Below the pieces are notes generated by a model. It saw only the letters and a list, made by a program, of their open reading frames with translations, did no database searches and was not told the DNA's origin. From contig CAIOYH010000008.1 in assembly GCA_903862465.1 (NCBI GenBank), positions 1 through 32,249 of the forward strand: DNA of 32,249 nt. Direction: 5' to 3'. Positions within the stretch are counted from its first letter, which is position 1; the number at the start of each line of letters is the position of its first letter. Below are positions 1 to 32,249 of the stretch, one piece after another. This DNA comes from an uncultured bacterium (GTDB lineage Bacteria; Bacteroidota; Bacteroidia; Bacteroidales; CAIWKO01). Both the position numbers and the translations under genes were made by a program.

Positions 1-260
1 AATAAAATAATATCGGAAGAAATAAAATAATGTCGGAAGATAAAAAATAATATCCGAAGATAAAAAATAATATCCGAAGATAAAAAATAATATCCGAAGA
101 TAAAAAATAATATCCGAAGATAAAAAATAATATCCGAAGATAAAAAATAATATCGGACGCCAAAAAATAATGTTGGACAATAAAAAATAATATCGGACAC
201 TAAAAAATAATATCGGATGCCAAAAAATAATGTCGGACGCTAAAAAATAATATCGGAAGA
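1..260. repeat. 20-bp tandem repeat array, 13 units, upstream of the 397 gene
   Basis: Thirteen consecutive 20-bp units run without a gap from the window edge, so the array may extend further left. The commonest unit is TAAAAAATAATATCCGAAGA (five identical copies, 41-140). The core AAAAAATAATRTYSGA is nearly constant, while the last four bases and the first base of the next unit vary (agat, cgcc, caat, cact, tgcc, cgct). The early and late units read TATCGGA or TGTCGGA where the middle block reads TATCCGA. The array ends 136 bp before the ATG at 397. It is AT-rich and has no open frame of interest. Bases 261-396 hold no clear gene; a weak promoter-like TAGCTTTA lies at 289-296. Confidence 0.95.
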
Positions 261-396
261 AATAATACAACTTGGCAATTTCAGATTATAGCTTTAGAAA
301 CGGAGTTACAGATTCCACAAAGAGATTCGGGAAAATACAAATTAAAATAATTTAAAAAATTAAAAATTAGTACTTAAACAATTAAAAATTTAAACT

Positions 397-1023
397 ATGT
401 ATTTCGCTAGAGCCTTGTACGATTTTATTTCATTAACAATCGTACTATTAATCGAAAGAGGCTACTTTGTAGCTTCATGTTTAACCACAAACCCTGCGTT
501 CCCAACGCCTTTTGTGTTGGCAGCGCAAATTACCTCACTGACGGATACTTTAAAAGCCGCTTGGTTGGCTTATGAAGCGAATCCCGGAACTACCGAAAAA
601 GAAGCCCTTGATTTAGCCCACGACGCTCTGATTGAGGCTTTGATATCCGATGCCGCTTATGTAACAGGTAAAGCGGGTGGTGACCCTATTAAAATAAAAT
701 CAGGTGGCTACACTCCTTCGAAGGAAAAAAGTTCTTCTGAAAAACCGCCTTATGATGCCGAACCGGGTTCAAAACCGGGAAGCGCTAAGCTATATTATCA
801 AAAAGGAAAACATGACTTGGCCGTTGTTTGGTTAGCCTATATTGGAACCCAAGCTCCCGGAACTATAACGAATTATGTTCCATGCGCCGGCACCACTCTC
901 GATAGTTTCGAAGTTACCGGATTTACGAGTGGTGATTGGGTTAATTTTGTGGGTGCGCCCATAGCCACCAAAGGCGATGGCACATTCCATTGGACTCCTC
1001 CCTTGCTTGTGCTGATACCATAA
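397..1023 (+). CDS. Hypothetical protein with helical N-terminal half and fibronectin III-like C-terminal segment
   Basis: I cannot assign a function. The 208-residue product has a hydrophobic N-terminus (residues 1-30) without a convincing signal peptidase site. A segment with NPAFPTP at 32-38 follows, then an Ala-rich, probably helical stretch (about 40-95) and a Ser/Pro/Lys-rich linker (about 100-128). The C-terminal part (about 138-208) is probably beta and carries YIGTQAP at 148-154. From memory, this layout (FPTP helical domain, linker, fibronectin III-like end) resembles a family of small Bacteroidota proteins of unknown role. The 20-bp array lies just upstream and a hairpin terminator follows 10 bp after the stop, so it is probably monocistronic. 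The YIGxxAP motif recurs in the array-linked protein at 20408-21142 at about the same distance from the C-terminus. The start is the only upstream ATG in frame. Confidence 0.75.
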   Translation: MYFARALYDFISLTIVLLIERGYFVASCLTTNPAFPTPFVLAAQITSLTDTLKAAWLAYEANPGTTEKEALDLAHDALIEALISDAAYVTGKAGGDPIKIKSGGYTPSKEKSSSEKPPYDAEPGSKPGSAKLYYQKGKHDLAVVWLAYIGTQAPGTITNYVPCAGTTLDSFEVTGFTSGDWVNFVGAPIATKGDGTFHWTPPLLVLIP

Positions 1024-1033
1024 GCTTAGGGCA

Positions 1034-1061
1034 TTGTTGAATTAGTTCAACAATTTTATTA
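1034..1061 (+). terminator. Hairpin terminator after the 397 gene
   Basis: TTGTTGAA (1034-1041), loop ttag, TTCAACAA (1046-1053) form a perfect 8-bp stem followed by a T-rich tract (ttttatta). It lies 10 bp after the stop codon at 1021-1023. Confidence 0.7.
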
Positions 1062-1080
1062 TTTGGTGAAAAACAATTCG

Positions 1081-1088
1081 TAAATTTG
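1081..1088 (+). promoter_or_regulatory. Bacteroidota -7 promoter element (TAAATTTG) for the flavin reductase gene
   Basis: TAAATTTG matches the Bacteroidota -7 consensus TAnnTTTG. A TTG at 1063-1065 could serve as the -33 element, although the 15-bp gap is short. Transcription starting near 1094 would give a leader of about 137 nt that contains the hairpin at 1111-1146. Confidence 0.5.
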
Positions 1089-1110
1089 CCGAATGATAAA
1101 AAGCTAGAGT

Positions 1111-1146
1111 AACATAAAGCCTGCCGAATTTGGGAGGTTTTATGTT
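1111..1146 (+). promoter_or_regulatory. 12-bp hairpin in the flavin reductase leader, terminator-like
   Basis: AACATAAAGCCT (1111-1122) pairs with AGGTTTTATGTT (1135-1146) with one G-U pair, around a 12-nt loop, and is followed by gcttttatt. A second weaker hairpin, ATTACA...TGTAAT, follows at about 1155-1173. The pair sits between the proposed promoter (1081) and the ATG at 1231. It could be an attenuator or simply a second terminator for the upstream gene. Confidence 0.45.
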
Positions 1147-1230
1147 GCTTTTATTACATATATAAAATGTAATAGGCAATTCAAGAGTTTAAGGAATTAC
1201 AAACAAATAAAAAATAATATATGAGTTATT

Positions 1231-1785
1231 ATGAAAAAGAATTTAGGACCCGTAAATGCGCTTTATCCCACACCGATAGTCTTAGTTGGAACCGTGGTGG
1301 ATGGCAAAATTAATTACATTAATATAGCCCATATCGGCATCATTGATATGAATACGATGTCCATAAGTATGGGGAAAATTCATCATTCCAACAAAGGTAT
1401 TAAAGAAAACAAAACCTTAAGCATCAATTTGCCTTCAGATGATATGGTTGTTGAAGCTGATTATGTTGGTCTCGTGTCGGGAGCCATGGTTGACAAGTCT
1501 CAGGTTTTTGAAAGTTTCTTTGGAGAATTAAAAAATGCTCCGATGATAAAAAACGCTCCTGTTAGCATGGAATGTGAGGTGATTGATATACTGAATATGC
1601 CAAATCATGATGTGTTTTTAGTAAAAGCAAAAAACACCTATTGCAATGAAGAAGTGTTGACGGATGGCAGGATAGACTTGGCAAAAGTGAAACCTATGTT
1701 TTTTGATATGCATCAAAGGAAGTATTGGAAACTTGGAGAAGCATTTGCGAAATGTTGGTCAATAGGGAGAAGTTATACAAAGTAA
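1231..1785 (+). CDS. Flavin reductase-like domain protein (FMN-binding split barrel)
   Basis: The 184-residue product matches the flavin reductase / flavoredoxin family (DIM6/NTAB type): the opening segment NALYPTPIVLVGT, then a G-x-I-N-Y-I-N-I-A-H segment that in this family lines the FMN site, and HHSNKGIKENKTLSINLPS, the usual nucleotide-binding neighbourhood. Full-length members are about 180-200 residues, so it looks complete. Such proteins bind FMN and either reduce flavins with NAD(P)H or transfer electrons in anaerobes; the exact partner cannot be read here. There is no signal peptide, so it is cytoplasmic. It stands alone, with its own likely promoter and a long structured leader, and faces a minus-strand gene convergently. 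Confidence 0.85.
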   Translation: MKKNLGPVNALYPTPIVLVGTVVDGKINYINIAHIGIIDMNTMSISMGKIHHSNKGIKENKTLSINLPSDDMVVEADYVGLVSGAMVDKSQVFESFFGELKNAPMIKNAPVSMECEVIDILNMPNHDVFLVKAKNTYCNEEVLTDGRIDLAKVKPMFFDMHQRKYWKLGEAFAKCWSIGRSYTK

Positions 1786-1871
1786 GCCATTGAGAGAAAT
1801 TGTTGTTAGAATTTTGGAATTTCGCCCTCCCTTTAGCTAATGACAATTAATGGCAAATGACAATAAATGAC

Positions 1872-1904
1872 AAAAAAAAACGGCTACTCAAAACTGAATA
1901 GCCG
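1872..1904 (-). terminator. Terminator of the T9SS-sorted gene
   Basis: On the minus strand a 10-bp stem (1895-1904 with 1881-1890, one G-U pair) and a 4-nt loop are followed by nine T residues (complement of 1872-1880). It lies 21 bp beyond the stop codon of the 1926-2747 gene. Confidence 0.85.
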
Positions 1905-1925
1905 CTTTATCAAATAATCAAAAGA

Positions 1926-2747
1926 TTATTTACCTAAAACAATCTTAAAGTCTTCAACAACCTTAGAGTCGCTGCTTTGAACTTTTACAAAATAAATTCC
2001 ATTTGAAAGTTTACTCAAATCAATGGTTTCAACTTTGCTGCCGGTTACGTCAACATTTTCTTCAAAAACCGTTTCGCCTGTAATGCTTTCTACTTTAATA
2101 GAACCCTTTAATGAATTGTTGATATTTATATTCACTATACCACTTGTTGGATTAGGATATACACTAATTTCATTTTTTGCTTCATTGGCTTGAATGCCTG
2201 TAAAAGTAGGCACCCAATCAGATGTGATGGCACTAAAGTTAGCATCACCTGTTGGTGTCAAATGTTCTGCAACAGGTCCTTTTGTGAAAGTAAAACTAGT
2301 GATTAAACCATGTTGTCCGCTAGCGGTGTTAGTTGCCCATGAACTTTCAATCATCACTTTGTAAACGCCATCAGGCATGGTAGTTCCGCTAACAGCACCT
2401 TTACCATCCCACGTAATTGTTTTTGCGCCAAAAGCAGTAGGTGTTGTAGTAGATGTACGTGTAGCTCCTACAGTAGCATCCGTAACATTTTGACCTGAAT
2501 TGGTAACCCAACTTGGTAAATGGTCGTTTGTGCCACTGCTCCAAAAACGCATTTTTGTTTTCACAAACGTGCCTGCATTGTTTTCAATCCAAATAGCTTC
2601 CACATTTTTTGTTCCGCCCGAAGGAACGGCTTGTGTAAACGTAAAAGTTAAAGTACCATCTGTTTGAGCTATCGCTCTGTTAAAATTTGACATAAGCATC
2701 ACACATGCTATGCCCATCAGCAAACTAAGTAGTTTTGTTCTTTTCAT
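1926..2747 (-). CDS. Secreted DUF2271-like protein with T9SS C-terminal sorting domain
   Basis: The 273-residue product begins with a clear signal peptide (residues 1-28, ending AIAQ). Residues about 30-165 resemble DUF2271: strands of the kind AIWIENNAGTFVKTKMRFW, a HLPSWV segment, then WDGKG...MPDGVYKVMIESSW, a layout typical of small periplasmic or surface proteins in this family. Residues about 195-273 are a T9SS type A sorting domain: VYPNPTSG, a central VESITGETV, and LSNGIYFVKV near the end. It is therefore expected to cross the outer membrane through T9SS and be attached or released at the surface. Its binding target is not evident. It is monocistronic, with its own promoter and terminator. 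Confidence 0.85.
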   Translation of the reverse strand: MKRTKLLSLLMGIACVMLMSNFNRAIAQTDGTLTFTFTQAVPSGGTKNVEAIWIENNAGTFVKTKMRFWSSGTNDHLPSWVTNSGQNVTDATVGATRTSTTTPTAFGAKTITWDGKGAVSGTTMPDGVYKVMIESSWATNTASGQHGLITSFTFTKGPVAEHLTPTGDANFSAITSDWVPTFTGIQANEAKNEISVYPNPTSGIVNININNSLKGSIKVESITGETVFEENVDVTGSKVETIDLSKLSNGIYFVKVQSSDSKVVEDFKIVLGK

Positions 2748-2780
2748 AGATTTCTAATTTTAAATGATTAATAATTTTTG

Positions 2781-2809
2781 CAAAGGTAATACGCAATTAG
2801 GTACTTCAA
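2781..2809 (-). promoter_or_regulatory. Promoter of the T9SS-sorted gene
   Basis: On the minus strand TACCTTTG (complement of 2781-2788) fits the Bacteroidota -7 element exactly. TTG (complement of 2807-2809) lies 18 bp further upstream, a good -33 spacing. The start codon at 2747 is 33 bp downstream. Confidence 0.75.
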
Positions 2810-2837
2810 TGTTAATATATCTTAATAACCCCTCTAA

Positions 2838-3015
2838 ACGTATTGATACTTATCAATATCCGTTTGCATGCCTTAACCCAAACAAAATTCTATCAGTATT
2901 AACTAGCACTAATTGTATGTTTTAATTTAATTTTTGACCATAAGCCTTTACCTAATATTGAAGCTTTTTTTAACCCCATTAGTGCTTCTCTTCGAGATGA
3001 TTCTTATCAATACGT
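2838..3015. other. Nested inverted repeats in a 379-bp intergenic region
   Basis: The region between the genes at 1926-2747 and 3127-4140 has no ORF of note. It holds an 11-bp inverted pair, ACGTATTGATA (2838-2848) and TATCAATACGT (3005-3015), enclosing a 9-bp pair, AGCACTAAT (2905-2913) and ATTAGTGCT (2978-2986). The left outer arm is also part of a local palindrome, ATTGATA-CT-TATCAAT (2842-2857). It could be a regulatory site or an untranslated structured RNA; the arms are not symmetrical in spacing. Confidence 0.4.
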
Positions 3016-3067
3016 ATCAAAAAGCTTTGTATTGAGTCATTAAAAACGAATAGTTTTGTTCTTTTTC

Positions 3068-3101
3068 AAAAAAAATCCCCATACTCAAAAGAGCATGGGG
3101 A
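3068..3101 (-). terminator. Terminator of the nifJ / DHODH-like operon
   Basis: On the minus strand a stem of 7 bp (TCCCCAT with ATGGGGA, 3076-3082 and 3095-3101) continues after one mismatch with CTC/GAG around an AAAA loop. Eight T residues follow (complement of 3068-3075). It lies 26 bp beyond the stop of the 3127-4140 gene. Confidence 0.85.
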
Positions 3102-3126
3102 CTATTCGATTCGTAAAAAGTATCGC

Positions 3127-4140
3127 TTAGATGAGCGGATTCTTTTTAAATATAGAACTCGATTTCATCATGATGTCAACATACTGTGCACGCTTAAAAG
3201 CAAAGGGGTCTTTAGAGTTTTTCTTCGATAGCTTTCCTTTGATATCTGCTAAAGATGCATAGTTCTTTATTTCCATCCAATCGTTCATATCTGTAAGAAT
3301 AGTTTCGATATGACTGATTTGGTTTTTATACAAAGTACTGACAACTTGAACGCAATCACCACCCGCCAACACCATTTTAATCACATCTGCTCCGTTGAAT
3401 ATACCGGTGTTGCAACAGATATTTGCATGGATATTTCCATACAAAAGTCCTGCAAAACGCAAAGGCAACCTATTCTCATCTTCATAACTAAGATAATGCG
3501 GAAAATGCAATTCTTCTTTATCTAAATCAAAATCAGGTTGAAATAGTTTGTTAAACAAAACAAAACCATCAGCGCCGGCTTCATCCATTTTCTTGACAAA
3601 ACCCAATGTGTTGGTGTAAAACGGACTCAATTTCACCGAAACAGGAATCTTCACTGCTTTTTTAACCGCTTTCAACACATCAATTTGCTCTTGTTCAATT
3701 TGCGCTGATGAAGTCTCAAAACTGCTTGGGATGCTGTAAAAGTTTAGCTCTAAACCTGCAACACCTGTTTGTTCTATTTTTTCTGCATATTCAATCCATG
3801 TATCTTCATACACAGCGTTTAAACTTGCAATCATAGGAATTGAAACACTTTTGCACGCTTCTTCCAAGTTCATCAAAAACTCAACCGGTCCGGCATGTTT
3901 CATATCAGGAAACAAGGATTGCATTTCTGCATTCCGTTCCGAATATTCCATCATATCCTGATCAAGTTCAAGTTCTTCCAATTGAATTTGCTCTTCAAAC
4001 AGCGACTTATACACTATAGCCGCTGCGCCTGCATCTTCAATTTTCTTTAAATTTTTAATATCTGTCACCAGATTACTGGCACCGACAATGATTGGGTTCT
4101 TCAAGTCCAAACCCATAAACTTTACACCGAGATTTGCCAT
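3127..4140 (-). CDS. Dihydroorotate dehydrogenase-like TIM-barrel flavoprotein
   Basis: The 337-residue product has the dihydroorotate dehydrogenase fold signature: start MANLGVKFMGLDLKNPIIVGAS, a lysine strand PVSVKLSPF, and a C-terminal FMN phosphate-binding region with GADVIKMVLAGGDCVQVVSTLY. The catalytic loop that in true PyrD reads near NxSCPN is LELNFYSIPS here, so the usual active-site Cys/Ser context and the Asn are changed. It is probably not the pyrimidine enzyme but the 'DHODH-like' branch, whose substrate is unknown to me. It lies 62 bp downstream of nifJ on the same strand and shares its terminator, suggesting co-transcription and a role linked to pyruvate or ferredoxin metabolism. 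It is cytoplasmic, with no signal peptide. Confidence 0.85.
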   Translation of the reverse strand: MANLGVKFMGLDLKNPIIVGASNLVTDIKNLKKIEDAGAAAIVYKSLFEEQIQLEELELDQDMMEYSERNAEMQSLFPDMKHAGPVEFLMNLEEACKSVSIPMIASLNAVYEDTWIEYAEKIEQTGVAGLELNFYSIPSSFETSSAQIEQEQIDVLKAVKKAVKIPVSVKLSPFYTNTLGFVKKMDEAGADGFVLFNKLFQPDFDLDKEELHFPHYLSYEDENRLPLRFAGLLYGNIHANICCNTGIFNGADVIKMVLAGGDCVQVVSTLYKNQISHIETILTDMNDWMEIKNYASLADIKGKLSKKNSKDPFAFKRAQYVDIMMKSSSIFKKNPLI

Positions 4141-4202
4141 ATATTTTTTCTTTAAAAAGTATTTATATATAAATTAATTAGATAGTATTTTCTCTGAATT
4201 GT

Positions 4203-7200
4203 TTATTTCGAAAAATCCATTTCCGACATACGCACATAGCTCTTAAATCTCCAACGAGCGTTTTCTTCAGCAGCTTTGAAAAGTTCAACTGCTTCTTTCG
4301 GGAAGGCTCTTTTCAATGATGTATAGCGCACTTCGCTATTCAAGAAGCCTTGGAATTCATCCCATTTAGGATCTTTAGAGTCAAGAATAAACGGATTCTT
4401 TCCTTCAGCTTCCAACAACGGATTGTAACGGAACAAGGACCAATAACCTGCATCCACTGCACGTTTAGATTCTTCTTGCGTTTGTCCCATACCGGCTCTC
4501 AAACCATGATTGATACAAGGAGAATACGCAATGATTAATGAAGGTCCGGGATAAGCTTCGGCTTCTTTCAATGCTCTGAAATATTGTCCATAATTAGCTC
4601 CCATAGCCACTTGAGCTACGTAAACATAACCATAAGACATAGCCATCATCCCCAAATCTTTTTTACGTATCCGTTTTCCTGATGCTGCAAATTTAGCTAC
4701 AGCAGCAATAGGTGTGGATTTGGATGCTTGACCACCCGTGTTTGAATATACTTCCGTGTCTAAAACCAACACGTTTACATCACTACCTGAAGCCAACACA
4801 TGATCTAATCCACCATAACCAATATCATAAGCCCAACCGTCGCCACCAAATACCCAAATAGATTTCTTAATCAGATATTGTTTCAAATCCAAAATCTCTT
4901 TTACAATTGGATTCGAGCTTGTAGCAATTTGTAAAAGAACCGCTTCAGATGCTACTTTCGATTTCTCTGCATCATGCATACCATCGAGCCATAATTTGAA
5001 AGCATCTTTCATTTCATTCGACAAATCGGCTTTTAAACCTTCCTTCATCAAGCGTTCGATCCGTTGACGCATTTTATCTACACCGATGCCTATACCATAT
5101 CCGTATTCAGCATTGTCTTCAAATAATGAGTTAGCCCAAGCCACGCCTTTACCACATTTATTAGCAGTGTAAGGAGTTGCAGGAGCCGAACCGCCATAAA
5201 TTGAAGAACATCCTGTTGCATTTGCCACTATCATTCTATCACCATAAAGTTGTGTGATAAGCTTTATGTAAGGAGTCTCGCCGCAACCTGCACAAGCACC
5301 TGAGAACTCAAACAAAGGTTGAGAAAATTGGCTGTTCTTAAACGTTTTGAAGATATCTATGTTTTCGGTTTTATACCCTACTTTTTCATCCATATAATTG
5401 AAGCGTTCGACTTCGGCAACTTGAGAGTCAAGAGGCTTCATTTCCAAAGATTTTATTTTTGATGGACATACATCGGCACAATTGCCGCAGCCTGTACAAT
5501 CCAAAGCACTTACCTGAATTCTGAATTGATATCCAACTAAATCTTTTCCGATAGCCTTCAACGTCTTAGTTCCGGCAGGAGCATTAGCAAGTTCTTCATC
5601 ACTCAATAAAAATGGACGAATAGCAGCATGAGGACACACATAAGCACATTGATTACATTGAATACAAGTATCAGGGTTCCATTCAGGAACATTCACAGCA
5701 ATACCGCGCTTTTCATAGCGAGTAGAGCCTGATGGAAATGTGCCATCCTCTCTGCCAACAAATGCACTTACAGGCAAATCATCACCTTTCATCGCATTGA
5801 TGGGATCAAAAACATTTTTAATAAAATCAGGACGGTCATCTTGAATAGCAACAACCTCTTCCGATAAATTTGCCCATTCTTTTGGAATATCTACCGCAAC
5901 TACATCGTCAGCACCTTTATCTATAGAAGCAATATTCATCTTCACGATGTCATCACCTTTTCTTCCATAAGTTTTTTCGATGGCTTTCTTCATTTCTTTC
6001 ACAGCCAATTCGAAAGGAATAACATTCGACACTTTGAAAAATGAAGTTTGTGTAATCGTATTGGTTCTGTTGCCAAGACCTATATCTTCCGCTATTTTTG
6101 TCGCATTAATGATATAGAACTTAATGTTGTTCACAGCCATATATTTCTTGATATGGTTGGGAAGTCTTTTTTTGGTTTCTTCCGCATCCCAAATACTGTT
6201 GAGCAGGAAGGTACCGCCTTTTTTCAAACCTTTAAGCATGTCATATTTATCCAAATAAACAGGAACGTGACAAGCCACAAAGTCAGGAGTGTTTACCAAA
6301 TAAGGAGAACGAATGACATGATCGCCAAAGCGCAAGTGAGAAACTGTGATACCCCCGGATTTCTTTGAATCGTAGGCAAAATAAGCTTGACAATATTTAT
6401 CTGTGGTATCGCTGATGATTTTAATGGAGTTCTTGTTTGCACCCACTGTTCCGTCCGCACCGATTCCGTAGAATTTCGCTTCATAAGTTCCTTTGGGAGC
6501 TACACTGATTTCCGGTAATAATGGTAATGATTTGAAGGTGACATCATCAATAATACCAACGGTAAATTGATTTTTAGGTTCCTTAAGCTTCATGTTTTCA
6601 AATACGGAAAGCATCATTGCAGGCGTAGTATCTTTCGAACTTAGTCCATATCTGCCGCCAACAATCACAGGCGCATTAGGTCTATTATAGAAAAGGTCTT
6701 TTACATCTAAATATAAAGGATCGCCGTTGGCACCGATTTCTTTGGTGCGATCTAAAACTGTAATGGTTTTTGCAGATTCAGGGCAAACATTGAAGAAATA
6801 TTTTGCTGAGAATGGACGATATAAATGAACAGAGATTAATCCAACTTTTTCGCCTTTTGCTACTAGATAGTCAACCACCTCTTTTGTTGTATCGGTGATA
6901 GAACCCATAGCAATGATGATGTTTTCTGCATCTTTGGCACCATAATAGGTAAAAGGATGATATTCCCTGCCTGTGATGGCTTTTAGTTGTTGCATACTTT
7001 CGTCAACCATGTCGGGAACCACGTCGTAGAACTTGTTAGCCGCTTCACGCGATTGGAAATAAATGTCAGGATTCTGAGCTGTTCCTCGGGTGACGGGATG
7101 CTCAGGATTGAGAGCTCTTTCACGGAATTCTTGCAAGGCTTTTCTGTCAAGAAGTTTTGCCAAATCATCCATAGCAGGAGCTTCTACCTTCTGAATTTCG

Positions 7201-7739
7201 TGAGAAGTACGGAATCCATCAAAAAAGTGCAAGAAGGGAACTCGCGATTTTAAGGATACCAAATGCGCCACGGCGGCAATATCCATGATTTCTTGAACAC
7301 TACCTGTTGCCAACATCGCAAAACCCGATTGACGTGTACTCATCACATCGCTGTGATCGCCAAAGATGGATAATGCTTGCGCTGCCAAACTTCTTGCAGA
7401 AACATGCAATACGCCCGGCAATAGTTCGCCCGAAATTTTATACATATTCGGGATCATTAATAATAATCCTTGCGAAGCGGTGTAGGTTGCTGCCAACGTA
7501 CCGGCTTGAAGGGCTCCATGCAAGGCTCCGGCAGCACCGGCTTCCGATTGCATTTCAGATAGAGTAACTGTTTCGCCAAAGATATTTTTCTTTCCGGCGG
7601 CTGCCCATTCATCAATATTTTCTGCCATATTGGATGAGGGCGTGATAGGGTAAATGCATGCTACCTCCGTAAACATATACGCGATGTAGGCGGCTGCATA
7701 ATTTCCGTCACAAGTAACAAATTTTAATTTCTTTTCCAT
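4203..7739 (-). CDS. nifJ: Pyruvate:ferredoxin (flavodoxin) oxidoreductase
   Basis: The 1178-residue product is the single-chain homodimeric PFOR, which converts pyruvate, CoA and oxidised ferredoxin to acetyl-CoA, CO2 and reduced ferredoxin; family members are about 1170-1200 residues. Visible in order are: the N-terminal pyruvate-binding domain with YPITPSSNMAE (about residues 30-40), an 8Fe ferredoxin domain with CIQCNQCAYVCP (about 690) and CTGCGNCADVCP (about 750), cysteines of the proximal cluster in GACAGCGETPY (about 816), and the TPP-binding GGDGWAYDIGYGG (about 966) followed by NTGGQASKSTP. All cluster motifs look intact. The enzyme is oxygen-sensitive in most organisms, which points to fermentative or anaerobic metabolism. 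It is the first gene of a two-gene unit with the DHODH-like gene downstream. Confidence 0.97.
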   Translation of the reverse strand: MEKKLKFVTCDGNYAAAYIAYMFTEVACIYPITPSSNMAENIDEWAAAGKKNIFGETVTLSEMQSEAGAAGALHGALQAGTLAATYTASQGLLLMIPNMYKISGELLPGVLHVSARSLAAQALSIFGDHSDVMSTRQSGFAMLATGSVQEIMDIAAVAHLVSLKSRVPFLHFFDGFRTSHEIQKVEAPAMDDLAKLLDRKALQEFRERALNPEHPVTRGTAQNPDIYFQSREAANKFYDVVPDMVDESMQQLKAITGREYHPFTYYGAKDAENIIIAMGSITDTTKEVVDYLVAKGEKVGLISVHLYRPFSAKYFFNVCPESAKTITVLDRTKEIGANGDPLYLDVKDLFYNRPNAPVIVGGRYGLSSKDTTPAMMLSVFENMKLKEPKNQFTVGIIDDVTFKSLPLLPEISVAPKGTYEAKFYGIGADGTVGANKNSIKIISDTTDKYCQAYFAYDSKKSGGITVSHLRFGDHVIRSPYLVNTPDFVACHVPVYLDKYDMLKGLKKGGTFLLNSIWDAEETKKRLPNHIKKYMAVNNIKFYIINATKIAEDIGLGNRTNTITQTSFFKVSNVIPFELAVKEMKKAIEKTYGRKGDDIVKMNIASIDKGADDVVAVDIPKEWANLSEEVVAIQDDRPDFIKNVFDPINAMKGDDLPVSAFVGREDGTFPSGSTRYEKRGIAVNVPEWNPDTCIQCNQCAYVCPHAAIRPFLLSDEELANAPAGTKTLKAIGKDLVGYQFRIQVSALDCTGCGNCADVCPSKIKSLEMKPLDSQVAEVERFNYMDEKVGYKTENIDIFKTFKNSQFSQPLFEFSGACAGCGETPYIKLITQLYGDRMIVANATGCSSIYGGSAPATPYTANKCGKGVAWANSLFEDNAEYGYGIGIGVDKMRQRIERLMKEGLKADLSNEMKDAFKLWLDGMHDAEKSKVASEAVLLQIATSSNPIVKEILDLKQYLIKKSIWVFGGDGWAYDIGYGGLDHVLASGSDVNVLVLDTEVYSNTGGQASKSTPIAAVAKFAASGKRIRKKDLGMMAMSYGYVYVAQVAMGANYGQYFRALKEAEAYPGPSLIIAYSPCINHGLRAGMGQTQEESKRAVDAGYWSLFRYNPLLEAEGKNPFILDSKDPKWDEFQGFLNSEVRYTSLKRAFPKEAVELFKAAEENARWRFKSYVRMSEMDFSK

Positions 7740-7807
7740 GTCAATTATATTAAATTGCTGATATGATGAGTTATAAATAAAATGATTTTTAATTCGCGGC
7801 GAATTTA

Positions 7808-7815
7808 CAAAATTA
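7808..7815 (-). promoter_or_regulatory. Likely -7 element of the nifJ operon
   Basis: The minus strand reads TAATTTTG here, matching TAnnTTTG. It lies 69 bp upstream of the nifJ ATG at 7739. No well-spaced -33 element was found. Confidence 0.5.
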
Positions 7816-7915
7816 ATTAGAACCCAATGACAAAAATGTGGAAAATATTTGACTTATATCAGTAAAATATTCCGATTCTAAATAAGGGGATGCAAATTGG
7901 GGTGATATTTTAGGA

Positions 7916-8122
7916 CTATTTTTTGTGTTTTGGGGTAGTGTCAGCGGGAGAAATGGAATCCTGTTGGAGGAATTTATCGGCATTGTTGAGAGCATTGTTG
8001 CGCTGAATATCCATCAGGGAATCTTCCATACGCTTTTGTTTTTCTTCTTGTTGCTTGCTCGGACCACAAGCTATGAGCACGCTTAGTGACGCTATCACTA
8101 AAAATATCTTATAAAGTTTCAT
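7916..8122 (-). CDS. Small lipoprotein, function unknown
   Basis: I choose the ATG at 8122, giving 68 residues, MKLYKIFLVIASLSVLIACG; a longer reading from 8161 would include upstream promoter sequence. The N-terminus is a lipoprotein signal peptide with lipobox LIAC, so Cys19 would be acylated. The mature part is short, charged and polar (KQQEEKQKRMEDSLMDI, then Gln/Asp-rich), ending in PKHKK, probably helical. No family is recognised. It starts 23 bp after the stop of the upstream hydrolase gene but has its own good promoter overlapping that gene's end. Confidence 0.75.
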   Translation of the reverse strand: MKLYKIFLVIASLSVLIACGPSKQQEEKQKRMEDSLMDIQRNNALNNADKFLQQDSISPADTTPKHKK

Positions 8123-8136
8123 TGTAAAAATTTTTG

Positions 8137-8168
8137 CAAAGGTACTATTTCTGCGTTTCATTCATCAA
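8137..8168 (-). promoter_or_regulatory. Promoter of the small lipoprotein gene
   Basis: The minus strand carries TACCTTTG (8137-8144), an exact -7 element, and TTG (8166-8168) 21 bp upstream. It overlaps the last codons of the hydrolase gene (8145-8960). It places transcription start near 8131 and so supports the ATG at 8122. Confidence 0.75.
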
Positions 8169-8960
8169 AAATGGTAGCGCTTCGGGAATAAATTTTTCTT
8201 GCGAATCGAAAATACCATGATTGTGGTCGCCGCTGATTTCAATAAACTTCTTCTTTCCGCTGAACTTCTCGAAAAGTTTAACACCATTACTATACTGTAG
8301 CGTTTCGTCTTGTTTGCTATGCAGAAATAATATCGGTACCTTTATATTAATAAGCTTTTCGGAAGACATAAAATCATAGCGCAATAAGAGTTGATTTGGC
8401 AAGAACCAAAATGTTTTTTTTGCCACTTCTTCCAAATTAAAAAAAGTGGATTCCATCACCAAGGCGTGACAATTTTTATTCTGTGCCAAATTCACTGCCA
8501 CCGCGCCGCCCAAAGACCATCCCCAAATGATAATCTTCTCTTCGTTTATGCCATTATTCTTGATAAGAAATTCGTAGGCGGCACGCGCATCTTCATAAAT
8601 ATCTTCTTCCTTTTTGATTACGCCCGTGCTGATGCCATAGCCACGATAGTCAACCGCCAAGACATTAAATCCCATGCTGAGATACATCCGCATGCGTTTA
8701 TCGCTACGCGAAATGTTGCCGGCATTGCCATGAAAAAACAAAACCGTGAACGCATTGGTGTCAACAGGCATCCACCACGCGTGGAGTTTTTGTCCGTCGG
8801 CGGTGCTAATCCATTGCTCATGGATGTTCAAATCGTCGGGCGGGGGCTGCGAACCTTTTTGGGATTGGAAAATGAAACGTTGTTGGAAGAAATATACCCA
8901 CAGGCAGACCAACAGATACGTTATCACTAAAACGATGAGAACGATGACGAGTTTTTTCAT
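8145..8960 (-). CDS. Membrane-anchored alpha/beta hydrolase (BEM46-like)
   Basis: The 271-residue product starts with one hydrophobic segment (residues 3-25), probably an uncleaved membrane anchor. An alpha/beta hydrolase domain of the prolyl oligopeptidase-like / BEM46 type follows: oxyanion strand VLFFHGNAGN, then VDYRGYGIS, nucleophile elbow GWSLGG, an acid in HSKQDE, and the catalytic His in GDHNHG near the C-terminus. The triad is complete. The substrate (an ester or amide) cannot be inferred. Length fits the family. The gene follows a strong minus-strand terminator, and no good -7 element is visible immediately upstream, so its transcription start is unclear. Confidence 0.85.
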   Translation of the reverse strand: MKKLVIVLIVLVITYLLVCLWVYFFQQRFIFQSQKGSQPPPDDLNIHEQWISTADGQKLHAWWMPVDTNAFTVLFFHGNAGNISRSDKRMRMYLSMGFNVLAVDYRGYGISTGVIKKEEDIYEDARAAYEFLIKNNGINEEKIIIWGWSLGGAVAVNLAQNKNCHALVMESTFFNLEEVAKKTFWFLPNQLLLRYDFMSSEKLINIKVPILFLHSKQDETLQYSNGVKLFEKFSGKKKFIEISGDHNHGIFDSQEKFIPEALPFLMNETQK

Positions 8961-8966
8961 AAGGTA

Positions 8967-9001
8967 TAAAAAAAGCCCGCAACGGAATGAGGTTGCGGGC
9001 T
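8967..9001 (-). terminator. Strong terminator after the conserved lipoprotein gene
   Basis: A perfect 10-bp stem, AGCCCGCAAC (8974-8983) with GTTGCGGGCT (9992 offset to 8992-9001), encloses an 8-nt loop. On the minus strand it is followed by a run of T (complement of 8967-8973). It lies 17 bp beyond the stop codon at 9019 and directly before the hydrolase start at 8960. Confidence 0.9.
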
Positions 9002-9018
9002 GATGAAAGATTTTTAAT

Positions 9019-9861
9019 TTATCCTAATATAAAGGTATAGGTGACTCCATTGACGATTACGTAAACAGTAAAATCGCAAGAGCCATCGCCATAATCAACC
9101 GTGATGGTGGGATAGCCGGCGTTGAGAATATCTAATTTGCCCGAAGCAACTATCCAACGAAAAAGGCTAATGCAAAATTTGCAAACTAGAGGCGTAGTTA
9201 TATTTACAGTGAATGCTGCACCATTGATGTCGGTGCCATTTGCCGAACCTGTTACCGAATATTCGTCATCCCAAGGGTTCAAATAGGTGTCGTAGCCCGC
9301 AATCCATTCGTTTTCGCGTTGCGATGTCCAATGAATGGTTCCTTCGGCATAAGTGATACTTGCACCTTGAACATCCACAGAAAAATGAGGGTGACCCGCA
9401 AGATTGTGTCCCAAGTTGGTGATGGTTTGTGATCCCTGAATTTGATGATCTACGCCATTGATAGTTTCATAATAGTTCTGAAATGTGGAAATTATTACCG
9501 AATTTGAGTCAACATAAAGCCCTGAGCAATGCGAAATAATTTGTCCTCGACGCACGATGCCATCATCGCCTGTACAAGCGGTTCCGAAATCAAGCGTAAC
9601 AATTTTGTCGGGCCAAGCACCCGTGATGGTGATGGTGGGACAACCGGCAATGACCGTATCCATACTTTTGGCACCGCCCTGACGGCAAGCTTTTGAAATT
9701 TGACTATACGACCTGTTGAAAGTAGCTTCCGCGGTAGCATTATCCTGAGCAGCGCGATAACTAGCGGTTTTGGTTGTGTCTTTCTTTTTGCAAGACATGG
9801 AAAATAAGCCTGCTACTATCATAGCCGCAAGGCAAAGGCTGATTATTTTTACTGTTTTCAT
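9019..9861 (-). CDS. Conserved Bacteroidota lipoprotein of unknown function
   Basis: I place the start at the ATG at 9861 (280 residues, MKTVKIISLCLAAMIVAGLF), because the longer frame to 9963 would begin upstream of the promoter element at 9880-9887. The N-terminus is a signal peptide with a loose lipobox ending SMSC (Cys24), followed by KKKD, as in many Bacteroidota lipoproteins. The remainder is beta-rich and Gly/Thr-rich, with segments like VTLDFGTACTGDDGIVRRGQ and TVDYGDGSCDFTVYVIVNG that I recall from conserved Bacteroidota hypothetical proteins. Paired cysteines in the C-terminal half (CKFC, and the one in GDGSCDF) could form disulfides. Envelope location is likely, role unknown. It is monocistronic. 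Confidence 0.8.
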   Translation of the reverse strand: MKTVKIISLCLAAMIVAGLFSMSCKKKDTTKTASYRAAQDNATAEATFNRSYSQISKACRQGGAKSMDTVIAGCPTITITGAWPDKIVTLDFGTACTGDDGIVRRGQIISHCSGLYVDSNSVIISTFQNYYETINGVDHQIQGSQTITNLGHNLAGHPHFSVDVQGASITYAEGTIHWTSQRENEWIAGYDTYLNPWDDEYSVTGSANGTDINGAAFTVNITTPLVCKFCISLFRWIVASGKLDILNAGYPTITVDYGDGSCDFTVYVIVNGVTYTFILG

Positions 9862-9879
9862 GGTTTGATTTTTTTTGTG

Positions 9880-9887
9880 CAAAGATA
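9880..9887 (-). promoter_or_regulatory. -7 element of the conserved lipoprotein gene
   Basis: The minus strand reads TATCTTTG, an exact TAnnTTTG match, 19 bp upstream of the chosen ATG at 9861. Confidence 0.65.
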
Positions 9888-9965
9888 AAATTTCTTCCTT
9901 ATATATATAAACGCCAAAAAAGAAAAATAATTTGCTGATTCGGAAAATAATTCGCGATAGCAAGA

Positions 9966-11063
9966 TTATCCCTTCTTCAAAAGGGCATGATACAAATTGC
10001 TCAAACTTTGCGCAGCGTTGTAGGCGGAGATTTTCTTTTGATGAATTTCTTGCTCAATTTTGAGGATGTTGGCTTTGATTTCTTCATTCTGATAAAAGTC
10101 CGTCAGGAGCAAATCCTTCAAAGCTTGGTGCATGAGTTGGAGGTTTTGGTCGGTGCGTTTTTGATGAAAATAGGTATTGTCAGTAGTAAATTTGACATAA
10201 TCTTCCACGATATTCCACACCTCAGCGATGCCCGTATTTTCCATAGCCGAGCAGAGCGCCACCTGCGGAATCCATCCCGAATCAGCAGGCGGATAGAGGT
10301 GAAGTGCGTTCTGATAATCCATTTTGGCGGCATTGGCACGGGCAATGTTGTTGCCGTCGGCTTTGTTGATGACGATGGCATCAGCCATCTCCATGATGCC
10401 GCGTTTGATGCCCTGCAGCTCGTCGCCGGCGCCCGGCATCATCAGCAAAAGAAAAAAATCAACCATGGAATGAACCAAAGTTTCGGATTGTCCCACGCCG
10501 ACAGTTTCCACAAAGATGGTGTCGAATCCGGCTGCCTCGCACAGGATGATGCTCTCCCAAGTTTTTTTTGCGACGCCGCCCAAAGTGCCCGAAGCAGGCG
10601 ACGGACGAATGTAGGCTCGCGCATCGGCAGCCAAAGATTCCATGCGGGTTTTGTCGCCGAGGATGCTGCCCTTGGTGCGCAAGCTGCTTGGGTCAATCGC
10701 CAACACAGCCACGCGATGGTTTTTAGCCGTCAGATGTGAGCCTAAGGCTTCGATGAACGAGCTTTTGCCGACGCCCGGCACGCCCGTGATGCCAACCCTC
10801 ATGGAAGTTCCCGCATGAGGCAGGCATGCCGCGAGCACCTCTTGTGCTTGCGTTTGATGCACTGAGAGGGTGCTTTCAATGAGTGTGATGGCTTTGCTCA
10901 GCAGTGCGATATTGCCCGCAAGGATACCGTCAACCAATTGCGCCGTCGAAAGGGCAGCGGATTTGTTTTGGCGAATCTGTTGCAGCGCATCGCTATTGAT
11001 AGACGAGGGTTGGGCAACGCCTTGCTGCACTTTTAGGGCACTTTTTTTGCTTCTGTTGGTCAA
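9966..11063 (-). CDS. meaB: Methylmalonyl-CoA mutase-associated GTPase MeaB
   Basis: The 365-residue product is a G3E-type GTPase of the MeaB/ArgK family, which protects and loads the B12-dependent methylmalonyl-CoA mutase. Visible motifs are the P-loop GITGVPGVGKSSF, the strand RVAVLAIDPSS, the switch region ETVGVGQSE, and the guanine-specificity motif NKAD. The family is about 320-360 residues, so it is complete. No mutase gene is present in the window. The reading frame has no ATG before residue 80; the best start is TTG at 11063, a few bases after the promoter-predicted transcription start, which suggests a very short leader. The gene is more GC-rich than the AT-rich array DNA upstream. 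Confidence 0.93.
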   Translation of the reverse strand: MTNRSKKSALKVQQGVAQPSSINSDALQQIRQNKSAALSTAQLVDGILAGNIALLSKAITLIESTLSVHQTQAQEVLAACLPHAGTSMRVGITGVPGVGKSSFIEALGSHLTAKNHRVAVLAIDPSSLRTKGSILGDKTRMESLAADARAYIRPSPASGTLGGVAKKTWESIILCEAAGFDTIFVETVGVGQSETLVHSMVDFFLLLMMPGAGDELQGIKRGIMEMADAIVINKADGNNIARANAAKMDYQNALHLYPPADSGWIPQVALCSAMENTGIAEVWNIVEDYVKFTTDNTYFHQKRTDQNLQLMHQALKDLLLTDFYQNEEIKANILKIEQEIHQKKISAYNAAQSLSNLYHALLKKG

Positions 11064-11081
11064 AGGATTTCGTTTTTTTTA

Positions 11082-11089
11082 CAAAAATA
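11082..11089 (-). promoter_or_regulatory. -7 element of meaB
   Basis: The minus strand reads TATTTTTG, matching TAnnTTTG, 19 bp upstream of the TTG start codon at 11063. An ATG slightly further upstream is in another frame and would stop after ten codons, which supports the TTG choice. Confidence 0.6.
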
Positions 11090-11304
11090 CATATTTTTAG
11101 AGAAAAAAGGAGCTTATGGCAAAATTTTCCGACTTTATTTTCGGAATATATTTTTTGATGAAAATATTTCAGATGTTTTTCTTGAAGATAGAAATTTCGA
11201 CTTTTTGATGTTTTGCATTTATTTTTAAAAACAAAAGATTCATTTTTATGTATAAATTAATAATGATATAGTCATAATTGATAATAATATGCTTCAATAT
11301 CATT

Positions 11305-11580
11305 ATGACATGTTCGATTTTATTTATGACAAGAATATATTTCATTTTATTTCTTGACATAAGATGTTTCATTCATACCTTAATATATTTTAATGTTGAC
11401 ATAATGTAATTTTTTAATGACATGATATATTTTATTCTTGGCATAGATTAATATTTTTATAGCATAGACTAATTTTTATATGGCATAGTATATTATATCT
11501 TTACCTTAATGTATTTATATTTCAGCATATATAAATTTATTTTCAGCATAATTAAATATATTTATGACATGATATACTTT
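11305..11580. repeat. Degenerate 21-bp tandem array, about 13 units, upstream of the 11621 gene
   Basis: Bases 11090-11620 are very AT-rich. From 11305 an imperfect repeat of the form TGACATGATATATTTTAT can be phased. The conserved C of the (G/A)CAT box falls at 11309, 11330, 11358, 11379, 11400, 11421, 11442, 11463, 11484, 11505, 11526, 11547 and 11568. That is eleven units in strict 21-bp register, plus two more across one 28-bp interval. Units vary strongly (GACAT, GGCAT, AGCAT, ACCTT), so this is an old or drifting array rather than recent copying. The last unit abuts the TATCTTTG promoter element at 11588. Bases 11090-11304 show no gene or clear element. Confidence 0.85.
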
Positions 11581-11587
11581 TTTGTAT

Positions 11588-11595
11588 TATCTTTG
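11588..11595 (+). promoter_or_regulatory. -7 element of the 11621 gene, directly after the 21-bp array
   Basis: TATCTTTG is an exact TAnnTTTG match, 25 bp before the ATG at 11621. The last repeat unit (11565-11585) occupies the -33 region, so any protein bound to the array would touch the promoter. Confidence 0.75.
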
Positions 11596-11620
11596 CAGTC
11601 TGACTATATATTATTGATTT

Positions 11621-12334
11621 ATGATAGAAACAAAGCGTATCCGACACAAATTTATGTTCTCTTATGGCGATTTAATGCAATTGGGACATCGTGCTCACAA
11701 ACTTGCCACCGATGATGCCGACGTGTTGGCTTCCTATGGCATCAACGACGCCTTTAGGGACAATTTGGACGAGAAACTTCAACAGCTGAAAGACTTTCCG
11801 GAGGACGTGGAGCAGGAATATGGCGCCGTGGCAGAGAATGAAACCAAGCTGAAACGTGCCGATGAGGTGAAGGTGGGCATTCGCACCATGATGGTGTTGG
11901 TGAAACAGGTGTATAAGGAAGGAAGTGGCAAATGGACACGCTTCGGCACCGCCGACATGAGCAAAATGAACGACTTGCAACTGATTAAATGCGGGTTTCG
12001 GGTGGTGCGTGTGGCTCAAAGTTTGTTGACCACGCTTGAACCTTTTGGCGTTACGCAAGCGATGATAGATGCCTTGGAAATTACTGTGAAAGCTTACGAC
12101 AAGGCGTATGACGACCAACAAGATGCCTTGTTGCTGCGCAAAGAATCCACCATTGACCGCATCCAACTTGCCAATGAATTGTACGGTTTAATCGCGAAGG
12201 TGTGTGACTATGGCAAAGATTATTGGTCGTCGCGCGACAGTTTTAAACATAGTCTCTATGTCATTTATGAAACGCCGCCGAGCAAAAGAGCCAAGGCGAA
12301 AAAGAAAGCGGCAGAAAAGGAACAGCCTGAATAG
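11621..12334 (+). CDS. Hypothetical helical protein downstream of a 21-bp array
   Basis: The 237-residue product has no signal peptide or membrane segment and looks almost entirely alpha-helical. Charged helices with heptad-like spacing (residues about 15-115) are followed by a central FGTADMSKMNDLQLIKCGF segment, more helices, and a lysine-rich tail, SKRAKAKKKAAEKEQPE, that could contact nucleic acid. No family with known function is recognised, although the FGxADMSKM segment is one I associate with Bacteroidota hypothetical proteins. A second ATG at 11651 is possible. The gene sits behind the 21-bp array and a textbook promoter and is followed by a hairpin terminator. Its GC content is much higher than the array before it. 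Confidence 0.8.
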   Translation: MIETKRIRHKFMFSYGDLMQLGHRAHKLATDDADVLASYGINDAFRDNLDEKLQQLKDFPEDVEQEYGAVAENETKLKRADEVKVGIRTMMVLVKQVYKEGSGKWTRFGTADMSKMNDLQLIKCGFRVVRVAQSLLTTLEPFGVTQAMIDALEITVKAYDKAYDDQQDALLLRKESTIDRIQLANELYGLIAKVCDYGKDYWSSRDSFKHSLYVIYETPPSKRAKAKKKAAEKEQPE

Positions 12335-12354
12335 TTTTCTGTAGATTCTGAAAC

Positions 12355-12382
12355 TTTTCTGAGGTTCCTTCAGAAAAATATT
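12355..12382 (+). terminator. Terminator after the 11621 gene
   Basis: TTTTCTGA (12355-12362) and TCAGAAAA (12370-12377) form an 8-bp stem around a 7-nt loop, followed by atatttta, 21 bp after the stop codon. Confidence 0.65.
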
Positions 12383-12383
12383 T

Positions 12384-12391
12384 TACTTTTG
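12384..12391 (+). promoter_or_regulatory. -7 element of the EF-Tu-like gene
   Basis: TACTTTTG matches TAnnTTTG, 56 bp before the ATG at 12448 and directly after the preceding terminator. Confidence 0.55.
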
Positions 12392-12447
12392 ACGAAAACA
12401 TTATTTCATCACACAGTTAGCAAAAAGTGTAAAAAAAAAGATTCCTT

Positions 12448-12786
12448 ATGTATTTTGGCAGACAACATCCAGACTTTATAGCTACATTGAAATATTTGAA
12501 GAGTGAACAAGGAGGTAGAAAGAAACCTATTTCTAAAGTTGGATATAGACCATTGGTTAAATTTCCAGAATATATTATTTCAACAACTAGCGAACAATTG
12601 TTTCTTGATAAAGAGGTAGTATTTCCAGGAGACACAGTTGAAGCAGAAATGACGATTTTATATATTGAATATTTTCAAAATAAACTTTTCGTTGGACAGA
12701 CATTTGAGATTCGAGAGGGACAAACGCACGTCATTGGGACGGGACAAATAAAAAAAATAATTAATAAAAACCTAGAAATTAAATAA
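12448..12786 (+). CDS. Stand-alone EF-Tu C-terminal (domain 3)-like protein
   Basis: The 112-residue product corresponds to the third, beta-barrel domain of elongation factor Tu: a first strand with ATLKYLKSEQGGRKKPI (EF-Tu: A-x-V-Y-x-L-x-x-x-E-G-G-R-x-x-P), then GYRPLVKF, then the FPGDTVEAEMTI turn, and the final FEIREGQTHVIGTGQI strand, close to EF-Tu's FxIREGGRTVGxG. The GTPase domain and domain 2 are absent and there is no upstream frame for them, so this is a free domain rather than a truncated tuf. In EF-Tu this domain contacts aminoacyl-tRNA and EF-Ts. The role of the free form is unknown to me. It lies between the 11621 hypothetical gene and a protease gene, with its own promoter and terminator, and is AT-richer than both neighbours. 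Confidence 0.8.
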   Translation: MYFGRQHPDFIATLKYLKSEQGGRKKPISKVGYRPLVKFPEYIISTTSEQLFLDKEVVFPGDTVEAEMTILYIEYFQNKLFVGQTFEIREGQTHVIGTGQIKKIINKNLEIK

Positions 12787-12810
12787 ACATCAGTTGCTAC
12801 CTAAAAAATT

Positions 12811-12839
12811 GCAATAATTGAAAAAACTATTGCTTTTTT
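12811..12839 (+). terminator. Terminator after the EF-Tu-like gene
   Basis: GCAATA (12811-12816) pairs with TATTGC (12828-12833) around an 11-nt loop, followed by six T residues. The stem is short, so the call is moderate. Confidence 0.55.
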
Positions 12840-12891
12840 CTATACGTTATCTGCACTTTATAGAAATCTGTAATCCAAAATCCATTAAAAT

Positions 12892-13776
12892 ATGTTTGTA
12901 GAAGCCATCGAAAAAGTCGCCAATTTCACCCGCCCCGTTCATACATTGGTGCGCACCTATTCAGGTAAAAAAATTATTCCGGGTGCCGCCACCCTGTTTT
13001 TTGTCAACGAGTTGGGCTATGCCGTCACGTGCAAACATGTGGTGGATTTGATTATCGCATCCGAAGAAATGAAGAAAACCTACGGCGATTTCAGAACTGA
13101 ACGCAGCAAATTGGCTGCCGACAACCAACTGCGCAACCATCTGAAAGGCTTAGAACTGAAATATAAAATCAACGCCGACACCAACATTCAGATGCAGATT
13201 CGCTTTTTGGAATGTGTGGATTCTTTTTCGGGCATCACCTTTCATACGCATCCCAAATACGATTTGGCGATAGTGAAATTCAACGATTTCAAATCGCTGC
13301 GCTATGCCAAATATGCCGTTTTCAAGAAAAATACCGAAGAAATTCGTCAAGGAGAATATCTGTGCCGACTTGGATTTCCGTTTCCTGAGTTCACCAATTT
13401 TACGTTTAACGAACGGACGGACGAAATTGAATGGACCAACACGGGCGTGGCTTTCTCCCCACGATTTCCGTTCGAAGGTATGGTGACACGTTTTTTGGCA
13501 GATGAGCAAGGCGTCCACGGCATCGAAATGAGCACCCCGGGTTTGCGCGGACAGAGCGGCGGACCGCTGTTCAACAAAGACGGTATCGTGTATGGCATGC
13601 AATCCTCCACTAAACATCTCCACCTAGGCTTCGACATCGTTGACCTCGAAATGGTCATCAACAACAAAATAAAAACCATCTCCGACCATCCCTTCATCCA
13701 TCTCGGGCAATGCATCCACGCCAACGTCATCAAGGCTTTCCTGAGAGAAATGAAAGTTCCTTTTTATGAAGAATAA
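12892..13776 (+). CDS. Trypsin-like serine protease without a signal peptide
   Basis: The 294-residue product has the chymotrypsin-fold triad in the right order and contexts: His49 in VTCKHVVD, Asp124 in KYDLAIVKF, and Ser222 in RGQSGGPLF. The following GIVYGMQSS strand also fits. There is a charged insert at about residues 58-110 between the His and Asp strands. No signal peptide, transmembrane segment or PDZ domain is visible, so it should act in the cytoplasm, unlike DegP/HtrA enzymes. The substrate is unknown. It may be a housekeeping protease or part of a stress or defence response; nothing nearby decides this. It lies 75 bp upstream of the alcohol dehydrogenase gene on the same strand. 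Confidence 0.85.
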   Translation: MFVEAIEKVANFTRPVHTLVRTYSGKKIIPGAATLFFVNELGYAVTCKHVVDLIIASEEMKKTYGDFRTERSKLAADNQLRNHLKGLELKYKINADTNIQMQIRFLECVDSFSGITFHTHPKYDLAIVKFNDFKSLRYAKYAVFKKNTEEIRQGEYLCRLGFPFPEFTNFTFNERTDEIEWTNTGVAFSPRFPFEGMVTRFLADEQGVHGIEMSTPGLRGQSGGPLFNKDGIVYGMQSSTKHLHLGFDIVDLEMVINNKIKTISDHPFIHLGQCIHANVIKAFLREMKVPFYEE

Positions 13777-13851
13777 GAGGAAAAAAGTTTCGGTAAATAA
13801 AATATCAACCATAATTTTTAGTTAGTAGAACAAATTTAATACTTCTTAATC

Positions 13852-15003
13852 ATGAAAAATTTTGTAATCAACAATCCAACTTTTCTCCACTTTGGCAAAA
13901 ATGTCATTGCGGATCTCCCTTCGGTGATGCGTTCCTATGGCAAACGCGTGCTGTTGGTTTATGGCAAAGGCTCCATCAAAGAAAGCGGCGTTTATGCCGA
14001 GGTGATGGAACAACTCCACTTGGCGGGCGCCACCGTCTTTGAATATTCGGGCATAAAATCCAACCCCATCATCAGCGATGTGGATGCTGCTGCTGATCTT
14101 GGCAGGAAAAATAATGTGGACCTCATCGTGGCTGTGGGTGGCGGCAGCGTCATTGATTCTGCCAAAATCATTGCACTTGCCATTCCTTTGCCCAACAAAG
14201 CGTGGGATTTGTTTGAATATACCGCGAAGCCCGTCACTGCTATTCCGTTGATTGCCGTGTTGACCTTGGCAGCCACAGGCACCGAGATGAATGGGTTTGC
14301 GGTGGTTCAGAACGAAGTTACCAAGCAAAAGCCCGGTTATTTTTCGCCGATGATATTCCCCAAACATTCTTTCCTCGACCCCGATTACACCAAGACCGTG
14401 CCTGCCAACTATACGGCTTTTGGCATCGTTGATTTGATTGCTCATGCCTTGGAGGGCTATTTTGGCGCAGGCGAAACCACCTTGACCGACAAGTTGATTT
14501 TTTCTATCATACAAGAAGCTGTGGAATATGGTCCTTCGCTGATGCAAAACTTGCAAGATTATCGCTTGCGCGAAAAGATCATGTTTGCCGCTACCCTTGC
14601 CCTCAATGGCACCACCGCTTTCGGGAAGAAATCGGGCGATTGGGGCGTGCATGGCATTGGTCATTCGTTGACTGTTTTGTACGATACTGCCCATGGCGCA
14701 TCGCTTTCGGTGGCTTATCCTGCTTGGATGAAGCATTTCAAAGATGTGCTTGAGCCTTCTTTGCTTTTGTTGGGCAATGCTGTTTTTGGCGTCAACTCCG
14801 CCGAAGAAACCATACAATGTTTCGAAGACTTCTTCGCTCAACTTGGTGCTCCCATCCGCATGCACGAAATCGGCTTGAGCGAAACGCCCAACGCTGCCGA
14901 GATAGATGCCCTTGTGGAAAGTCTCAGCATCAACAAAGTGAATGGCGATAATTATAAAATGACGCCTGAGGATTTCCGTCAGATATTGACTTTGGCGTAT
15001 TAA
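13852..15003 (+). CDS. yqhD: YqhD-like iron/zinc-dependent alcohol dehydrogenase
   Basis: The 383-residue product belongs to the group III metal-dependent alcohol dehydrogenases and is closest in layout to NADPH-dependent YqhD (about 387 residues). The nucleotide-binding part shows VLLVYGKGSIKESGVY (near residues 33-47) and VAVGGGSVIDSAK (about 93-105). The metal ligands fall at Asp194 and His198 (VDLIAHALE), His267 (GVHGIGHS) and His281 (DTAHGAS), the same numbers I recall for E. coli YqhD. Such enzymes reduce aldehydes, including toxic short-chain ones, to alcohols in the cytoplasm. The gene ends before a bidirectional terminator shared with the convergent Omp28-like operon. Confidence 0.92.
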   Translation: MKNFVINNPTFLHFGKNVIADLPSVMRSYGKRVLLVYGKGSIKESGVYAEVMEQLHLAGATVFEYSGIKSNPIISDVDAAADLGRKNNVDLIVAVGGGSVIDSAKIIALAIPLPNKAWDLFEYTAKPVTAIPLIAVLTLAATGTEMNGFAVVQNEVTKQKPGYFSPMIFPKHSFLDPDYTKTVPANYTAFGIVDLIAHALEGYFGAGETTLTDKLIFSIIQEAVEYGPSLMQNLQDYRLREKIMFAATLALNGTTAFGKKSGDWGVHGIGHSLTVLYDTAHGASLSVAYPAWMKHFKDVLEPSLLLLGNAVFGVNSAEETIQCFEDFFAQLGAPIRMHEIGLSETPNAAEIDALVESLSINKVNGDNYKMTPEDFRQILTLAY

Positions 15004-15019
15004 AATAGGATATAAAAGA

Positions 15020-15047
15020 AAAAGGGGAGTATAATCACTCCCCTTTT
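15020..15047. terminator. Bidirectional terminator between convergent genes
   Basis: A perfect 11-bp stem (AAAAGGGGAGT, 15020-15030, with ACTCCCCTTTT, 15037-15047) around a 6-nt loop. The A/T ends serve both strands. It lies between the yqhD-like gene and the Omp28-like gene. Confidence 0.85.
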
Positions 15048-15081
15048 CTACCTTTATATATAGAGTATTTTTAAACCGTCT

Positions 15082-15978
15082 TTATTCTATCACTTTTGCC
15101 TCCACCACTTGCAATATGGCTTCCGTATTAACGTCATACACATACGCAATAATCTTGCAATTTTTGGCGACCCACGCGGTATTGAGTATTTTTTTGTAGG
15201 TTCTTGTAACCGTAGAATCTTGGGCAACACCGCCATTGGTAAATGTCTCTCCAAAAGTTCCCACAAACTCATCGCGCATCACGTCCATGAATACATAATC
15301 CGTGATTTCGGGAGTCGTACCAATTGAGGAATTGTTATTCTTTTGATACCCTACAATACTATCCTCAGCAATGAAAACTGCAATCTTTAGTGTTTGCGAC
15401 GAAGCCGTTAAAAACTCTGTTCTAACGTGGGTACATAATTTTCGAGTAGCCGCATCATAGTTATTAATGATTTGCATAGACAAAGTAGGAGTTTCCGCTA
15501 GGGCTTGCTCCACTTTGGCTTGCCACGTGCTAGGCGTTGCATACACCATATTCGTGCCATCGAGTTTCTCCCTATTGAACATGGCGCTAGGCTCTCCGAC
15601 AATCTGAAAATCGGAATATAACTCTTCGCCATGACTTTCGGCACGCAAATCAAGATTGAAATTTCCCACTTCCGGGTCTGCCAAATTGCTAGCATGAATG
15701 GATAGTACGATAACGCGACTGCCGTACGACATTTGCTGTATTTGACGAATATAATCTGCGCCCGTCGGGCAATACACGCACAAATGCCCTGTGAACTCTT
15801 CCACCAAAACATTTTTTACGGGAGCAGGAAAATCAGGGAAAGTTGGAACAGGACAATCGGAAATATCGGTAACCTTCATGTAAGGTCCTTGGATTTTATC
15901 GCAAGAAACGATCAGACCGACGGTTCCGACGAGAAAAATTAAACAGGCAACTATTAATAGCTTTTTCATATCATTCAA
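15082..15978 (-). CDS. Omp28-like outer-membrane lipoprotein with thioredoxin-type CxxC
   Basis: The 298-residue product has a signal peptide with a lipobox-like VGLIVSC (Cys26; translation could also begin at Met4, 15969). It then has the Omp28 family core: VLVEEFTGHLCVYCPTGADYI, with Cys67 and Cys70 in a thioredoxin-like CxxC, followed by SIHASNLADPEVGNF and a beta-rich C-terminal half. Family members are outer-membrane lipoproteins of Bacteroidota with a thioredoxin-like fold; their redox activity is not established to my knowledge. The start codon lies 3 bp after the stop of the DUF6029-like gene, so the two are translationally close. It is the last gene of a three-gene unit that begins with a TlpA-like thioredoxin. 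Confidence 0.88.
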   Translation of the reverse strand: MNDMKKLLIVACLIFLVGTVGLIVSCDKIQGPYMKVTDISDCPVPTFPDFPAPVKNVLVEEFTGHLCVYCPTGADYIRQIQQMSYGSRVIVLSIHASNLADPEVGNFNLDLRAESHGEELYSDFQIVGEPSAMFNREKLDGTNMVYATPSTWQAKVEQALAETPTLSMQIINNYDAATRKLCTHVRTEFLTASSQTLKIAVFIAEDSIVGYQKNNNSSIGTTPEITDYVFMDVMRDEFVGTFGETFTNGGVAQDSTVTRTYKKILNTAWVAKNCKIIAYVYDVNTEAILQVVEAKVIE

Positions 15979-15981
15979 TTT

Positions 15982-17643
15982 TTAAAAACTACTTGTGAGT
16001 GTTAATGTCAATCCATTTGCAGCAGGAACAAATCGGCAGACGCCGCCCACGCAGAATATCCCTGCTCGTTGGCGACCATAATTCAAAGCAATGCGGGTGG
16101 AGCCAATGGAATATGCCGTAGAAACGCCGTAATAATGAATTTGTTTTTCTGATTTCGGATTGCCGTAATTGTATTGGTCGCAAATGGAGAAAAACCATTT
16201 GGGTGCTATTGTATATTCCACCAAGGCATACATCCAAGAGCCTTCGCCCTGCGTGGTGTACATATATTGCAATTCGGTTCGGATAGTGTGCTTCGGATTA
16301 ATCGTAAAGCTTAAATCGGCAACGCCTGTATGGGAGCTAATATCAGGAATGTCGTGCCCTTCTATGATGTCGGCATTATATAATATGTAGAAATAGCTGA
16401 AAATCATCTTAAAGGTTTTGCTCACCTTCTTAGAGAACTCGAGATTGAAATTTTGATAATTCACTTCTTTGCCAATCTTGAAGAAATTCGATGCATAGCC
16501 CAAAGTTCCTGTTGAATCTATGGGAGTAGCAGCATCAATTTGTTCTTTGTTGATGGCGTTGTATTGCGAATAGGTCAAAGAGAAGGTGGTGCCATATTTG
16601 CCGCCCAATTTTGATTTCTTTTTAAAGGTGAAGGTTGACTGCGCCTGAAATCCAAATTCGCCATTGGCTTGCGTGGCATAAGGATACATCGCAGGTAGGC
16701 TATAGGTGGTTTGTTTTGAGATGGCAGGGATATAATTTATGTTCAAATCATTGCCGATGGCATCGCGGTCGGTTTTGTAACTCATGTTATCGGTACGGAT
16801 AGCAGCCAAATAGAATCCCATACCTTTTTTAGCGTAGGTCATCTGCACCAAAGTGGCATTGCCGGGTTTGTAAATACGGTTGTTGATGGCTGATGGGTCG
16901 TTTATCTTATGGGCATATTCGCCATTGATAGAAAAGTTTTTATAGAGGATACTAGCTCGAGCCGCATACGAGCCGACATTTTTGGGCAACTTATACACCG
17001 CGTCGTTGGCATCTTGGTATTTGCTCACAAAACTACCACCCACCGTTACTTTAAGACTTTTATCATTCAGTTTTTTGAAGATATCGTTGATAGAAAACTC
17101 CGCATCGGCACCACGGATTACCCCGGGACTCCGCGTGAAATAAAAACGTTGCAATCCCCAAATTCCTTTCAGGGTGATGCCTTTCCATGGGCGCACTTTT
17201 ACATTCAAGCCATCCAAAGAATTATCGTAGCCCAAACTAAAATCTTGCCATGCACGATAAATTAATCCCGATCCAAACTGATCGTACGAATTGCCAAGGG
17301 TGATGGTGAATTTGTCTTTTTCAAAGGAAACATAGCGGTAAGGCACGCCTATGCCTTTATAGCGTGGGTCGAAACCTTGCAAAGCATAGAGATAGTTCTC
17401 GAATCGCAGTCCTGCCGAAAACGGACCATTGGTATAATTGATATTGGCAAAGGTGTTCATCAACGCTTTTTGAGGCACATCTGCCGCGCCGATGAGCGAA
17501 TCTTTGTTGTAATACATGCCATCAAATTCGAAGTTGCCGCTCACTTGGCTGTTTTGCAAAAACTTCTCAACCCCTTGAGCTTTGAGGTCTGCAACAGAAA
17601 ACAGACAGATTATGATTAATGCGAGTAAATATCTTTGTTTCAT
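15982..17643 (-). CDS. DUF6029-like outer-membrane beta-barrel protein
   Basis: The 553-residue product begins with a signal peptide (residues 1-22, ending LKAQ). It continues as alternating amphipathic strands rich in Tyr, Phe and Asn, a typical outer-membrane barrel composition. Recognisable segments are NFEFDGMYYNKDS near the N-terminus, FGSGLIYRAWQDFSLGYDNSLDG around 125-145, and terminal strands ending LTLTLTSSF with the C-terminal Phe expected of barrel proteins. I match it to DUF6029 by this layout. A transport or anchoring role is possible but not shown. It sits between a TlpA-like thioredoxin (42 bp upstream) and the Omp28-like lipoprotein, suggesting a periplasm and outer-membrane unit. 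Confidence 0.8.
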   Translation of the reverse strand: MKQRYLLALIIICLFSVADLKAQGVEKFLQNSQVSGNFEFDGMYYNKDSLIGAADVPQKALMNTFANINYTNGPFSAGLRFENYLYALQGFDPRYKGIGVPYRYVSFEKDKFTITLGNSYDQFGSGLIYRAWQDFSLGYDNSLDGLNVKVRPWKGITLKGIWGLQRFYFTRSPGVIRGADAEFSINDIFKKLNDKSLKVTVGGSFVSKYQDANDAVYKLPKNVGSYAARASILYKNFSINGEYAHKINDPSAINNRIYKPGNATLVQMTYAKKGMGFYLAAIRTDNMSYKTDRDAIGNDLNINYIPAISKQTTYSLPAMYPYATQANGEFGFQAQSTFTFKKKSKLGGKYGTTFSLTYSQYNAINKEQIDAATPIDSTGTLGYASNFFKIGKEVNYQNFNLEFSKKVSKTFKMIFSYFYILYNADIIEGHDIPDISSHTGVADLSFTINPKHTIRTELQYMYTTQGEGSWMYALVEYTIAPKWFFSICDQYNYGNPKSEKQIHYYGVSTAYSIGSTRIALNYGRQRAGIFCVGGVCRFVPAANGLTLTLTSSF

Positions 17644-17685
17644 AAATTCATTGTTATGTTTATAAGAAAGAAAATCGTTGTTCTG

Positions 17686-18225
17686 TTACTCTACTTTTTC
17701 GCCTTTAGCCACTTTGCGCACCACTTCAATCAAATTGAGTTCGCTGCCTTGCGAAAAGGATGTATGTTGCCACACAATTTCGCCTTTGCCATTCAGCACA
17801 AAGGTATGGGGCACTAAATTCACATTCATGGCACGTTTGAATTCGCTGTTGACATCCAACCACACTTCATAGTCCCACCCTTTTCCGTTGACGAGTGCCT
17901 TCACATTGCCCGAAGTTTTCGAATCATCAATAGAAACTGCAATGATTTTCACACCGGTCTCTTTTTGCCAATCTTCATAAACATCTTCAATGGTGGTGAG
18001 TTCATTCACACAAGGTTTGCACCATGTAGCCCAAAAGCTGATGATGACAGGCTTCCCATTATTCATCGTGTCGCCGGTATTAATGGTTTTCCCTTCTAGG
18101 TTTTTCAGTTCTACGGAAGGGATTTTCTTCAAACCCAAGATGCCCGTGTTTTGATTGTTTTCTTGTGCCATCAGTAACGATAGACTCATAAAAAACATGC
18201 AGATACTCAAAAGATTTTTTTTCAT
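17686..18225 (-). CDS. TlpA/ResA-like periplasmic thioredoxin
   Basis: I choose the ATG at 18225 (179 residues): the longer frame to 18315 would start upstream of the promoter at 18256-18263. Residues 1-20 are a signal peptide ending LLMAQ. The rest is a TlpA/AhpC-TSA-like thioredoxin fold: VELKNLEGKTINTGD, then FWATWCKPCVNEL with Cys69 and Cys72, then VKIIAVSIDDSK, and the cis-Pro segment LVPHTFVLNGKGEIVW. Such proteins reduce or exchange disulfides in the periplasm. As the first gene of an operon with a barrel protein and an Omp28-like CxxC lipoprotein, it may maintain the redox state of one of them; this is inference. Confidence 0.9.
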   Translation of the reverse strand: MKKNLLSICMFFMSLSLLMAQENNQNTGILGLKKIPSVELKNLEGKTINTGDTMNNGKPVIISFWATWCKPCVNELTTIEDVYEDWQKETGVKIIAVSIDDSKTSGNVKALVNGKGWDYEVWLDVNSEFKRAMNVNLVPHTFVLNGKGEIVWQHTSFSQGSELNLIEVVRKVAKGEKVE

Positions 18226-18255
18226 GGTTGATTTTTCAATTTTAAAATGGTTTAC

Positions 18256-18263
18256 AAAGATAT
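18256..18263 (-). promoter_or_regulatory. -7 element of the TlpA-like / DUF6029 / Omp28 operon
   Basis: The minus strand reads TATCTTTG, an exact TAnnTTTG match, 31 bp upstream of the ATG at 18225. No clear -33 element. Confidence 0.65.
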
Positions 18264-18346
18264 AAATTCCTGATGACGCAGCAGGAATTTTTATTTTTCT
18301 CGTGGTTAAATTCATGTTAACGTCATTTTCGTCTCCATATATATAC

Positions 18347-18354
18347 TAATTTTG
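18347..18354 (+). promoter_or_regulatory. -7 element of the 18411 T9SS-sorted gene
   Basis: TAATTTTG matches TAnnTTTG, 57 bp before the ATG at 18411. It is divergent from the minus-strand promoter at 18256, about 84 bp away. Confidence 0.55.
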
Positions 18355-18410
18355 TGCCAATTGTTGTTATTATGTAACAATGGTATAATTTTTGACGTAA
18401 AACTAGTACT

Positions 18411-19142
18411 ATGAAAAAACTATATACTTTTATTATTATTGCCTTTTTGACAGGTTTTGTGTTGCAAGCGCAAAACCTCACTTTGTCTAAATCCGCAGTT
18501 GCTGTCTTGAACGGCGACACTATCATTGCTGATGGCGATGCCACAGTATTGATTCAAAGCCATGTGGATGTTAAAAACAATGGGGCTGCCAACCTCTCGA
18601 TTAAATGTCGCAGATTGGTGATTGATTCTGTTACAGGCAGCACCAATTCTGTCTGTTGGGGCGGACAATGTTGGCCCATTGGAATCTCGGTGACTCCAAA
18701 TCCAACGGTTGTGAATGCCGGAACGACCTCTTCAGAGTTTTCGGGCGATTATTGGGCAAATACACATGCCGGAATCACCATCATCCGCTACACTTTTTAT
18801 GATATGCACGCTACCAACGATTCTATTTGTTTTATTGCGAAATATAGGGCTTGGGGAGTTGGCATAGACGAATTGGCTCCACAATATACTATTTCGGATG
18901 TATATCCAAATCCTGCGAATAAAAGTGCCACTTTGAACTATACGGTTTCAGCAGTGGATAAATCAACGCATATCGTTGTGAGCAATTTGTTGGGAAAAGA
19001 AGTTTTGTCATTGCCTGTAACGGAAACAGAAGGCAGAATCCGCATTGAAACTGAAAGCCTTTCCAACGGACTGTATTTTTATTCTTTTATTCTTCAAAAT
19101 AAAGTTGTTTTCACAAAGAAGTTTGTTGTAAATCACAATTAG
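18411..19142 (+). CDS. Secreted protein with T9SS C-terminal sorting domain
   Basis: The 243-residue product has a signal peptide (1-21, ending VLQAQ). A beta-rich domain of about 130 residues follows with two cysteine pairs (CRRL, CWGGQCWPIG) and Thr/Ser-rich strands, probably an Ig-like fold with disulfides. Residues about 165-243 are a T9SS type A sorting domain: ISDVYPNPANKSATL, VVSNLLGKEVLSL, and LSNGLYFYSF near the end. It is expected to be exported to the cell surface. I recognise no catalytic motif, so an adhesive or structural role is a guess. It is divergent from the TlpA-like operon and monocistronic, ended by the hairpin at 19309. Confidence 0.85.
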   Translation: MKKLYTFIIIAFLTGFVLQAQNLTLSKSAVAVLNGDTIIADGDATVLIQSHVDVKNNGAANLSIKCRRLVIDSVTGSTNSVCWGGQCWPIGISVTPNPTVVNAGTTSSEFSGDYWANTHAGITIIRYTFYDMHATNDSICFIAKYRAWGVGIDELAPQYTISDVYPNPANKSATLNYTVSAVDKSTHIVVSNLLGKEVLSLPVTETEGRIRIETESLSNGLYFYSFILQNKVVFTKKFVVNHN

Positions 19143-19308
19143 GGGTTTAGGCTATTTGGCTTTTAGGAAGAAAGAACCATAGTCCAAACGCCAAATACCC
19201 TGCCTGCGTGGTGCAGTCAGGCAGGCAAATTCCAAAAGAAAAACCACGGAGACAAGAAGAACACGAAGAACCCTCAACAATAAAACAATTTAACCATAGA
19301 ACAATAAT
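19143..19308. other. Non-coding stretch with dispersed repeat remnants
   Basis: No gene is visible between the stop at 19142 and the terminator. The stretch holds TGCCTGCGTGGTGCAGTCAG followed by GCAGGC (19201-19226), an imperfect inverted repeat related to the elements at 20194 and 31918. It also holds an AACCACGGAGACAAGAAGAA-type segment (19242 on) that recurs at 20089. Both look like dispersed intergenic repeats that have drifted. Confidence 0.6.
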
Positions 19309-19344
19309 AAAAGCTCACCCTTAAAAAGTGAGCTTTTATTTTTT
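19309..19344 (+). terminator. Terminator downstream of the T9SS-sorted gene
   Basis: AAAAGCTCAC (19309-19318) pairs perfectly with GTGAGCTTTT (19328-19337) around a 9-nt loop and is followed by atttttt. It lies about 165 bp after the stop codon, so the transcript would carry the repeat remnants in its 3' end. Confidence 0.8.
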
Positions 19345-19444
19345 AATGATTCTATGAATTTGCCTGCTCGAATATACCATTTTGGCGAGCTTCTCTAAGA
19401 TTTTCTCATCCTAATTTCCTTTGTAGTTATAGCATCATAGCAAA

Positions 19445-19918
19445 TCAATCGTCACTTTCCTCGTCCATATTTTCTATCTCTTCACGTGCTTCTTCTAACA
19501 TATCAACATTAATACTCCAATCCGTTTGTTTATAGTACTCGTAGTTAAAGTTTTCGTGTAGAAAGGATATTCTAAAACTATAAACTTGTCCTTCATACAA
19601 GCTAATTCTTTTCACGTATTTATTAAAACTTACTATTTCATCTTGGCTGTCATTTGTTTCGCAATAAGCAATGTATTTCTTTGTTTGTTCTTCATTTGGA
19701 ATCCAATCGTTAATTTCGGTTTCAACAAAAACGGTCGTTGGCTCAAAATGCAATATGGCTTCCAAATAATTCTCCAGATTGTCGGAGCTTGCACGTACCG
19801 GCTCTTGATTACCGCAGCATGCATCAAGTTGCATTTTTCCATAAAATGGAAAGACATCATTATCCTTGCAAAAGGTAACAATTCTCTCTAGTTCAGTCAT
19901 TAAATCTTCCGTTTTCAT
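19445..19918 (-). CDS. Small acidic hypothetical protein
   Basis: The 157-residue product is not recognised. It is strongly acidic, ends in a Glu/Asp-rich tail (EEAREEIENMDEESDD), and has no signal peptide or membrane segment. Cysteines occur as a CC pair near residue 34 and singly elsewhere. The mixed alpha/beta pattern, with aromatic-rich strands such as YSFRISFLHENFNYEYY, suggests a compact globular domain. It lies alone between repeat-rich intergenic stretches, with a likely promoter at 19980. A good promoter, sensible codon use and a 157-codon frame make a real gene likely, but function is open. Confidence 0.7.
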   Translation of the reverse strand: MKTEDLMTELERIVTFCKDNDVFPFYGKMQLDACCGNQEPVRASSDNLENYLEAILHFEPTTVFVETEINDWIPNEEQTKKYIAYCETNDSQDEIVSFNKYVKRISLYEGQVYSFRISFLHENFNYEYYKQTDWSINVDMLEEAREEIENMDEESDD

Positions 19919-19979
19919 ACTATTAGTTTTTGATTATTTATATATTTTTATTGTAGGTTTTTTAAAGTAAGCACAAGTG

Positions 19980-19987
19980 CAAATTTA
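19980..19987 (-). promoter_or_regulatory. -7 element of the small acidic protein gene
   Basis: The minus strand reads TAAATTTG, matching TAnnTTTG, 62 bp upstream of the ATG at 19918. Confidence 0.5.
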
Positions 19988-20059
19988 CGAAATTTCTAAT
20001 ACATGAAACTTTTTTTTATTTTATTTTTTTTTGTTCAGATGGGTATCCGGTAAAGAATT

Positions 20060-20320
20060 TGATAAACCATAAGTTTTCCCAAAGAGAAAACCACGGAGAC
20101 ACACAGAACACTTAGAAACACTAAGTAAAAATTACCACATAGACACATAGTAAAATGATGCATAGTCTTCTTTATGTGTTGTAACTCGTGTTCCCTGCCC
20201 GACTTTGTCATTCAGGCGGGCTTGTCGAAAAAAAAGAAAAATAAACCACAAAGGACACAAAGTTTTTCACAAAGAGCACAATAGAAAAACAATAGAACCA
20301 TCCAACAATAGAACAATAAA
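20060..20320. repeat. Intergenic stretch of dispersed short repeats
   Basis: The 489-bp gap 19919-20407 has no gene. It holds A-rich repeat remnants of the kind AACCACGGAGACACACAGAA (20089 on), ACCACATAGACACATAGTAA (20136 on) and AACCACAAAGGACACAAAG (20244 on), plus stretches of acaatagaa. Related sequence occurs at 19242 and in the 105-bp repeats at 32007-32249, so this is a dispersed repeat family of this genome. Confidence 0.6.
20194..20220. repeat. REP-like imperfect palindrome (CCTGCCCGAC...CAGGCGGG)
   Basis: CCTGCCCGAC (20194-20203) and TTCAGGCGGG (20211-20220) can pair over most of their length around a short spacer. A second copy, with the spacer reduced to one base, lies at 31918-31938, and a diverged copy is at 19201-19226. 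Confidence 0.6.
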
Positions 20321-20332
20321 AAAGCCTGCCGG

Positions 20333-20358
20333 TAGGGGCAGAAAATTTTCTGCCCCTA
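20333..20358. repeat. Perfect 26-bp palindrome
   Basis: TAGGGGCAGAAAA and its exact reverse complement abut with no spacer (20333-20345, 20346-20358). It lies 50 bp beyond the stop codon of the 20408-21142 gene. It may act as a transcription end or as a mobile palindromic repeat; there is no T tract on the minus strand. Confidence 0.8.
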
Positions 20359-20407
20359 TGGAGCGGACTTTATATTTTTTTCCTTGGTTTGGAATTTGGA
20401 TCTTCTA

Positions 20408-21142
20408 TCAGAATACAATTCCCGCACTCACAATGATACTCGGCTGTCCTAGTTCACCTTTGTTACTTTCGTAGCAAGCAAAATAGTATGCATAAAGTTT
20501 TGTAGTGCCAGAGTTATCCACTCCTTCGAAAGTGATGTGAATTTTTCCCCGTTTGGCATTGCCATACAACGCAAAAGCAGCGTTACTAGTGGGAGCCGTG
20601 GCACCAATGTAGCGAAACACTTTAACAAACTTCATGCCTTTAGGCAGTCTCTTGCTTGTGGGTGTTTCAGGGCTAACAACACTCAATTGCATTTCTCCAT
20701 AGACGTTTTTCTTAACGCTCAACATCGGTTGTAACATTTCAGTTACATCGCTCTTTTTAGTACCGCTCTTTTTAGCTAATGGTGTTCCAAAACGAATATT
20801 TGCCACATTCCAATCGTGATTGTCGCCCAATGCAGCAATTTTCAGCAACAAACGACGACCATTGACATCATAAGAAGCATATTCGCGCATTGATTTAACA
20901 GCTTGTTTCACTTGGGCACGTTGTTCAGTGGTGATGGTTTTTTTGTTTTGATAAGGTACGAGAAGTGGTTCCAAGATGTTGCGGATGGACGTAACGTACT
21001 CGCTATCTTCTTGAGTCCACAACCAGTCTTCCCATTTGTGGTGTCCTATGCCACCCGAACCTTGGCTTAATTGTAAATCATCTAAAGCAATAATATATAT
21101 TATCGCTTTAATAATGTTTTGTGGGATGTTTGTACCGTTCAT
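20408..21142 (-). CDS. Hypothetical protein downstream of a 21-bp array, fibronectin III-like C-terminus
   Basis: The 244-residue product has no signal peptide. Residues 1-105 are probably helical, with a Trp-rich segment (HHKWEDWLWTQEDSEYV, 34-50). A central NVANIRFGTPLAKKSGTKKSD stretch (about 112-132) follows. The C-terminal part (about 145-244) is beta-rich with FRYIGATAPTS (YIGATAP at 178-184) and ends in strands like AYYFACYESNKGE and PSIIVSAGIVF, similar to a fibronectin III-like domain. The YIGxxAP motif, 60-66 residues from the end, is shared with the 397-1023 product, so the two C-terminal domains are probably related while the N-termini differ. The 21-bp array begins 86 bp upstream of the ATG. 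Function is unknown. Confidence 0.78.
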   Translation of the reverse strand: MNGTNIPQNIIKAIIYIIALDDLQLSQGSGGIGHHKWEDWLWTQEDSEYVTSIRNILEPLLVPYQNKKTITTEQRAQVKQAVKSMREYASYDVNGRRLLLKIAALGDNHDWNVANIRFGTPLAKKSGTKKSDVTEMLQPMLSVKKNVYGEMQLSVVSPETPTSKRLPKGMKFVKVFRYIGATAPTSNAAFALYGNAKRGKIHITFEGVDNSGTTKLYAYYFACYESNKGELGQPSIIVSAGIVF

Positions 21143-21228
21143 AATTTTAAGTTTTAAGTTTATAATTGATTGTTATTATGTGTTTTAAAATAATTCGCTA
21201 AAAAATACATACATCAAATTTCGCAAAG

Positions 21229-21460
21229 TCGATTCAACTTTTATGTAAATCGATTCAACTTTTGTGTAAATCAATTTACATTTTATGTAAATCAGTTCAA
21301 CTTTTGTGTAAATCAATTTACATTTTATGTAAATCAGTTCAACTTTTGTGTAAATCAATTTACATTTTGTGTAAATCAATTCAACTTTTATGTAAACCTA
21401 TTTACATTTTGTGTAAATCGATTCAACTTTTGTGTAAATCAATTTACATTTTATGTAAAC
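21229..21460. repeat. 21-bp tandem array with two alternating unit types, upstream of the 20408-21142 gene
   Basis: TGTAAA recurs at 21244, 21265, 21286, 21307, 21328, 21349, 21370, 21391, 21412, 21433 and 21454, exactly every 21 bp. Units fall in two kinds that mostly alternate, giving a 42-bp super-period. Type A contains TGTAAATCAATTTACA, a 7-bp inverted repeat with a 2-bp spacer. Type B reads TGTAAATCAGTTCAACTTTT, which destroys the palindrome. Between A and the next unit, ATTTACATTTTATGTAAAT forms a second, 8-bp inverted repeat. The array is upstream of the minus-strand gene at 20408-21142. Because 21 is a multiple of 3 it creates repetitive open frames on both strands that are not genes. 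Bases 21461-21645 hold no gene. Confidence 0.95.
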
Positions 21461-21645
21461 TCACTTTGCGTTTTTCAGCCTCCATTCATCATCATTTGCA
21501 AGGGGCAAATTTTTGAGGAACCGCTACTGAAATTTGAACGATACAAAAGTACTACCATTTTAGAGGCTAATCATTGTACTTTTTGCGGAGATAATTGTAC
21601 TTTTTGCGGGAATAATGAGGTTTTTTTACAGAAATGTAGCCCGGT

Positions 21646-22194
21646 TTATGTGATTTGAGTACTTTGACGATATTCTTCGGGTGTCATTCCCGTCTTAAGC
21701 TTAAATTGTTTACAGAAAAAGTCTGAGCCTGAATAATGCAATGCATCTGCAATTTCTTCAATACTCATGGTGGTGTTTCTCAACAATTCTTTGGCTCGTT
21801 CTATCGTATAACGGATACAATACTCACTCACCGATTTGCCCGTGTTATCTTTAAAATAATCTCTGATGGTGGAGTACTCCTTACTCAATTTGGCTGCCAA
21901 AAACACAGAACGTATTGGATCCGAATTTTTACGTTCTCTGTGCAACCATTGATGCAGCACACTATAAATTTTGTCAAGCGACAAAGGCTCACTATTATCA
22001 ATCAGAACAAACATACATGCTGCTAAAGCTTGGTTGAGTTCCTCCATCTCCGCTTTGCTGATCTTTTGAAAAAGAAATATTTCGCCATGTTCATTGATTT
22101 CATATTGCAGTCTCCTCTTTTCTAGTTCGGACCTCAAACACCTATACGTACAACAATAGCGCATACGTTCTATTTTAATGGCTTTCTCTTTCAT
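21646..22194 (-). CDS. AraC-family regulator with Cys-bearing N-terminal domain
   Basis: I choose the ATG at 22194 (182 residues); the longer frame begins with TTG at 22218. The C-terminal 90 residues are an AraC-type double helix-turn-helix: YTIERAKELLRNTTMSIEEIADALHYSG, then DFFCKQFKLKTGMTPEEYR. The N-terminal 80 residues, IERMRYCCTYRCL...LEKRRLQYEINEHGEIFL, resemble the small alpha/beta domain fused to AraC helices in a Bacteroidota subfamily, where the Cys-rich MxCxxC-like loop is reminiscent of heavy-metal-associated domains. A metal or redox ligand is possible. No metal transporter is nearby. It is divergent from the M48 peptidase gene and lies upstream of the 21-bp array on the same strand. 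Confidence 0.85.
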   Translation of the reverse strand: MKEKAIKIERMRYCCTYRCLRSELEKRRLQYEINEHGEIFLFQKISKAEMEELNQALAACMFVLIDNSEPLSLDKIYSVLHQWLHRERKNSDPIRSVFLAAKLSKEYSTIRDYFKDNTGKSVSEYCIRYTIERAKELLRNTTMSIEEIADALHYSGSDFFCKQFKLKTGMTPEEYRQSTQIT

Positions 22195-22263
22195 AATTTT
22201 GCAATTAGGGTTAAACAATCAGAACAAATTTTATGTCAAGCGTTTTACATTTCTTTTTAGGTA

Positions 22264-22271
22264 CAAAATTA
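22264..22271 (-). promoter_or_regulatory. -7 element of the AraC-type regulator gene
   Basis: The minus strand reads TAATTTTG, matching TAnnTTTG, 70 bp upstream of the ATG at 22194. Confidence 0.5.
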
Positions 22272-22367
22272 CAAAAAATAATTTTAAACTGAATCTTTTT
22301 GATGAAATTTATTTTTTTGTATATCGAGATGGTAAAATAAAATCGGAGGTTGTATTGGGGAAATTTG

Positions 22368-22375
22368 TATTTTTG
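22368..22375 (+). promoter_or_regulatory. -7 element of the M48 peptidase gene
   Basis: TATTTTTG matches TAnnTTTG, 108 bp upstream of the ATG at 22483, leaving a leader of roughly 100 nt. The divergent regulator promoter is about 100 bp away. Confidence 0.5.
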
Positions 22376-22482
22376 CTGAAGATTTTAATGTACAAAAATA
22401 ATTGCGAAGTTGTGAACCCATGACAACTCCTACGGATTTCGTTGTAGCAAGAAAAGCTATTATGTAAAAAAAATAATGCTTC

Positions 22483-24513
22483 ATGAAAAAAATCGTTTTG
22501 TTACTAATCATTATGCCTACCCTTTGCTGTGGGCAATTACGAACGGATCAGACAAGAAAATGCAGTCAACACATTCCAAAGCAATATGAGCTCAATGCAT
22601 CACGCTTATGTGAACAGATATTTGCGCAAATTCCCTTGAGTTTCAAAAAGGACTCTATGCATGTGTTGATGTCATATCAATTTGCCAATGAAACGGCAAA
22701 TGGTGTGAGCAACTATGTGTATAGCAATGCTATTTATTCGGATTGGCAAGAAATGGAAGATTATTGCAACGATGTCATGCACCAAGTGATGCCTTCGGTG
22801 CTAAAAGAAGATTCTTTAGTGTATATTTATATTACAAAAAACGGTAGTGTCAACGCATTTTCAACGGGTGCCGGGAAAATATTTATCAATATTGGATTGC
22901 TTTCAGAAATGCCGGATGAGGCGACACTTGCTTATATCATTTTGCATGAGTTAGCGCATTACTATTTGAAACATCAACTTAAAACGGATTTGGCTATACG
23001 AACCGGAAAGTTTGATATGGGTCTGTTAGGCGACAATGATGATAAATTAGAATTCCGTTATACCGTTAAGGAAGAATATTCTTGCGATTCGCTTGCCATT
23101 TTGTGGTTAGGAAAATCGGGCTATAATGTGGCAGGAGGCATCAATGCAAACAAAATAGAAGAAAGAATGGAGCTAAATGGTTTTTATAAAGGTACCAATA
23201 ATTATCCCAATGATTGGAAAACTCGACAATTAGAAAGAGAGAAAAATATAGATTTGCTGAATAAAATGGATAAAAATGGCTCTATAGGCGGCGAATTTTA
23301 TATGGTGAGCAAAGAGAAGTTTGCAAAATTAAAAGAGGAAGCAAAACCTGAAATTTTGAGATGCTTGATGAGCAGCTTTCGCTATAATGATTGCATAGAA
23401 CGTTCATTTAAGTTTCATTTGTTAAATCCGAACCACGGCACATACTTAAGCTATTTGATGGAGTCTATACGACGCAAATGTTATTGCGATAAAAAAGATT
23501 GGAAAGAGCTATTTATTACCAATAGATATGAAGATACGGTGGATAGTAAGGGATTCTGCTCCAAACGCAAAATAAAGTATAATCTGTTTAAGTATTTTGA
23601 TCCGACAATATTGAATTTAAGCGAAAAAGAAGCCAATGATATTGTTGCAAAGTTTTATTGGAATGGCGAACCAAAATTTTCGACCAATGAACAAGCTTTC
23701 GAATATTTCTACACTGTGAGTCGTTCTTATAAAGATTGTGAATGTAATTTGTCGGCTGCCATGAGCTATCCTGACGACAAAGAAAACCGGGATATGTTTC
23801 TTAAAAAGTATATAGGTTGCAGCGTCACGAATCTTGAATTTGTAAAAAAACTTTTGCAGGATTCTGTATGTTTAAGTTTGCCCAATAAAAAACTTTATGT
23901 GTTTGGCAATTTTCAAACCACCATCCGACTAGGACAAGATGACTTAAAATTGTTATCCAATAATTCTGACTCTACGGGTGCTTTTTCAAATCTAAATACG
24001 CAATTTAGAACAAGTGGAAATGATATGAATTCAATCTGTTTACCGTTAATAAAACAAACCAATCAGCTGGATTATTTATTATTTAAAGAGCTTGAGCTTC
24101 TTTCTCTTCAGCATCCCCAATTTACAGAACTCAAAACCAATCTTTACACCCTAGATCCTAAGTTTTATGAACTATTTCGAAGATACGGAATAAATGAAAT
24201 TTGTTTCATCAGTTTTAGCTATTTCGAAAACCGTAAAGCGGAGAAAACATTGAGTTCTTATAGAAATGCTGCCAACGAAGATTATAAAAAACTTATGGAC
24301 AAAGATTTTGGAACACGAAATTTAGATATCCTTATTTCAAATGTCAGAATGCAAAACAAGCTTGAAATACATTCCTTTAGACTTTATAATAAACATGAGC
24401 TTGCTAGCAATGCAAATGGAGTGAAGGAAATACTAACGTTATTAAATTCCGATTTACTTGAATTTGCAAAGCAAACCAAGAAAATAGATGATTTATATTT
24501 AGGAAGAAAATAG
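22483..24513 (+). CDS. Secreted M48-family zinc metallopeptidase with long C-terminal extension
   Basis: The 676-residue product starts with a signal peptide whose end, PTLCCGQL, could also be a lipobox. The M48 peptidase core follows: a strand pair NAFSTGAGKIFINIGLL, the zinc motif HELAH (His155, Glu156, His159), and the third ligand Glu198 in KEEYSCDSLA, all as in the family. Residues about 230-676 are a long extension without recognised motifs, helical in places, with several cysteines. Family members with C-terminal repeats often process or assess envelope proteins (BepA-like), but no clear TPR pattern is visible here. The gene is AT-rich compared with nearby housekeeping genes, stands alone, and is divergent from an AraC-type regulator. 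Confidence 0.85.
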   Translation: MKKIVLLLIIMPTLCCGQLRTDQTRKCSQHIPKQYELNASRLCEQIFAQIPLSFKKDSMHVLMSYQFANETANGVSNYVYSNAIYSDWQEMEDYCNDVMHQVMPSVLKEDSLVYIYITKNGSVNAFSTGAGKIFINIGLLSEMPDEATLAYIILHELAHYYLKHQLKTDLAIRTGKFDMGLLGDNDDKLEFRYTVKEEYSCDSLAILWLGKSGYNVAGGINANKIEERMELNGFYKGTNNYPNDWKTRQLEREKNIDLLNKMDKNGSIGGEFYMVSKEKFAKLKEEAKPEILRCLMSSFRYNDCIERSFKFHLLNPNHGTYLSYLMESIRRKCYCDKKDWKELFITNRYEDTVDSKGFCSKRKIKYNLFKYFDPTILNLSEKEANDIVAKFYWNGEPKFSTNEQAFEYFYTVSRSYKDCECNLSAAMSYPDDKENRDMFLKKYIGCSVTNLEFVKKLLQDSVCLSLPNKKLYVFGNFQTTIRLGQDDLKLLSNNSDSTGAFSNLNTQFRTSGNDMNSICLPLIKQTNQLDYLLFKELELLSLQHPQFTELKTNLYTLDPKFYELFRRYGINEICFISFSYFENRKAEKTLSSYRNAANEDYKKLMDKDFGTRNLDILISNVRMQNKLEIHSFRLYNKHELASNANGVKEILTLLNSDLLEFAKQTKKIDDLYLGRK

Positions 24514-24636
24514 TTTCTGTTTTGGTCTGAGGTTCTAGTCTCAGTCCTATCTATCCTTTTAAACTGAACCTTTTAAAGAAAACAATATAACCATAAAACA
24601 ATTTAGCAATATAACCACCCAACTCCATAAAAATAA

Positions 24637-24664
24637 AAAAGGGCAAACTTACATTTGCCCTTTT
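24637..24664. terminator. Bidirectional terminator between the M48 gene and metK
   Basis: AAAAGGGCAAA (24637-24647) pairs perfectly with TTTGCCCTTTT (24654-24664) around a 6-nt loop. Its position just beyond the metK stop (24688) and the A/T ends fit a terminator used from both sides. Confidence 0.85.
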
Positions 24665-24687
24665 CATTTATATAAAACTTTTGTTCA

Positions 24688-25998
24688 CTATTTCAATCCG
24701 AATTCTTTTTTGATGGTGTCAACATAATCGAGTTGTTCCCAAGCAAAAAACGCTACTTCTTTAAAATTCTTTTCTTTGCCGCCCACTTTTTTGGTTTTGG
24801 TGGTAGCGTCTGTATAATACACTTCAACTTCTTTTTTTACATAATCTCTGCCGAAATGTCCGTAGCTTGCCGTAGCATGAAAGATAGGATTTTTCAAACC
24901 AAAGCGTTTCACGATAGCATACGGACGCATATCGAAAATAGCATTGATGCGTTGTGCAATTTGTCCGTCCGAAAGGATGTTGCCTTTAGCGTCTTTCACT
25001 TTGGCAGTTCCGTAGGTGTTTACATATAAACCCACCGGTTGTGCCACGCCAATAGCATACGCCACTTGTATCAACACCTCGTCTGCAACTCCGGCAGCCA
25101 CTAAATTCTTAGCAATATGACGTGCTGCGTAAGCCGCAGAACGATCCACTTTCGAGGAATCTTTTCCCGAAAAAGCACCACCACCGTGAGCACCTTTGCC
25201 GCCATAGGTATCCACAATTATCTTACGTCCGGTCAATCCTGTGTCGCCATGTGGTCCACCAATCACGAATTTGCCTGTTGGATTCACAAACAATTTGAAT
25301 TTTCCTTGCAACATGGTTTTCACTTCTTTAGACAAAGTCTTTAAAGCCGCCACGCGAGGAATCAACACTTCGAGGACATCCTTTTTAATGATATCCAACA
25401 TTTTTTTCTCGGCATCGAAATCATCATGTTGTGTAGAAATCACAATGGTGTCAATATGTTCCGCTTTACCATTGTCGTTATAAGCAACCGTTACTTGCGA
25501 TTTGGCATCCGGGCGCAGATAGGTCATTTGTTTTCCTTCGCGACGAATTTCAGCCAACTCTTGCAACAACACATGCGCCAACTCTATCGGCATCGGCATA
25601 TAATTTTCCATCTCTCTGCAAGCATAGCCAAACATCATACCTTGGTCGCCTGCGCCTTGATCTTCTTCTTTTTTGCGTTCCACACCTTGGTTGATGTCGC
25701 TCGATTGTTCATGTATCGTCGAAATCACACCGCATGAATCGGCATCAAAACGATATTCGGCTTTTGTATAGCCTATTTTGCGGATAGCTTCGCGTGCCAC
25801 ACGTTGCACATCCACATAACCATTGGTTTTCACTTCACCGCTACAAACGGTCAAACCTGTTGTTACTAATGTTTCGCAAGCTACTTTCGACTCAGGGTCG
25901 CAACGTAAAAACTCGTCTAATAATGCGTCAGAAATTTGATCGGCTACTTTGTCTGGATGACCTTCAGAAACTGATTCTGATGTAAATAAATATCCCAT
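24688..25998 (-). CDS. metK: S-adenosylmethionine synthetase
   Basis: I choose the ATG at 25998 (436 residues, [20 protein letters not shown]); the longer frame to 26097 reads through the leader RNA. MetK makes S-adenosylmethionine from methionine and ATP in the cytoplasm. Family signatures are present in order: [13 protein letters not shown] at the start, [13 protein letters not shown] (the hexapeptide motif region), and [19 protein letters not shown] (the P-loop-like motif). The length fits Bacteroidota MetK, which is longer than the E. coli enzyme. It has its own promoter at 26128 just after the gldA stop, a 120-nt structured leader, and a strong terminator. Confidence 0.97.
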
Positions 25999-26029
25999 AA
26001 TGTAAATGTTTTTTAATGAATAAATGTTT

Positions 26030-26112
26030 TGTGGAGCTTGCTGATTGAATCGCAGGAAAGAGTTTGTTTTAGCATTTTTTCCTGTGGTTGCAATCAATCA
26101 AATTTTTCCACA
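26030..26112 (-). ncRNA. Structured metK leader, three nested helices (candidate SAM-responsive RNA)
   Basis: On the minus strand, helix P1 pairs TGTGGA (26112-26107) with TCCACA (26035-26030). P2 pairs TGATTGA (26100-26094) with TCAATCA (26048-26042). P3 pairs CAGGAAA (26084-26078) with TTTCCTG (26059-26053). All are perfect. The P2/P3 internal loop is TTGCAACCA opposite CGAT; the P3 loop is 18 nt and contains ATGCTAAAAC. GCAACC and GCTAA are also core elements of SAM-I riboswitches, but the rest of the SAM-I aptamer is absent. The structure ends about 31 nt before the metK ATG, where a fold could control translation. The helices are seen; the sensing role is inference. Confidence 0.5.
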
Positions 26113-26135
26113 CCAATATTGGTGATGCAAAAGTA
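26111..26135 (-). promoter_or_regulatory. metK promoter with palindrome at the transcription start
   Basis: The minus strand reads TACTTTTG (26128-26135), matching TAnnTTTG. Immediately downstream lies a perfect 14-bp palindrome, CACCAATATTGGTG (26111-26124), at the expected transcription start; it could be an operator or a 5' hairpin. Confidence 0.6.
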
Positions 26136-26163
26136 CTACTTTTTTTTGAATTACAAGCGAATA

Positions 26164-27075
26164 TTATTCTTTCGTAAGTTGATGAAACACATCTTCCATG
26201 CTGCTGTCCTCTTTGTGCATTGACAAAACGGCTAATTTGTTTTGCACCGCAAAGTTGAAAATATTGGTACGAACCTCTTCGCTATCCTTTGCTTGGAACT
26301 CCCAAATCTGATCTTTTTTATGAACTACTTGCGTCACACCGGCTATCTTTTTCAATAGCTCCAAACTTACCGTACTGTTGAACTCAACCGTAATTTTGTT
26401 TTTATTTTTATGCAATAGATGCAAATTTTGCGTCAAGTCGTCGGCAACAATAATACCTTTATTAATAATAATAGCACGATTACACACGGCTTCCACTTCT
26501 TGCATGATGTGTGTAGAAAGAATCACCGTTTTTTCCTTCCCTATTTTCTTTATCAGATTTCGGATATCAACAATTTGATTCGGGTCAAGCCCTGAGGTAG
26601 GTTCATCCAAAATCAACACCTCGGGATTGTGCATCATGGCTTGAGCCAATCCCACGCGTTGACGATAGCCTTTCGAGAGCGTTCCTATTTTCTTGTTTTG
26701 TTCAACCTCCAAACCTGTCATGGCAATCATTTCTTCCACACGGGAGTTTTTTTCCTTGCCCAGTTTGTGAATGCCTGCAATAAAAAGTAAAAACTCTCTC
26801 ACATACATCTCTAAATAGAGGGGATTTTGCTCGGGCAGATAACCCACCTTTTTACGCACGTCCAAGGATTGCTCCATCACATCAAAACCGCAGACAAAAG
26901 CGTCGCCCGATGTGGGTGGAATAAAACAACTGAGTATCTTCATCAACGTTGATTTGCCTGCACCGTTGGGTCCAAGTAAACCAACAATCTCTCCACTATT
27001 TATTTGAAACGATATGGAATCCAAAGCCTTTTGATTGCCATATTTTTTTGTAATGTGCTCAACTTTTATTGACAT
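26164..27075 (-). CDS. gldA: Gliding-motility ABC transporter ATP-binding protein GldA
   Basis: I choose the ATG at 27075 (303 residues, MSIKVEHITKKYGNQKALDS), which matches GldA starts; the longer frame to 27123 adds an unlikely leader. The ABC ATPase motifs are complete: Walker A GPNGAGKS, Q-loop LPEQNP, signature LSKGYRQRVGLAQAM, Walker B VLILDEPTSGLD, and the switch His in LSTHIMQEV. The C-terminal 90 residues carry the GldA-type extension. GldA works with membrane partners GldF and GldG in gliding and T9SS-associated functions in many Bacteroidota, but neither partner is in the window. An ABC-2 ATPase of other function cannot be excluded. The stop codon lies 29 bp upstream of the metK promoter. 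Confidence 0.8.
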   Translation of the reverse strand: MSIKVEHITKKYGNQKALDSISFQINSGEIVGLLGPNGAGKSTLMKILSCFIPPTSGDAFVCGFDVMEQSLDVRKKVGYLPEQNPLYLEMYVREFLLFIAGIHKLGKEKNSRVEEMIAMTGLEVEQNKKIGTLSKGYRQRVGLAQAMMHNPEVLILDEPTSGLDPNQIVDIRNLIKKIGKEKTVILSTHIMQEVEAVCNRAIIINKGIIVADDLTQNLHLLHKNKNKITVEFNSTVSLELLKKIAGVTQVVHKKDQIWEFQAKDSEEVRTNIFNFAVQNKLAVLSMHKEDSSMEDVFHQLTKE

Positions 27076-27163
27076 TGTTGTAGAATAATAGATAATACTA
27101 TGTACTTCCTTAAAGGAATACATTCAAACTTTTGTAATAACGAATAAAAACTATCTTTAGCAT

Positions 27164-27171
27164 CAAAAGTA
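27164..27171 (-). promoter_or_regulatory. -7 element of gldA
   Basis: The minus strand reads TACTTTTG, matching TAnnTTTG, 89 bp upstream of the ATG at 27075. Confidence 0.5.
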
Positions 27172-27327
27172 TTAAAAAATCAAATATCAAGAGATTTTTA
27201 TATCAAATAAAAACAAGCATCTATGTCCTTATCATTAGCGAGCCAGATACTAAATCCATAGAGTTCATTCAATTGACAATGCTGATTGGGTTGCATTATA
27301 TCATGTCTGCTGTTTCTGCGAAATGCT

Positions 27328-27335
27328 TAATTTTG
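27328..27335 (+). promoter_or_regulatory. -7 element of the radical SAM gene, deciding its start
   Basis: TAATTTTG matches TAnnTTTG and lies inside the longest open frame (from 27323). A transcript starting near 27342 can only use the ATG at 27359, so the upstream ATG is rejected. Confidence 0.6.
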
Positions 27336-27358
27336 CAGATTATTTACCTAGCTTAAAA

Positions 27359-28255
27359 ATGTTCAACAATTATTTCCCGATACAATACGACGAGCCTTTG
27401 TTTCGTCCGCCTTCAGAGGCAGACTCTTTGATATTTCAAATTTCATACGGTTGCAGTTGGAACAAATGTTCCTTTTGTGAGATGTACACCACCAAAAACT
27501 TCTCTGTACGCAAAGAAGAAGATGTCTTAAACGAAATTGCCATCAGTGCAAGACTCTTACCTGACACACGGAAGATATTCTTAGCAGATGGCAACCCCAT
27601 GGTGCTTTCGTCAGCCAAACTGATGCGCATTTTGCGCGCCATACAAGAATCTTTCCCGAAAGCAAAAAGAATTTCCACCTATGCACTGCCCGGTGATTTG
27701 CTAGCAAAGACATTAGAAGAACTTATAGAACTGAAAGAGGCGGGTCTAAAGACCATTTATGTGGGCATAGAGTCCGGTGACGACCAAGTGTTGAAGATGA
27801 ACAACAAAAGCGAAACCTTCAGCAGCACCGTAGAAGGCTTGCTCAAAGCCAAAGAAGCAGGTATAAAGCTTTCTTTGATGATATTAAATGGATTGGGAGG
27901 ATTGCGCTATAGTCGTCAACATGCTGAAAACACTGCTCGAATTGTGAATATCATTCAACCCGACATGCTTTCGTCTTTGGTGTTGAGTTTTCCGAAAGGT
28001 TTACCGTATTATATGCAACGCTTCCAAGGCGATTATGTTCCTATGCAGATAACCGATTTATTAATAGAGATGTTGATTTTTATTACGAATACAAATTTGG
28101 AAAGTACGATATTTCGCAACAATCATGCGTCAAATTATTTAATTCTAAACGGAGTGTTGGGGCGTGACAAACAAGCGATGCTAGATACGCTGACCTACGC
28201 GATTCAAAATCCACACAAAGCACAACTACGACCTGAATGGGCTCGCGGTCTGTAA
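27359..28255 (+). CDS. Radical SAM protein with CX4CX2C cluster motif
   Basis: The 298-residue product (start at 27359, MFNNYFPIQYDEPLFRPPSE) is a radical SAM enzyme. The cluster-binding segment reads YGCSWNKCSFCEMY, so the cysteines (32, 37, 40) are spaced CX4CX2C rather than the canonical CX3CX2C. Later motifs fit the fold: a strand with IFLADGNPMVL (GGE-like region), ISTYALP, and TIYVGIESGDDQVLKMNNK, similar to the HemN/Elp3-type arrangement. No extra cluster or B12 domain is visible. Substrate and product are unknown. The gene is divergent from gldA and convergent with fabH, only 25 bp apart, with no obvious terminator between. Confidence 0.85.
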   Translation: MFNNYFPIQYDEPLFRPPSEADSLIFQISYGCSWNKCSFCEMYTTKNFSVRKEEDVLNEIAISARLLPDTRKIFLADGNPMVLSSAKLMRILRAIQESFPKAKRISTYALPGDLLAKTLEELIELKEAGLKTIYVGIESGDDQVLKMNNKSETFSSTVEGLLKAKEAGIKLSLMILNGLGGLRYSRQHAENTARIVNIIQPDMLSSLVLSFPKGLPYYMQRFQGDYVPMQITDLLIEMLIFITNTNLESTIFRNNHASNYLILNGVLGRDKQAMLDTLTYAIQNPHKAQLRPEWARGL

Positions 28256-28280
28256 AAATTAAAAGTACAACAATTGTTTT

Positions 28281-29279
28281 TTAGTTGGAGTTATATGCCC
28301 ACTTAATGTAAGTGGCTCCCCAGGTGAATCCGGCGCCGAAAGCAACCAAAATAAGGTTATCGCCTTTTTTAAGTTTTGATTCCCATTCCCACAGACATAA
28401 AGGCAAAGTGGCTGCGGTGGTGTTGCCATATTTTTCGATGTTAATCATAACTTTTTCGTTGGTGATACCCATCCGACGACTCGTAGCGTCAATGATACGC
28501 ATATTGGCTTGATGCGGAACGAGCCATTGCAGCGTTTCGGAAGTAAGTTGATGTTTCTGCATAATCTCTAAAGAAACATCTGCCATCTTCGAAACTGCCC
28601 ATTTAAACACCACTTGACCTTCCTGATACACAAAATGCTCCCGAGCATCAACTGTCTCATGACTTGCAGGATTCGCAGAGCCTCCCGCCTTTTGATGCAA
28701 ATGAACAGCGCCGACACCATCTGACCGAAGAATGGAGTCCATTACACCACAATCTTCCGTAGTAGGCTCGAGCAAAACGGCACCTGCTCCATCACCAAAG
28801 ATAGGACATACCGCTCGGTCAGTGTAATCTACTATGGAGGACATCTTATCTGAACCTACCACAATCACCTTTTTGTGAGAACCGGATTCAATATATTTTG
28901 CAGCCGTGTTTAAGGCATACAAAAAGCCGGAACATCCGGCATTCAAATCAAAACTAAAAGCATTGCGAATACCAACCTTATCGGATATAAGATTGGCGGT
29001 TGCAGGAAACTGCATATCGGGAGTAACCGTGGCACAAATCAACAAGTCAACATCTTCGGCTTTGGTGTTGGTTTTTTTGAGCAAACCTTCCACCGCCAAA
29101 GCGCCCATATAGGATGAGCCTAAGTTTTTTTCGCGTAATATATGACGTTCTTGGATTCCGATACGTTCCATAATCCACTCATCAGTGGTATCAACTATAC
29201 GGGAAAGTTCTTCATTTGTTAAAATATATTCAGGAACATAACCATGCACGCCGGTTATCGCTGCTCTGATATTTAACAT
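28281..29279 (-). CDS. fabH: 3-oxoacyl-ACP synthase III (beta-ketoacyl-ACP synthase III)
   Basis: The 332-residue product (ATG at 29279; a GTG codon lies just before it) starts fatty acid synthesis by condensing acetyl-CoA, or a branched primer, with malonyl-ACP. The catalytic triad is intact: Cys116 in [13 protein letters not shown], His256 in VPHQANMRI, and Asn286 in EKYGNTTAA. The C-terminus ends [12 protein letters not shown]. The length is that of the family. It follows yceD and rpmF on the same strand, 42 bp after rpmF, the usual yceD-rpmF-fabH linkage; plsX is not present between rpmF and fabH. Confidence 0.96.
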
Positions 29280-29324
29280 CACGCAATAAAATTAATTTAG
29301 AAAAACGAAGAAAACAGGAAGGTA

Positions 29325-29513
29325 TTATAAAGCTTCTTTGGTCTTTTCGATGGCAGCTTTTCCTCTGTAGAAACCGCATTCTGAACAAACTCTGTGATAA
29401 ACAACAGGTGTACCGCAGTTGGAACAAATAGCTATAGTTAATGCTTCGGCTTTGTAATGAGTTCTTCTTTTTTTGGTTCTAGTAGTAGAGAACCTTCGTT
29501 TTGGATGTGGCAT
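29325..29513 (-). CDS. rpmF: 50S ribosomal protein L32
   Basis: The 62-residue product begins MPHPKRRFSTTRTKKRRTHY, typical of L32, and has the zinc-ribbon cysteine pairs CSNCG and CSECG. It is a structural protein of the large ribosomal subunit. Its start lies 3 bp after the stop of the YceD-family gene, so the two are co-translated, and fabH follows. Confidence 0.97.
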   Translation of the reverse strand: MPHPKRRFSTTRTKKRRTHYKAEALTIAICSNCGTPVVYHRVCSECGFYRGKAAIEKTKEAL

Positions 29514-29516
29514 AAG

Positions 29517-30038
29517 TTAGTTTTTTAATGATATTTTTTTTAATTCATCCCAACGGGGATCATTATTTTTTTGGTTATTCAATTCTTCCATTTTCTTAAG
29601 AACTTCAGGATTACAAGCACTTTTGCCGTTCTTATCTTCCTGATGAACTCTTTTGTAGGGCAACAATAAACTGACGAATTCAAACACGTCGTGACTTATA
29701 TCTATTTGATGGTCGGTCGCGGGTATGATGATGATTTCATCAGATTCTTCACTTTTTTCGTCGCCAAACTTCACGATTAGTCGCTCTGTTCCTTCAATCT
29801 TTTGCTGATATTCTTCAAGACATCGGTCGCACATACAAATTATGTAGCCTTTTATCTTGAAATTTAATACCAACATGGTAGTTTGTCGGACAAGTTCTAA
29901 GCTAACTTTGACTTTGCCATCAGTGATTTCGGAGTATTCAAATTCTTTAAAAAACTCTTTGTCAATCATAAACTCAAAGTTATGAATGCCTTCTTCCAAA
30001 CCCGCAAACTGTATTTCAAATTGATTTAAGTTGTTCAC
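29517..30038 (-). CDS. YceD/DUF177 family protein
   Basis: The 173-residue product belongs to the YceD (DUF177) family, which in bacteria and plants is linked to 23S rRNA accumulation and usually sits just before rpmF. It shows the conserved cysteine segment CMCDRCLEEY (about residues 68-78), the acidic strand region that follows, and the C-terminal PYKRVHQEDKNGKSACNPE with another Cys. The start codon is GTG at 30038; no ATG lies between it and the promoter at 30067. It is the first gene of the yceD-rpmF-fabH unit. Confidence 0.88.
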   Translation of the reverse strand: MNNLNQFEIQFAGLEEGIHNFEFMIDKEFFKEFEYSEITDGKVKVSLELVRQTTMLVLNFKIKGYIICMCDRCLEEYQQKIEGTERLIVKFGDEKSEESDEIIIIPATDHQIDISHDVFEFVSLLLPYKRVHQEDKNGKSACNPEVLKKMEELNNQKNNDPRWDELKKISLKN

Positions 30039-30066
30039 AACTAAGCCGTATTTTTTTAAAAGTCTG

Positions 30067-30074
30067 CAAAGTTA
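30067..30074 (-). promoter_or_regulatory. -7 element of the yceD-rpmF-fabH operon
   Basis: The minus strand reads TAACTTTG, matching TAnnTTTG, 29 bp upstream of the GTG start at 30038. Between here and 30330 no gene or other element is apparent. Confidence 0.65.
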
Positions 30075-30330
30075 TAATTTTTTTTCTAATTACAAATAAT
30101 ATAATAGGAAAATTGTCTGAGAGTGTCCGTTTGAAGGCTTGTTAGAAGTACGTTGAAAAAAATATTTTTGTTGAGAATTGAAGTGCTATATTTTCAAAAT
30201 ATCGCCGAAAGGCTTATGATTGTTGAATTCTTGCGATTCTTCAGGCTAAAGATTTTTCTACGGTTTCTATGAATATAAAAAATAATGAAAAAATATTTCG
30301 GAAAAATGAAAATTGTATTGTTAGAACTTG

Positions 30331-30338
30331 TATTTTTG
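30331..30338 (+). promoter_or_regulatory. -7 element of the proline dehydrogenase gene, deciding its start
   Basis: TATTTTTG matches TAnnTTTG, 17 bp before the ATG at 30355. The alternative start at 30328 lies within the promoter and is rejected. Confidence 0.65.
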
Positions 30339-30354
30339 CGGCAAAATTAAATTT

Positions 30355-31266
30355 ATGATTAATAAAACCATTTCCAAAATGCTTCCATACATGCCACAGA
30401 GTTTTGTATGGTTGTTTTCAAAAAGATATGTTGCCGGTCATAACCTCGACGAGGCGATTAATGCATGTAAAGAGCTGAACGCACAAGGAATTTTCATTAC
30501 CTTGGATGTGTTGGGCGAGTTTATAAAAACTTTGGATGAGGCGGAAGCCAACAAAAAGGAGTATCTGCAGGTGATAGAAACGGCAGAGAAAAATGGAATT
30601 AAGGGAAATTATTCGTTGAAACCCACGATGTTTGGTTTGCTGATTGACACGGATGTTTGTTATCGCTATATTCGCGAAATTGTGGTGAAAGCTGCCGAAT
30701 ATAACAACTTTGTGCGTGTGGATATGGAGGACACGCAATGTACGGATATGGAAATTACCATGTTTCGGAAGTTGAAACAGGAATTTCCAAAGAACGTTGG
30801 ATTGGTGGTTCAGGCATATCTGAAACGTACGTTGCAGGATGTGAAAGATCTTTTGGATGTGAACACTGCTGAAGTGCCCATGAATTATCGTCTTTGCAAA
30901 GGGATATATACCGAGCCGAAAGAACTTGCTTTCAAACAATATGAAGAAATAAACCAACACTTTTTGGAAGATTTGGAATATATGTTTCAACAAAAGATTT
31001 ATGTGGGCATAGCTACGCACGATGCGCCTTTGGTGGAGGGGGCTTATCGTTTGATAGAGAAATATCAGGTTCCGAAAGACATGTATGAGTTTCAGATGCT
31101 GTTGGGTGTGACGCCCGATTTGCGCCAATCTATTGTGGATAAGGGTCACAAGATGCGCGTTTATGTGCCTTATGGAACCAAATGGTTCGCTTATTGCACC
31201 CGCCGCTTGAAAGAAAATCCCAAAATGGCAGGGATGATTATCAAGGCGATGTTCATCCGGGGATAG
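30355..31266 (+). CDS. Proline dehydrogenase family protein
   Basis: The 303-residue product is a single-domain PRODH, a FAD-dependent TIM barrel that oxidises proline to pyrroline-5-carboxylate. Recognisable family motifs are NFVRVDMEDT (about 122-131), VVQAYLKRT, the YRLCKGIYTE segment (family RLVKGAYxE), GIATHDAPLVEGAY, YEFQMLLGV, and RVYVPYGTKWFAYCTRRLKENP near the C-terminus, which binds the substrate carboxylate. It lacks the aldehyde dehydrogenase half of PutA. Start chosen at 30355 from the promoter position. It is divergent from the yceD operon. Confidence 0.92.
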   Translation: MINKTISKMLPYMPQSFVWLFSKRYVAGHNLDEAINACKELNAQGIFITLDVLGEFIKTLDEAEANKKEYLQVIETAEKNGIKGNYSLKPTMFGLLIDTDVCYRYIREIVVKAAEYNNFVRVDMEDTQCTDMEITMFRKLKQEFPKNVGLVVQAYLKRTLQDVKDLLDVNTAEVPMNYRLCKGIYTEPKELAFKQYEEINQHFLEDLEYMFQQKIYVGIATHDAPLVEGAYRLIEKYQVPKDMYEFQMLLGVTPDLRQSIVDKGHKMRVYVPYGTKWFAYCTRRLKENPKMAGMIIKAMFIRG

Positions 31267-31290
31267 TCGCACCACCTTATGGTGGAAGAT

Positions 31291-31507
31291 CCAAATACCA
31301 AGCTCCAAATTCCAAATACCAAGAGGAAAATTCCAAATACCAAGCTCCAAATCCCAAATTCCAAGGAGGAAAAGGAGCGGGATAATTGGATAGGGATGTC
31401 TATAAAATAGAAAGCGATTTGTATTTCTTTGAAGAAAAACATTGTGTTAGCGCCCTTGGAATTTGGAGCTTGGAATTTGGATCTTGGGTCTTAAACCTTG
31501 GATTATG
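31291..31507. repeat. Inverted cluster of short 'CCAAATACCAAG' repeats
   Basis: The gap 31267-31560 is filled by low-complexity repeats: CCAAATACCAAGCTCCAAAT-like text at 31291-31366 and its inverse at 31454-31507. CCAAGCTCCAAATTCCAA (31298-31315) and TTGGAATTTGGAGCTTGG (31456-31473) are perfect 18-nt inverted copies about 140 bp apart, able to form a large hairpin. The sequence is a dispersed intergenic repeat type; the open frames across it are not genes. Confidence 0.8.
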
Positions 31508-31560
31508 GGTATTGCCTCGGGTTCACTATGCTTGTGCTTCATTAATAAAAAAGAAAAATC

Positions 31561-31905
31561 ATGGGAAAACAATTGGAAGAATTTAATGAATATCGCCAAA
31601 AAATGAACGAAAAACTTTTGGCGGAGGACAACCTCGTGTTGAAACGTTTTTTTAATTTGGATACGAATGCCTATCAGGAGGGGGCTTTGTCGGTCAAGAC
31701 GAAAGAGATGATGGGTTTGGTGGCTTCGATGGTGCTTCGGTGCGACGATTGTATCAAATATCATCTGATAAAGTGTCATGAGCAACAGATGAGCAAAGCC
31801 GAGTTGATGGAAGTGTTTGCTATTGCCAATTTGGTGGGCGGTTCGATAGTGATTCCGCACACGAGGAGGGCGTTGGAGTTTTGGGAGGAGCTTTGTGAGG
31901 AGTAA
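31561..31905 (+). CDS. Carboxymuconolactone decarboxylase (AhpD-like) family protein
   Basis: The 114-residue product is a small all-helical CMD-family protein. It has the AhpD-like redox motif CDDCIKYH (Cys61, Cys64, His68), preceded by SVKTKEMMGLVASMVLR and followed by the typical MSKAELMEVFAIANLVGGS helix. In AhpD the cysteine pair and the histidine reduce peroxiredoxin partners; the substrate here is unknown. No peroxiredoxin gene is in the window. A TATGCTTG at 31527-31534, one mismatch from the -7 consensus, may be the promoter. Confidence 0.88.
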   Translation: MGKQLEEFNEYRQKMNEKLLAEDNLVLKRFFNLDTNAYQEGALSVKTKEMMGLVASMVLRCDDCIKYHLIKCHEQQMSKAELMEVFAIANLVGGSIVIPHTRRALEFWEELCEE

Positions 31906-31917
31906 TGAAAAATGAAA

Positions 31918-31938
31918 CCTGCCCGACGGTCAGGCGGG
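31918..31938. repeat. REP-like palindrome, second copy
   Basis: CCTGCCCGAC and GTCAGGCGGG flank a single G (31918-31938), a nearly perfect inverted repeat. It is the tightest copy of the element also seen at 20194-20220, placed 13 bp after the CMD-family stop codon. Confidence 0.65.
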
Positions 31939-32006
31939 AATTAATAATGAAAAATTTTGGCAGGGTGTATTTTTATTTCTCTGCACTTTAGCGCGAAGTT
32001 TTTTTT

Positions 32007-32249
32007 ACCACAATAGGCACAATAGATACAATAGAAACACAATAGGGATTCTCGTTTTTAGTTTCTCATCCATAGTTTAGCGCCTTTGCGCCGTAGCGCG
32101 ATATTTTTTTTACCACAATAGGCACAATAGATACAATAGAAAAACAATAGGATTCTCGTTTTTAGTTTCTCATCCATAGTTTAGCGCCTTTGCGCCGTAG
32201 CGCGATATTTTTTTCACCACAATAGGCACAATAGATACAATAGAAAAAC
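32007..32249. repeat. 105-bp tandem repeat, 2.3 copies, running off the window
   Basis: Copy 1 is 32007-32111, copy 2 is 32112-32215 and a partial copy 3 is 32216-32249. Copies 1 and 2 are nearly identical. Each starts ACCACAATAGGCACAATAG, passes through TTCTCATCCATAGTTTAGCG, and ends with TTTGCGCCGTAGCGCGATAT and a T run. No coding frame spans it. The first part resembles the dispersed 'ACCACGGAGACAC' remnants near 19242 and 20089. Bases 31939-32006 hold no gene. Confidence 0.92.

What the first reader, a model, noticed from the sequence alone, without database searches (positions are those of the whole stretch)
11305..12334. Array 2: strict 21-bp phasing preserved in spite of strong sequence drift
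The C of a GCAT/ACAT box recurs at exact 21-bp steps in eleven successive units (11358 to 11568) although the rest of each unit has diverged. The last unit meets the TATCTTTG promoter. Keeping phase without keeping sequence suggests that spacing itself is under selection, as for proteins or DNA bends acting on one helical face.
Basis: partly seen in the sequence, partly recalled or inferred. Interest (0 to 1): 0.6.

Follow-up and report, generated by a model that had tools for sequence, protein, structure and literature searches.

The report
Phased 21-bp arrays before helical-protein genes
In many Bacteroidota genomes, genes for a little-known class of helical proteins are preceded by a row of DNA repeats whose 21-base spacing is kept almost exactly while the repeat sequence changes freely, which points to an undescribed DNA-measuring regulatory or maintenance system.

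Summary
Eleven units step by exactly 21 bp (11358 to 11568); lag-21 identity is 0.57-0.60 against 0.35-0.36 in shuffles, 0 of 1000 reaching it. Two units upstream are offset by 7 bp.

The gene behind the array (11621-12334, 237 aa) belongs to a helical protein family. Of members in the own genome, one related genome and named Bacteroidota, 58 of 60 have a 21-bp array upstream, against 2 of 295 control windows; more distant homologues in three genomes gave 0 of 9. A fresh phylum-wide draw gave 15 of 18.

In 16 hand-chosen pairs of related loci, gaps inside arrays are 21, self-cancelling, or one -7; flanks hold 179 gaps of many sizes. Spacing is therefore constrained.

Two other genes of this window, from different families, also have arrays, as do most fetched relatives (17 of 20, 11 of 15); one clade uses 20 bp with mostly unrelated unit sequences. 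DUF6261 genes show 41-42 bp.

Coding, RNA folding and curvature were not supported. Best reading: a cis-acting DNA platform bound every two helical turns, controlling the downstream gene; the binder is unproven. Ten library searches found no description.

The parts
11358..11588 (+). Array 2 proper: 11 units of exactly 21 bp, consensus CATAATATATTTTATTTTTAG, C of the box in phase in all 11
11304..11357 (+). Two further TATGACA units with a 21-bp step to each other but offset by 7 bp (28-bp step) from the 11-unit register
   Evidence: read directly; Tandem Repeats Finder reports period 27 here
11588..11595 (+). TATCTTTG, a -7 element of the Bacteroidota type TAnnTTTG (consensus recalled), directly behind the last unit
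   Evidence: the same motif lies 24-52 bp before the start codon of many other members
11621..12334 (+). Gene of family alpha, 237 aa, all-helical protein with a Lys-rich C-terminal tail; no Pfam match; PQLLE_fam NF052641 at 23.5 bits (cut-off 80)
1..260 (+). 20-bp array (12.9 copies, 89% matches) before the family beta gene; the contig begins inside it
397..1023 (+). Family beta gene, 208 aa, no Pfam match; relatives have 20-bp arrays in its clade and 21/42-bp arrays elsewhere
21232..21459 (-). 21/42-bp array (42-bp unit, 93% matches) upstream of the family gamma gene on the minus strand
20408..21142 (-). Family gamma gene, 244 aa (DUF3314 17.7 bits, below its cut-off of 25); most fetched relatives have 21/42-bp arrays

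Best explanation
Array 2 is the cis-acting half of an array-plus-gene module. A cooperative protein sits on it side by side, one protomer (or pair) per two turns of the helix, all on one face, and this controls the downstream promoter. What is read is mainly the spacing, plus a weak directional core (roughly T-n-C-G-n-A in family alpha) whose letters can drift and be replaced. The most economical binder is the module's own product or something inherited with it, because the period (21 bp in most, 20 in one clade, 41-42 in DUF6261) follows the protein clade and not the genome. Shown: the arrays, their attachment to the gene families, conservation of spacing, change of sequence at constant period. 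Inferred: that a protein binds, that this regulates transcription, and that the binder is the gene product.
For: Family members with array: 9 of 10 own genome, 3 of 3 G042, 46 of 47 named loci; control windows 2 of 295. Independent draw: 15 of 18. Gap test in 16 pairs. Shared directional core: score 1.385 against 1.080 (sd 0.032, max 1.160) for 60 column-permuted sets and 1.252 (sd 0.045, max 1.351) for 60 orientation-randomised sets. Period follows the protein clade: the six 20-bp beta loci are one clade, support 100/99, while the own genome also holds 21-bp beta loci. Arrays lie upstream of the promoter-like element. No neighbour gene family recurs in more than 8 of 91 loci, and the largest groups are Chryseobacterium-type synteny, so the module looks self-contained. 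Arrays within a genome are no more alike than between genomes at equal protein identity, which argues against one genome-wide sequence-specific factor.
Against: Most members are acidic (median core pI 4.9 in 47 named, 5.8 in 14 own-genome) and the predicted fold shows no recognised DNA-binding domain. Distant homologues in G013, G058, G020 have no array: 0 of 9; L037, L089, L174, L175, L195 miss too. Distance from core to start is not helically phased (mod 10.5: p 0.40 and 0.70; core to TAnnTTTG p 0.057). In the own genome many arrays lie beside genes outside these families: of 35 arrays with z>6 in 276 kb only one is by family alpha. In family gamma 4 of 10 pairs keep similar units, so sequence is not always replaced. 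One gap of -7 and the 7-bp offset in the window.
Confidence: 0.42

Rival explanations
1. A separate transcription factor encoded elsewhere (a direct-repeat reader such as AraC-type or PhoB/OmpR-type proteins; recalled) binds the arrays, and the downstream proteins are only its targets.
For: Shared directional core across the phylum; acidic gene products without a recognised DNA-binding domain; arrays upstream of a promoter-like element.
Against: Units of different paralogues in one genome are no more alike than between genomes; the period follows the protein clade inside one genome; no regulator gene recurs as neighbour. Co-occurrence of a distant regulator was not searched.
Confidence: 0.25
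2. The array is transcribed into an unstructured repetitive RNA (guide-like or antitoxin-like) that acts on or with the encoded protein.
For: Self-contained modules with module-specific units; unit sequence may be replaced while the step stays.
Against: No RNA folding excess (mean z 0.30 and 0.13 on the two strands; 1 of 60 below -2 on each). The promoter-like element lies behind the array; TAnnTTTG is not enriched inside arrays (3 and 3 against 7.8 and 4.4 expected). The window array has no other extended match in its own genome (two matches of 26 and 30 bp). Transcription could not be tested.
Confidence: 0.12
3. The arrays give intrinsic DNA curvature.
For: 21 bp is two helical turns and the window array is AT-rich.
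Against: Curvature and the 10.5-bp AA/TT signal do not exceed column-permuted arrays in 60 arrays (wedge parameters recalled); GC-rich arrays occur, for example that of L071.
Confidence: 0.04
4. Neutral tandem repeats: slippage makes them, they drift, nothing is selected.
For: Tandem arrays of many kinds and periods exist in the own genome, also beside unrelated genes.
Against: Flanks gain gaps freely while arrays do not; attachment to the families is far from random; the period is inherited by clade while sequence is not.
Confidence: 0.05

Closest known systems
Iterons of iteron-regulated plasmids (R6K, RK2, P1, F; recalled)
   Same: Direct repeats of about two helical turns, several in a row, upstream of a gene; asymmetric unit; works-like candidate for side-by-side binding.
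   Different: The gene product here is an all-helical, mostly acidic protein that matches no replication initiator in Pfam or NCBIfam; no plasmid relative of one Chryseobacterium member was found; members lie on contigs up to 1.7 Mb; unit sequence is not conserved among relatives.
Tandem operator arrays of direct-repeat-reading regulators (AraC-type I1-I2 spacing of 21 bp, PhoB boxes; recalled)
   Same: Direct repeats phased with the helix upstream of a promoter.
   Different: 6 to 16 units instead of a few; no regulator identified; spacing kept while sequence changes.
PQLLE_fam (NF052641) and DUF6261 (PF19775)
   Same: Helical proteins of 210-250 aa. PQLLE_fam is the nearest named model to family alpha; the DUF6261 model has nearly the same helix layout. 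Some members of both have arrays of 21, 42 or 41 bp upstream.
   Different: The window protein scores 23.5 bits against a cut-off of 80 for PQLLE_fam, has no DUF6261 match, and a profile-profile comparison with DUF6261 gives about 1% probability. Nothing on arrays was found in print for either name.
Type III toxin-antitoxin systems (ToxIN; recalled)
   Same: A repeat array directly before a protein gene.
   Different: No RNA structure, promoter-like element between array and gene, no toxin-family match.

Membership tests
PQLLE_fam NF052641 | score over the curated cut-off of 80 bits | tested here: not met
   23.5 bits for the window protein; 0 to 27.5 bits for eight other family members
DUF6261 PF19775 | match to the Pfam model | tested here: not met
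   no match for the window protein; profile-profile with an 8-row DUF6261 alignment not significant
Iteron replicon | adjacent gene encodes a Rep initiator with winged-helix domains | tested here: not met
   no such match in Pfam or NCBIfam; all-helical model with another layout
Iteron replicon | tandem direct repeats of about 17-22 bp in helical phase | tested here: met
Type III toxin-antitoxin | repeats form a structured RNA | tested here: not met
   no folding excess in 60 arrays
Type III toxin-antitoxin | array transcribed with a terminator before the toxin gene | not testable with these tools
   no expression data; a promoter-like element lies behind the array
CRISPR array | identical repeats separated by unique spacers, cas genes nearby | tested here: not met
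   contiguous degenerate units without spacers; no recurrent neighbour family, though neighbours were not scanned against cas models
DNA curvature element | curvature above composition- and period-matched control | tested here: not met
   mean z 0.22, SE 0.13; 8% of 60 arrays at p<0.05

The most novel reading that the evidence does not exclude
A DNA-ruler system: each module's helical protein (or a factor inherited with it) builds, renews or reads a DNA array at a fixed step of two (or four) helical turns, largely independently of base sequence. The protein clade sets the step (21 bp in most, 20 bp in one clade, 41-42 bp in DUF6261), while the repeat unit itself is replaced again and again.
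Probability: 0.3. Interest if true: 0.95.

Novelty: categorically new. Interest (0 to 1): 0.82.

Why it matters
A cis element whose spacing is inherited while its sequence is replaced is rarely seen so clearly. It ties several unexplained gene families (PQLLE-like, DUF6261, and the two other families of this window) to one shared feature, gives a simple handle for finding more of them, and makes concrete questions testable: which protein measures two turns of DNA, and what do these helical proteins do?

Tried and rejected
Coding arrays: 39 of 60 arrays have a stop-free frame against 37.8 expected from column-permuted arrays. RNA hairpins: no excess. Curvature: no excess. Promoter arrays: TAnnTTTG not enriched within arrays. 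Virus or plasmid cargo: no relative confirmed in IMG/VR with alignment A1; one Chryseobacterium member (L103) had no match in the plasmid and phage collections; other members were not sent there. Defence: only weak PADLOC matches for 19 members, best E 0.018. PHROGs: three proteins scanned, best E 0.019. Fold relatives: Foldseek PDB best E 0.14, BFVD best E 0.099, VIA-align best Z 8.6 (LemA), then TorS/McpS-like bundles; for long-helix proteins this may mean only a common arrangement. PDB by sequence: best E 0.011. Fixed helical phase between array and start or promoter: not found. One shared family motif per genome: not found.

Literature: seen as search listings only; no paper was opened. 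Searches returned no paper; one search listed 15 of 1,113 and one search listed 10 of 731 papers by partial term matches, none describing this by title or abstract start; the single DUF6261 hit is on Streptococcus oralis. Most subscription papers and preprints are not in that library.

Weak, dropped or corrected rows: six loci with under 180 bp upstream left out (L011, L029, L033, L036, L065, L110) and L072, a duplicate of L006. Seven arrays left out of the motif fit (L018, L037, L081, L085, L086, L089, L097). L179 and L196 left out of the count (masked N). The searches list more matches than the 30 and 25 loci fetched. Beta misses: L227 (start not resolved), L235, L236; gamma misses: L250, L253, L256, L259, the last three with gene starts not resolved. 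My note 7 says 16 of 19 for beta; the output gives 17 of 20. L202 and L210 have uncertain starts. The upstream scans used unoriented loci for minus-strand matches and were redone. The 16 pairs were chosen by me from close relatives and share some members; some are paralogues. Many loci are related (Chryseobacterium orthologues; eight of the 47 named loci come from one metagenome bin, CAIOJS01), so counts of loci are not counts of independent events; groups 53 arrays into 29 clusters.

Full report
What was checked. The region was read and its autocorrelation computed. Lags 21, 42 and 63 stand out in 11300-11580 (0.57, 0.55, 0.54 against about 0.355), with 0 of 1000 dinucleotide shuffles reaching them. 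The C of the box is present at 11 of 11 positions from 11358 to 11568, in ACAT or GCAT in nine and CCTT in two. TATCTTTG begins at 11588, directly behind the last unit. Two more units lie upstream, but the step 11330 to 11358 is 28 bp, so the strict register covers 11 units only.

The gene. 11621-12334 encodes 237 aa with no Pfam match and a sub-threshold match to NCBIfam PQLLE_fam (23.5 bits, cut-off 80). It has paralogues and relatives: of 59 genomes searched (the own included) six have a match at E<=0.001, with 17 matches in the own genome, 14 in G003 (same genus), and 2 to 4 each in G013, G020, G042, G058. A scan of named genomes gave 50 loci in Bacteroidota, among them Chryseobacterium, Epilithonimonas, Kaistella, Flavobacterium, Sunxiuqinia, Marinifilum and Chitinophagaceae. 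AlphaFold2 gives an all-helical protein with a 57-residue helix, 146-202 (mean pLDDT 86.4).

Attachment of arrays to the family. With a fixed measure (z>=5 at lag 21 within 700 bp upstream), 9 of 10 own-genome members, 3 of 3 in G042 and 46 of 47 named loci have the array; the misses are L037 and L089. Control windows from the same named loci gave 2 of 295. Distant homologues in G013, G058 and G020 gave 0 of 9. A second draw of 395 genomes over the phylum found the family in 21, the own included. Of 18 unmasked strong hits with a fetched locus, 15 have best period 21 or 42 (z 4.9 to 18.3), three do not (L174, L175, L195); of 8 weak hits 5 do; five DUF6261 loci have best periods 42, 42, 41, 41, 41, two of them weak (z 4.6 and 3.8). 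In 400 kb of Chryseobacterium edaphi, sampled in evenly spaced stretches, six mostly intergenic arrays have period 21, 41 or 42 (z>5.5). One precedes the family gene and two precede DUF6261 genes; a fourth follows a gene whose homologue in the window's genome also lies by arrays; two are unassigned.

Selection on spacing. In 16 hand-chosen pairs of related loci, array identity is 65-96%. Inside arrays there are four gaps of exactly 21, three self-cancelling pairs and one gap of -7, over 2,783 aligned columns; in the flanks 179 gaps of many sizes over 5,723 columns (totals summed by me from its rows). Four of the six pairs within the window's own genus show no gap at all inside the array. The array interval was defined in one partner only, so the other was free to gap; some flank is coding, which makes the comparison conservative.

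What is in a unit. Fitting 53 arrays (29 clusters) gave a shared directional core, T-n-C-G-n-A, beyond column-permuted and orientation-randomised controls. Arrays of different paralogues in one genome are no more alike than arrays of different genomes at the same protein identity. Arrays are neither coding nor RNA hairpins and not curved beyond permuted versions. They have 6 to 16 units. The distance from array core to start codon varies and is not helically phased.

Surroundings. Among 303 neighbouring ORFs of 91 loci no family recurs in more than 8 loci; the largest groups are within the Chryseobacterium group. The module therefore looks self-contained. No relative was confirmed in viral contigs, and one member tested had no plasmid or phage match.

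Generality, tested by prediction. Two other genes of this window stand behind arrays: 397-1023 behind a 20-bp array and 20408-21142 (minus) behind a 42-bp array. Their relatives were fetched from 59 genomes, the own included. In family beta 17 of 20 loci have arrays; six have period 20 or 40 and eleven 21 or 42. The six form one clade with support 100/99, spread over two families of genomes, while the own genome also carries beta members with period 21. In family gamma 11 of 15 have 21 or 42. Among the four beta members at 68-85% protein identity the consensus units are mostly unrelated (one of six pairs reaches p 0.03) yet the period is identical; in gamma 4 of 10 pairs keep similar units. 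So the period is inherited, while the sequence can be replaced.

Known families. Of three PQLLE_fam hits over the cut-off, one has a 21-bp array (L201, z 6.2), one a 42-bp array (L210, start uncertain) and one none (L202, start uncertain). The DUF6261 model (mean pLDDT 83.2) has helices at nearly the same positions as the window protein (13-28, 40-59, 67-88, 118-132, 135-144, 147-202 against 15-31, 43-58, 62-94, 118-134, 136-142, 146-202), but sequence profiles do not confirm homology.

Limits. In the own genome, arrays of about 20-21 and 41-43 bp also lie beside genes outside these families: 35 arrays with z>6 in 276 kb, one of them by family alpha, several by other small-protein families and others by ordinary genes such as a methionine sulfoxide reductase-like one (that name is my reading). 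The proteins are mostly acidic, which does not favour direct DNA binding, though a basic tail occurs in several own-genome members. No experiment shows binding or regulation. Ten searches of the paper library found nothing on this association (listings only), and that library is partial.

Verdict. The mechanism is open; cooperative binding every two helical turns, controlling the downstream gene, is the best reading.

Noticed in passing
window 1-260 and 397-1023: A 20-bp array (12.9 copies) begins the contig and precedes a 208-aa gene; the same repeat sequence, reversed, lies at L059:1744-2199 on another contig.
   Followed up: partly
window 21232-21459 and 20408-21142: A 42-bp array of alternating TTTACATTTTATGTAAATC-like units upstream of a 244-aa minus-strand gene with weak DUF3314 similarity.
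   Followed up: partly
window 21558-21616: A short 21-bp repeat (2.3-2.8 copies, with TTTTTGCGGA) near the minus-strand ORF 21646-22218.
   Followed up: no
window 31290-31373 and 31455-31487: 7-bp based repeats (TCCAAAT/CTTGGAA) in 21- and 42-bp steps between ORFs.
   Followed up: no
window 31989-32249: A 104-bp tandem repeat (2.5 copies, 96%) at the contig end.
   Followed up: no
window 26059-26117 (-): SAM-II riboswitch (64.4 bits, gathering 44) upstream of the minus-strand ORF 24688-26097.
   Followed up: no
window 12448-12786: A 112-aa ORF with an elongation factor Tu C-terminal domain alone (E 6e-8), followed by a trypsin-like peptidase ORF (12892-13776).
   Followed up: no
L055:13645-14604 and L058:7538-8515: A distantly related pair (blastp 9e-5) behind 21- and 20-bp arrays, one with a CarboxypepD_reg-like C-terminus below its cut-off.
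   Followed up: partly
L129:12474-13199 and L045:15800-16525: A further 241-aa family (blastp 1e-23) found in both Chryseobacterium and the own genome; its arrays lie behind the gene in L129 and on both sides in L045.
   Followed up: partly
L090/L091 and window 11330-11358: The only non-cancelling exceptions seen to the 21-bp register are shifts of 7 bp, a third of a unit.
   Followed up: no
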